A DNA stretch of 64,000 nucleotides from Rhexocercosporidium sp. MPI-PUGE-AT-0058 (lineage: Eukaryota; Ascomycota; Leotiomycetes; Helotiales), in assembly GCA_020746875.1 (NCBI GenBank), contig JAGTJL010000005.1, positions 2,046,001 to 2,110,000 on the forward strand, written 5' to 3'. Under the pieces are notes generated by a model, which had not been told where the DNA came from, ran no database searches, and worked only from the letters and a program-made list of their open reading frames with translations. Positions 1-64,000 of the stretch are shown here, piece after piece (position 1 is the stretch's first letter; each line of letters opens with the position of its first letter). The translations under genes were made by a program, and so were the position numbers.

Positions 1-220
1 AGAGCATCCTAGATTCTGTCAGCAAAGTCACTATGCTTCATGAATCCGGAAAACTCACTCCTTTGCGTCATTGACGTGGATCTTGAGGGTGCGACTCAGT
101 AGACGATAGGTGACCTGAAGATGGTGTTAGAGTCAATCTCACAAAAAATTCCGGGACATTCCCTACCACTTTGTCCTCAGTTAAGATGCTAGTAGCCAGA
201 AAGGTCTTGTAGTCAGCCAT
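1..220 (-). CDS. POL32: DNA polymerase delta subunit 3 (Pol32), 5' part only
   Basis: This is the N-terminal fragment of the third subunit of DNA polymerase delta, which links the polymerase to PCNA and to translesion synthesis in the nucleus. The gene runs off the left edge. The model is exon 1 at 220-167, an intron at 166-115 (GTAGGG...CAG), exon 2 at 114-59, an intron at 58-9 (GTGAGT...TAG) and exon 3 from 8 leftward. The spliced start reads MADYKTFLATSIL and continues into VTYRLLSRTLK and NDAKEML, the conserved Pol32/Cdc27 N-terminal winged-helix block. Both introns keep the frame. The gene is divergent from RAD18 across 208 bp, so the two probably share a promoter. Only about 40 residues are visible, so the call rests on this short match recalled from the family. 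Confidence 0.72.
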
Positions 221-428
221 GGTGTTATGTGGTTGTCATACGAAGAGTGAGGCTTCGATGGATTATTTTCTAGCGAGTGCAGGTGGTTGACGCGCTTTCA
301 CGCGAGGCACTTTACGCGATATTGCTCCCTTCCCCAAGGAGCCTTCTTTCCACCAAACATTACCTCATCAATGCGACAAAACGAACTGCGCAACCCTTTC
401 TAGCAAAAATCACACGCGCCTCCTTATC
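221..428. promoter_or_regulatory. Bidirectional POL32/RAD18 promoter with MCB-like boxes
   Basis: This 208-bp gap lies between the divergent POL32 and RAD18 start codons. It holds four ACGCG cores on the plus strand, at 290-294, 300-304, 314-318 and 414-418. ACGCG is the core of the MluI cell-cycle box bound by MBF-type factors (Mbp1/Swi6) at G1/S genes in yeasts. Co-regulation of the two repair genes is inferred from the arrangement; binding is not shown. Confidence 0.55.
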
Positions 429-1812
429 ATGAACAAAATATCCAAGGACGACGCGGTCGATATCACAGATTCAACTGACTGGCTCGAGACGCCACTCCGT
501 TCTCTCGCTGGTGTTGATTCAGCCTTGCGCTGCCAGGTCTGTAAGGACTTCTACACCACGCCCATGATCACATCATGCTCGCACACATTCTGCTCGCTAT
601 GCATACGGAGATGTCTGAACAATGACGGGAAGTGTCCAGCGTGTCGGACGCAGGACCAGGAGCTGAAGTTGAGGTTCAATGGAGCTATGCAGGATTTGGT
701 GGAGGCGTTCACGAAGGCGAGACCAGAAGTTTTAGAGCATGCTAGGAAACCTTTAGCTGTGCCAGAAGGCTCTATTTATAAGAGGGATAGGGGAGAGGCA
801 GAGCTGGACGAGGAGGAGACGCCGAGGAAGAGAACACGATCTACTGGAACCCGGAAATCTAGTAGGAGATCACAGCCTACGCCTTCACAGGTAATTCAAG
901 ATTCGGACGAGGATGACGAGGATTTTGTTCCTGGTAAGTCTCTATATACAACACCGAGTTCAATGTAGCTAATGCGCTGGCGCAGAAGATGGTTACGCTT
1001 TATGTCCAGTCTGCTCAAAGAAAGTCAAGATAGATAATATCAATTCACATCTGGACCGTATGTGTCAAGACGAACCTCGAATAACAAACTCCAAGCCCAT
1101 GGGCCAGTTATCTAGACAAGGCTCTGCACAAAATCCCATGACCATATCCGACACTCCCAAACGGCCAGAACGGTTGGCGCAAATCAACTTCTCCATGATG
1201 AAGGAAGCTGCGTTGCGAAAGAAGCTCCTCGAGATGGGGATATCGGCTGCAGGAAATAAGCCACTGATGGAGAGGAGGTACACAGAGTGGATTACTCTCT
1301 GGAATGCGAATTGTGACGCGAGGAAGCCTAAGACGAAGGGTGAGTTGAAGAGGGAATTGGAAATCTGGGAGAGGCATCAAGGCGGAAGGTTGCAAGCGTC
1401 AACTTATGGACAGACTTCTATTCCACAGGTCAAAGACAAAGACTTCGATGGGAAGGCTTACTCGAATACGCATGATGACTCGTTTCGCAAGCTGATAGCG
1501 AATGCTCGGAAGAAACCAGCAGTCAAGCCGCCAACATCAGAAGTACCCGCTCCTGGCAATCAGACACCAGTGGTACCGGAATCGCCAGATGCCTTAAAAG
1601 CGGACGGGGAGATAAGAGAAGATGGAGATGGGATGAACGGTGATAGATCACCGATGAAGCAGAGCGGGTCACAGGGAAGGCCTTTCGAGGATAACAGTCA
1701 GGTTGCCGATTCGTCTCCTAAGACTTCACAGTTTGCAAACAATCTGACGATACTGGATAAAGATTCAGTTATTGCTTCAGATATGCCTGCAATTAGGACA
1801 GTACAACCATAG
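429..1812 (+). CDS. RAD18: Rad18 E3 ubiquitin ligase of post-replication repair
   Basis: Rad18 pairs with Rad6 and mono-ubiquitinates PCNA at stalled forks, opening translesion synthesis and template switching. The model joins 429-933 and 986-1812 and gives 443 residues; the 52-bp intron has GTAAGT and GCGCAG ends. A C3HC4 RING finger occupies about residues 35-72 (Cys35, Cys38, Cys50, His52, Cys55, Cys58, Cys69, Cys72). Splicing creates a UBZ4-type zinc finger with Cys175, Cys178, His190 and Cys195; the last spacing is His-x4-Cys, one longer than I expect. A SAP DNA-binding helix pair spans about 239-275. The C-terminus is low-complexity. Domain order RING-UBZ-SAP and the length fit fungal Rad18 (uvsH/uvs-2 type). 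The neighbour POL32 acts in the same tolerance pathway. Confidence 0.93.
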
Positions 1813-1914
1813 CTTGCTATTGACAAAGCTATCTATCAACTCCCAAGCACCAACTCCTTGCCCTATGCGAGATGCATGATGTACAATGCCCACATAATGT
1901 AGACAATTCATAAC

Positions 1915-3424
1915 CTACGCGAGAACTTTATCGGCATCTAACGACAACCGCTTCAGCTCGCTCTCGATTTCCTTCTCCGTGCTCGCTTGACCAACTTTCT
2001 TGGCTTCTTCTTCTGCTTGGTTCTTTGCAGCCGCTTCCTTAGTTTGACGCTCAACATCCTCCAGAGCATCCAGCTTCCGCATCGTCTCCGCAGCTTCCTG
2101 CTTCTCTCTCTCCTCTTTCTCCAATCTCACTTCCTCTTCTCTCTTCTCCCGCTCTTCTCTCTCTATAGCCTCCAGCTCATCATCCACCTCCTCCTCATCC
2201 GCCACATTAACACCCTGTCCAGCTTCCGCAATGACATTGCCAACCTCATCCACCTGTGACATCTGTTCGCGCAACTGATCAACCACATCGTCTACCCTTT
2301 CGATACCACCAACCTCTTTGTTGAGACCAGTCAAAACGCGAGTACTCGCTTCCATGACGCCCACAAGCTCGACTTGATCGGCTGCCTGTTCGATCTTTGA
2401 GAACACCTCTTCTAGTTGTGCTAGTGTAGCGTGTCGTTTCGTGAGAGTCGTTTCTGCTAATTTCTTCGATCGAAGAGCTGCTAGAGCTGAGACTCTGTTC
2501 TTGCGAACCACTGCCTCTTTTGCTGTAGCAGCCAACTCGTCGACTTTCTTGGTGAGGACGTCTGTCTGAGCCTCCAAATCCTTGATCAGCGTCTTCAGGG
2601 ATGCAATTGTCGTATCTTCCGCGGTGATAGGGCTCGGCGTCTTCTTATTTGGCGCTTTTAGCTTGACGATCTCCCCATCATAAGACAATACACCCTTATC
2701 TCTCGCCAGAAACTTCAACAGGAGTTCCATATCCGCTTCTGTTAATACCTTCCCCTTCCCTGCCACATCTCCGTGAGCTTCCCTGAACGCCTCCCTCGAA
2801 AATATCCTATCCACTCTCCCCCTAACGCCCTCAGTCCTCTTCACAACTTCCTTCCCCGCCGCCTCCAGATTCTCCATCACAACCACCTTGCCCCTAACCA
2901 ATTTCTCCTCCCCACCCCCAAACCCCAGCTGTCTCAACCCCCAACCCACCACATCCCCCACGCTAGGCACCGGAATAGTCCAGCTCTGCTTGTAAACGCT
3001 CTCCTTCGCCTCCTCGAACTCCCTAACATCAATCCACAGCCTCGCCTTAGTCCCCTCTCTCACCACCGTCCCCAGAGCCGAGGGCCTGCCCCACTCGCGC
3101 GTTTCCAGCGCGAGGACTAGGTCGTTCGATATGGTTATGGAGAGGAGATCTGGGGACGCGGAGGAGGAGGGCATATGCCCGGCGAGCGTGGCGTGCGAGA
3201 GGGCTTGTAGCCATGCTGTTATGTTGGCGTGGTAGCCATCGGGGTTTATGCTACGGCTCTTGCCGAAGTCTGAGTAGAGGTCTTCGAGGCGCGTCCTGGT
3301 CTTGCGTTAGCCAGCTGTTTCTTCGGTGTGTGGTTTCGTAGTTCGCAGACAGAGAGTAGAGGGGAAGAACATACTTGCGGAACTGGGATTCGTGGGTTAA
3401 GAGGTAGGTGAGGAGTTCACTCAT
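1915..3424 (-). CDS. CHM7: Chm7/CHMP7-like ESCRT-III family protein
   Basis: This is a probable Chm7, the ESCRT-III-like protein that with Heh1/Src1 surveys and seals the nuclear envelope. Two exons, 3424-3375 and 3295-1915, are joined over a 79-bp intron (GTATGT...CCAG) and give 476 residues. The short first exon supplies the start MSELLTYLLTHE, and the second continues with LEDLYSDFGK and PDGYHANITAW, typical of fungal CHMP7 N-termini. The N-terminal half resembles tandem winged helices. Residues from about 250 on form a charged coiled-coil Snf7-like region, with a very acidic-basic Glu/Lys/Arg stretch near 390-450. An ATG at 3174 alone would lose the conserved N-terminus. The call comes from sequence style and length, so another Snf7-family member is possible but less likely. 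Confidence 0.75.
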
Positions 3425-3790
3425 TGTGAGGAACTGGCATTTGCGGCTTTTCTCACTGATCTGGCGAGAATATATTGTGTACTGTCGTGGGATGGTTTCT
3501 TTGTTGATTGAAAGGCTTCCGTCATTGTTTTGTTATCGCTATCGCGCTTATCAGTGCATGTGATTTGTGCATAGTAATACCATATGCATAAATGTTGTGC
3601 AAGCCTAGGGGCCATATTGTTTGATTTCCCATGTGCTGTTTCTCTTTAGAGAAGGTCTTCTCTCTAAATCCAAGCCTATGTTACAACATGCATAGCCCAT
3701 TCTAAACACCCAACGCCATCCCAATGCTCTTTCAAACCTATGGCCGCTCGAAATATGTGCAGAGATAAGCACTCCCTCGGAAAAATGTCC

Positions 3791-6130
3791 TCACTCAAAC
3801 TGATCAGCCTTTGCTCCGTTGTCGTCACCTTCTTCTACTAGATCTCCGTGAAGGGGAGCTGATTCGAGACTCGCTATAGGTGGCGCTGCACCCATTAAAC
3901 TCCTTCGATGTGGACGTGAATTGAAAGCCTGACTCTCCTCTATTGATGTGTCGATCAAATCCTCAACACCAGGGCCTTCGATACCAGATTCGGGATACAG
4001 GGCTAATTGAACCTCTCTCCGCAAAGACTGTATAAAATCGCTTGCCCCGTGGAAATTCGAAATGTTGTCTCTGTTGGCCATGGATGAGTATTTCGCAATA
4101 GCCTCATCCAAACGTTGTTTTGATTGCTGGGGTTTGCCGAGCGTCAACCATGCATCTGCCGCTCTGACACTCCACCAAGCCGACTTTCTCATTCTAGCCC
4201 CCCACATGCCAGACCCGGAGCCTTTCTTCGAAGCATAGCATGCTGCAATGCGTTCCCTGATCAGAGCATCGCCGACAACACCTACAACTCTTAGGTCCAG
4301 CAGACGCTGTCCCCAATTCGCTGCATCCTCGGTAGCTGATCCACCCCGAAGTCTCAGTAGTTCCATAACCAATGCCAGAGACCGCAATGCACCATAGGCC
4401 GCTCCGCACCTAGTGATGTAGGAGTATTGAGAGGCCTCGAGCCACTTGTCGATAGTTTCCGATCTGATCTTGGAGCTCATGGATTGTGCATTCATCAGCG
4501 TACTGATTGCAGCCATCTCATTTGCAGCAGCATGGTACTTCCAAGCATTGTCATTGTTAAAATCGGATCGTAACAAATCGTAAGTTGACTGGGCCAACTT
4601 CCAATCTCGAAGCATGAAGGCATAGTCCGCTAGTTTTCGCATTATTGCCTCAGGGGCATCTGGTCGGTAAAAGCCCTGCAATGCATCATAGTTGCCACTT
4701 CCACCACCCGAAGCGGATGCATTCGATGACGTCCTAGAGCTTCCTCCGAATACAGACCACTTCTTCGTTATATTGGTGATACGTCCACTAAGACCGCGCC
4801 TCCTGGAAGCAACTTGGTCGTTCCATGTAGCAACGCATCTTTCCATCGAAGGGACGATAGATTGGGTGACCATTTCTCGAATGAAAGTCCTGATGGCAGT
4901 TGTATCTGACTCAAAGATAAACGGATGGGGATCTTCGACGTCCTCTTCCAACTCTCGAGCTCGAATAACTGCCATTTCCTCTGAAGCAGACATCCACTCG
5001 CATCGAGGCAGCTCGACGCTATCATCGTCGGATGATACACATTGAGTACTTCTAAGTCTAAGCAAGTGACAATGAAGACCAAAATGGCGCTTCATCTGCT
5101 CAAACAAAGTTATGGATTTCGTGATGTCGTCCCGTTCCTCATCATGTACAAGAACATAGTACCTTAGATACTCATTGTTTACCCACAAAGGTAGACGTTT
5201 CTCGCCATAACTTGACTCGTCGTACAGCTTGCGAAGGGTTTCGATTGGGCTTGTATTTCTGGAACTGATCGCAATGACACAAGCCACAGGATGAGAGAAG
5301 GTCTCATGAGGGGCCAGAGGGATCCCGGATAACAATCTCCGGAGATACAAAGTATAGAATGGTGAAGGTACGTCGGGGCTCCTTAGATGCGATTCCTTGA
5401 ATGTTAGATAGTCATCACTATCCATATTTGGGTATTCCTCGGCATGCGTTAAATGTCGATCAACCAATGTCTCGATCGGAGCAATATCCCCTCCAGTCCT
5501 GGAACGCTGAGCCGCAACTGATGCAGGTATTGACTTGTTCCCATTAGATATTGGAGCCTTTCCTTCTCCACTCTTCCGAGAACCTGGACCACCTTCAGGA
5601 ACCTCCTGCCCATCTCCTAACTGGACGAATCGTACCGCGAAGTCTTCCCATGATCTTCCTGCACCTATGCTATCCCGCACAGTCACCTTCCCCTGCACTC
5701 GCTCCCCAAATGGTCGCAGTAACTCCCATAACCCTCCATCGAAGCCTTTATCCTTCACTAGTTCCTTGGTATCCGTGGACGTGTGAACCGCTATATGGGG
5801 GACAAAAGCCTGGAGAATAAGATTTCTAGGGTCTTCCGGCTTGTCTGCCGCTGCCAACTGTGTACCCTCCCCTGGTGTTCCACCAAATACAGAACCAGAC
5901 ATCCGGGAAGGTGTCCCAAGCCCACTCGGAGACACAGACCGAGAGCCTGTTGGCGTGGACGTGGAGGCAAATAAGGAGGAAACAGAGGCATTCGAGGCTC
6001 GGTACGGCAGGGTAGATATTGAAGATGCCAATGTGTCTGTAGATGCCCTAATCTTTGGAAGTCTTAGGGAGGCGGTTCCTGACGGCGGTTCCGGAGGCTC
6101 AAAGGGCGAGGCATGATTAGAAGGTGTCAT
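3791..6130 (-). CDS. TRS85: TRAPPIII subunit Trs85/TRAPPC8
   Basis: Trs85 defines the TRAPPIII complex, a Rab1/Ypt1 exchange factor for autophagy and early Golgi traffic. The reading frame is a single exon of 779 residues. The open frame extends a few codons further to a TTG, but the first ATG is at 6130. The first 90 residues are Ser/Thr-rich and disordered. The family core begins with DPRNLILQAFVPHIAV near residue 100, followed by blocks such as DRHLTHAEEYPN and the long helical repeat region with RMRKSAWWSVRAADAWL near 640. The length fits filamentous fungal Trs85 (about 700-800). The gene is divergent from CCA1 across roughly 500 bp, and its 3' end converges on nothing: CHM7 lies downstream on the same strand. 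Confidence 0.82.
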   Translation of the reverse strand: MTPSNHASPFEPPEPPSGTASLRLPKIRASTDTLASSISTLPYRASNASVSSLFASTSTPTGSRSVSPSGLGTPSRMSGSVFGGTPGEGTQLAAADKPEDPRNLILQAFVPHIAVHTSTDTKELVKDKGFDGGLWELLRPFGERVQGKVTVRDSIGAGRSWEDFAVRFVQLGDGQEVPEGGPGSRKSGEGKAPISNGNKSIPASVAAQRSRTGGDIAPIETLVDRHLTHAEEYPNMDSDDYLTFKESHLRSPDVPSPFYTLYLRRLLSGIPLAPHETFSHPVACVIAISSRNTSPIETLRKLYDESSYGEKRLPLWVNNEYLRYYVLVHDEERDDITKSITLFEQMKRHFGLHCHLLRLRSTQCVSSDDDSVELPRCEWMSASEEMAVIRARELEEDVEDPHPFIFESDTTAIRTFIREMVTQSIVPSMERCVATWNDQVASRRRGLSGRITNITKKWSVFGGSSRTSSNASASGGGSGNYDALQGFYRPDAPEAIMRKLADYAFMLRDWKLAQSTYDLLRSDFNNDNAWKYHAAANEMAAISTLMNAQSMSSKIRSETIDKWLEASQYSYITRCGAAYGALRSLALVMELLRLRGGSATEDAANWGQRLLDLRVVGVVGDALIRERIAACYASKKGSGSGMWGARMRKSAWWSVRAADAWLTLGKPQQSKQRLDEAIAKYSSMANRDNISNFHGASDFIQSLRREVQLALYPESGIEGPGVEDLIDTSIEESQAFNSRPHRRSLMGAAPPIASLESAPLHGDLVEEGDDNGAKADQFE

Positions 6131-6628
6131 GAAGACCAGCAAAGGATCTTGCCCGCAAGTAAAGAGGTTTCGTTTTGTCGCTCAGTGGCCGGGAGCTTGC
6201 GCAGCAACATGCGCGTGGATTGAAACCAAACAACTGAAAGAGGGAGTGTCAGCAATGGATCGGGTCCGGACTCTACTTGGATATGTAGGCAGTTGTGCGA
6301 GGCTGTACCTGATGGAAGTGGGGGCCCTTTGCAATTGCTGTAGTCGACATGAAATTCGGATTTTCATCTGTCTTTAAACGACTTTTCTCGAGTTGAAACT
6401 TCTGTTGTGCATCTCAAGAGCTGGTGGCGCAAGATGCTGAACGGAAACATGCGTCGAGACACCTCAGCAATCATCAAAGATATCTTTATCTTCACGTGAC
6501 CGTATATTTTCTTTGACCATGGCGATAATTTTCACCTACAGTAGACAACAATTCATGTCGCTAACGTTTTCGTTATGTGCCGAAATTTATGACGTTTTCT
6601 TCAAAGTCATCAGACTCAGATTAAGCTG

Positions 6629-8437
6629 ATGAGTCTTCGTCGAGCAACATTCATCCCCAGCTCCCTCCTCAGATTTGGTCGAGTCACACCTCCAGTCAAC
6701 CCCACTAGAGTGTTTTCTTCATGTCCTCACATGAAACGAAAACAATCCGAGATCGAGGAGCCTCCGCAGTCTAAGAGGTCTAGAGGCAAGATGACCACCA
6801 CAAAAATCAAACTTACCCCCCGGGAGAGTCAATTAAGGGAGCTCTTACTTGACGTAGCCCGCTATATCGACGAGTCCAAGGAGATCAAAGAGAAAATTGA
6901 GCTTCGTTTTGCGGGAGGATGGGTCCGAGACAAGCTCCTTGATATTCCCAGTCATGATGTCGACACAGCTATCAACGCCATGACAGGCTATGCCTTCAGT
7001 ACCAAGATGCGAGAATTTCTCAAGAATGAGGAGAACTTGGAAAAACATGCTCTGGAGGCCAAAGACCTGGGCAACCTCCACAAGATTCTAGCAAATCCCG
7101 AAAAGTCGAAACATCTCGAGACAGCTACTACTAAAATATTTGGATTCGATGTGGACTTTGTTAATTTGCGGAAGGAAACCTATTCAGATGACAGCCGAAA
7201 TCCTCAAATGGAGTTTGGCACTGCAGAGGAGGACGCCTTAAGACGGGACGCTACAATCAATGCACTCTTCTACAACCTCCGTACCGATTTGGTTGAAGAT
7301 TTCACATCAGGCATTGAAGATCTCGCTGCTCGTCGGATTCGAACTCCCCTCGAACCAAAAACAACCTTCACAGACGATCCTCTACGTGTGTTGAGGTTGA
7401 TTCGTTTTGCAAGTCGGTTAGGATTTAGTATTGATCCTGCGTCTGAAGCTTCCATGAGTGACCCTGCTGTTATGGAAGCTTTGAAGTTGAAAATCAGTCG
7501 AGAGCGGGTTGGCGTTGAATTGGAGAAAATGCTAAAAGGTTTGTTCTTGTTTCTTTCTTCAATTTATACTAACAAAATTCCAGGCAATGATCCCATGGGC
7601 TCTCTCCAGCTAATTGATCGACTTGGTCTCTACTCCACCATCTTCACCGACCCAACAACACCAGGAAGCTCTGCACCTACAACAAGCAACTGGGTCATCG
7701 CTTACACATGCTTGAACGAACTCAAGTCCAACGAAACCCCTGGTTCGATCTACCAATCCCTAGTCCGTTCCGATGATGCCAAATACCTAAGCTGGGTCCT
7801 CGCAGCCATCACACCATGGTCTCAAATGCCACTCCCACAACCCGCCAAACCTGGCGGCAAGCTACCTCCACCTCTTGGCAGCATGGTCGTTCGAGAAGGA
7901 ATCAAGTGTGAGAACAAGATCTGCAATGTCGTCACCGGAGCTTTCAGACACCATGAGGAGATCACGGCTTTAAAGGATGCGATTGTGACGAAGATGGACT
8001 ACACTTCTCAGCGGGATACGGTTGGTATGGCTATCCGACGGTGGGATGCGCAAGGTGGACATTGGCGGCTGCAGGCTCTGTTTGCTCTCCTGGTTGAAGC
8101 TTTGAAGAGAGATTCGAAATGTAAGTTGCTGTGCACATCACCAACTGTGCCCCCTGCTAACAGCTCTCCAGCATATAAAGACTTGTTCGGGGAATGGCAG
8201 CAACTCATCGATCACTTGGAAGCCATGGAGATCATGGATGCACCGGCCGAGCGAAGTATCATCGACGGCAAACTGTTGTCTAAGGAACTTGGTGGTGTGA
8301 AACCAGGAGTGTGGATGCGTCCAGCGTTGGAGGTGGTCATGGAGTGGCAGCTTCGCAATCCAGGTGTGACGGAGTACAAGGGGGCTGTTGAGGAGGTGCA
8401 AAAACGGAGCGCCGAGTTGAAGATACCAATGCCATGA
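6629..8437 (+). CDS. CCA1: tRNA CCA-adding nucleotidyltransferase
   Basis: This enzyme adds CCA to tRNA 3' ends in nucleus, cytosol and mitochondria. Class II motifs are clear: GGWVRD at residues 96-101, HDVD (Asp110, Asp112 metal ligands), the RRDATINALFYN block, and DDPLRVLRLIRFASRLGF, then RERVGVELEKML. Residues 1-34 are Arg/Ser-rich like a mitochondrial presequence. A second ATG at 6731 (Met35) begins MKRKQSE, followed by a bipartite basic patch, so two start sites could give two locations, as known for yeast CCA1. Introns are predicted at 7539-7583 (45 bp, branch TACTAAC) and 8121-8171 (51 bp, branch GCTAAC). Both are multiples of three without stops, so the frame stays open through them. 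Spliced length is 570 residues, and 602 if both are retained. Confidence 0.93.
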   Translation: MSLRRATFIPSSLLRFGRVTPPVNPTRVFSSCPHMKRKQSEIEEPPQSKRSRGKMTTTKIKLTPRESQLRELLLDVARYIDESKEIKEKIELRFAGGWVRDKLLDIPSHDVDTAINAMTGYAFSTKMREFLKNEENLEKHALEAKDLGNLHKILANPEKSKHLETATTKIFGFDVDFVNLRKETYSDDSRNPQMEFGTAEEDALRRDATINALFYNLRTDLVEDFTSGIEDLAARRIRTPLEPKTTFTDDPLRVLRLIRFASRLGFSIDPASEASMSDPAVMEALKLKISRERVGVELEKMLKGLFLFLSSIYTNKIPGNDPMGSLQLIDRLGLYSTIFTDPTTPGSSAPTTSNWVIAYTCLNELKSNETPGSIYQSLVRSDDAKYLSWVLAAITPWSQMPLPQPAKPGGKLPPPLGSMVVREGIKCENKICNVVTGAFRHHEEITALKDAIVTKMDYTSQRDTVGMAIRRWDAQGGHWRLQALFALLVEALKRDSKCKLLCTSPTVPPANSSPAYKDLFGEWQQLIDHLEAMEIMDAPAERSIIDGKLLSKELGGVKPGVWMRPALEVVMEWQLRNPGVTEYKGAVEEVQKRSAELKIPMP

Positions 8438-10715
8438 ATAGGTGAATGACAATTGAACATACCTGCTAGCTATTATCCATGCAATTTGCTGCAGCGTAGC
8501 TCGTCACAAAAGTTCATGCTTCTCCTTGACTGCACAACTATGCAGGTTGCGACATCTTGCAAATCATGAAGGAACAAAATCTGATTGTCCGAAAATTTTC
8601 TGTGACATAAGAAAGTTGTCTTTGTGATGGGTAATAATCATTCTTCATTAAGTGAGTTTGGAATGAGATTGTCAATCCTTCCACCTGGACACTTCAGATT
8701 CTCCACACCCTCCCTCTTGATTTGTTCGCATCCCACTTCATATCCATAGATCTTGAAGATATGCTACGCTGCTCGGCGTGTAATTATCTCTCCCGAGGTA
8801 CGCTATAGAAATAATGGTATTTATGACTCCTTCGAAGCCATTTTCCCGTAGCAGCGATGGCACTATCCTAGACAGCCCCGGACATAGTCCTCTCGACTAC
8901 CCTTCAAGACAAACAGTTCCAACATCATCTTCATGTCGCAAATATTGTAAATATTGCAAACACACCGCTTCTATGTTATCAATTTTTTCCTTTTCCCTGC
9001 GGCAACCTTTTTACCTGTTTCGATAAAACAGATAAAATTTTGCTTCTGTGATCTGAGCTCTAGAGTAGAAGGCGAGCATTAGACATCGCCAGCTCTTTGG
9101 ACTGCTTATCCTTCTCATTCAGGTTCGCTTAATCATCCTCCTGCTGTCAACCTTCGCCTAAAGCAGGTAAGTATGGAAGTCCTCTACCTCACGATTGTAC
9201 TAATATAGGTCGGGCATGGTATTCTTGTATCAAAAGGCAAGCTGAATTGGAGTTAGACCCGGTGGGGTCTATATCTAGAGCGTATGGGGATAGTCCAACT
9301 CGTGAATACTAAGTGATCGTTCGCAGGGCCTGATAGATTTGGGCCCGTGTATTTCTATTTCACGAAGAAATGATCTATTCACTAGTTGCATCATGAGAAT
9401 CTGAGGGAAAATCATGGGTGTAGCGAATTTAGAAAGATCCATAATGTTGCCTCTCAGTACATGCTGTCAGAATCGGGGGGAACGGTGATAGCCCTCATCG
9501 CCGTGATTAAGAACAAGTCCAGTGGCGCAAGAAATGGGCAAGCGAGTTCATACCCCTTCTTCATAGCAGCAAACCATCGTGCCTCGGCGTCGTTCGTTGT
9601 TTTAAGCGCCGTGCTGCAATTGATTTTCTGAAAAATGTATTGCTCTTTTCGAACCAAGACAATGTATTGTAGTAATCACGCTCGGACTTTGATGCACTCT
9701 GAATGTATAGCAAAAAGTGCTGCCAACTAAGAAGACGAAACCTCCGTAATAAGAATGATCTTTGGTAACGAGGGCTGCTAGACCTATCGATGTCTTTGAT
9801 GTACCATCATTTACGAATTACTTGTCCTAATGTACTACAAGGAATTCTTAACTTCCAAGTGATCAAACACGGCTTTGTTGTTACAAGTTGAAAATAAACG
9901 AGGATGGATTCTCCTCTGGTTCGCCGTCATCGCCAAAGTTCCACCCGGCCTGTCGCGGATAGAACCGGTTCATGAACTCTCAGTCTAATGTACCATAGGT
10001 CGCAGTTGATTTTGTCGACTTTCCCACTTGAACGACAGTCAAGGGTCGCAAATATGAAGAATTGTATTGCCAGGGGATTTGGAAGTCAAGTTAAATACTA
10101 CATCGGGGTTTAAGTCCCAGGAAGTACAGCGTAGGTATTGCACAGCCAAATAGCTCTGATGAGACAAAGAAGATACGATTTGCAACGCCCTAATGGAACG
10201 AAGGCTAGGACATAACAACGCCGCGGTCAAGGATCGTTCTGTCGTCACGGAGCCCTGTGGTCGAGCTGGGTGAATGACCACTGGCTTTCTGCAGCGTATG
10301 TACGAGAAGTGGCCAAGTTCCTCTCAGCACTGCCGTTGCATATTAGCATCATGAAATTGTAATCCCAGGTGTCTGAATGCTGAGAAAAATTTGACCAGAC
10401 CTACGTATATTCTTAAACAATTCATCGCTTGATCAGGCAATCCTAATCTTTCAGCTTCCACACTCTACAATAGCTCAGTTTAGTGAATTTGTATTGCCAC
10501 TACAGAAAGGAAATACCTCCAACCTTTGAAATTCCGTCTTGCCTTATTCTGTCAAAAGCATGTTTGCTACGCAATTGTGAAGTGTTCAAAAATTCTGGCG
10601 GCTACTTTGATTGGTAATCATGTGACCTCGCTTCCACTAACTGGATGACCAAATCTCATGAACCCCAATAGTCGAAATCCATCCTCATCAACCAACGCCA
10701 TACATCAGCGCAATA
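8438..10715. other. Gene-poor spacer of 2.3 kb between CCA1 and TTI2
   Basis: I find no gene that I can name. A possible short exon pair is seen at about 9085-9215: an open stretch after a TAG acceptor ends at GTAAGT (9169), and a further open stretch follows a TACTAAT...ATAG acceptor near 9208. No start exon in the right phase was found. The part next to TTI2 carries inverted CCAAT (ATTGG near 10610) and looks like promoter. No tRNA, repeats or transposon ends were recognised. Confidence 0.4.
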
Positions 10716-12648
10716 ATGTTTACAACGTCGTTTAAAGCTACAAAAGCAAGGCTAATCAAATCATGTGACGAAGACGAGATCTTAGAACTCTCCCCACAAT
10801 GTATGTCTTTTCTCATATCCTGTACGCGAAATCTGACGCTATGACAGGCTTGCCTGAGAGCTACTCGCTCGCTGAACTTTATGGTGAGCTGGTAGGACAC
10901 GATGAGAAGCAGACCGCAAACGTATGTTCACCCTCACAGTTCTTAATTCCTCCCGAACTCGTTCTCATGGGTACTGGAATAGGACGAGCTACAAAATATT
11001 TTCATTATACACAGCTGCCTGAGAGAGTCTCCTCGGCTGCAGCGTAAGGGCGGCGATGAAGAATACGTCGCCAAACTCTCGTTGTGGATTTCGAAGGTGA
11101 TTCTCCCCACTGCTGAGATTGTCATCTATGATGATGCACCAGAAGGTAAGCTCTATCCACTCTTCATCAGCTCTTACCACGCAGCTAAACACACGATGCA
11201 GACAGCACAAACGCCTCCCGGCAAAAAGCCCTCCATGCCGTCCGCAGGAAAGGAGTCCTCGGTCTCCAGAGTCTCTTGAAACTCCTTACTCTCTCAGATC
11301 ACTCACAGCCATCCACGGCCATCTCCAACCAAATTCTCATATCCATTCTAGCCTTCACATCGCCACGTGATATCTGGAGCACACCCACCTCCCTCTCCAC
11401 CACCGCCGAACTCCTCGCCGTCCCCTCCATCCAAAGGACTCTTCAAGAACCAGAGTTCATCCCTGCAGATGTCCTGCAGCGATTTATCAGACCACTTTTC
11501 TCAGCGTCGAAACCAAGCACCGTGACTTCCGCGGGCAGGAAAGCGATGCCCACTTCCGCGCCGCTGAAAAGATATGATTTCAATGAAGAGAGGGCGAATA
11601 AGCCGTGGATGTATGAGAAGGTGTATGCTATTACGATATTAGAATGGGCTGTTGGTGCCATATCTGTACGTAATGCCTCTGTTTTCCTTTCCCCCGTTTT
11701 CTATTCCTTTTGCAACCATCTAACACACCACTCCAGACTACCACTCTCCAAACAACCTGGCCCCTCATCCTCCCACCCCTTCTAACCATCCTCGACACAC
11801 CGGCCACCCCAATCTTAACTCGCGGCCTCTCCCTCACCACAACCCTCCTCCCAAAACTACCTCTAAATGCCCTATCACAGACTGGTCTCGCATCCGTCTT
11901 CTTCGATGCTATCGTACCCACAACTCTCCACCTACCCTCCATAACACCGCTTTCGGAATCGCTGGAGATATTGCCGCTAGCGTATGAAGCTCTCTTCACT
12001 TTATACGACGTCCAATTCTCCCCTCTCACTTCATCCCCTGCACTACCTCACAAAGCCCAGCACTCCCAGATTCAAATCCAACTTGAGACCACTAGATCAG
12101 CAGCTCAAGAAAAAGCCCGCCTCGCCTTCCTTACCACCTTCCTCCGCAAAACCATCCTCCAGACCTACCTCCACGCCTCCTCCCACCCCCCTATAGTCTC
12201 CCTCCTCATACTTGAATTCAGTACTCTAATCACCAAAATGGGCATCCATTTCACCAAGCACCTGAAAGACATTATGCCCATCTTAGCATCCGTGTTAACG
12301 GATCCATTCATGGGCGCGAGACTGGATGATGTGTTAGGGGCGTTAAGGACGTTTAAGGTGTTGGTTCTGAACTGTTGGGTGAGGATTAGGGAGGGGTGGA
12401 GGGAGGAAGGGGTGAGGATGTTGGTTTGTGCTTGGGTGGCTGTGCGTGAAATTGAAGGTGAAGGGAGTATGGATGGTAAGAGGAGTGCACTGGTGGAGAA
12501 GGTTAAGGAAGAAATTAGGGTCACAGGGAGGGTGTTTGCTAAAGCTGTTGAAGGGAGGGAGGTGGATTTACGGGAGGAATTGATGCCGTTGTTGGATGTT
12601 GACGAGGGAATTGGTGAGATTTTCGGGTTCAGGGACCTGGACACGTAG
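10716..12648 (+). CDS. TTI2: Tti2-like subunit of the TTT (Tel2-Tti1-Tti2) complex
   Basis: Tti2 is a helical-repeat co-chaperone that, with Tel2, Tti1 and Hsp90, matures PIKK kinases (TOR, ATM/Tel1, ATR/Mec1). Five exons were joined: 10716-10800, 10848-10921, 10983-11145, 11202-11665 and 11737-12648, giving 565 residues; all junctions keep frame. Distinct family blocks are FTSPRDIWSTPTSL, VTSAGRKAMPTSAPLKRYD, NKPWMYEKVYAITILEWAV and PLSESLEILPLAYEALFTLYD. The whole protein is alpha-helical and HEAT-like, with no catalytic motif. The only ATG in the upstream stretch that opens the frame is at 10716. The last 100 residues are more charged. The name rests on remembered fungal Tti2 features. Confidence 0.7.
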
Positions 12649-13089
12649 ACGAATGAGAAATCTCGATAACTCTTCAACGTATGTCCTGGCTGATGAAAAG
12701 ACCGGAGCAGGCAATATGAACCCCGCCCCCGCCCCCGCCGAGTTAATTATCCAGCGCCTTTATAGGCAGGACTTTGACAGAGAAGCCTCTTGCTAATGCC
12801 GGATATTGTATCGAGAGATTTCTGAAATGTAAGCAATGGCAGTAGCAGTCCGACTTTTGACAAGATCAATCAATGAATCACAACAGTGTTGGTCAATTCA
12901 AGTGGGCTGGTACCATCCGATCAACAATCTTTGCCTACTCCATGCTGTGGTATCTCATGCTATGTGCGTATAAAAATACACCTAAATGCCATTTCATCAC
13001 AACCATCCTAACCCGACACAAAAAATGCAATGCGCAAACACTTCCAAACGCCGCGTTCCAGGGCATGAGCCCATGTCCCAAAACAAGGG
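12649..13089. other. Intergenic, convergent 3' ends of TTI2 and FIG4
   Basis: TTI2 and FIG4 end towards each other here. The stretch has a CCCCGC-rich run near 12721-12740 and otherwise nothing recognisable; it presumably holds both polyadenylation regions. Confidence 0.6.
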
Positions 13090-16000
13090 CTAGTCAATGG
13101 GCTGCTGCTTAAACAGACTCTTACCCATCAACCACTTCCTATAAGCCTTATACCTCTTCTTCCCTAAATCCTCCTCGAAAACCATCAATGGATTCTCACC
13201 AACCGTCAGAAAATCCTTCGCCTCAGCCACATCCTCACTACTTCCGCCGGGCTCCTCATCACCCGTTGTCACGATGCCAATGTCGCACCAGCTGCCATTC
13301 ACGTACTCGAGATATTCGGCATCGATCTCGGTGGGGATCTCGTTGCTGACTACGAGAGGGAGCGTTTGGGGGTGCGAGATGTAGCGTGCATAGTCATCTG
13401 TTTCTTGTGTGCTGACGGAAGGGTTGAGGGATTCGTGCACGACTTGCGTGAATGTCCATTGGGCGGCTTTGCTTTTGTCGAGGGGTGTGAGCTTTTGCTT
13501 TTGTGGGGAGAGGTTTGGTTGTTGGGGTTCCTTCATGATGCTGGGGTGATGCCCGTTTTTCTCGTGGATTGGTTGGAGCCAGCGTTGAATGGAGATGCGT
13601 TTGGTGTTTACAGTGGTGCCGGATTTGATGGAGGCGTTGTCGTCGTCTGCTGCTGCCGCCTCGGTTTCGTCCGCTGGGTCTACGATGGTGACTTCTTTCT
13701 TGATTTTCTTCTTGTCGGGAACGTCTTGGTCGAGTTCGGTTCGGACTTTGAATGGCGATAAATCGTAACGTCCTTCTTGGGTAGAGCGGAATGGGATATA
13801 GCGGATTGTAGAATTGATTTTTCCCATGTAAGAGAAAACTTTCAGAAGTGATGATACGGAGAGAGGCTTGTAATACTCAAGCCAGTACTCGTCAAAGTAA
13901 CCGAGTGGCTTGCAAGCCATGAGACCAGTAGGGTCAACATGTGGTGGCAGTTCCCTCTTCTCAAGAAATTCGGGGGTGTACCAATTGATGTAGCTGCGTC
14001 TTCTCTTGCCAGACCAAGCACGAGGGTTGGCATGGTGAAGGTAGTAGTCTGTCGCTAGATCCCATAGCATAGGTTGACCTTGGACGAAGATATAGTTTCC
14101 TAGAAACAGATTGTACGCTTCTTGACGCTGGCCGTCTAGGAAAGAGTTGTTGTAATACCGCTTGAAGCTCTCTACCATATCTCGCGAATGGCTCGTCCAT
14201 TGGTTGATTTTGCGATACGTTTCCATGGTATTTACGAGCTGTGAACCGCCGTATTGAATAGCTATTGTATCACCATGATCATGGTACATGTGCGTGAAGA
14301 GGTTGACAGCATCAGTGTCGTAATCGATCGATGTATCGCCAATAATCCCCAGAGCATGAAGCTGGTGACCCAGAGCTCGCTTTCCGATGACAAATTGTGC
14401 TGCATTCGTCCGATCCAGACAATCAATACAGTTCGTTCTTGCAACTCCATTCTGCACTCTGGGCATGGCGATCTTTCCATCTCCATTGTGGAAAAAGCCA
14501 GTAGTTGTGACTACTTCCTCGGCAATGTTCTCAAGCGTACCGATGACATCCTGATCACGGCTCTTCGATGCCCTGCTCATATCCCAGGCTTTGTGTATGA
14601 TTTTCTTGTCATCAGGGAGGAACTGATTGAGATAGTTGATGGCATTGGTGAATTCATGGAGTAGCTTCGACTCACGGGGAGTCCTCTCTCGGGCTTTCAC
14701 AAGATTGAGAACATAAACAGGGGCACCATATCTCTCAAATAGGTTGTCAAAATGTAGAGCGGCAGCGCTATAGAATGGATCGACAAGGTTTAGTTCGATT
14801 GGTGGTTTAGGGGTCACTCCAGTATTATCCTGTGTCCAGTACAGTGGTATACTTCCTCTATGCTGGACGTATGAAGTGAAGTTCGGACTGGCGAAAAGCT
14901 TTGGGCCAGGGGCATGGAAAGATGTCGTTAACATCTCGGAGACGATCTGCTCGGTTTCTACGTCATTGGCAACATAGCCCTGACTGGTTAGCCACTTGTG
15001 TATTCAAGCAGAACTCATTCCATACCAAGTCATTTGCACCTCGCTTCAAGAAACGGGCACCAGCAAAATACCGTGAACGTCTTGCGATGATGGTAATATA
15101 GGCGGTACGGCCATATATCGAAAGGGCTAAACGTGTTAATTGGACCTCAAAACAAGATTCCAGACATACCAGACTGGTCGATGTAGCCATGAATGACTGG
15201 CATACACCAATCATAGGTGTTTTTCAATGCAGACACCGCAGGCTGCAGAAGGTAGCTATTCCACACGAACATCGAGTTGTAGTCTTGGTCATGAGGATAA
15301 GGTGTCCCTTTAGCTATTGCCGCCCGCTCAGTCATGATATTGTGCTGTAGAGTTCGCGTGATGTCGTATGAATAACTGTAGTAAAATGACCTGGTCAAAT
15401 CCAGATTGTTAAGAATACCAATGAATCGAGACTCCTCAGTGTTCCTGAGATCTGGCTTGAAGCGCGAGCCAGGGCCTGTAGTCAAGGGAATGAGTTCCGT
15501 AGCATCAACGGAATATGTGAAATGGCCACCAATCATAGCCACTTGGCTTCGTTTGGTTATAATCAGCATGTAGTAAACTCCAGTGAAACGTATGAAGCCA
15601 ATGATGCCCCAAGTGGTAGACCTCAGCTTCATACCCCCAGTACTCTTGTTGCCATCGTCAATAGCATTCAACAACTGGCTCATTTCTTTCTTGGTGTAGA
15701 CGATTTCATCTTCTGAGATGTTCAGATTCCCAGAATCTGCAGTCCGGTCAATTTTCAGGATCCGGAACCGTCTGTCCATGACATCTGCACCGACAAAATA
15801 ATACCTTGTGGCGGTTTCGTACAAGGAGAACTTGTGCATCTTGCAAACCCCTTGATCTCCAACCTTTTCGTATTCTGCTCCCTTATTCCTCTTCAGGTCT
15901 GAGTTCGGGCTGGTGCTTCGCTGGAATGGACGTGCCGTACACTCTTCGTCGTCCTCGTCATCCCCTCCGGAAGAGGGCCTCTTGGATTGCTCTGAGCTCT

Positions 16001-16220
16001 GGGGTAGATTGTTGTGCAAGGGAGGGAACTTTGGAAGTGACTGATCATTGACGTCCGGGTGTCTGAACTCCATGGTCAGCGGGGAGGTCATGGCAGATGT
16101 CGATCTCGAAGCGTTGTCAGTGGATGTACTCGTCGTATCGAAGTGGACATGGTTGCTCGCTGTATCACTAGGTCCAGGAGACCTTCCCCTCCGTGACGGA
16201 CCATCGTCTGGTTCTGCCAT
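13090..16220 (-). CDS. FIG4: Fig4/SAC3 polyphosphoinositide 5-phosphatase
   Basis: Fig4 dephosphorylates PI(3,5)P2 on vacuole and endosome membranes and also stabilises the Fab1-Vac14 kinase complex. Three exons, 16220-15170, 15126-15026 and 14979-13090, yield 1013 residues. Introns are 43 and 46 bp; the second acceptor must be the GTCAG before GGCTATG, because the nearer CCAG gives a stop. The SAC domain starts after a 110-residue disordered N-terminus. The catalytic CX5R(T) motif reads [10 protein letters not shown], with Cys568 and Arg574. Upstream blocks such as [17 protein letters not shown] and [23 protein letters not shown] sequence are typical of Fig4 rather than Sac1. There is no C-terminal membrane anchor. 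The length fits fungal Fig4. Confidence 0.93.
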
Positions 16221-16757
16221 GGTGGCACAATATTCCAGGTTACCGGGCTCTCATGTCGAGGTGGCACTTCGTTATGATGATGTCGACGGATGGGCGGGGC
16301 AGTACATCGATCTTCCTGTGTTGTGGCCCCAGACTTGGCTGGGTTGGTGTACAAGGTGGATGCAGGTCGGATCACACTGGACTGGACATGGACTCTTGAC
16401 ATTGATTCTCACGAGCCATCTCGAATCCTCAGTGACGTCGAGTCAACCCCTGCTCATGCCAAGCCTCGATATCTCACTAGTATCAGTACTAGCTCGCGCA
16501 CCCCTGCTTTCACGTGCCAAATCATTCCTCCCTCTATTTCCAAGTCTTGGTACTCTGCATGTGAAAACGAACGGCAAACGGGGCTTCGTCCATCCATTGA
16601 TTTTCAACCCACCGAGGATCTTCCCTCCCTCCCACGCCTGCCCACCTTCACACCCTCTTTTTCTTCCCATCCCTTCTCTTTTCCCCCATTTGTATTATAT
16701 CCTCACATTATGTTCCCTTCTTCAACCTGCCACTTCTAATGCCTCTATCACGCCGCC

Positions 16758-17789
16758 ATGTCTGATGAAGTTCATCAGACAGAGAACGCCATCTTCTCCC
16801 AGAAAGATGACATAATCCGGAGTGAGTGTTTCCCCTGATTGATGACATGTGATTGCCACTTTATTGACAACACCACAGATGTTCTTCGCGAAGAAGATGT
16901 ACAATATACTGCCTGCCACTCGCTCGCGACGCTATGCTGATTCCAAATAGCTATACCAGATACTAGGCGCACCAAGATCTGCCTCTCCAGCGGAATTACG
17001 ACGGTGTTACCTCGAGCGATCCAAAATATGCCACCCCGACAAACCTCCATTCCACGAATTGTCTACGAGGTAAGCGAGGAACTCTAGTCGCATCATGCCC
17101 ATGAGAGTATCTAATAAATATGCAGTGCTTTCCAACGCCTCGGTTTCGCCTTTGATATCCTCAAATCTCCTAGCGCAAGACGAACTTACGATCGGGCCTC
17201 GAAACCCACCTCGTCCCAATTACCCGACAAGACGACCTTCCTCGGCGGCGAACATACATTTCGCAGCGCTGTCGAAGCAATCCTACACGAATTCATGACG
17301 GGAGATTTTGTCATCGTCAAAAGATGGCTAGAATCATTACACCTACAATACCCGAACCTTGTCAGCAAAGAAGTTGTTATCAACGTTGAAAAAAGTTTTA
17401 TTCGCATCCGAGAGTTAGTCTTGACAACGAGAACATATGCGCTTTTGATATACATCGAGTTGGGTAGAATAAATCGGGTCCAGAAACGATTGATGGGTCT
17501 CGGATATTTTGATGTTGTTGGACGAGCAAGACTCACTGTTCACCTAGTGAGAGTCACACTAGCAGTCCCAATGCGGGTCGATCGTGCTTTGAAGCAGAGA
17601 GAAGAAAAGGCTTGGAGGGCAAAAGTTGCTGGATTACAAGCACGAGGGTTGACACCAACCGAAACGATGGGAAGAGCAGGGATTTTAAACGACCGGATCA
17701 GCAAAGTTCTGGAATTCATTGTTGGGACCGCTGGAAAAGACGAGAGCGCCGATGAAGCTTGGAGTGCAAGCATGGGAAAAGTTTCATGA
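16758..17789 (+). CDS. J-domain (DnaJ-like) protein, fungal
   Basis: This is a type III Hsp40: a J-domain that would stimulate an Hsp70, with an otherwise unfamiliar body. Four exons (16758-16821, 16879-16898, 16951-17069, 17126-17789) give 288 residues; one exon is only 20 bp. The J-domain spans about residues 27-90: DLYQILGAP, helix II, the HPD triad at 56-58, then AFQRLGFAFDILKS and RRTYDR. The rest, about 110-288, is helical with many Arg and Lys and no Gly/Phe or zinc region. The client and Hsp70 partner are unknown. It is divergent from FIG4 with about 540 bp between starts. No signal peptide or membrane segment was seen. The splice phases and the intact HPD make the gene model strong; the function is open. 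Confidence 0.85.
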
Positions 17790-18154
17790 CCTTGGAATTT
17801 TTGGAGTTGGGTTGGGTCGAATTAGCGGCATAAGGATCTCGGCGCTTGGTGTTCAAAGTCTGAACGTTCTGAGCTCATTGAGCTTTCGTGATGAGAACCT
17901 CCCTCCTTTTTCCATGATTTCTTTCCTCGAATTTAAAATACCCAGTTTCGTTACGACTTCACTTCAGTTGTATTTTCTTTTGGATAATGAGCTGCTTGTA
18001 TATGAATGGAGATATATTTGATCTTGTTTTATCAATTTGCTTTCTGGACTGGCTTGATGCTCAGATGGTGATAAGTATGTACGATCAAGATATTTCCAAA
18101 TACCGTCCACGTTATACTATCATTACTATATACATGACTTATTCACTCCAAAAT
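17790..18154. other. Convergent spacer between the J-domain gene and the YeeE-like gene
   Basis: The two genes end towards each other here. The sequence is AT-rich with no coding or repeat signal that I recognise; it presumably holds both polyadenylation regions. Confidence 0.6.
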
Positions 18155-19309
18155 CTATACAAACAAAGCGAGGCCCATTCCTCCCGCGAACATAGCCGCT
18201 ACAGATATAATACTCGAAATTGAAAACGTCGCCATCCCGCTAATACCATGACCTGATGTACAACCCCCAGCAGTCCTCGCTCCCAACACCATAACAAACC
18301 CACCCAGCACTGCCGTGAACCCATCAACCTGCGCCTCACCTCCCGGGATCCTGAACTCCACCAGCCGACTTAACACCAAACCCCCACCACAATCCCTGTC
18401 GCAAAAGCAATCGAGTTATACTTCGGCCGACTCCCTATCTTCTCATTACTCCCACCACTATAAGCTCGTCTCAACACCTCCCCAACTTCTCCATACGCAC
18501 CCGACACACCAACCGCATTCCCGGTCAGAACGAGCGTCGCTGCCTGTCCGACTCCAATCAACAAACCACCCACAACAGGAGGTACCAATACATGATTCGC
18601 CTTCTCTGTTAAACTAGCGAGCGCGAGGATAAGCGCGAGGAAGCTCTCAAAAGCAACCACCAAATTCTCCTCTCCAACACCAAGATAGTGATGTACAGTC
18701 TTGACCTCATCCTTCTCTAGGCCCTTCCCCTTCCCGATCTCTTCCTCCTCCTTCGCCTTCAACTCCAACCCCTTAATATTCCCCCCTCGCACAACCTCCC
18801 CAACCATAGCGTACAAAGTCCCAGCTAAGATTCCACCTACGAAAGCGAAATGCCCCGACCTAATCCCCGTCGCGACCTGTACTAATACTGTCCCTGGACA
18901 AGCACCCGTCAACGTCATACCTGCGCCGAGGAGGAGCCCGCCGAGGATGTTGCCATCGTAGGGAAGGATGCCGAGGGAGGATTGGGAGCGTGGTGGGCTG
19001 GGTGCTATGTTGTATTTTCGGGCGAGATGTAGGGCTATGCTGTTTGATTGCCGGTCAGGGACTCATAGATATGAAGTGAAATGAGAGTTACTTTTGGGTT
19101 TGTGTTTGGCGAGAGATGACCAGGGAAAGTGAGGAGAGGAGTGAAACGTACGCGCTACACCCACTAGCAGCGAGGAATGTCTGCAACATATGGAAATTCG
19201 ATAGGTTCATCTGGGACAGTATTATCCATGGTGAGTAGACGCCCGATAGGAAGAGTCCGCAGCCAAATATGGCTCCTGCTATTGTGGATGCTAGGAGGGA
19301 GGGAGCCAT
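18155..19309 (-). pseudogene. YeeE/YedE-type sulfur (thiosulfate) transporter with a frameshift
   Basis: YeeE/YedE (TsuA-like) proteins are polytopic membrane importers, shown for thiosulfate in bacteria; fungal relatives are assumed to move sulfur compounds. Exon 1 (19309-19152) joins exon 2 from 19039 over a 112-bp intron. The frame has hydrophobic segments and the motif GMTLTGACPGT, where Cys is the conserved sulfur-relay site. At 18381-18385 (CCCCC on the plus strand) the frame ends in a stop at 18370. The minus frame at one base offset then carries the second half, including GARTAGGCTSGHGISGMA, the other diagnostic motif, to a stop at 18155. One more base in the C-run would rejoin both halves to about 347 residues. 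It is either a recent break or a homopolymer error. Confidence 0.78.
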
Positions 19310-20378
19310 TTCTTTTCGGAGGTTAAATATAAGTGTGTATGTGTGAACGCATGTGTCTTTTGTCGAATTCGTCTTTGCGAAGGTAAGGAAGGAAGGAAAT
19401 GAGAGGAGAGGTACGAGTTGATAAGGAAAACAAACAAGTAGGAGAAGTCCAACTAAATATCAAGTGCGAAACGGAAACCGAGCCAAAGTAAAACAAAGAA
19501 AAAAGCACAACTCTTTCGGTATCCATCTTCTACACTAACTACCATAAGTGCCGGTGTTTACAAACCACAATTCACATTCCCATCCCATCCCACTTCTCCG
19601 TCCGGCTTTCCACTTTTTTCTCCCTTTCACTACTGTATTCCTACAATCTTAAACCTTAAAAAATGACTGAAACTGAGTCAATTCTGGTACTCAAGTAGCA
19701 AACCAGCGCACAAGATTCCGCATCCTCGCCGAGTGTTAACCCTCCCCAATCGAATGATTCGCATTCTCTACAATGTTACACGAATAAATAAACGATACAA
19801 TGGTACGCCGTTGAAAGACAGATAGAAAAAGTCAGACTCGAACGTGGATGCTATGTTCAACAGATGCCGGCGTCATGTAATCACAAATGATGGTTAAGTC
19901 GTCGATCTCGGGGTATGGTGGGGTCGCGTCTGGCAGGTCGCCGATGCTCTGAGGTCACCTAGCGGAGAATTTGAATCTCGGATATGGGGAAGCGAAGGGA
20001 TCTAGATCTAGACCAGAAATTAGACTAGCTATAAAAGTGTAAATCCGCGCAGAACAAACTAAGAACAGGGTTACTTTTATATTTATATTTTAAGAGACTG
20101 GGATACGGTGGTTCAGAGTGTGATTATTGTAGAGGGTGTTATATTGACCGGCGCATGAATAATTGAGTAAAATTAGGTGGTAGCCGAGCGAGCCGAGCCC
20201 CCTTTTCCCCCTCGCTTAGCGAGTTCGCGGGCTTTGGTTGTTTATTTTCTTTTTCTTTGTTCGATTATTAGAGATAGGGCGGTGATCATTCTATCTGTTA
20301 TACTATAAGCTTGATTCGATGAGATTTGTGAGAGGATACGCAGAAAATAGAATGGTATAACGTGAGGTGGAAGAGAGA
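19310..20378. other. Upstream spacer without recognised genes
   Basis: This region upstream of the YeeE-like gene has pyrimidine-rich tracts (for example CTTCTCC and TTTTTTCTCCC near 19590-19625) and a short palindromic GAGCGAGCC/GCTTAGCGAG stretch near 20185-20225. I see no ORF of note and no RNA gene. Confidence 0.5.
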
Positions 20379-20833
20379 CACCAGTGGGTGTCAGAATTTG
20401 TTGACCACCCCTCTGAAATCAAGCGATCCTCACTAAAACTCACCTTCTTTACACTTGAATTCTAATATAATCTATTAATAGAAACTTAAAAATTCTTTAT
20501 TATATTTAATATTCTAAGCACTTAAGTTAAAAAAGTATTTATTTCATATATAACTCTCAAGTATAAAAAGTTATTAAATAAATCACATAATACTGTTAAA
20601 AGAAGAATCATTTCCTCACTTAAAAGTGACTTATTATTCTATCCCTTTATTCTGCGGCTACAAAACTTAATCCTTCGTACATCCTAATGCGAATACTAAT
20701 ACAAATTACTACTGGTCATATAAAAGAATTCTATTAACTAATAAGCCTTTAAAAACATTCTTGAAGTAGGTGTTTTTTGGTGAGAGTCGCTTAATTTTGC
20801 AGGTTAGTCAACGAATTCTGACACCCACTAGTG
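20379..20833. mobile_element. Non-autonomous inverted-repeat element (MITE-like), 455 bp
   Basis: The ends are inverted repeats. The left end begins CACCAGTGGGTGTCAGAATT at 20379, and the right end, read on the minus strand from 20833, begins CACTAGTGGGTGTCAGAATT. Over 27 bases they differ at two positions. A weaker mirror continues inwards for roughly 75 bp (GTGAG...TCGCTT). The interior is AT-rich and has no transposase. The right end carries TA at the presumed target site and the left carries CA, as if a TA duplication had mutated, which would fit a Tc1/mariner-Fot1 type origin. The class assignment is inference. Confidence 0.6.
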
Positions 20834-21839
20834 GAGACGAGGAAGATCTTAGGCTAGGGGCTGAGGCAAGTTCTTTCTTAAGGATCGCTGTCTCAAGAAC
20901 AGTCATTAGCTTTACAAAGTGCACTACCTGTGAGCATGAAATTATAGAAATTGTTTTACGGTGATTTTCTAGACCTCCCTTCTGTGTATGGGCAGCCAGC
21001 CTGGGACTGGTACTGCACCCTTTTCACAGTCAAAAAAAGATATCCCGTGGACTATCTTCGACTTTCCTAGCTGTTGTCACCAAAGCTGCCTTTGATAGAA
21101 TCTTCTTTCCTCACCGGGGAGAAATACTAAAAATCTAAACGTCTTTCTTGAATAAAATGCACAAATCCATCGCACAGATACGTTTTAACACACATCATTT
21201 CTAGCTTAAAGATCCCAACGACAACCCCTCGGAACAAATCCACTTCTGGAATAATAGGCACTGTGGTAATTAATGAGCAAGAGCTTTACGGAATAAATAA
21301 AGCCTGGCTTCAACGGCTAAATAAGAAGATTTTAAGCAATGACTCTTCTATAGGTACAAAATACTCTTAATAATCTTGTTTACCCTTACGAGGATAGAAC
21401 TAACCGTAGGAGTCCTGTAAGGACGTGCCTGTACTTTCCTCAGGGCACGGGAACGATTTTCATAGCTACATCTAGCCAGGAAGTGTCAATATGACTGACA
21501 ATCTGACTGGTAGTAGTAACCAGCATCGGCATGATATAGGATCTCCAATTGTAACAGCGCTCAGCGTCGCTATTTCTCCTTCATCTCTGTCTTTGTCGTA
21601 CGGAGTCTTTGCCCGTTTTCATGGCAGTACCTGGGGGTGACACTTTCTTTCTCTCTTCCCCAGCAACAGAACTGTATGTGTATGCGCACTGCCAGTAGTC
21701 CCCTGCTATTCCAAGGCTCAAAACACGTTTGACACCACCGTCTCAGTAAGTCGCCTTAAGCAGAAGTTCTCCAACATCCACTTTGGAGATATTCATTTCC
21801 CTCCTTTCCTGAGTCATCTCCCTCCCATCCCGCATCAAA
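20834..21839. other. Spacer with scattered AT-rich and degenerate sequence
   Basis: No intact ORF, RNA gene or terminal repeat is recognised. The sequence style (many TAA/TTA runs near 21200-21400) suggests old degenerate DNA, but I cannot assign it to any element family. Confidence 0.4.
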
Positions 21840-23279
21840 TCAAGGCCAAAGCCCCCACTCAAAAGGATCAACATACGGATAATCGCTCCTCATCCCCATA
21901 ATAACACTAAACTCGTCCCTCAGCAAATCACTGCCCAGATTCGCATACCCTCCTTTCCCCTCTGCCTCTCCCTTGCCCTCCCCACCGTCATCATTACCCT
22001 CTCTAAACATACTCAACTCATGCCTCCTCAACGCAACCGTCCACGGAAAACTAGAGTGAGCCACCCCAATAAAGAAACTAGCTTTGAACATAATCAAGAA
22101 GTCCACCAAGGCCTGCTGATCGAAAGACATTTTCTCCAGCCGAGCGAGGTCGAGTGGTGGGAGGAGTGTGCCTTTCGTCACGACTGTGATATTCCTTTCG
22201 CCACCGCCTACTTCCTTCAGACGTTTGCTCAAATACTCATCAAACCTCTCAACGATCCCCTGATCCCCGCAAGCCACATAAACAACCCGCATCCCACTCC
22301 TCACTACCTCCTTAACAACTTCCTCAAACTGCCTCTCCATCGCCGAAAATGTCCACCCCTCCTCCGGACTCCACGCCTCAACAGCATCCTTCTCGAGCCT
22401 AAGATGTGCGCCGAAGAACGCATTGTCATTAATAGCTTTCCCTGGATCTATCGGGAGAGAGAACTGTTGTTGCATTTGCAGAAGGACGCGTGCAGCGAGC
22501 GCGCGAGCGTCCGAGCGGAAGGAGAGGATTTTACCGAATTCGGAGGCGAAGGCGAGGGTGTCCTTGTGGACTGGGTATTCGAGGTACGCCTGGCCGATTT
22601 GGACGTGGATCGGTTCCGAGGGGTTAATAACTTTTCCTTGGTCATTGAGCCAGGAGTCGAAAGAAGCACGCCACGAAAGAGGATCGCTCAGGCCCGTTCG
22701 AGGATGATTCGGCTCAAATTGATCACCAACAAGCGCCAACGGCTGCCCAGCTCTATTCTCATACGAAGGGAAATCCTTCGCATGGTTATACAGTCTCATG
22801 CCTGGACACGCACGCGTGAGATGCTCGATGAAGATTTCGCGGTCAAAGAGGTATTCTAGAGGCGCGTCATTACTGGTCTCGATATCAGAGATGTCTTTCG
22901 GGTTCCGCTTCGCCATCGACGGGATGACGAGCGCGCCTCCGCCGTGCATAGCGTAGCGGATGCATTTCAAGATCTGGTTGCGCACCATGCCGACGCCACC
23001 ATGTTGGTCTTCACAGCTGAAGAGGAGACCGGGGCGAAAGTTGGAGAGGTGAGTTGTGCAGACTGAGTGGATAGGTGTGTAGTCTATTGGGGAGGGGAAT
23101 TCGATAGATATGGCGTGGTGGAGGAAGATGCTGTCGTCGCCGGCTTGGAGCTCGAGGCTGGGTTGGGGTTCATAGAAGAGGTCTGGGCCGCGAATGTTAT
23201 ATAGAGATGCCCAGATGATTATTAGGACCGCTGCGAGGCCCAAGGCAACAGTTGCATCTCCACGGTCTTGTAACAGCAT
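21840..23279 (-). CDS. O-fucosyltransferase-like type II membrane protein
   Basis: This is a single-exon gene of 479 residues. A short cytosolic tail is followed by one membrane anchor (about residues 11-27, VALGLAAVLIIIWASLY), so the protein is probably Golgi-lumenal. In the catalytic part I see GGVGMVRNQILKCIRYAM near 93, FGAHLRLEKDA near 284 (Arg in a GxHLR-like motif, as in the GT65/GT68 O-fucosyltransferase fold) and FFIGVAHSSFPWTVALRRH near 405, a typical C-terminal acceptor/donor loop. The family is broad in fungi and often misnamed in databases. The substrate is unknown. The 840-bp open frame on the other strand at 22020-22859 is a shadow. The name rests on these motifs, not on an alignment. 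Confidence 0.6.
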   Translation of the reverse strand: MLLQDRGDATVALGLAAVLIIIWASLYNIRGPDLFYEPQPSLELQAGDDSIFLHHAISIEFPSPIDYTPIHSVCTTHLSNFRPGLLFSCEDQHGGVGMVRNQILKCIRYAMHGGGALVIPSMAKRNPKDISDIETSNDAPLEYLFDREIFIEHLTRACPGMRLYNHAKDFPSYENRAGQPLALVGDQFEPNHPRTGLSDPLSWRASFDSWLNDQGKVINPSEPIHVQIGQAYLEYPVHKDTLAFASEFGKILSFRSDARALAARVLLQMQQQFSLPIDPGKAINDNAFFGAHLRLEKDAVEAWSPEEGWTFSAMERQFEEVVKEVVRSGMRVVYVACGDQGIVERFDEYLSKRLKEVGGGERNITVVTKGTLLPPLDLARLEKMSFDQQALVDFLIMFKASFFIGVAHSSFPWTVALRRHELSMFREGNDDGGEGKGEAEGKGGYANLGSDLLRDEFSVIMGMRSDYPYVDPFEWGLWP

Positions 23280-24127
23280 GAGGCTCAGTTGTTGATAGCA
23301 AGAGCGAAAAAAAAACGAGGGAAAGATTGTCCTTCCAGAAAGGTAAGAGAAGGTAACTAAGGTATGGTGAGATAATCTAAAAAAATAACTAAGCTTTTGC
23401 TACAGACTACTGTATGGTAGCGAATGGTTTGTTTCCGATATGAAACTATTCGAGGTTCGACGTTGTGTCGACGGCCAATTGAAATCGTTCGCAAGGGGGA
23501 GGATGCTTCAGACCGTGCGCTGGCTCGGCTGGGGTTCGGGTGATCTGAGGATCTGACAAGCTCGGTGCTCTGATTAGAGTCGTTAGGGTTTCTTCTGATG
23601 GAAGCTTCCGGTTTGGGTGTTTCCTTGGATAGGTGGATTGTATGAGACGTAAATGTCATGATAGCTTGAAAGTCAACGTTGAGCTTCAAATGATGTAAAC
23701 AGATAAAAGAAAGATATTTGATAAGGACAAAGACAAATACAACGACAGGAAAGAGAAAAGCCCACTTGGGATACATAAACCTTTAGACGACAGCAACTCG
23801 AAAGTGACAGAACAAATTCTCTGCCACGCGATCATCAAGCGGGCTCCTTTCAATGTATTCCACTATACATGCAAGCTGTAGCTGCGCCTTTATGCAACGA
23901 CCAAAACATCGGTCTAGTAAACGATCTACATGGTCCCATCTAGGACCTACCAAGCAGCCAATGTAGCTTCGATATTGTCCGTATCTATCCAGCCTGTATC
24001 CATGGCAGGTACCTTAAACGCCTCGATTAAATGCAGATGTACCTCCGGAAATGCAAGATCCGTTCTTCGATCTTATCCTATCTTACCGTATCATGCTGAA
24101 ATTCCTGTCATTATCGTGGCCCACTTT
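23280..24127. other. Spacer between fucosyltransferase-like gene and histidine kinase
   Basis: The region contains the fucosyltransferase-like promoter and the 3' end of the histidine kinase. A 139-codon open frame on the minus strand (23776-23357), beginning with a hydrophobic stretch, is the only coding hint, and I do not recognise it. No RNA gene or repeat was seen. Confidence 0.4.
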
Positions 24128-27100
24128 TCATTCCCAAAATGAATAACCTGCTGTGTTGTGCTTGTCTGTAGATGCGATGCTAAGTCGCTCTTTCATCTTT
24201 ATTAGTAGGTCGCTGACCATAAATGGCTTCGACATCACGGAATCCTGTCATGGTCAGCAAAACTCCTAGTATTGAAGGATTTGGGCTACGTACAATTCCA
24301 CTCGCAATCGCCGTCTCAATCTGCTCGTCTCTCGCATTCGCGGTAGTGGCGATAATCTCAACATGTCGTGTGATCTTATTCTCGGTCTCAAGCTTCCGAA
24401 TTTCTCGACTGCATGTCAACCCATCCATTACAGGCATCTGCCAGTCCATCAGGATGATGTCGAGATGCTTCGGCTCGGCCGGTTTCTCGAACCATATGTC
24501 GCTCTTGCGTAGCATATCTAATGCTTCTATGCCATGATTCGCTACGTAAACAACGCAACCAGCTTTGACTAACTGCTTCTGTACGATTTGCTGGTTGACG
24601 AGATTGTCTTCCACTAGAAGCACATGAATCTTGTTGAAGTCGACCACTGGAATTTGAAATGCCGATGACATTGATCTGGATCGAATTGGTAAAGACACTT
24701 GGGCATTTTTAGGTGTCGATACGCCATGTTGCTCGGTGCGCCGAGATTTGACGTAGAATGCGAATGTACTGCCCTTTCCTGATTGGGATGACACACCGAT
24801 TTCGCCGGATTGTTTTTCGGCGAGTCTCCCAGAGAGAAACAGACCAAGGCCCTAGATTTAGCCTATTAGCAATGCATTCCATGGTTTGCAGATGTGATAA
24901 AAATTCGTGGAGTCCTCAAGGGAGGGCTATCTTGACGAATTTAACGATCACTTACAGATCCACCGTACTTGATTGACGTCCTGGCGTTGGCTTGTTTGAA
25001 ACGACCAAAAAGCTTTTTGATTTCATCGTTTGTCATACCGATGCCGGTATCAGTGACGGATATCGTGAAGTATAAGGGCTCTCCAAGACCCCACTCCGGA
25101 TGCTCTGTCAAATCTTCCACTTCCCGATGATTCGGTGCCCATTTGATATCATTTGAAAATGAATCCCTTGGGGTTGAAGAAGTGACTCCGTATTCCACCT
25201 CAATCTTGCGGCTGCTTTCCGCTTTTGTGAATTTGATCGCATTCGTCATCAAATTAATGAAGATCTGCTGCACTCGGGATTCATCGCAAAGTATCCAATC
25301 ATCATAGTGATTTCCAAGAGATGGATGTGCTTTGGTTTTGATGGTAATGTCATGAGAAAGCAGCTGGGACTCGAACATTTTCATCCACTTGTCTACTAGC
25401 TCAGGAACCTGTACTGGCAGTGGGGAGACGGATAGCATTGTGTACTCCAGCTTCGAGAGGGTCAATACGTCATCCACAATCCTCTTTTGGTGCTTTGCGC
25501 ACATGAGAATTGTTTCCGCATTGTCGATGTTCCCTTTCAAGGCACCGATGAGTTCAGACTTTGTAGGATCGTTGCCATCAGATGCTGGAAACGAGGTAAT
25601 GATTGTCTCAGCCAATTGAAATATTGCAGAGAGGGGATTTCGTAATTCGTGAGAGACGAAATCAATGAACTCTTCCTGCTGACGTTTCGCTTCCTGGGCT
25701 GCAGCAGCCTTGCGAGCCTCGGATGCTTCGGCCCATTTGAAAGCAGACACATCTGTTGTGAAAGCCATGAGGGACTTCAGTCTCCCTTCTTCTACTACCC
25801 GAAAAGCGTGGATAAGCACAATTGCAGGTTCAGGATCTCCAGATGGCGGAGTGAACATCCTTTTGAGACGCATCTCGGTTGAAATTCTAGCTTCTCCCTG
25901 AACTAAACGTTTCCAGTTGACCATGGCTTTGGCTTGATCTTCTTCAATGAATACATCCATGAATGAAAAGGGGTATTGAAATTCTTCTGCCCGAGGGTGC
26001 TCAGTCAGTCGATAGTATTCGTCGTTCGCCCAAATCAAACTACCATCGACAGCAATGTACTGCATACCTACCGATGCATTTTCGGCCATATAGCGAATTT
26101 GCCTCATACGGTCAGCAAGTTCTCGTTGGAGGCTCGCTTCTCGCTTCCTAGTCTCCTCTGCACTCAGGATAGAACCAGCAATCGAGGATATCTTGGATCT
26201 CAGATCTTGCATGAACTGGTAGTAGTCGTCATCAACAGGTCTCCGAGGATTTGATCCAACAACGAGAAAGCCGAATAGTCGTCCGGGGTCCGAAATCGGG
26301 AGAATCGTTATGAACTTGCTTGGCTCTCCGAATCCACTCCACTTGATGCCATCAAAGGTCTCGTCGGTTGGGACTGTGATCATTTTCCACCGAGCTTTTC
26401 GCAAAAGTGGCATGAGTCCAATGTCGCTGCTTATGTCTGCTGCTTCGACTTTTAATGGATGATCCTCCGGGAACCCAATATTACCCCGCAAGAACAGAGG
26501 GCATGATCCAGGTATTGTGTCGTCCGCTTTGTATATCATAGCCATGGGGAAGTCCCAGGGATTTTCATTCAACATCGGCAAGATATGGCTTGCTAACCTT
26601 CGTTTGTCCTCTGCTGGTGGAACATGTAGCCCATTGAGCGTAAGCCGTCTCCTTTCGTTGATCTTCGCTTTCGTGACTTCGTGAACGGAATTATAGAATC
26701 CCTCAACCTTTCCAGTACCGCCTCGAAGAGGAACGAAATTTCCCGAAAAGAAAGCCTCTTCTAAAAATCCGTTTCGCTCCACAAACATCTCCATCTCGTT
26801 CAAAACAGATGCCCAGCCAGAAATCTCGGCTTGACTGAAGACTGGTTGTATGTGATGCCATATCTCTGGAAAGCCTTCTTGGAATGTCGAGCCCATTAGA
26901 TTCGGGTGTGTCTTGCCGGCTAGAGGGACAAATGCTTCGTTGTAAATGGCGACCTGGTGCGGACCCCTAGAGTTGCCTGTCAGAAACTAAACCTCGCAAT
27001 CTCTTGTATATGTAAGCCCTACCAGTAGACACATGCTGCCCTTGAATCTGCGAGTACCATGAAGGTAGATTGCTTCAAGGCACTACTCCATTGCGCCAAA

Positions 27101-27489
27101 GGCCCAAGATGACTCGCAGCCCAGTTTCTCCCCTTGAAAAATCGAGTATGTGCGGAATCCGGGATAAGTGCTGTCCAGTTGTCTCCTTCGAAAGGCGAGA
27201 GGGGAGGTTTGGCATTGGAAAGCGATGGTTGAAGAACGCTGGAGGGAGGGGAAGTTCCCGTAGCAACGACTGTCTTGGAGGAGGTGACCTGGACCAGCTG
27301 CTCAGCTCGGGGATCTTGCTGAACATCCTGCGCTGGGTTGTGAGTGGAATTCCTTGGTCCAGACTGTTGTTCTTGTGCTTGATCCTGTTGACCATGGCTA
27401 GCAGCAGAACCGCGCATGCTGCCGCTGCCCTCGTCTTCCACTTCCTTCACACGTTTGCGAGCTGACCATACCCAGTCCAGCAGACACAT
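24128..27489 (-). CDS. Hybrid histidine kinase with PAS and receiver domains
   Basis: This is a fungal hybrid sensor kinase: it autophosphorylates on His, passes phosphate to its own receiver Asp, and then via Ypd1 to Skn7/Ssk1. Four exons (27489-27023, 26966-24956, 24851-24294, 24244-24128) give 1050 residues. Residues 1-105 are disordered. A PAS-like block around 120-250 opens with WAASHLGPLAQW and VYWGP. A second PAS lies around 440-560 (AENASVGMQYIAVDGSLIWAND). HisKA has the phosphoacceptor His595 in SHELRNP. The HATPase has NLMTNAIKFT, DTGIGM and GGSGLGLF (the last spans the third exon junction). The receiver has VEDNLVNQQ, Asp962 in LMDWQMPVMDG and a C-terminal SKPF. No transmembrane segment was seen. 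I cannot assign the fungal group without alignment. Confidence 0.9.
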
Positions 27490-29900
27490 AAGTATAGCAT
27501 GGGCCCTAGGTGTCTTGGTGCGTCGAGTACAGTCGACCTCGACTTAGAGTGTTAGGCAGGGGGGGTTGAATGGAAACGACGCGGTGTGGAGGGGAGATCG
27601 ATCGAATCAGATCAGACCAGACAGACCAAGTCAAAGTTCGGTTTCTGACGCCGCCGATGTCATTGTCTAGGGCAAGGGCATGCTCGAAGGATGGTGGACG
27701 ATGGGACTATTGTTGATGCTGAGGCCAGGCACGCGACGGAAGTATATTGAATGAGGCTCACGGACAAGGCAAGGCATGGCAAGGGGGAGATAGGATGACA
27801 GGACAGGACAGGACAGGACAGGACAGGACAGGACGATTCCGCCGGCGGGTTCGAGGAGGGCGACTCCGACCACCACGACGACGACCACGAGCGGACCACG
27901 ATGACGGTAACCTCATTCAGGCAAGGTGGGCATGGGCTCGCTCGCCCGCTCGCATGGCATGGCGCCATGTAATAAGGAAGGAGCAGCCACCCAAACAGGT
28001 TTAATGCGGTTCTGCCGCATTGGACCCTGCGGCGAGGGCGAGTTCTGCCATCCATGTGGGAAAAGTGCGTCATCATACATCGGCGGTGCGGCCGCTTCCC
28101 GACAAATGGGTCCGCCAGGAGATCGCTTCCGCTCGAATCGGCTGGCTCACTTCACTTCTTCCTACAACAACAACAACAACACTAAACATTAGATTCAAAT
28201 TAAAACAACACTTTGGTTCTGACACTCTTTATGGTCATCAGTGAAAAAGAACAAAAAACGGATGGCGATGATTGTGGCATTTGAAGAACTGGCCAATCCT
28301 CCAGCCATCCAGCTCATCCGGCCTTCCATGGTGAAGTCAGCGGCTGACGCTTTTTTTTTTTGGTCTGTCGTACGACTCACAGATTCAGACTTCCTAGACA
28401 GATCTTGGCGAAGTAGGACCTGATTGGTCCGCAATTCTATTCCGAACACAGGATTGGTCTAAAAGATATACCTTGGTTGGAATACAACCCACACCACCTT
28501 CACCACAGTGTAGCAGCCCAGGAAAGAAACCCAAGTTAAGATCTACGCTTCTTGATCCACGGCGTCTGAAACTCTACACTGGCTACAGCAAGCAAGCCCG
28601 CATCGTAATTGGTACCCCGGGATTTGAGATACCTATCTTGCAAAGATTTGATATACTCCCACACTGGTTGGTCATACAAGGGGGATGTCGTCCTTGCAAT
28701 GATCACGACAGGCGAAGATATTGTACAGTACGCCTGAGGAAGTTACTCTCTGCACTCGGTCGATCTGGGCAGGTCTGGACTTCTCTCCACGCGGGAAGCG
28801 GTATTTTAATGACGACTGCATGCTCAATTCCAAACTTCGAGGGGTGAAGTGGCTTATTGACTTGTGTTACAGCGGCAAACCTAAAGTTTGGAAGTATGCC
28901 TGTACAACACGACAATCGAATCCAGTCCACGAAATCCTAGTACCCAACATCCGAGGAAACTTCAAAGCTGAATATTGCAAGCGCGTTCGATCTCGTCTTC
29001 GAATCCCTGTTTCAATTGCAATTGGTGCTTGTCTGCTTCTTGTTTTGGTTTCTTTGAAAAGCACAGTTGGATCTCTACAATTTTCTAACCCTGGTTGCCT
29101 CTGTCGTCATACATTTGGAGCCAGCGCTCGAGACAGAGTTTGCGACTGAGGAGGATGTTGCTTTCCTTGCGATGCAGGTGAGCTCCATCCATACTCGCGG
29201 ATTGACCGAGCGAGATGAGCTGTGCTCGGTCGTGCAGAAGTGACCGTTGAATACTCTCATGGGAGTATTGGTGCTGTACAATATGACCAGTCTATGAAAT
29301 ACGTGATATTTAGTTACTTACGTGAATCACTGTTCCTGGATAGGCAGATCCGTAAATTTAGACACGAAGATCTCCTTGTGCCATTCTATATCTCAAAATT
29401 TCAAGAGCCTGCTCCTCTTCACTTGCAATTGCTGGCTTCTCTTTCGGAGAATTGTATTTTGCGAGGCAATAGAGTCTGTGCTTCATACTTATCCAAGACG
29501 AGAGAATGTGATAAGAGTTCTCGGGTTCAGGAGTATGTATGAAGCTGTCGTTAGCGCTAAAAATTGACCGCCGCAACGACAGCGACAACGATGACTTTCA
29601 GACATTAGATTAGGTATCTGGACTTCAATTTCCGGAGGAAAATGATGAATTCTCTCGGTTCAGAAGTCAGTCGGGCTAGCAATGTTTACGGTAAAATCAT
29701 GTACACCATTGTGAGAGTCACATCATCAACACTTCTCCCTCAGGTCGCAAATGCGAGAGAACTAGCAGCATAGACTTAGAAGCCAAGTACCGCAACGTAA
29801 GCTTTAGCGTGATCTATATACCCGTCGGAATTTTTCTACACCATGCATACGATCGCCGATTCATGAACGCCACCCTCAGCCACGAGGGAGCGCCGCCAGA
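27490..29900. other. Accessory spacer, 2.4 kb, with weak coding signals
   Basis: This stretch holds the kinase promoter, a GGACA microsatellite, an (ACA)n run at 28164-28180 and a T10 run near 28351. Open stretches on the plus strand at 28473-28847 and 28721-29149 (one with a hydrophobic IPVSIAIGACLLLVLVSL segment) look protein-like but have no start or splice logic that I can defend. They may be relics of a membrane-protein gene. No RNA gene was recognised. Confidence 0.35.
27797..27834. repeat. GGACA pentanucleotide microsatellite
   Basis: Six perfect GGACA units lie at 27801-27830, with degenerate units at both edges. It sits about 300 bp upstream of the histidine kinase start. Confidence 0.9.
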
Positions 29901-31069
29901 AATCATCTTAGCCGAGCCCACAAAAAATCCCGAGGAGGCTGTGAAACCTGCAAGGCACGTAAAGTAAAGGTAAGCAAGCTTCTCGCTGCATCATGCACAC
30001 TAAAAAGTAGACTCAAGTGACCCAGCTAACTGTCCAAAGTGCGATGAGACTCGTCCGGCTTGTTAGAACTGCTCTTGCCGCTGTCCTGACCTTCAATTTA
30101 GCGACTATTCCCTCCGTCTTGGACAGCGTAGTAAAGCCCCAAACATCACTCCACGATTCGTGAAAATAGTTACCAAATCAAATTCAATCCCAGGCTCGAA
30201 TACAAGCTCCTCCCCGCCCTCGATTAGTGGCATAAATGACCACCCAATAGGCATAAAAACAGGCACCGCGAATCGACGCTTAGAAATGTCTCTCTCCTAC
30301 ACCACTTTACGACCAGAACGAGCCAATCCTCCCCACTGCCAGGACTACCAATACACACCATCTCTGGACTAGCACCGTATCCCAGCTAGGTGTCGTATCA
30401 CCTCGTGCTCGAAGGTCTAATGGCCTTCTCAGCACTGCACTTGCAAACACTCTGTCCTAACGACGCCTCCATCTCCACATCATCCGCACACTACATATCC
30501 AAGGCTATCTCCCGCCAACGCCTGGCCGTAAGCCAGCTATCCAAATCAGGCCCCGGCGAAGTCTTCACCACAGCTCTATTCATCTTCCACCATACCTGGC
30601 TAACCGAAAACACCACCTCAGTTAGCGAAAGCCCCTAATACCTCCGACGAAAACATACCACCTCGCACGAGCGTCGAAGTAACTGTTCCTTTCCCTTCTC
30701 GAAGGCCAATTAGACATCTACTGTTCACGCGTCGATTTGATCAAAGCAAACCGTCCACATCCAAGTATATTAATCGAGACCGGACTGGTAGACATCGCAC
30801 TCGTTTTCACTGCCCTAGAAACCCACGCTGTACACCTCGCATCCGATCATGCGGTCTTGAGACAAGCATTACAGACAGTGGAAAACATTATCAACATCTT
30901 GGTAGGTCCAACAACTTTCCCCATCGCGCAGAACGTGCTGGCTTTGTTACCGTTGCAGACTAGTCATCGGTTTGTGTGGTTGGTCGAGGAGGATCCGTTT
31001 GCTATGGCTGTCCTGACGGGGAATTTCGCGCTCATTCATGTGGCAAAGAAGGTGCAGCGCATTTGGTAG
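29901..31069 (+). pseudogene. Zn2Cys6 transcription factor, decayed
   Basis: This is a relic of a fungal zinc-cluster regulator. The first exon encodes HLSRAHKKSRGGCETCKARKVK, then an intron (GTAAGC...CCAAAG), then CDETRPAC followed at once by TAG (30064-30066) where Lys or Gln is expected, then NCSCRCP: all six cluster cysteines remain around a stop. More stops lie at 30370, 30636 and 31067 (TGG to TAG in RIW-stop-MHG). Downstream pieces GLMAFSALHL, ALFIFHHTWL and FAMAVLTGNFALIHVA match the fungal-specific regulatory domain of UPC2-like factors, but in changing frames. The true 5' end is unclear. Several stops fit C-to-T or G-to-A change, as RIP or drift would give. Confidence 0.75.
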
Positions 31070-31265
31070 ATGCATGGTACTGAGAGGCAGAGTTGGCGAG
31101 AGGGTATGTTAGGTGGATTAGTGGGTTGATGAGGAGGGGGTTCGAGTGTTCGGTGGATTGACCGATGGATGTTTGTGAGGGGAGGATTATGTATGATGTG
31201 TAAGAAGTGAGTTGCATGCTGGGTCATGAAATGGGAATGAGTGCTAGAGTGGGTAATTGGCATTG

Positions 31266-32431
31266 TTAGGAGAAGCTCTCTCCTACTACTATCGCGATGC
31301 CTAGGATGGCAAATGCCATGAACAACCCGTTGACCCTGCCAACGTGACCACCCGATGCCGTGATAGAAGTCGATATAGGAGCACCAGACGCAGAGCCAGA
31401 GCCAGAAGGAGATACCACAAAGGGCGTGGTACTAGCTGCAGCCATCACCGAATCAGTCAAAACAGACCGTGACTCGACCGCTTCTGACGCCTTTGAAGAA
31501 ACGGTCGAGGTAGTCAACACCACAACCGGCGAAGCCACAGTCGCTGCCACCACCTTCGTCGCGGAAGCTCCACTTCCCGTCAAAACTACCGTACTCTTCA
31601 TCCTCGTCTCACTCCCACTCCTACTCATACTCCCACCATCCCCAGTCGTAGTATAAACACCAACACCAACCGCCTTCATCACACCCGGCGTATGCGTCAT
31701 CAACGCCCTTGAATCCGTCACCAAACTCACAGACCGGAAGAATCCTTTTGCCGCATCGCCCGTATACGTCAGCGCTTCAGTCGTGGTGACCTTTGCCGAA
31801 GGGGGAGTATTGTCTGATACACCTGTTGCAAGGCAGCCCATGGATGTCGTGCCACGGAGCGCACAGTCGAGTATAAATGTCCTGTAAAGCATTAATTAGA
31901 TTTGTCCAGTCTAGATTGGAGGTGGGTGTAGAGCTAAAGTGATGGATGAGAGATGAGGGGAAGGGAAGAGAATGAGGGCAAGTACTGTGTAGACGAAGCA
32001 GTTGGAGCCACGAATGCGAAATGTAAGGTTTTTGGTCCTTCAATCATCGTAAATGGCTGCTCGAACTCGCAAGATGAAGTCTCGGTGCCGGTAGGGCAGG
32101 CGATGAGATACGTTGTTGCGTCATTTTTGTCCTGTATATTTTTTCCTGTTAATGATTTGCTCAAGAAACCTACACTAGGTATATACATATACCTAGGATA
32201 TCGGGCAAAGGGGGAAGAAGGTTATAGGTATACAGCAAGAAGTTGATAATATAGACTTACACTCGCAAAGGGGAACGCAACAACGGGGTACGCAAGATTG
32301 AACAGATTCGCCGTCGTAGCAGGTAAAGGGGCAGTCGTAGATGATGTCGCATTCACTGCAACACCAGGAATAAGGAGTGCGAGAAGAAGATGAAGAAGAG
32401 AATTTAAGGATAGTGGGGTGGACAGGAACAT
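31266..32431 (-). CDS. GPI-anchored Ser/Thr-rich cell-surface protein
   Basis: Three exons (32431-32261, 32131-31986, 31881-31266; introns of 129 and 104 bp) give 310 residues. The first 28 residues form a signal peptide (a Leu-rich core, cleavage near GVAVNA). The conserved N-terminal domain has paired cysteines (IACPTGTETSSCEF, LDCALRGTTSMGC) and the block FTMIEGPKTLHF. From about 150 to 280 it is Ser/Thr/Val-rich, as in O-glycosylated cell-wall stalks. The end, GLFMAFAILGIAIVVGESFS after ASGGH, fits a GPI attachment signal. The domain recurs in ascomycetes without a known role. The upstream in-frame open stretch to 32599 is leader sequence and is not needed for a signal peptide. Confidence 0.72.
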
Positions 32432-34196
32432 CTCGTTCCTAGATCCTGTTAGGATGCATGCATGTACCAGTTTCTGTAAACAACATAAACAAGTGGAATG
32501 AATCAGAGAAGTAAGCTGGCAGAAAAGCAAGCAACGGAAGAAATGAAGCAAAGCAGGAAAGGAAAAGAAAGAGAGAAAACCCCCTAAAACTCTCTCCACA
32601 TCGTAGGGATATTAATCTTTATGATGAATGACTCGGCGATGACGGAGACGAAGCAATTTAGTTTTTTTTTAATTGATGCAGAAACATGGCGTAATTTCCG
32701 ACTTTCTCAGGCTTCAGGGGTTGGAAACATCATACCAGTGCGTAAGCGAGAGTGAGACGAGGGGTGATGGGGATGGGTCAAGGGATGATTCGCGGGGAAG
32801 CCTCGGAGAGTCTGTACGTCGTCATTTAACATTGTGTTTTGAAACGGATTGGAAGCTGCGAAAAGGAGGGGAAATTCGAGGGACTTTGAGGGAGGGACAC
32901 CTTCCCCCCATCTAACCCGGGATGGTTTTTATTTATTTTGCTGTTTTTAATGTACGGCGGCGCTTAATGCAGGACGAGCGAAAAAGTCAGGGTGTGAAGA
33001 CTCCAGACCCGGGAAATTGGCTCCGCTGCCGAGCGCTTGGTACTGTAAATTCAACCCCACAGTTGGAAGTTGAGATTGGAGATCTCTGCCGTTTGAACCG
33101 AAATTTGTCACATTTACGGAAGGGGTAAGGAGATTATATCTTCATTTCTTCCGGGTTTGGGTGATGGCCTGGTGATCTTGACAGCTGAGATGGTGTTGAC
33201 ATATGAGGTTCGAGTATGAGGTAGGCATGGTGAGAATTTGGATGGAAGGGGAAGCATGCATGAGACTTTTCAGTTAGTCAGCTACTTCCCCGGAGATGTT
33301 CTGGCGGGATTTATTGTAGTTATGTTGCCTGTTATTCAAAAAAGTGTTCCTCTGTGTTATTTCTTGCCATCCAATTATTTGATTCCTTGAGAAATTTGTT
33401 ATCAAAGTCTTCGCCAAATGAGTTAGACATTGCTCACGTTGGTCAGGCAGGTCTTTCCAGACTCACGCACACCAAAGCTCCAGTTGTTGGTTTGTAGGCA
33501 GAGATTGTGCGCAAACTTTCTTGTTCTCTCCAACATGTCTCAATTGAAATTCTTTCTCAAAAGTGCTATTCCTTACTTGAGGGAGAGAAAAATTCGCGGT
33601 TTCGTTGCTAAAATCATAACGTAGTGACGGATTTGCATCGAGTGATAAGTGGCCAAGTAATAGCTGGAGGTAATTCGAGTGCGCAACCCATTAAAAACAC
33701 TATGTACAGAGGAAATTTCCGTCCCTAACGTTTTCCTGCACGTTTTTTTACGCATTGTATTTGCTGATTGATTTACAGCAAGAAGAGGCATTAGCTCAAT
33801 CACCAAAACTCGCAAATTAATCGTCGACTTTTTCCAGGCTCAGCTCATGGGCTAATTGATATATTCGTAGATAGAAAGATTCCCAGCTTCTATATTAGTT
33901 ATTACTCCCAAACGTTTAAGGAATCTGCCGTGATGTTTCCACTTGAGACAAAAGCTTGACTTCTGCTCGCTAAATTACAGTGTTAAGAACCCTTAATTTT
34001 GCCCCCTACAGGAACCCCCTTTTCCTACGGTACTGGCATGAAGTAAGCGAGATGTAATCTTGCTAAGTCTTAGTTTGCAACCAGTCCATCCAAATTATCT
34101 CATCTCTGGAGAATAACACGGAGAAATATTGTTCTACAATCGCACGAACTTTGGCCATTTTAACCATTTCTGCCTTCATGTCACAACATCGTCGCA
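32432..34196. other. Spacer of 1.8 kb without recognised genes
   Basis: The left part is the promoter of the GPI protein gene, with a T10 run near 32664. Short open frames of 60-80 codons occur on both strands but show no splice continuity or family match. No repeats or RNA genes were seen. Confidence 0.45.
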
Positions 34197-35266
34197 ATGG
34201 ATATCCTCCTATCAATCATCGACATCTTCGGCACATCTATTTTTCAGAAGCCTAAACCACCATCCACAGCACTCAACGCATCTCCATTTAGGTTGCTACC
34301 CTATGAGCTCATACTTCTGATTAGCGCCTTTCTTCCATCCAGCGCAGGAGCCTCCTTCGCACTCAGTTGCCAACCCATCTACTTCATTCTCGCAAATCCC
34401 CATCTCAATATCCAGAACCAAGAAGAGAAACACGACTTCTTAGAACTGTTGGCACGAGATTTGCCAGATCAAATCGTGTGCCAGATTTGCAGGAAGCTTC
34501 ACTCGATCGAGAAAGCTCACCTGTACCTCCAGAACAGGTGGATGTATACTCCCTACCCAGAGTGTCGACGTGTGCAGAGACAACAAAACATAGACTTGTA
34601 CTTTCATAAGGACTTCTCGTTCATTGCCTTCCAGATGGCTATGAAGCGGTATCAGCAAGGTCGCGATTATTCGAAGCTTCTACAGCTGCTGTCATGTAAG
34701 CTCCAGACGCATCTCAAGGATGAATATGTCGAGCAGCACACTGTATTGGCTCGTATTGTCGACGGGCGCTTGATAATTCGAGATAGCAGGGTGTGTATGC
34801 TTCCTGCTAGTTAGAAAATACCCTTTCCGAGAGATGCACTATTTGACATCTGTCCGCATTTCCTTCTCTTCTCGATGCAGAGACTGGATGACTGGGCATA
34901 TCTGTTGGAGAAACCAGATCCCTTAGGTCCGGAAGTTTGTCAATCGGGGACGGGCCTGATGCGATGTTTATCATGCTACACGGAATTTCGAGTCGACTTC
35001 AGATCTTTCGGAACTCTGGTACAGCTGTTTTTATCACAAAGTGGGAAGATCTTGGAAGCGGTATATTGGCCGTGGATGATAAATGGCGAAGTCACATCAT
35101 TAAGCCGAAGATGTGGGATCTGGTTCAATTCGAGCGGGGGTCCATCTGCACTTCTTTCGAGAACGAGGACTACATGTTGTATGATTTTGATGCGTTTCTG
35201 AGCCCTAGAGACTGGAAGCAATTATTTAGGGGCAGTCCGAAGCCATGGCCAAAGTTTAGTAGCTAA
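34197..35266 (+). pseudogene. F-box-like protein gene with a frameshift in exon 2
   Basis: Exon 1 (34197-34790) encodes an F-box-like start, FRLLPYELILLISAFLPS at about residues 31-50, then QIVCQICRKLHSIEKAH, the Cys-containing block found after the F-box in an expanded fungal family. Exon 2 starts at 34881 after a 90-bp intron (GTGTGT...TGCAG) and reads RLDDWAYLLEKP, LMRCLSCYTEFRVDFRSF. Near 35006-35012 the homologous reading moves to another frame, which continues SGTAVFITKWEDLGSG to a stop at 35266. A single base more would connect them. No GT-AG pair explains the shift. Either the gene is recently broken or one base is missing in the assembly. F-box proteins act as SCF substrate adaptors; the target is unknown. 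Confidence 0.55.
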
Positions 35267-35654
35267 GTCGCTCTTGCCCAAATGCTGAATGGATACCCGA
35301 GCTTCATACTTCATTCGCGCCTGCCTTCAGTGTTAGTTTTGCTTAGTGGGTTTCTATCTAAGTAGGTTCTTTATTGCGATCCTTTATCATTCCTCCAAAA
35401 TATTTCAGTACTTATACAAGGTACGATACTAAGTTAAGAGAAGATGAATCCAATGGAGCTCAATCACCAGTTTCAAAACAGGATCCGAGTAGGATGCATT
35501 CTCTCCAATTGTCACCACACTCCACAGTTTCATAGCTTGAGCTAAGCACTTACTGCTCCTAGCAAGATGGCTGATGCGATTGCCACAGAGGTACTGTAGT
35601 GGTGATGAGCGAGAGAAATGTGCTAGGCTGGGCAGTGACTTTTGCTAATAGTAC
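35267..35654. other. Short convergent spacer
   Basis: This is the 3' region shared by the F-box-like gene and the GMC oxidoreductase gene, which converge here. Nothing else is recognised. Confidence 0.6.
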
Positions 35655-37653
35655 CTACAACATCCCACAGTCCTCCAAAATCATACTAGCACCCTTCTCA
35701 CCGATCGCATAAACAGTCGCCTGAATATGCGCACTTATCTGCATCGGCATAACACTCGCATCTACAATGCGTAACCCTCCCACACCATGAACTCTCAATC
35801 TCGAATCCACAACACCCGCTCTCTTGGCTGGATCATAACTTCTCTCCTCATGTCCATTCTCGCGAGGACTTGGGCCCATGGCACACGTCCCAACCGGATG
35901 CCAATCAGTGACCGTGTAATTTTTCACGTACTCCGTAAAATCATCGCCATCGTCTTCGTTTTCCCTGTCGACAGCCGGTGGCGGAAAGACTCTGCCACGG
36001 ATCATAGAAGATAGTGGAGCCGTCTTGGTGATCTTATCGGCGAATTTCTGCGCTTCGATCATAGTCAGGAGATCGATTTCCCCACCGGCACCTTGATAGT
36101 ATTGAGGATCGATGATAGGCTTGTCATGGATCGTAGCCCTTGTCTTTGATGCTGGGATGTGAATCGAGCCTACTGAAAACGGATACTGCAGCATTTGCAT
36201 CATGGTTGCGTATTTCTTGCCAGGCTCGGATGTGAAATATGGAGAGTAGTTGCTGGTATCGAAGTTGAACTCAATCTGGCCTAGATTTGTCTGGGGATCA
36301 AACCGCTCTCGAAGGATCTGCTGTCTTAGTGTAGACTGGTGATTACCTGGGATTGGTGGTGGCATTTTGGAGAGAAAATCTTCCATTGCTTTGGTGGATA
36401 TCACGGTGGTGAAGGGTAAATATGCCACGCTGGACGGAAGTTGTGTTAAAGGACCTGAAGTATTTTTCGTGAATTCTTCCATCGCTGATGCCAGAAGTTC
36501 CGAGGAAAGACGTAGGTCATCAGCAGTGGAGACGTCGGGCGAGATCTCGTAGATCGTTGCCGTCACTGCTCAGATTTAGGATTATGATTATCGAGTAGGT
36601 CTGAGGGTAAGACTCACTCATATGGTCCTGAAGATTCTCGCCAACGTTGAAATTCGGTACTTTGACATCGATTCCACCTGCACGAAGTATAGACGGATTG
36701 CCAATCCCAGATAGCTCTAATATCTGAGGCGACTGAACGCTTCCTGTGCATAAAATGACTTCTCGCGATGCTGAAACATGATACTCATTCCCTGAATGCT
36801 TGAAGCGAGCACCCGTAGCTACCCATTGATCGTCCTTTCGATCCAGAGTAATCTCCTCCACGGTAGCGTCAACGAGAACAACAAGATTCGAACGCGAAGC
36901 TACGGGTTGGTAGTAGCCTTTTGCTGAATAACTTCTCGTTCTCGTTTGAGGATCAACGGATGTAAGTGATGTCCAAGCACCGACGTTAGAGCCACCGAAA
37001 TGATTCTTGTTGGTCTCGATATCTAAGTTTTTTAATGTGGCATGCCAGAACTGATGTGATGTACTGAATTCTTCGGGGTAGACAGAAAAGATCGGTCCGC
37101 TCTTGCCGTGATTCGCATGGTTGTGAAATAATGAATTGGCGATTTGATCCGTGGGCGGCAGAAATGTTTCGCTCTTCTTGAAAAACGGTCTATTACAAAT
37201 CAGCAAAAATTTAGGAAATATCGCATTCTAGAAGTTGACGAACAGAAGGCAATCCCATCCCCACCCCTCGTTCCCCAGAGTCTCCCAAGCATCATAGTCC
37301 TCCCTGCAAGCTCGATTCCAAGTCATGAAATTCAGTGCACTCGTACCACCTAGCACTTTCCCACGTGGCCACGGCAGTGAATGTCCATTTAGTCCAGGCT
37401 GAGGTGTTGTCTCGAACTTCCAATCGTATTTCGTTCCGAGGCTCTCCCCGAGACGTCCTGGGATATTGATCAATGGTTCATCGAATGCCGCTGGCCCAGC
37501 CTCCAAAACGCCAACATGGATATTTGGATTTTCTGATAGTCGTGCTGCTACGACTAAACCGGCTGTTCCACCTCCAATGATGAGATAGTCGAAGGCTTGA
37601 TGGCAGAAGGAATCAGGTGATGTCGATAGGCCTTGGTTAGAGGATTTACTCAT
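35655..37653 (-). CDS. GMC-family FAD oxidoreductase
   Basis: A glucose-methanol-choline flavoenzyme of 630 residues from three exons: 37653-37244, 37189-36618 and 36565-35655. The first donor is the less common GTTCGT. The FAD-binding motif DYLIIGGGTAGLVVAARLSE lies near residue 24; GMC signature 1 is in PWPRGKVLGGTSALNFM, and signature 2-like sequence is GSVQSPQILELSGIG. The C-terminal catalytic region has DWHPVGTCAMG (active-site His) and RIVDASVMPMQISAHIQATVYAIGEKGA. No secretion signal is evident from the ATG at 37653; an upstream in-frame extension to 37821 lacks conserved sequence. Substrates in this family range over choline, alcohols and secondary metabolites and cannot be told here. 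Confidence 0.88.
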
Positions 37654-38580
37654 GGTACCATTTAGGGTGGGATAAATATCTGATGTTAAAAACGTCGAAT
37701 AGGCACCTCTCAACGAGAAGAAGTGGAAGGAATGGGAAGCTTGAAGTCGACCAAGTATGGTCTTTAATTTAGGCTGTATCTTGAGTGCGGGGTAACTGCA
37801 AATTAGGATGTTGCATTTCAAGTCTTACATGACTTTCTCGTACGGTCAAGTGATCGAGTATTCATGTAAAACTCGAAAAGGTACCATTATATTGCTGAGA
37901 GTGGTCAATAGAGCCAGGTATCAGTAATTGAATAATTCCGCTATGTTGTGCTGCGTAGTGATAATATGAATATTAATTTAGATGGTGATCCCGCACAGTA
38001 AATTGTCTGACCTAGTATTAGAACAGTACTTAAAATCTGGCTAGCAAACTACATTATTTCAACTTGGCCCTCCCAAAGTCGATTCCATTGCATCCAAACG
38101 AACCAAACTCTATCTACCTCTCCCTGCAACCTGCACCGCACCGCTAACTAAACAATAATTGTCTCTTCTCAGCACTCTCGATACGCCTATCCCTATCTTT
38201 CGTACCCAATCTCTCAAGCTCCTGAACCATGGCTAGGGCAGCAACGAATCTTTCTGACCCTCGCCGCGACAAAATCCTCATTATTCCAAAAATCGGAACT
38301 TCTCTCAGAAGTTTGATATCGATCCTTTGCCTCTTCTAACGAAAGTGGTATGAGGCTGAGATTGAAGATAATCGAATAATCATCTGAAAGGCCGCATCAA
38401 GTGACGCTCAAAGCGACCGGATTATGTTTTAGGAGTTTTATTCAAGTACGACACTATCTATACCTCTGCTATCAACACACTAAACAGAAAGAGAACTAAG
38501 CAAAAACGCCAACCTACCCAACCCGCTAAATTCAAAACAATATGAAAGGGCCGGAAGCGAGAACCCTCAAGCAACCACCT
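37654..38580. other. Spacer of 0.9 kb, no recognised gene
   Basis: It holds the GMC gene promoter and the 3' region of the C2H2 gene. A T/A-rich part at 37900-38050 shows no ORF or repeat that I recognise. Confidence 0.5.
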
Positions 38581-39346
38581 CTAATGTACATTCTCCATAT
38601 GCCTCTTCAGATTGTCTCTTCTGTTGAAACCCTTCACTGAAAACTCACAACCTCGCTCTGTGCAAAGGAATGCGGGGGCAGAGACAGGATCGTGGACGAT
38701 CATGTGTCGTTTCAAGTCTCGATTCGTGGCTCGTCGTGTAGAGCAGCTGTCGAAGGGGCAGGCGTAGGGTTTGGTGTGGGTGTTTATGTGCCGACTAAGT
38801 GATGTTAGCTTGCAACTATCGGGCAGGGTAGCGCATGACTTACTTTAGTAAACATTTTTGAGCAAATGTTTGGGCACAGAAACGGCACACGAAAGACCCT
38901 TCAGAGGTTGAAGAAGAGGCATTGGGGGGCGTCGAGGTACTAGATGTGGTGGAGAAACTCATTCGAGAGCTAGTTGCTGAGGGGGAGGAGTTCGATGTTG
39001 ATGGATCGGCCCATGATGGGGTCAGGGATGTATCGATGTAACTTGGGAGTATCATGTTACTGCCGTACAGAGGTAACTGAAGCTGTCGGGTGGGACTCGG
39101 TGGTAGCATATCTGCGCCAATGATATGCTGCTGAGTCTCCATAGCTTGATGCATAGTGAGATCCTCTTTGGGAGGATCGACCCATCTGGTATTGAACGTG
39201 TTGATAGGTTCGGGGTTTAGAGAGTTGAATTCTTGCCAGAATTGATCCCATTCTTCATCAGCGTCGATTTGGGTTCTGATCGCGTGATAGTCGAAGAGTG
39301 GGTTGAGGTTATTGGTTTCGATTGGAACATAGCTGTTGGGATCCAT
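38581..39346 (-). CDS. C2H2 zinc-finger protein, putative transcription factor
   Basis: Two exons (39346-38844 and 38794-38581, a 49-bp intron) give 238 residues. The first 150 residues are Ser/Thr/Pro/Gln-rich and disordered with an acidic start, as in activation domains. The C-terminal third has three fingers: FVCRFCAQTFAQKCLLK...HINTH (split by the intron), YACPFDSCSTRRATNRDLKRHMIVH and FLCTERGCEFSVKGFNRRDNLKRHMENVH at the very end. The arrangement with terminal fingers is common among leotiomycete C2H2 proteins of unknown target. No neighbour-based role is evident. Confidence 0.85.
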
Positions 39347-39515
39347 GGTTGTTTGGAGTCACTCGGACTCGAAGACTGTTGCAGATTGTTTGATTGGTTG
39401 ATTGGTTTGGGCGTGGTGGTAGCTTGACAGTGTGGAAGAAGTTGTGTTGTGGCCAAGTTCAGCAGTTTAAAGACAAGAGTTGCGTGTGCTGAGGTCATTA
39501 TGACAATCGTTCAAA

Positions 39516-40626
39516 TCATTTTACAAGTTTCAGTCTTGTCCCAAGACAACCAAGGTTTTCGGACCTGCCCGTTGCTTGAAGGTTCAGTTGACAACAAGTT
39601 CCATCCATCAGGAGCCAGTCGCTGTGATCGGCGTTCATGGGAAGAAATCGACTATGTTGAGACTCAGGTGAATAATATTTCAAGCGCACAGTGTCTGGGC
39701 TCTGTCGAGAGGGTTCTGCCTTCTTGGTCATCTTAGATTGTAAGCCGTTGGACCAATTTCCCTGGGAATTGCTGGATATCGATGATGGCGAAGGGTGCAG
39801 AATTTTATCTCCTTCATTGATTGAATACCAGATTGATGGTTCCGGACCTGGAGTAGTACCAATTTCGTTTGACGCGATATCTTCCCTAGACTGGGAATCA
39901 ACAACTCCTGGAAATGAATCGTCATGTGGCCAATCGAGAGAAAAAGATTCGAAATTTTCGCGGACCTGGAACGTGTTAGTCAAAGACTGCTTTTTAGTTA
40001 CACCAAGAGGACGTACAGCTTTGCCATCTGAGCGTATGAACCAAATTTCAGGGCCACCCAGGGATTGTAGATATACCCTAACTGAGGCTCCCGAAACTGA
40101 ATCATCAGGTACTTGTAGAATTCCTGTGTGGGTTTGACTTGCTGTGACCTGAATTCGTCAGTTGTCAGTTCTCCCACCAGGCGAAGAGTACATACAAGCC
40201 TTTCCAATTCCGCGACATAATCCAAATACCCGCGAGTTATGGTCTGATATGGAGGATCAAGTCGATGAATATAACTTGAGACGATTGTTAGCATTCAAAA
40301 TCCTAACATAGTGGGGATATCTGTAGGAAAACCAACTTGTCATGAACTCTAGATGTCATTGGACCATGGTTGATTTCAGCCTTAGGAAGCTGGGCGAGAA
40401 AGTCCACCATGACTGCGAAGAAGTTTAGGCCAAGGAGGATCAATATCTTGAGGACTCCCAATCCATTGTCCATGATACGTGAAGCTCCTTGCGAAGGGAT
40501 CATTGTACACATCATTGTACATGCAACAGCTAAAAGGATTGGAGGTTTGGCGAAATCACAATTTCCACAAGACCAGAATTCCCACGGAAATTGAGCCTTG
40601 TGCCATGGAAGTGGCGGTAGAGCCAT
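39516..40626 (-). CDS. Unrecognised protein with N-terminal hydrophobic segments
   Basis: Four exons (40626-40337, 40274-40196, 40148-40017, 39965-39516) give 316 residues with all phases matching. The first donor would be GTTGGT, which is unusual; the other two are GTATGT and GTACGT. Residues 29-43 (PPILLAVACTMMCTM) and 54-70 (GVLKILILLGLNFFAV) are hydrophobic, so it may be a small membrane protein. The C-terminal half is acidic, Ser-rich and disordered. I do not recognise the family. It lies upstream of the C2H2 gene on the same strand with only 170 bp between them, so transcripts could overlap. The coherent splicing is the main support. Confidence 0.5.
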
Positions 40627-41589
40627 CGCGCGCCACGTTTGAAAGATATAGTGTAATGTTAAAGATTTGGGAGTTACTGGGATGGGGAAGATGAAAATGA
40701 GGGGTGGAATTCGGTTCTGACGAGGGGTTTGGGGGTTGTCAAGCGTGGGGCATTCAGCACTCTAAATACCAGCTAGAGTCACACACCGAGCTCCAAAGCC
40801 CTGCAGGAGCTAAGCTACAAGCCCATCCAATTAAATCACTCAATCACGAGCCAGAGGTGGCTTGGCGAGGGGCCTCTCATATTTCCAGGGCTTAGCTGAA
40901 CTGCGCCCCCTGAAATGGAGTCGCTTGTGGGATGAGGCTGAGAGACGAGAGCGAGTTGATTTTGTGGGTACGAGGGGCCTCCCTTTTCGATGGACACTTT
41001 AGATTGTTGTACTATTAGGAAGGGCAAATTTCCTGACTTGCGTATTAAAAGGCCGGTTGGAGATAAAAGTGCAGATGGTTGAGAGTATCGGAAAGGTAGA
41101 ACAATTAGCGACTCCTTTACTTCTTCGTATAATTCTAAAGAATTTCTTTCGCAGTTTCTGAGAGTGATCACCATGAGGCTACTGCATACTCACATGGTCT
41201 AGGGAGCCCCGAGGACTTTTTAAGGATGAGGTTGTACAACTCATAGGTCGTACGAGAAGATAGCAAGCAAGGCTTTAAGAGGAAATAAAGAGGATAAGTC
41301 TCACTTGCAGAGTAGTACGGACTTGGACAACCTTTTAGTAGGAATGGCTAAAAGTCGCTGTGTCAACATTGTCAGTCCTTTTCACCTCGATTGCTGCTGG
41401 ATTTCGGTTGCGTTCATCAAATTTTTAGACTGTCTATTAGGGACTGGATTGAAGGAAACTGGAAACACTGTAAATTCAATGCCAATATTCAACAACACTA
41501 GCCGCATCACAAGTTTTAATTGATCATGTTTCGGGTCATTCTACGCACTCCATATGTACTGTAGTCAATATCTAAGCAAATGGCTATCC
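40627..41589. other. Spacer of about 1 kb
   Basis: Only short unsupported open frames are seen, including a 112-codon one on the minus strand at 41174-40836. There is no splice or motif support and no RNA gene. The left part is promoter for the unrecognised gene. Confidence 0.45.
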
Positions 41590-43166
41590 TTACCAAGCAG
41601 GCGCATCCAACGGCTTGCGGCCATAGACAACATAACTACCGAGGATCAACGGGGTATCAAAAAGAATGAGGGAAGACTTACAGCGGATAGTACGCATGGA
41701 TATTCTCTGCCGCTCAGTCAGCTCAAGCACAGCTAAAACAAACAAAAAACGCTTACTGTCACATAAATCCTTCTTCACATCCCTCACAACCTCGTTCACC
41801 TCCTCAATACCCATTCCATACAACCCTGTAAACATCTTAAGACTAATCGCCTCAACACCCTCCATAGAATTAGCCAACATAGTCATGCCCATCTCCTTCT
41901 GCTTCTTCCCCTTTGGCCAAGTATTTCCGGGCCAGAAGAACTTCTTCTCAACAACAGCCTCGAACCCCGCTTCTTGGAACCAGCGAGCGTAGTTAGGCGT
42001 ACACCACCAATCTTTACCCATCTTTGCACCTCCAGCTGCGAGTTTGGCGTTCCATTTCTCGAGTGCGGTGCCAGTGAGTGTGCCATCGTCGGAGTGGGGT
42101 CGGAAGTAGAGATCTTGCATCTCGAAGTAGCCTCCTGGAGCGAGGTTGTCGTAGGCAGATTTGAAGACTTTGAGGGGTTCTTTGAAACAGATTGTCAGAG
42201 CGCGGCCGTGGATGTAGTCGAACTTTTGCGTGTAGGCTACAGAGGTTAGCTTGAGGTCAAGGGAAAAACGGTGTTGCTAAATGAAGAAATGGCGTATCTC
42301 ACTCCATTCGTCTTCTGCGTCCGAGATCTCAAATCGGACGTTAGGGGGTATCATTGCAGGCTGGATCGCGCTTAAGTCGGTTCCAATAACAATTGCTGCG
42401 GGATTCTCGGAGGCTATCAAGCTATCAATTATGAGATTACAATCAACGAATTAATGAAACAAGCTCACCAAAGTCAATCGCCCAAAGCCCAGTCCCCGTT
42501 CCGATATCCATTACCATTTGGGGATTCGAGATTGGCGCGAGGGCAAGTTTGCCATCGAACGTCAAGTTGAAGAGGATGTGTTGAAGATCTGGTTACTGTT
42601 AACAAGACCCTCAAGTTCTCGGCTTCGACTTATATACCTAATCTACTCTGCTCCATTTCGTCGTTTGGAAGGTAATATTCTGTCTTCTATTAGCCGAGCA
42701 ATTTGTCGAGTAGCGCGTGAAAGGACGGATTGCTTACGGCCCGGCTTGTACTTATGGTAAGTACGACCATTTTCTTCAATGTGTTCGTAGAGGGAAGATC
42801 GAATTGACGAGGTATCGGATCTATATTCTGTCAATGAAAGTATTTGAGCCCGGGGTGTGGGAGACTCACTTAAGCGATGTTCCTATCGCCGAGTCTGAAT
42901 CGCTAGGTTGGGAGTCCACCTGGATCATGTCAGTTAACGCCCTGTCGATTGAGAGTTTAACTCTAATTCGAGAAGCGAAGGCTTATACTGGAGACCACTG
43001 ACAGGACGTGGCGCGACAAGCTACGAAGAGGCCGAGGGTCTCTCGCGAAGCCATTCTCAAGAAGTTCAGGTTGACATCTATCACTTGAGAAACAAAACAA
43101 ACTCACATCCAATATCACAGGCTGAGGTCCAACATCTTCATACTGCGTCTGATCCAAAGTAGCCAT
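41590..43166 (-). CDS. LaeA-like SAM-dependent methyltransferase
   Basis: A class I methyltransferase of 338 residues assembled from nine exons: 43166-43107, 42919-42870, 42820-42738, 42679-42638, 42588-42469, 42413-42303, 42236-41757, 41706-41682 and 41635-41590. Every junction keeps frame. The N-terminal TAM-type block reads SSLYEHIEENGRTYHKYK and PNDEMEQSRLDLQH. Motif I is VMDIGTGTGLWAIDF, followed by VIGTDLSAIQP and NVRFEISDAEDEW, the LaeA-like signature; later NLAPGGYFEMQDL and a C-terminal IYVVYGRKP-like end. LaeA relatives control or serve secondary metabolism; this copy is one of a large family and not the LaeA orthologue by any test here. No biosynthetic cluster surrounds it. Confidence 0.85.
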
Positions 43167-43595
43167 TTTCACTCAACCCAATTTCAACCCAAACCAAAAA
43201 CAGTCAATTCTCCAAACAGCACAGGAATGACCGAACAAGCAATGTCACGGTAACACAATCTGAGATGAATAGGCAGTAGATCTAACGTTGTACCAAATAA
43301 AGGGACGATGAAAAACGTGGCACAAACTAAAAGAGGGGTATGAAGGAACTCAGTTCTTATCGGCTGTCGTCGGATACAACACCCACCCCTCCACTCCAAT
43401 TACTCGTCCCGTTCCGCGCCACGCCAACTGTGGGCGCTCCTCTTCCCTTTTCGGAACTTGGCTACTCGGCAATGTTCGCTTATTATGGTTGTTCTGGGCA
43501 GGGGAGAGGAGGAAGGGGGTCGAGGCGGCAGCTCTTCGCTATTTGCTAACATGATTGAAGGTGGTGGATAATGATCGCTGTGATGATGATGTCTA

Positions 43596-43838
43596 TCGGG
43601 TGCGGAAAAAAGTGGCCGACTTTGGCGAGCTCTAAGACTGCGAAAGTTTCGCAATTTAAACAACTATTTGTTAACATTTTTCGAAGAAAAAACTCCCATA
43701 AAGTCTACTAGCCATTTTTCAAGGAGAATTAAAGAGTTTGATTCATTCTATTCGATATATGTTGTGTAAATACGTCGGCAGTAAGTTGGTTTTGGTGATC
43801 TGCACGTGCCTCAATCGGCCACCTTTTTCCGCACCCGA
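43596..43838. mobile_element. TA-flanked MITE with 24-bp terminal inverted repeats
   Basis: The left end reads TCGGGTGCGGAAAAA then AGTGGCCGA, and the right end, on the minus strand, reads TCGGGTGCGGAAAAA then GGTGGCCGA: one mismatch in 24 bases. Both ends are bordered by TA (43594-43595 and 43839-43840), the target duplication of Tc1/mariner/pogo transposons. The 243-bp body has no coding capacity, so it is a non-autonomous element. It lies upstream of the methyltransferase gene. Confidence 0.85.
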
Positions 43839-44096
43839 TAGGATGTTAAGTACTGACCGAAGACGTCAAATACCCAATTGAGACCCGGACCAAAATTCTT
43901 GCATGGCTAACCTACCTATAAAGAAATCGGGTTGATAAGAAGACCATGGCCATCAATCTCTGTCTCCGATTGAACGTTTAGAATCTCCATCTTTTAAAAT
44001 CTTAATCCATGTTCCAACTCCAAAATGAGCGCCAACTTCATCGAAATAGCGACCCTCACCCCCTCCAGAACCAATCCATCCACTCCTCATCTTTCG

Positions 44097-44952
44097 TCAT
44101 CTCTCTCCAAAAAAATACTCAAGACAAGCCTCTGGTGTATCATACTTAGGCCTTTGGTTTGCAGTGATAAATTCTACTCCCGCCGAGAAATTGCATAGGA
44201 TGAGCTCGAAGCCTGCTTCCATTCTGAGGATGCATTCGATGCCATACTTGGCACCTAGATTACACATGCATTCTGCTCTACCGCAGTCACCGTGAGGATT
44301 GGTTGTATTCGTATTTGGATCTTTTCAGATCACATAATCTTGCGTGTCGAGCGTTCCCATGGATGTTTTGCCTGCGCTCATACCATCGACGTAAAGCAGG
44401 TTTGTGATGGGTCGAGATGTGCGGTATATATGGAGATAGCCATATGACGCTGGCTCATTCTCGTTTCTGTCGGCATAATTTCTTAGTGGCCCTTGTCCTG
44501 GGGGAGATCCAGTCATTTCATCTGGTGGTCCTTTGCCAGGTCTCCCTTCGGGAGGTCTCCGCCCTGGACCACCACGACCCCACGTCCTCGCGTCCTCGCA
44601 AACAACTCCGCATGTTCGATCTCGAAAGCCAGCCATTCCATCCCAGTAACCGGTTCCTTGCTATGTGCTCCATGGTACAAGAGGTATTTTTCGGAATACT
44701 AGCCGCGAAAAGTGACATGCCGTTGTGTGTGAGCGACGACCCCTATTGTTGCATCGAAGAATGCAAGGCGTTGAAGATGTGAGGAGCATTAGCTCTAGCA
44801 TGGTATACACGAGGGCCATTATCAAGAATTCTGGTGTCAGATAGCGGCATCTGAGATGAAGTCGCTAATGCCGTAGACGCCAGGGTTGAGAGCGCTAGGA
44901 AAGACTGAAGAAGATGTGTTTTAGTGCTGCGCAATCTTTTGAGCAGAACCAT
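44097..44952 (-). pseudogene. Decayed gene for a secreted fungal protein
   Basis: The relic starts with a signal peptide (MVLLKRLRSTK...LASTALA) and the family block ILDNGPRVYHARANAPHIFNALHSSMQQ. A TAG at 44743-44745 stands where Trp is expected. A frame change near 44681-44686 is needed to reach LYHGAHSKEP and FEIEHAELFARTRGRG, and another in the CCCC run at 44578-44581 to reach YGYLHIYRTSRPITNLLYVDGMSAGKT and TLDTQDYVI. A TGA at 44325-44327 then interrupts before CGRAECMCNLGAKYGIECILRMEAGFELILCNFS. Homologues are secreted or vacuolar proteins of unknown role in ascomycetes. Stops at Trp and probably Arg codons are transition-type, as RIP would give. Confidence 0.75.
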
Positions 44953-45525
44953 CTGGGAACAAACGTCCCCTCACGACTAGCTCCTCGAGCTTTACATGCT
45001 TCATCGTAAGAACAAAAGCTGACGACATGTCTTGTGCTTATCGGAGATCCATGTGGGCATAGGCTGTCTTTGGGCAAATCAAATCATGGAGCTGCTCAAG
45101 ACCCACCAAGATACCTGGCTCGTCCTATTTGATAAGATTAGATCTCAGGCCCGACCGAACTTCGAGAAGACTCTTGAATTCAGAAAGTGAAATTTTCAGC
45201 CCTCAGAGTCTAGTATTACATTTTGCGATTGAATTCTTTTTGGATTCAAAGGGGCGTACGGAATGTTTCAAAACGCATATTTGAAGATTCGCTTGGTGGC
45301 ATAATGTTGACTCGCTCGGCCGCCCCCGTTCGACCAGATAAGCACAGGATTATACAAATGCACATGTAAAATCATGTATTTTAAACCTGCGCTTCAATGA
45401 GTTTGTATCAGTCGTTTAACGCTAATGCTTTTGCTCCTTGTAAAATGTCTCGACTTCATGGAAGAACTAACCATTTTGCTGAAAAGTCCAACCGATGATG
45501 CCATCAACCCCTTTCCTCATCATAA
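44953..45525. other. Spacer without recognised genes
   Basis: Upstream sequence of the decayed secreted-protein gene and the 3' region of the PARG gene. Nothing else is recognised. Confidence 0.5.
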
Positions 45526-46542
45526 TCAATCAACCATAACATCTTCAAATGCCTTCCGGAACGATGTCAAGTTTTCTCCCTCATCAAAGATCGCAAAGGT
45601 AATCTCTTCGATGCCAGTAACGCCTTCCTTTCTCCGTCCACCGAGGATCACCTTTCTGAATAACATTGCAACCTCTTCTGGGGGATTGTGGTATGCACCG
45701 CAGCCCAGAGCACCGAGAATTAGATGAGTGATGCTCTTCTCCTTAGCAATCTGGAATATCAACCGAATCTTTTCTAACATAACCTCTCTATCTTTTTCTT
45801 CCGAGTATATCATCTTTCCATCCCCTCCCTTTTCAACCTCCGGTTGTCTCAAAGCCGCGCACGAAATGACACCCGTGTAGAACCATTCGGATTGCGGTAG
45901 ATCAACCAGATCAGAGCCACGGAAAACGAGAACGTCGGGCGTGTAGATGGCAGAGAGGAGCGGCATGCGGTAGAAGTCTGGGTTAAGGGAGGGGTAGAGT
46001 GTACTCCTAGTGCAAAGAGCTTCTTCTTGGGCAAGAGCACCTCTCAAGACACCACCTCCTGGTTGTAAGGCAGAAGCCATGTTAAGGACTGCGACTGATG
46101 ATTTGGGATGGGATCTGATCGTTGCTTTGGCAGCATCGAATGTATCGGACTTGATGATGCGAATTCTAGGAAGAGTGATGACAGGAGAGGCCGAAGTGAA
46201 TTCGGAAATCGATGGGGATGGATCGATTTGGTGGAGATCCTCAACCTTGCGTTTCTTCGAAGGTCTGTGAGATGAATCGACTCTAAACCCAGACAGAGGA
46301 CTGCATGTATGCATGCCCTCTTTTTTTGATGCGTGTGGAGGCGTCTCCGATGGTATCCTTTCAAACTCAGCTGAGCTTCTGGGCGTTGGTGTAGATCTCT
46401 TGATGACATTCCCCGGCGAGAAATGAATAAGCTCGCTGCGCTCGACACCCGTTCTTGCGCGCGCATGGGACTTTAGAAGGCGGGGAATTATTTCGTTGAT
46501 AGTCTTTTTGGCCAGCTTGGCCCGATTGGATTTGTTCAGCAT
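45526..46542 (-). CDS. Bacterial-type poly(ADP-ribose) glycohydrolase (DUF2263)
   Basis: A single-exon gene of 338 residues. The macrodomain-like catalytic part has AVLNMASALQPGGGVLRGALAQEEALCTRSTLYPSL: the signature GGG-x7-QEE (Gly162-164, Glu173-174) defines bacterial-type PARG, which removes poly(ADP-ribose). Further conserved pieces are VLVFRGSDL, VISCAALRQP and LGALGCGAYHNPPEEVAMLFRKV. Residues 50-115 are a Pro/Ser-rich linker with the basic patch RPSKKRKVE, a plausible nuclear signal. The family is known in bacteria and filamentous fungi. The partner PARP is not in the window. Confidence 0.9.
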   Translation of the reverse strand: MLNKSNRAKLAKKTINEIIPRLLKSHARARTGVERSELIHFSPGNVIKRSTPTPRSSAEFERIPSETPPHASKKEGMHTCSPLSGFRVDSSHRPSKKRKVEDLHQIDPSPSISEFTSASPVITLPRIRIIKSDTFDAAKATIRSHPKSSVAVLNMASALQPGGGVLRGALAQEEALCTRSTLYPSLNPDFYRMPLLSAIYTPDVLVFRGSDLVDLPQSEWFYTGVISCAALRQPEVEKGGDGKMIYSEEKDREVMLEKIRLIFQIAKEKSITHLILGALGCGAYHNPPEEVAMLFRKVILGGRRKEGVTGIEEITFAIFDEGENLTSFRKAFEDVMVD

Positions 46543-47425
46543 CGCGGGTGTCGTATGCGGGGTAGGTGAGTCTGGTGTTCTGGTGAGGTCGGTCTTCTGC
46601 TGGGTATCTAACCTGGATAAATATCTGTTTGCCTGAAAGAAAGTTGTTGTATGAAAGAAGCAGATGTAAACCAGAAGAGAGTAGAAGTACGACTCGGGTT
46701 GTAGTTGCCTAAACGAGACCGGAATCTACCTACGACAAGTCACGATGACTCCACGTGACGAGGCGAATCTGGAAGGTGCAGAACTACACAGAAGCTGAGA
46801 TAGAAGCACATAAAGTGTTGCAATAGTTCTTTATTATGTGATCATAATCCTTTTTTGAAACAATGAATTCAAGACCAGTTTTGAGGATCTCAGTTGGCAG
46901 GTGGCAAGTAGGTACCGATACAGCTAGGTATAGTACAGGTGGGGCTGCTAGCCCCTGGCTAAGATGCACTCCCTTCATCTTCATCTTCTGTTTCACCTCA
47001 ATACAGTTTAACTACAACTTTTACAATCACCCAGCATAGTAACAACAACGTGGCAGAAGCAGTTGCACTCAAGGTTATCAAGTTGTTTCATGAGTACATC
47101 CGAGGCGCATTCAGTACACGCGCTCAACTCGGATGTATTTGGGTCCATCTGCTCCCCCCCCCCAGCTTTGCAGAGCTAGAAACCATCCCGAAAGCAGACC
47201 CCTAAAGCATGGCATGTAAAGACAATAACATACAGGTTTTCAAAATACAGCATATACAATCCCCGGGTATCATTGAAAGCTTCCGATCAGTATCGCCAAG
47301 CCTGGCTCATGCCGCGTTCCGTCCTTAGAACACCGTAGCCTGACCGTCTATCCCCTCATTTTCCATTCCAATATACAACTCTTGCGCCAAACGCCATGCC
47401 GATAATACAAAAAGAGGAAGATCTA
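46543..47425. other. Spacer of 0.9 kb, no recognised gene
   Basis: PARG promoter and the 3' region of the retropepsin-like gene; includes a C9 run near 47156. No coding or RNA signal is supported. Confidence 0.5.
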
Positions 47426-48961
47426 CTACCATGTGCCTTCAAGAGAGGAGTCCGACTGTCTCTCGGTGTATCTGACTGCTTTGTTCGCTCCCCGGGCTGG
47501 CGACCTTATTCGGGTGTTTCGTGAAGCAACAGTGGCAAGGTGAGCCGCGGCTTGGTTGGAGGAGCTTTTTGCCTTCGTCTTGGTCTTGAGCGTCTCCTCT
47601 AGCTTTGCATCTCGTTGCCTCTTCCTCTCTTCCTTTGCCTTGCTTTGTTCCTCTCTCTTCTTCTTGATCGCCGCTTTCTCCTCTTAACGCAAAATGTGTT
47701 AGCATTGCACTAGACCCACTCAAAGGTGGAATTACCTTCAGGAATATCCCCATGCACACCGACGAATACGCCTTCGCCATCGGGATCCGGCTTTCCTCTT
47801 GTCATAATCTTCTGCTTTCGTATGGTGTCTCTACCAATAAGCATCGAAAAGGTCGCTTTACTGGCAACGAAAAAGGTTAAATTGCGACACTTAATCGCAC
47901 CGGTGAATTCGTCGCTCTGTACTACCAACTCTACCTTCGAGGTTGGTGAGAACTTCTTGTTATTGAAGTCGGTGTACTTGATCTTCTGTTCCTCCGCACT
48001 CAGCTTCGCCCTTTCTACTGGTATGCCTGAGCTCTTCAGCTCGTCATAGAAGCTAGCCGAAATCCAGTCCGGCTTTGTACCAGTATCTAATACCGCTTTT
48101 TCGTCTATCGATTTTGAGAAGTCTTCCTTGCTGCTGATTTGCACGGGAAGTTTGCCGAAATCCTGCCAACTATTAGCAGGCATACACTATCAGGAGCGAT
48201 GTCCACACATCATCTGAAGCATCTTCTTCGTCATCCTCGTCATCTTCTCCAGCTGAACTTAGATCCTCCCCATCCTCTTCAGTGGCAGCGTCTGAATGGC
48301 ATTCATTTCCCTCGCTATCGCTTTCAATTACTTCCGCTTTCCTAGGTTTTACGGAAGAGGAGAGTCGGGCTTGTCTTGCAGAGCTCTCACTAGCCTTTGA
48401 TGGCAAAACCTTTCCCCTAACCTTCGCAGATTGTGTACTAGATTCTGTGGTATATGATCCCGTGCTACCTGTATGGTATCCTTCGTCGGCTTGATAACGT
48501 TTAGTCCGACGACCAGCTGGACCCCGGTGCCGCTCGTGTGGTATCTTCGTCTTCGTTGCTCTTCTCGACTGGCTATCGGCTCCATCATTGGAATAACTCG
48601 ATTCATCTTCTTCGGATTCCGAAGGGTCGTCGGACTGGAAGTCGCATGGAGTTGTGGGTCGTTTTCTTGAGGGCTGAAGTCGTCCGGTCGAACCTTGAGT
48701 GGACGAGGGTGTACGTCGTCGTCTATCATCACGATTTTCGTGGCCTAGGTTGAGGTCGCCACTGATAGTGACAGGCCCATGGATTTCAAATGTAATGTGC
48801 GTTGGCGTCTGTTGCTTCTGCGATTTCTTTGGGTGGTTGGAGCCGCGAGGTTGCGGGTCCTCGACCTCATCCACGTCCGACACTGCGTCCGACTCCGCAG
48901 TCTGCCTCCTTCTTCGCCTTGTATCGTGTCTTCTGGAGTGATCGTGCACAGAAGAAGCCAT
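47426..48961 (-). CDS. Protein with a retropepsin-like aspartic protease domain
   Basis: Three exons (48961-48209, 48162-47736, 47682-47426; introns of 46 and 53 bp) give 478 residues. Residues 1-250 are charged, Ser/Asp/Glu-rich and disordered, with one ordered strand pair HITFEIHGPVTISGDLNLG near 58-77. The second exon codes a compact domain beginning KAVLDTGTKPDWISASFY, with Asp277-Thr-Gly as the retropepsin catalytic triplet, and closing with ATFSMLIGRDTI, the hydrophobic-hydrophobic-Gly-Arg motif of retropepsin folds. The third exon is a Lys/Glu coiled coil and a basic tail. There is no reverse transcriptase, integrase or LTR nearby, so it is a cellular gene. Proteolytic activity and dimer formation are inference. 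Confidence 0.7.
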
Positions 48962-50011
48962 AAAGTACAATCTGTTAGGCGCGGTTGCCCGGTCACTGCA
49001 TCATGTTCCTCGAGATTTGATGCCTCAAAAGCCGTGAGATGAGAGTGAGGCGGATGCCTGACAGCGATTAACGACCGACAAAACATAAGGCGGGCTGCTC
49101 ACACCTCGAAGCCTCTGGCGGGGAAGCAGGCGATGCCAAGGTAAGTATCGTGGGATTAGAACGGAGAAGGTCAAGAATATACAGGGCGTGTTCCGAGACC
49201 GAAAGCTCAACCTGTGGTTGGCTTTTGCCTCCATAGAAAAGCGAAAGCGGCTTGACCATTCGTCGCAGAATAAATAACTGAGGTGGATTTAGCCCGATCT
49301 ATCCACTTCCCCTCCAATGTTGTCGACGCCGATTAGCATCCTTGCAACTACTTCTTATCAGGAGAATTAATGGTCATCATTTCAAACAGCCAATAGCACA
49401 AAAGTCTACAAACTATACATCGCATTCGCGAGACAAATTCGTGATGGCATACCCAGCGTGGCATACCTTAGAAATACCTGGGGGATAATTGCCAGGCAAT
49501 TCGAAGTTTCTTCCAATTTTCATCTCAACTCTCCACTTTCACAATAGAAGCATTTGGAGGGAGTCTAACCTGGAATGCTGAAATCCACCACCGCAATTCG
49601 ACTTTGCTTGGTGCCTGAGTTTCTGTACAGTGGTTTCTCTGCTGATAAAGCCAGCACTGCAGAGGCTGCGAATGGATATTCAATGTCAGTGGGAAAATAT
49701 TTCCACAGTATCGGCGCATTTCTCGAATTGAGTGCAGGATGTTGGTCTATAGCATCCGTCAACGACCATCGGTCTGTCCATGTGTCTGTAACCAGCAATT
49801 TTGGTTCCGTAACTTACAATGTGAGGCTGTCGTTGCTGCCCGACGAGTGCTTTTCCGGATGTATCACCCATCAGCTCAAAATAAGGCTGAAGAAAGCCTG
49901 ACGTCCGGCTCTCAAGTACCGATAAGAGTAAGTCAAAGAAGACCGTAGCTAGAACCTTTTTGTAAAGAGCCAGACTGACATTCTTTTCCTGCTTCGAAAC
50001 CTAGCAGGATA
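48962..50011. other. Divergent spacer of 1 kb
   Basis: It separates the divergent retropepsin-like and DUF6594 genes. Open frames on both strands at 49525-49901 (plus and minus) look somewhat protein-like, but splice phases do not join and no family is recognised. Confidence 0.4.
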
Positions 50012-51185
50012 ATGGAAGGGTACGCTAAACTCGCGAATTTGATGGGGCATGACCATGCAGATGGCCATTTCCTGATCTTCCAAAAGTTCGAACCCCTGAG
50101 TGCCCAAAATCTACTATACCTTCAGTCCGAGCTTATCAATCTTCAAGAAAGTCTCCACAACATTGTGCAAAGAGACTCCGAATCGGAAGACCCCGAGAAA
50201 CTGCTCTTCGCCAAAGACTGGGAGGCATTGAGCTCAGCAACTGAGAGTGCTCAATGGCAGATCTGGCTCGAAATCCGCACCAAATTGAAAGAATACTGTA
50301 TGAATTTTCCCAGATCGTACCACCTAGCATTCTAATAGCGATAGACGAAGCAATTTCTCAGCACCGAATGATGACTAGTCTCCCCGCACCGAGCTCATAC
50401 GATTTAAAATTCCTCCAGCAATGGCTGGAACGACCTGGACTAGGCAATTGCGCTCTCGTGGGAGCCGACAGCGACGTTTACGAAAACCATAAAAAGTCCG
50501 GCCTGGTTACATTGGCAGCGCGCCAGCGAGAGGTAGATGCTATGACAAGACTTTTTGTTGACAAGCTTCCCAAATTATTCCACTGGGTAATTGTTCACCC
50601 TCTACACAGGTTTTGTGGCTGGTGGATCAAGGTATGGCAGATTCGCGATGACTTTTGCTGCGCTCCTGCTGAATAATATGATAGAAACCCGTGGATTTCG
50701 TGAACCAGGTCACATCAGAGGCTTCTTCGACGGAGGAAGGTCAGCCCAAAGGCTCCCACGACACACAGTGCGCCTCTACAGCAGTCGCTGAGTCCACATC
50801 CTCTTCAGCACAAAACAATGAGGAGATAGACCTCGAAAGCAACATGTTTCTCTACCGCGACTCACACATTTACCGCATCGCCACGATTCTTGGGACACTC
50901 CTGTCATCACTCATCCCCATCGCAGCAATCATCATTCTTTCATTCGTCAAGAATATGACTGCAAGGCTGGGAATCGTGTCTGCCTTCACGGCGATATTTT
51001 CCGTCTCTCTGTCGCTGGTGACAGAAGGGAAGCGTGTTGAGATTTTTGCTGCTACTGCTGCGTAAGCATATTCTCTTTTGGGCTAGGAGTATGGACAGCT
51101 TTTGAACAGTTGAACTAACTTTCAGGCTAGATTTGCGAGTGTTCAAGTTGTGTTTATTGGCAGTACGAATTGGAATCAAGGATGA
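50012..51185 (+). CDS. DUF6594 membrane protein
   Basis: Four exons (50012-50297, 50339-50586, 50685-51061, 51131-51185) give 321 residues. The N-terminal block MEGYAKLANLMG, FLIFQKFEPLSAQNLLYLQSEL and YDLKFLQQWLERPGLGN is the usual DUF6594 start; the C-terminus has three hydrophobic segments (IATILGTLLSSLIPIAAIIIL, LGIVSAFTAIFSVSLSL, and FASVQVVFIGS after the last splice). The family is common in leotiomycetes and dothideomycetes, of unknown function. Intron sizes 41, 98 and 69 bp; the last acceptor is GGCTAG rather than the nearer TTTCAG, chosen because it continues AATAARFASVQ-like family sequence. Confidence 0.82.
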
Positions 51186-51997
51186 CTCCTATTACGTCTT
51201 TCAAAGTCAACTAAAAATAGTTCCTTTAATCTCATCTGGAAACGGAAGTTGGGAAACAAATGCTCCTCTCGCAGTCATATTTTACTTATTGTTGTCTTCT
51301 ATAAAGACGAGCTTATCAGTACAAGAAGGTGAGACTTTGGCTGTTTGGCAGGTATGGACTCGTTAACCCTGGGACGGGTCGCCCAGAGAGAAGCGAGCCC
51401 CACTTCCCCTGAATCTGACATCCAACCTTTCTGCGACGCGTTCGCGGTTGTTCATTGATATTTTCATCCTCGTACTCGCAAGAGCCGGACGTGTCCCATT
51501 GGAGAGTTACTATGTTCCTGTCAGCGTTGGTTTCATCTCATTTGGATCTTGGCCAGTGGCTATGCACATCCCATTAGCACCGTGCGGCGGAATAACAAAT
51601 ATTGGTGGAGGTGGAGTCATGCAGGCACACGGGGTATCGCAAAGTTGCTGACGCCGCAAGGGCCGTTTACTCGTGTCGTTAATTTCCTGTGCATCGTATC
51701 ATCGTATAGCAGGTCGCGAATAGAATCATGACGCGACATGGCCTTGTCGGTAGTCCATTCAACCGCCTCCGTCACACCCGGTCATGCTCGTCACGCGGCG
51801 TAGAGTGTGCTTACATCCTCGAATTCCCACTTGCATAAATTTTTGATTCTGTGAGCTCATATACTTGTTTGTTAAGCTCTTTTTGCTTGTTGTAGCTACT
51901 ACATTTTGACCTTTTTTCAAGACATTTATTTACATATCTCAGCACACTCGCTTACCGAACCGAGGTTGAGATTCTCTACTGCCCACTATATCTCACA
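51186..51997. other. Spacer upstream of the microprotein
   Basis: It holds the DUF6594 3' region and the promoter and leader of the small spliced gene. Nothing else is recognised. Confidence 0.5.
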
Positions 51998-52219
51998 ATG
52001 GAGACTTTCATCATCGTTTTGCTGGCCTTGACAGGCATCATTGTCAGTGTAAGTTACTGCTCATTCTATTCTGTCGGTTTCGTTCTTGAAACTCAAGTCT
52101 AAGTGTTCGTCCTGGTCTAGAGGGCTATCAAAGATATACTAACGTATCAATTCTAGATAGGATGTTTGTCTCTGATCAAAATTGGAGCTGATCGAAAAAA
52201 ACCGGTGTCGAACGTCTAA
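51998..52219 (+). CDS. Candidate 37-residue single-pass membrane microprotein, spliced
   Basis: Exon 1 (51998-52048) and exon 2 (52157-52219) join in phase 0 over a 108-bp intron with GTAAGT donor, a perfect TACTAAC branch site and TTCTAG acceptor. The protein starts METFIIVLLALTGIIV and runs through GCLSLIKIGADRK to a stop after 37 residues. Residues 3-24 form one membrane helix, and the tail is basic with the di-lysine RKKP. The start codon context TCTCACAATGG has A at -3. The textbook intron, the stop immediately after a tidy TM-plus-basic-tail layout and a pyrimidine-rich leader support a real gene. Function is unknown, and conservation was not tested. Confidence 0.5.
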
Positions 52220-53420
52220 GTCTACGTATTGGTTGTTCAAATCAACATTAGGAACTGGGAGACAGCATCGTCCTGTTAGCCATCATACTTTTTACACTTG
52301 TTTCATGATACTCTTGCATCGGCTCCGCTGGCAAGTCGACACTTGTATGACTATTCTTGCGAATACGAGCAAGAATTCCCTCTCAAACCCCTCGTGCTTC
52401 ACTACGGAGCACATTCGCCGCCTTACCTACCGACCTTTCGACACCGCCACCCACACAAAATCACGGACCATGATGGATATTATCACCACCTGCCTTGCTT
52501 GACTCTCGCATTCTTGTAGGATTTTGACAATCGAGCTCCACGAAATCTTCTTCCGGACATCTGATGTCATCGCCAAACAAACTTTACGATGTGATCAGAA
52601 TTGCGGCAGGTCAACACAAGCTTCATTGCACCACCCAGATGGGTCAAGAGCATGTGAATTTGCCTGGTCCCTCGAACGATACCACAGGCGAAGCTCACAT
52701 TTCTGCATATCAGTCAAGGAGACCGGGGACTAGAGATTAGGCTCCAAGAAGGGAATTTATGTTGGGAGAGGATTTTGTCGGTGCGAGTTCCGGTACGAGT
52801 CGTCACATTGCCGCCAGCTTTCTTGTATCAGCATACAAAATATGGAATTGATCATAACCATGCAAGCAGGATCTCCGAAAATGGTAATTGACCTTACTGT
52901 ACCTCTGTCTCCTTTTCTATTTGATTTCCACAACGCTGCTTGTCCCTGGCAGATCCCAGAAAGCTCTGGTGTTTCATTCACGCTGCTCTCGGCATCGATT
53001 GATATGTGGTATGGTATATTCACCGTCGCTTCATCATTCCCATATCGCTGAAGATATTTAGCCGCTTTAAATCGCGCATCGGGATGTTCGCTTTTATTTT
53101 TATTTCATGATCACATGATTATCTACCGAGCGCTCAATCTTCACACCGGCTTGCCGCCTTGTCGCCGCCTTGCGAACCAAAACCATGAGGCGAAGCAAAC
53201 ACGAGAAACACGTGAGCCATCATTGGAGCCTGCGAGATTTCTTCTATAAATTGGCCCTCCCCCATCAAGGAGAATTGAAATTTTTATTAGACATCATACA
53301 CCCTCCTCATCCGCTGTTCCCTTCGTTCTTTTGTCGTGAACTTCTCAACCATCATTATTATAGTCGCACTTCCATCTTCCTCCTTCCTATCAATACCTAC
53401 TGCAAAATTCCCGAGTCAAC
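52220..53420. other. Spacer of 1.2 kb upstream of the reverse transcriptase gene
   Basis: Short unsupported frames only. The last 300 bp, with pyrimidine-rich tracts (CCTCATCCG, CTTCCTCC), are the likely promoter and leader of the downstream gene. There is no LTR, target duplication or poly-A tail at its 5' side. Confidence 0.5.
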
Positions 53421-56400
53421 ATGGCTTCCACAGTGTTCTCAGAAACACTCCAGTCAATCACAACCACCAAGCTCACTGAGCTTTCCAAGAAGCGATCCAT
53501 CTTCGAAGAGCACAAAGCATCTTTGCTACTCGCTACTCAAAGCGAATCAGATCAGAAGCAGCGACTTGGCATGCTCGTCGACGGTGTCAAAAAATGTTTC
53601 TCCATCAAAGCCGCTCCCAGAAAGCGCGGAGACCGTCGAGGTGGCGCTGGTCGAATTATCTCCGGCACCAGCGACCCAAAGCTCGAAGTCATACTCAAGA
53701 ACCTCGAGCGCTTCCTCGACCAAGCAAAATACGACCCTTCCATCTCTCCAAAGCTCCTTCAAGACTGGGAAGATTCGCTCTTGAAACGACTCAATGTACA
53801 GTCTTTGAAATATCAGTATGCCACTCTATACGGCGAACTGGTCACAGAGTGGCTTGGCGCAGAGAAAGCTTCTCTCCTAGACAATGTTTCAGAGACATCA
53901 GAGGGGGTTGAGAAAATTAAGCCAGCTGAAAGAGACGAATCTCGCATCGCGTGGGAGAAGCTCGTGTTTGAGCCATTTGAAACTGATCAGATGGCCATCT
54001 CTGAGTACCTCCGTGCTCTCTTCGGAGAGACCAGCGATAATAAACAAGGATTCAAGGCTTTGCAGAAGCTACACAAGGAAGTTGAGGCTTTTGAAGCTAC
54101 TCTTTCGTTACCGAATCAGTTCGATGAGACTGTCCTTCGCTGGACTATCAATGGCCTGATCGCATCGGTATTGCTGAGTGACGAGAAGCGGGGTGCTTTG
54201 AAGGACTTTTTAGGTAGTCCAGTCATTCTGGCTGAGATTGCAGATGTTTTGAATATGCGCATCGCAGATATTTCAGAGGTATGTGTCTAAATTTCGCCTC
54301 TGTATTCTACCCTTGCACTCTTTTCAGATGCTTGTAGTTGAAAATTTGTGACTATCCAGCTTGACACGATCCAAGTCAGTCATTGACTTTAATTCTAGTG
54401 GTCTTGGGACGATGAGGTGCTTATAGAGCAACGAAGACAAGTGACAGGTTCATATCGCAGTAAGTCGGGAGTGGCTCAATTTTTCTGCCCCCCTCGTATC
54501 TTTCCAGCCCCTCATAATCCGGACAGCTCGCTAATATCCCTATAGTTTACATAGATGAAGAACTTCTCCAAGCGATTTTCTTGCAGTACGTGGGAGTCAA
54601 ATGGTGCATTTTCTTCAAGGAAGCCTTCGTCAATTTCTCAAATTTCGATGGTGCTTGGACATCACTACGACCTCAGATCCCACTTGAAGATAGAAAAAGA
54701 AGAGAGTACTTCCTGGGAGCCCAGAGAAAGAAGTACAGTGTGCAGGGCAAGCGTCAGAGTGTTTATAAGTCCATTTTCTTCATGTCCCAGCTGCAGGATT
54801 CAACATACGAGGAGAACAATGCACTTGACGGCGAAGAGGAGGCTAATTACGAACATGCCGCCAAGAGAAAGAGATCTGGAGCTTCAGGTGCGCTTCAGTC
54901 GATGGGCAATGCGTCACAAATGCAACAGATGCAACAACAGCAATTGATGGCGCAGCAACAAGCCGCCGCACAACAAGCCGCCGCACAACAAGCCGCCGCA
55001 CAACAAGCCGCCACACAACAGCAACAGCAGGGACAAAATCACGCTCTTCAAGATCACCAAATGCAGCTGATGGTCTTGGAGCAGCAAAACAAAAGACGCC
55101 TCCATATGGCACGGCAAGAGCAAATTCCGATGATGCAGCAAATGCAAGCCCGTGGCCCAGTATACATGAACTCGATGCATCCCGGAACTGGACCACATCG
55201 CAACCACAATAGCGACGAGTATGATGTGGATCTGACCAATCGGCCTAATACACCAATGGCCACCAAGCAATTCCTCTTGCATCTCCTATCAACTGAAGTC
55301 CTTGTGAACACTCGTCTTCATGGAGATTTCACCTGCTCCCGCTCCGAGTTTCAATCTTTCAGTCCGTCCCTACCTCACTCTACAATTACTTCAGTGCTTT
55401 CATTCTTGGGGCTGTCGGACAAATGGCTCGGGTTCTTCCGCAGGTTCCTCGAAGCACCTCTGAAATTCACAGCCGATGATCGGAGTGTCGCAACGAGACC
55501 ACGCAAACGTGGTGTTCCCGGCTCTCATGCGCTGTCCACCATTTGCGGAGAAGCTATCTTGTTCTGCTTGGACTATTCTGTGAACCAAAATACTAATGGT
55601 GCTCAACTGTACCGAATGCATGATGATTTCTGGATCTGGTCCTCGTCGCACGAGACTGTCGTCAAGGGCTGGGCAGCCATCTCGACCTTCGCTGATACCA
55701 TGGGCGTCACTTTGAACTATGGAAAGACTGGTACAGTTCGTATCACCAAGGAGCCAAAATCTTTTGAAATTGACCCTTCTCTTCCAGCTGGCGAGATCCG
55801 TTGGGGTTTCTTGGTCATGGACCCCTCCTCTGGTCGTTTCGTCATTGATCAGGATATGGTTGATTCGCATATTCTCGAACTTCAACGCCAACTGGCCGAG
55901 AAAGATAAGAGCGTATTCTCCTGGATCCAAGCCTGGAACACCTATGCTGGGACTTTCTTCAAATCGAACTTCGGTACAGCTGCCAATTGCTTCGGTCAGG
56001 AGCACGTCGATATGATGCTATCCACAATGACTCGAATCCAGAAGCGCATATTTTCTGACAGCAATGTGGTCGAGTACCTCAAGAAAACCCTGCATGATAG
56101 GTTTGGTATCGTTGATATCCCGGATGGATTCCTCTACTTCCCGACCAGCCTCGGTGGTCTCGAGCTCCAGAATCCTTTTATCGGACTGGTACAAGTTCGC
56201 AATGCTGTCTTCGAGCAACCAGCAACTGTCTTCGAAGATTTCTTCGAAGCTGAAGCAATTGCCTACCGACGAGCCAAAGCATGGTTCCACAACGGCAGCG
56301 TAAATCGTAATGGGACACTTGAGCCAACCTTCCGTCCTGCAGATTACCGAAGTTTCATGTCCATGGAAGAGTATACGAGGTACAGAGAAGAGTATCATTG

Positions 56401-56671
56401 TGGATATGAAGGCGACTTGCTGTCAGTCTACAATGATTTACTACAGAAGCCGGGACCGGAAGACGTTGATATCTCTGCTGATGAGGAGACTATGCTGGAC
56501 GGGCTCAGTGGGACCAATGAAGAGGATGATGGTTATATGAAATGGGTCGCTTTGTTGTACGGGCCAGACATGGTGGAGAGATTTGGGGGTTTGAAGATTG
56601 TTGAGAAGGGTTTGCTGCCTATGGGAATGGTCACTCTTTTTAGGAGTGGGAGGGTCAAGTGGCAAGGTTAG
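53421..56671 (+). CDS. rvt: Cellular (domesticated) reverse transcriptase, rvt family
   Basis: Three exons (53421-54278, 54399-54459, 54546-56671) give 1014 residues. Residues 1-290 are a helical, partly coiled-coil region without known motif. The palm follows: motif A carries Asp567 in LHGDFTCSRSEF, motif B is RGVPGSHALSTICGEAILFC, motif C is YRMHDDFWIW with Asp666-Asp667, motif D is GVTLNYGKTGT, and motif E-like sequence is GEIRWGFLV. A long Gln/Ala-rich loop (about 426-470) sits before motif A, where rvt proteins have their variable 2a insertion. There are introns, no endonuclease, RNase H, integrase, LTRs or repeats, so it is not a retroelement. Known rvt genes are single-copy in fungi and polymerise both NTPs and dNTPs in vitro. 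RT motifs are certain; the family name is by recall. Confidence 0.88.
54956..55015. repeat. 15-bp minisatellite coding the Gln/Ala loop of rvt
   Basis: Four units of CAACAAGCCGCCGCA lie in tandem (the last with CCACA), in frame, coding QQAAA-type repeats between RT motifs. CAG/CAA runs flank it. It is a likely site of length variation between strains. Confidence 0.9.
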
Positions 56672-57848
56672 GGATAGACAAGAAATCGTCGTGAAGAGAT
56701 AAAAGTTCTGGGGCTACTGCGGCCCAACGTCTCTGTATGCTTTATCTTTCTTATTATAGTTGGCGGCAGTACTATTATCGAGATATACGAAGGATCTTGA
56801 TTGCGTAAGACAAAGTTTTCCGTTGAGCTTTGATTCCACTTTTTGATCAACTTCTCAGCAGATTTATCATGCAAGTCTATCCACATCCGTCCTCGGAAAC
56901 GTCGCTAACACTCTGCCGATCAAATACACGTGCCATATTCTGAGGCGCCTCATGATATGGTTGATCGAACGTGAGTTTGTAATTGACGTGTTTTGCAGAA
57001 AATAGGCCACTTACTATGTTAAGGCAGTGGAGGGAGGCGGAGCTGTGACCAAGAAGATGCTGTTAAGCGACGCGTGGAGTAAACAAAGACCAAGTCGGGC
57101 TTCTGAAAAGTGGAATAAGGCCAAAAGCTAAGGCGTAACTCCCTTGCCTCGAGACGTTTCCTAAAACATCGAAATCTGAACATTGAAGAAATTGCTGTGC
57201 CCGTCAACCCTATCTTACATGAATTAGGACTACCGATGGACACCATTTCTAGAACATAGCTACCCTCCACCAGCTCGGGTTACGCCTACCCCGCTATTCA
57301 GCCTTTTCCATATAATCAATAACTATCGAAATTATTTCTAGCAGTCGAGACAACTTCACCATTTACAACATCTTGATAAGTAAGATTGCTCCCCTTATCT
57401 AACCCGTACTTGATGAAATCGATGGAGCGTCTTTCCCAAGGTCGTGTTATATTTCGACACTGAGCTACGCCCATGCTCAAAACCTTGCGGGAAAGTAGAC
57501 ACAACGCACCCAACCTGCACAACTGCTACAACTCTCCGGTATTAATTCCTCGGTAAAAATTCGAGCCAATTTATAAGGAGAGATGGCTGATCAGTCTTAC
57601 TGAATCTGAACTGTATTCTGACGCACCATTCAGCGACGACGCAGACAGCTTGATGCGCATGTACGAGGACTGTTCTAGTTCATAAGCAGAAAAGCAATCG
57701 GTAGTTCTGAATGTATTTTCAAGGATTTCTTCGCCCTGGGTAACATCTTTCAGTCTTACTCGCGTGGGATCAAAAATTGGACTAAAGGAGCGGGTATCAA
57801 AGATATGTCGAAGATTCAAGAACTCGCTACATCGAATGAGATGCTTTG
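56672..57848. other. Spacer of 1.2 kb
   Basis: This is the 3' region of rvt, then sequence upstream of a decayed gene. Minus-strand open frames at 57571-58002 are long but unmatched and are antisense to the decayed gene. No terminal repeat, tail or target duplication marks the rvt 3' side. Confidence 0.4.
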
Positions 57849-58614
57849 ATGAATGATTTAGCACATGTTGTTGTGTTGCAAAACCGCGAGCTCCCTGAAG
57901 GACTGTCAACACAAAAGTCGCCATCGGTCCTCTTAAATGCACTTCTAGCCCACGAGATCTACGCAAAAATCGTTTGCAACCCTGTTCTTCTTTCTTCATC
58001 AAAGGGGATCAGACAAGAATCAGAAAGACCTACTGTAGCAAATGAGCTCAGAGATATTTACAAAATGTCACAAGAACGTGAGTTATTTATTCAATCCGAC
58101 TTCACCACCGGTCTAACGTTTGCAGCCAACCAAGAGGACGCGCACATACGGCGAACCCAGACTTTGAGACTGCTTTTGCCGCCATTTTGAGAAGACCCAT
58201 GCACAACTGGACAGAATGCAGGCTTGCAGAATTCTTATCTCAGGCAGCTTTTCAGTTCTCAGCCGGGCCAGCACATCACTTTATGACAATGGATTCCAGT
58301 GCCAAGACAAAATACAAGGCAAAGCTCGACTCGATATATCAAGAAGCAGCGACGATTTCATACAATCTGTGGACGCGGAGGACATTCATGAAATGCACGA
58401 CTTTGAAGGATATGGGAAGTCCGATATTCGCCCCGGAATCCTCGAGTACGGTAGCCCACTCGTTGGTACACCCTGATGACCACGAGGGGCGACTAATGGG
58501 GGGACATATCTCGGTGATCGTACATCCACTACTTGAGGTTTTTTGGAAAGATAAGGGGAAGGATTATGATCATGCGCGGTGTGGGCACCTGCAGAAGTGT
58601 GGTTTGCTGCTTAG
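57849..58614 (+). pseudogene. Decayed uncharacterised fungal gene with two frameshifts
   Basis: Exon 1 (from ATG 57849) reads DLAHVVVLQNRELPEGLSTQ and LNALLAHEIYAKI. It splices at 58077/58126 (a 48-bp intron) into NQEDAHIRRTQTLRLLLPP. At the TTTT run 58184-58187 the frame must change to reach EFLSQAAFQFSAGPAHHFM, LWTRRTFMKC and ISVIVHPLLEVF. Near 58576-58580 it must change again to reach RVWAPAEVWFAA and a natural stop at 58612. This is a family of hypothetical proteins frequent in ascomycetes, with no known role; the usual N-terminal half is missing here. Two single-base losses plus truncation suggest a pseudogene. Confidence 0.6.
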
Positions 58615-60278
58615 TGCAAGAAGTAGTACGATTCGCGAGGTTGAGGCAAGGTAGCGTTGACTTGGAAAATTTTGGATGTTCCTCGTGTTTTTCAATCTTT
58701 TGGATTCTGAGTGGACATCACATATGCAGGAATACTGCGAAGTAGGGGTGGCCTGCCCCTTTTCTGTTAAGCGAGCCTGAGGACTTATTCTATGGAGTTC
58801 TAAAACCTTGAAAGGTTTCGAAGATGGACACTAGTTAGCATTGTGATTTAGCTTATTTTATCTTGTCTCTAGCGTTTGCATATCAATTTTCGTCTTTTTG
58901 CAATCTGTGATTACTAGGCCACGTGGAATCTGCATCCGTTGGCAGTCCTAAGCCGCAATCTGAGCCATCATCACAATATGGTGGTGGCTTTGACTCCATG
59001 AATCTCGGAGAAATTTACAATTTATGTGGATTTGCCATTCAGAGCATCGTTGAGTGCCTAAGCATGCAGTCCGCAATTCAGTTTTTTCAGAAAGTCTACT
59101 TCACCATGGCGCGGCTGATTTGGCTGGATTCTTCCCCGCACAACGAGGTACTTATTCATCTTCAGCTTGGCGAGGAGTTTATATTTCGAGTCCACCCGCA
59201 CGCTTTTGCCATAAATCCGTCAGACAACATAGAAGTCTCCTTTCCATTATCACTTTCTTAATCCTCAGCTCAAATGAATCGAAAATAGTTCTTAGTCTCA
59301 AGTAAACATTCGGAACAAGTCTCTGACCATCTCGCTTACATGAAAGCAGATTAGCACCGCACCCCACATCCCACTCTTCAAACAAAACCATCCCCAACCA
59401 CTAGCCATCTCCTCAAAATATATCCTCATCAGGACAAAATATCCCGCTTATTTCTTGGCACTTCAAGCTCCAAAACCTTCTTCACTGTCTCATCGCCAGA
59501 CTATAAATCGGGCCATGCCTCCGTTGTTGTTAGATGCTTCCGTTCGGCGTTTCGCAGGCGTGCTGTATCGTTTTGCCTCTTCTAGCTGGATTAGATGGGT
59601 CGAGAGATATCGGCTCCTGACTTGTCATTCGCGGAATGGATCCGAGAATGTGTGGCTTTGTTGACGAGATAGGTGCTACTTTCCCCTTTCATTTTTTTGA
59701 TTCCACCATGACGGATCTGGTTTGGTCAGCAAGTGATCATATGCTCTCCTTCTCTTTGGAGCGTTTTTGTAGCGCTTATATTGAATATATATTTCGGACA
59801 AAGAGAAAGTGCTGCTGCATCTTGATGTTCCAATTATATCAATTGAGTGTTTCCTCTGTTGACAGGAGTACTACTCAAAAATATTTCTATAGCATTTAGC
59901 AAGTACTTTTGAGCTTTAGTCGGTTTCCATTAGCTTAACTGCACACTTGGCTCTTCAAAATATCCTTGGGACTTGTCTCTTACTCCGCTTGATGGGTGTA
60001 CTTATGTTTGTGGACATTACCCCACTTCTAAGACTTGATAGCTTGTGAATACAGGGGGATCCCTAGCTCCTTTTACTACTTAAAACTCGAGCTCAATCCC
60101 GAATCACCCGGCTTCACCACGCCGTTATTTTCAACTCCCTACTCATTCTTGAACTTGGTCGCCTGTCCATCAAGAGAAGAAAACTTTACTTACCCGGTCC
60201 ACATCGTCGAATATTCTGGACTCATTTTGCGACGAAGTTAATTCTATACCTCTGTGTTTCTTAGCTTAGCTTCCAACC
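58615..60278. other. Spacer of 1.7 kb, no recognised gene
   Basis: Scattered open frames (for example 58923-59261 plus) have no family match or splice logic. The last 200 bp are the likely promoter of the 2OG-oxygenase-like gene. Confidence 0.45.
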
Positions 60279-61765
60279 ATGGGTTCTTTATCTACAGATG
60301 ATATAGAATCATTCGATCCAGCAGTAAGAAATTTCCCCATCACTTCCACCAAATCATTCTTCAATTTCAACCTCTCAGATCCACCTCAATTACACTCCAC
60401 CAACCCACCTCTTCTCCCTCGCCGACCTCCACCTCGAACAACGCCCCTCATCAACCCCAATAGCAGCAACAGCAGCGTTCCCCTTCCTCTCTCACGAAGG
60501 TGTCCTCGCCTACCGGCGCGCCCTCTTCTCAGACCAAGTCCTAGAACACTGCTCGGCAACATGGGATTCCAACGCGCTCATTCTCCGTAACGCGGCAGGC
60601 CACTCTAAATTCCTCCACGATTTATGGAATCATCCCGAGACGCTGCGGATTATGTCTGAGAATATGAAGGCGCCGCTCATCCCGATTTTTCAGCTTGAAG
60701 AAGGGTTCGTTAGCGTGCAGACGGAGAGCTGTGATAGAGAGGAGATGAAGAGGGAGATTAGTAAGGTGCCGCAACATATTCAGATTCCTTTGACGGAGGA
60801 GCAGAAGAATTTCGATCCGTTGAATTCGAATATCTTACCTTGGCAGTATGTTTTCTTTTTCCCCTTCGCATACACTTGTTTCAAATCCCCGAGGGCAAGA
60901 TATCTGATTGGTTATAGTTATGATTCGTATCCATATGCGTGTATTGTTATGCTCAGTCACACAGAAGGGATGGTAGGTGGAGAGACATACATCAAGCGCG
61001 GCGACAAGAAGATCGAGAAAGTCGAAGGACCAAGCTACGGCTGTGCATACATCATCCAGGGCGGAATCCTAGGTACGTATCCCCAACCCACCTTAAAAAA
61101 ACCCAATAGAATTACTAACAGCACTACCAGAGCATCTGGCATCCCGCGCCATCGGCGTCAAGGAGAGAATTGCTAGCGTGACCTCCTTCCGCGCCGCTGT
61201 GCCCGGCATGTACGATGTCTCGTACCTAACTAACACACGACCCATCACGGACCTGAAAATCATGTACAAAGAGTGGGCGGCTTACAGACTCAAAGTACTC
61301 GAGTCCGAAATAAAGGATATGCGTACAAAGATCGAGAACGACAATGGAGTTGACTTGGACGAATTCAATACCTTTGCTGCGAACCAAGTCGAGTATATGC
61401 AACGAACACAGCGTCAAATGGTGCCACACGCATATAACAGAGCCAGTGTTGAGCGCCACGGTTTCAAAGCATATATGGATGTCCCTGTGATATGGGAACG
61501 TATCTCCAACCATCCTCATTTCGCACAGAAGTTACTGGAAATCGATCCAGATACCAATTGGAAGGTGGCGAGGGAGTATGTGGGTGATTTGGAGGTATCG
61601 AAAAATGCATTGAGGCATGGTGAGATTATACAGGGTCAGTTGGGGCCGGTGAGTTGGAGTTGGGAGAGGGAGTATGTTATGGGTGATGAGCTGTTAAGAC
61701 AGGGCCAGAGGGAGGTGTTCTTCGAGTGGGCGGAGAAGACAGGGCTTTGGGCGTTGAGAACTTAG
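60279..61765 (+). CDS. 2OG-Fe(II) oxygenase-like fungal protein
   Basis: Four exons (60279-60323, 60379-60845, 60918-61072, 61131-61765) give 433 residues; the first exon is only 45 bp and ends GCA before GTAAGA. Splicing gives SFDPA then IHLNYTPPTHLFSLADLHLEQRP, the usual start of this family. Later blocks are FPFLSHEGVLAYRRALFS, FLHDLWNHPETLRIM, LPWHYDSYPYACIVMLSHTEGMVGGETYIKRG and RAIGVKERIASVTSFRAA, forming a double-stranded beta-helix-like core. The C-terminal 150 residues are helical. The metal ligands cannot be assigned with confidence by eye. Enzymatic substrate unknown. Reading straight through the first intron would give a false 103-residue ORF. Confidence 0.8.
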
Positions 61766-64000
61766 TTGCTTGAGAGAGTTAGTAGATGGCTTTTGGGGTA
61801 CGTTGCGATGTGATTTGAGACTTGAGAATTAAGCGCTGAATGTTGAACAATTTGCCCTTGCACCACAGTCGAACGCGGCCACTTGAATCTCATGCGGCCT
61901 CTACAGACCATAGGCTCGAATTTTTTATGTTGATGTCCAGTGGTGGTTTCTTCGCTTGACCTTTCATTCCCGACCTAGGAGAGCTCCACTTGCGTATCCA
62001 CATTACTCTCTCGAATATTTGAATTTGAGTTTAGCCAATTTCACCGATGAAAATCAGTAGAAAAAGCAACAATAGCTAAATCAAGAGTTGAGTACGGTAG
62101 TTGAGAGTGAGGTTGATGACTCGCTCTCTTGATTGCTCGTTTGCTCTATCATCACGAACAGGAGTATAAAAATTGAGAATACCCAGTATCTAGGTTATGC
62201 ATAAATATATTGAAGAACAGTCAAGCTTAAACAATTTATCTCAATTGACCCTTGCTCTCTGAGAAAGATCAAGAAACAGCCCAACTCTTTAAGCGTGGCA
62301 AAGATACACTGCATCAGCACAATTCATGCGACAAATCAAAGTATTCCGAGGCTTCACCAAGTCGGTACAGCAGGTAGATGAAGGACACCAGGCTTTACAA
62401 AATTCGGCACCAATAGAAAATAAAAGGAAAAACAAACCGCTAAAAAGTGTGCGCATGGTAAACCGCAACATAGAACGCACCCCATTCTCGCTCCGCTTAG
62501 TGAAAGACATACCCATTCCTAGGCCACTTGAGGGGTGGTTCAGGCTTCATGCCCTGTATTTTCAGGGACATCGCTCGCCTAAGTCCCTGTCAGCCGTGTC
62601 TGCCTGGGCTTGAAGTTACCTAATGAAACGCAACAGCCATCGAAGGTCCGTACATTCCCTCATATATTTCCTCGTGCGAACAAGCACATCCAACTAGAAT
62701 CCACCGAACACAAAAAGATCATCATCATTATCACCATCACCGCCATCATCACGGCACCAACGACCTCAACTCAACTTCTTTAAACTCACCACGTGACTAT
62801 TTCCCCGTCCTCTTCCTCACCCACACCCACCACACAACGACTAGATCGATCAGATAAAAAAATAAGCCATCCAGATCCCAGAAAACGCAATAAGCATAAA
62901 CCCAGCCCTATTTTAGCTCGCCGTAGAGTAACACCCGAAACACCCGTCCCGCAAGCCTGGCGTGCGCATATCGTGAAATGAACATATCAGAGCTTGGCAG
63001 TGACATGCTCGCTTACCCACCCCTTCCAACGGCGCACTGTCAACAAGGAAAAGCTAATTCCGACGACATGTCGTGTGCTCGTATGCTCAATCATTATATC
63101 GTGAAGTTTTCCGAGGGGGGTGAAAGCTTGGGAGAGGATTGTGGTGAAGGTTCGGTGGTTGGAGGGTGGGTTGGGGTTGAGATGGGGAGCAAATCAATAC
63201 CTATGGGACCTTGGATTCGCAGGTACTGACATGACTTTATGTTAGCTGTAATCTATCCTCGACCCGATTTCGGTATTGCATCGTATCTATCCAACTTTTA
63301 TTTATTCGGTGCATCGTAATACGCAATTGTTCAGCCACTTGTCTATCTAAATATACACTATACAACTACATCTTTAATGTCTCCCATTCCCTCCATCGCT
63401 CAATCGCCCAGCCTCGCTAAAGAAACTAAGCGGGAGGACGGGGATTCAAGTTAGTAAATGCGCCATGGCTAGACATCGGCGAGTTTCCGTATTAGATCCT
63501 TTGCCCAGCACGCTTGTGTACCTTGTGTACTTATTTAGCTTGCGCAGCCACAGGTAAACCGATGATGATGTACGTCATACCCTGCGCGGTTGGGCTGGAA
63601 ATAAATATATCGCCTAGCTTGGGCATTTATTTGGGTGGCGGCGTGCTGTGCTGCAGGGAGGTAGTAGAGGGAGGGATGATAGCCTGAAGCGAAGCAAGAT
63701 AGCTATTCAGCGTGTGCAGATACTATACCCTCAATGTCCCCCAACAGGGGGTGGATATTTGTGCTTTGAAGTTACGGCTCGTTGAAGTTGCGTTCTTTAA
63801 GCTTCGCTGGGCAAGGAAGAGCGAAGAGTATCGCACACACCAACGAGTACTGTACTAAAAGCTTATTCGCTTAATCGAACTCAAATCGAAGTAAATCGGA
63901 TGAGACGAAAGTCAAGACGAACATGGTGCAGCGATCAGAATTAACAAACGCGGTGAATTGAGATTATCTGATGATTAGAAATAAAATTTTCATTATTTAG
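61766..64000. other. Gene-poor right end of the window
   Basis: Apart from the small secreted-protein candidate, only short frames are present: a 62-codon one at 62793-62981, which is Pro/Arg/Lys-rich, and an 83-codon one at 62978-63229. Simple CAT/CAC-rich sequence lies at about 62715-62760. No RNA gene or transposon end was recognised. Confidence 0.45.
62289..62456 (-). CDS. Candidate small secreted cysteine-rich protein, 55 residues
   Basis: An open frame from ATG 62456 codes 55 residues. Residues 1-19 (MRTLFSGLFFLLFSIGAEF) look like a signal peptide. The remaining 36 residues hold seven cysteines in the order C-x3-C-x4-CC-x11-C-x3-C-x6-C, near the end of the chain. Small secreted Cys-rich proteins of this type are common in fungi that interact with plants. 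It is short, has no intron and overlaps an open frame on the other strand, so chance cannot be ruled out. An in-frame extension to 62516 is also open. Confidence 0.35.
   Translation of the reverse strand: MRTLFSGLFFLLFSIGAEFCKAWCPSSTCCTDLVKPRNTLICRMNCADAVYLCHA

Follow-up and report, generated by a model that had tools for sequence, protein, structure and literature searches.

The spliceosomal protein Prp8 has the fold of reverse transcriptases (RTs) but has lost catalysis, and the rvt genes, another group with the RT fold, have long N- and C-terminal regions. The rvt genes are described, in the part of PMC5718144 that cites Gladyshev and Arkhipova (2011), as domesticated, RT-like cellular genes with a large insertion before motif A. 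According to an excerpt of PMC3520738, RVT of Neurospora crassa is dispensable for growth, increases under inhibition of protein synthesis and acts as a terminal transferase. A section of a 2023 meeting report (PMC10680173) adds that rvt genes occur as a single copy per genome that they are said to aid in overcoming starvation or antibiotic stress, that their polymerisation is non-templated and that the catalytic residues must be intact for this role.

The gene studied here lies in a 64-kb stretch of fungal DNA, the whole of which was analysed and is called the window. Like the rvt genes, it has an RT fold, no parts of a mobile element and a large insertion before motif A; unlike them, it belongs to a lineage in which the motif A aspartate is replaced (by E574 in the window), the loop formed by that insertion spans 67–156 residues (median 99) and many members carry a mimic of a histone tail. 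No sequence relation of the gene to Prp8 is shown, and we know of no histone mimic in Prp8. Its features are as follows.

53421–54278, + strand: exon 1, residues 1–286, a mainly helical N-terminal region (splicing prediction; helices in the P0001 model)
54279–54398, + strand: predicted intron 1, 120 nt, GT...TAG (the spliced product matches P0001–P0004 over the junction)
54399–54459, + strand: exon 2, 61 nt (splicing prediction)
54460–54545, + strand: predicted intron 2, 86 nt, GT...TAG (splicing prediction)
54546–56671, + strand: exon 3, with the RT motifs, the C-terminal region and the stop codon (splicing prediction)
54794–55261, + strand: loop preceding motif A, by its position loop 2a (residues 390–545), rich in Gln, Ala and Met (alignment; mostly low confidence in the P0001 model)
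54951–55020, + strand: 15-bp coding tandem repeat, 4.6 copies, within the loop (repeat search)
55325–55327, + strand: codon of D567, whose column holds an acid (D or E) in the majority of rows of each lineage (translation, alignment, P0001 model)
55346–55348, + strand: codon of E574, with Glu in place of the motif A Asp (alignment, models)
55508–55525, + strand: motif B, RGVPGS, residues 628–633 (translation)
55619–55627, + strand: motif C, HDD, residues 665–667 (translation; DD in 124 of 136 lineage rows)
55712–55729, + strand: motif D, LNYGKT, residues 696–701 (translation)

The exon joins are predicted from the sequence, and that across intron 1 agrees with proteins P0001–P0004; translation of the spliced window DNA is open throughout, for 1014 codons and a stop. 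The first-pass annotation, made from the letters alone, had proposed just such an intact three-exon gene of 1014 residues, and its placing of motifs B, C and D and of a Gln/Ala-rich stretch ahead of motif A also held. Homologues found by protein search come from Leptodophora, Cadophora and Oculimacula (79–88% identity over residues 280–1014), and homology to them is, judged by sequence comparison, far above chance. An AlphaFold2 model of the nearest homologue, P0001 (88% identity), has the RT fold, to which motifs B, C and D, in that order in the window gene, belong. When solved structures were ranked by fold, R2 and LINE-1 RTs came first for the model of the paralogue lineage and for P0001 (VIA-align for P0001), as would suit a LINE, LTR or Penelope element or its remnant. 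We consider such an origin extremely improbable, since the gene has introns and homologues at 79–88% identity, its match to Pfam RVT_1 reaches 13.1 bits against a cut-off of 29.6, and neither transposon hallmarks nor repeated copies were found by Pfam, repeat or genome search. In agreement with the earlier statement that no LTR, endonuclease, RNase H or integrase accompanies the gene, a Pfam search (E up to 10) returned three weak matches, none to an integrase, RNase H or endonuclease; the only repeat of at least 25 nt between 50,000 and 60,000 of the window was the coding tandem repeat, with nothing LTR-like; and the 5.25-kb DNA of the gene occurs once in the 62.7-Mb genome. NCBIfam gave nothing above cut-off for P0001, P0126, P0020 and P0334. 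The window gene is thus an intact, conserved, intron-bearing cellular gene with an RT fold, and rvt-like.

Elsewhere in the window Pfam identified the following frames, of which those with Snf7, Trs85, polyA-polymerase head, SacI and PAS histidine kinase matches are ordinary neighbours.

1918–3306, − strand: Snf7
3794–6181, − strand: Trs85
6593–8434, + strand: polyA-polymerase head domain
13093–15003, − strand: SacI domain
24944–26986, − strand: PAS histidine kinase
45529–46725, − strand: microbial-type PARG catalytic domain (E 8.7e-23)

Rfam and tRNA scans of the 64-kb window gave no matches. Regulation of the CPC1 type through TGASTCA, which we take to be a CPC1-type site, was rejected, because the three sites in the 64 kb include none near the gene and shuffles give more (12.5 on average).

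The same genome holds three divergent paralogues, on contigs C7, C16 and C45, with 42, 41 and 46% identity over the longest matched stretches (for C7 and C16, 41–42% to exon 3 of the window gene). The C7 and C16 genes each form one open frame, introns interrupt the one on C45, and all three have Asp at the motif A position. Further matches of the search lie on C56, C3, C34 and C12; that on C56 was rejected as a paralogue, as it covers only 33 residues (query 471–503) inside the Gln-rich loop. Multiple copies in the genome had been named beforehand as a sign against a domesticated gene: there is one copy of near-identical DNA, and there are three paralogues at 41–46% identity, so that the single copy reported for rvt genes holds for the gene's own DNA but not for its family. 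For bacterial relatives, a genome-contig scan with A2 gave 66 pattern matches, none of them confirmed.

The catalytic residues were compared in an alignment of the window protein, two own-genome paralogues (L009 and L010), 120 of 572 lineage matches and 120 of 268 paralogue-family matches, the rows being matches listed, many of them metagenome proteins and some fragments. Fifteen proteins from a loop-directed search were added later, giving 136 rows for the window's lineage and 122 for the paralogue lineage (120 with L009 and L010). The annotation had taken D567 as the motif A aspartate; the alignment with two paralogues and 240 relatives instead puts that aspartate at residue 574, which is Glu in the window. 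Column 567 fails to separate the lineages, as it holds D or E in most rows of each (133 of 136 for that of the window, 113 of 122 for that of the paralogues). Column 574 is Asp in every row of the paralogue lineage but P0190, which has Ala (121 of 122), whereas in the window's lineage (n = 136) it is Glu in 94, Val in 16, Gln in nine, Ser in four, Ile and Asn in three each, Asp in two (P0099 and P0112) and five single others. The motif A blocks of the paralogues read VVRTDFASFG, VVQSDFKWFG and VIRTDFAWFG, against TCSRSEFQSFS in the window, and the block CSRSEFQSFSPSLPHS is the same in the window and P0001–P0005. In the P0001 model D553 (window D567) starts the strand 553–561 and E560 (window E574) lies near its end, while in that of the paralogue-lineage protein P0126 (pTM 0.82) strand 418–425 carries D424 close to its C-terminal end and a hairpin at 516–517 holds DD; as modelled, E560 occupies the place of the paralogue-family Asp. 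Two of the paralogue-lineage matches, P0184 and P0190, are records named for the liverwort Calypogeia fissa, which perhaps come from an associated fungus.

The earlier view that the catalytic acids are retained and the protein probably active therefore fails as written: Asp is found in this column in only 2 of 136 lineage rows, and with the usual triad broken at E574 activity cannot be inferred from it. An active rvt-like polymerase in which the metal ligand has been moved or swapped (E574, or an acid at +2 in relatives), and which adds nucleotides under stress, is nonetheless a serious possibility, though one we rather doubt. An acid stands at position 0 or +2 in 133 of 136 lineage rows, and 37 of the 40 rows without one at 0 are acidic at +2 (Fisher p 0.006, which is not a fair probability because the rows are related), so that a shifted metal site is possible on the alignment. 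Position +2 is rarely acidic in the paralogue lineage (6 of 122 rows; Lys in 83, Ala in 20). Furthermore, DD of motif C is kept in 124 of 136 rows, which argues against a simple 'dead' reading since a fully dead enzyme would not need it, and terminal transferase activity is reported for N. crassa RVT in the excerpt of PMC3520738. Against this stand the near-invariance of the motif A Asp among the paralogues, the Gln at +2 of the window protein, which leaves E574 as its only acid of the pair, three lineage rows with neither acid, and twelve without DD (11 changed, and P0067 without the stretch). Replacement of Asp by Glu in motif A of polymerases, moreover, usually cripples the enzyme.

As to membership of the rvt family, which the annotation had proposed from the architecture, the intron-bearing RT fold, the large insertion before motif A and the lack of mobile parts bear it out, while the Glu in the Asp column (with DD of motif C kept) and the three paralogues do not. 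Neither the single copy nor the intact catalytic residues of rvt genes being found, we describe the gene as rvt-like rather than as an rvt member. No row was named rvt among the matches listed in three protein searches, and none could be placed on the tree described below. The Asp-bearing fungal paralogues (those on C7 and C16, and homologues in Colletotrichum, Fusarium and Thermothielavioides, among others) have the same architecture as the window gene but differ from its lineage in having Asp together with DD (118 of 122 rows), a short loop (21–33 residues) and no mimic. They fit the published role of rvt in stress and polymerisation, which does not carry over simply to the window's lineage; the need for catalytic residues stated for that role (PMC10680173) may be inapplicable there.

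Because some of the matches bore source names such as 'histone H3', their loops were inspected. Lysine-to-methionine histone inhibitors are known histone mimics. Others, such as targets of EHMT2, carry a short ARKS motif in 10-residue segments, as described in an excerpt of PMC10611923. We scored each loop against residues 1–44 of H3, with 200 shuffles of the row's own loop as control, in an unselected set of 121 rows (the window and 120 of 572 lineage matches). Scores of at least 60 were reached by 45 of these rows and of at least 40 by 57, and 53 exceeded all 200 shuffles, whereas no row of 122 in the paralogue lineage did any of the three. Of the 121 rows, 28 contain an exact H3 run of at least 10 residues and five one of at least 20. 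Over all the lineage rows, the longest exact run is 31 residues (H3 4–34, P0336), followed by 4–31 (P0329 and P0321) and 10–36 (P0332). The loop-directed search returned 281 matches, of which 120 were listed and 111 were new. Fifteen of the new ones belong to the lineage by HMM, including records from Paraconiothyrium, Paraphaeosphaeria, Periconia, Setomelanomma, Cosmosporella, Clonostachys and Apodospora; they are excluded from the mimic frequency, having been found through the mimic, and the other 96, with no match to the lineage HMM, were left out. Two proteins of that search, P0341 and P0350, are long and combine a SET domain (PF00856) with an H3-tail-like stretch, with no match to the rvt-like HMM.

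The mimic-bearing relatives resemble EHMT2 targets and lysine-to-methionine inhibitors in presenting an H3-like peptide on a non-histone protein; they differ from ARKS mimics in exact runs of up to 31 residues, in the site within a polymerase loop and in lysines replaced more often than their neighbours. In the open-licence full-text literature, no histone mimic in rvt was reported in titles or abstracts among the matches listed. The H3-like proteins carried by hAT elements in Pyrenophora were rejected as the same phenomenon, having been identified, according to the part of PMC3538342 concerned, through the histone globular domain. The source names might also betray an error of gene model or assembly, that is, a fusion with a histone gene, but this is very hard to believe of a loop that recurs at the same site in many genome and metagenome records, as the tail only and with graded divergence, and a Pfam search (E up to 1) of five mimic-bearing proteins gave no histone domain. 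In the host's own H3 gene (G000:C59:1943376-1943872) the tail is ordinary and an intron directly follows the K9 codon.

Traces of histone tails extend to the 76 low-scoring loops of the lineage, 14 of which contain QTAR (shuffle mean 0.17) and five of which contain an H4-like GGA.RHR, seen in 0 of 200 shuffles and in one of 60 mimics; all five have Met in place of H4 K16. H4-tail-like pieces such as GGAMRHRK were noted in P0050, P0058, P0071, P0117, P0113, P0010 and P0340, the first five with Met for K16.

Across the 60 mimics (45 from the unselected set and 15 from the loop-directed search), the lysines at the six positions 4, 9, 14, 18, 23 and 27 are kept at 0.40–0.68, compared with a mean of 0.89 (lowest 0.72) for the 24 other positions of 2–31 (rank test p 1e-4). 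For 20 representatives below 65% core identity the test gave p 5e-4, with T3, G12, L20 and S31 kept no better than the best lysine. Replacements are mostly Met at K4 and K18 (at K18 also Arg), Arg at K9 and K27, and Gln at K14 and K23; the chi-square for this site specificity (3e-12 with 60 rows, 2e-5 with 20) serves only as description, as the sites were grouped after the counts were seen. A plain rival is drift towards the Met/Gln-rich make-up of some lineage loops; in the parts of the mimic loops beyond the H3 segment, Asp/Glu make up 36% of residues, Met 3.6% and Gln 5.3%. Among 31 representatives, pairwise identity is 82.7% at the non-lysine mimic positions, 56.3% in the palm and 38.6% in the rest of the loop (405 of 465 pairs, those with fewer than 20 common positions dropped), and this better keeping suggests that selection acts on the H3-like segment.

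A FastTree phylogeny was built from 150 rows and 597 columns, with the loop and the motif A column excluded, short rows dropped and paralogue-family rows thinned to every fourth. The window's lineage forms 119 rows with SH-like support of 100, and at its first split mimic rows fall on both sides (21 of 58, support 80, and 36 of 61, support 95). The tree requires at least 19 changes between having and lacking the mimic, 17 of them forced by starred branches, in a count that does not tell gain from loss; an early origin with many losses would fit. The Asp-bearing paralogue on C16, on a very long branch (1.11), is sister to the window's lineage, which keeps the 122 Asp rows from forming one clean clade.

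The window falls within a 14-row subclade (support 98) in which no row scores 60 or more, although P0013, P0025 and P0038 retain SKQTAR and P0038 still exceeds all its own shuffles. Its own loop, a 156-residue insertion before motif A identified with loop 2a by position only, shows no likeness to H3 (score 24, equalled or exceeded by 115 of 200 shuffles; longest exact run 3). It is the least conserved region of the protein, with 82% identity to P0001 against 91–95% elsewhere and 67–68% to P0002 and P0003 against 82–96%, and in the P0001 model it is mostly of low confidence, with a helix at 461–483. The repeated changes of the mimic and the tandem repeat in the window loop would also be expected of a lineage in decay, whose acids, mimic and loop drift as the gene loses function in the window's family. 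We regard decay as improbable, since the frame of 1014 codons is open, identity to P0001 remains so high outside the loop, and the motif A block is unchanged across the window and P0001–P0005.

What is established for the window gene is its predicted structure, the fold class of its nearest homologue's model, the change in motif A, and the content and conservation pattern of the loop; what we infer for the lineage is its catalytic state, nucleic-acid binding, partners and any role in stress or chromatin. The reading we prefer, and to which we give roughly even chances, is that of a protein of RT fold in which polymerase activity is altered or gone and the loop serves as a docking arm. Such a protein would bind nucleic acid, its polymerase activity would be absent or strongly changed, and the long, disordered loop before motif A would be its flexible arm. 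In mimic-bearing members the arm would present an H3-like peptide to enzymes or readers of chromatin, as a decoy or a tether, and in the window's family a Gln/Ala/Met-rich arm would take the place of the mimic. As the window protein has no mimic, any chromatin role for it would follow from the sequences of its relatives. A bolder and rather unlikely version is that this ascomycete lineage turned a nucleotide-adding enzyme into a chromatin regulator, with a false H3 (sometimes H4) tail whose site-by-site lysine swaps would trap or recruit histone enzymes, and that the window's family took a next step in which the tail was traded for a Gln-rich arm.

The lineage with its changed motif A offers a natural test of which rvt functions need catalysis. 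If the chromatin reading is true, a copy of 20–30 residues of a histone tail, set in a polymerase loop and kept better than the palm while its lysines vary, would tie domesticated RTs to the control of chromatin.
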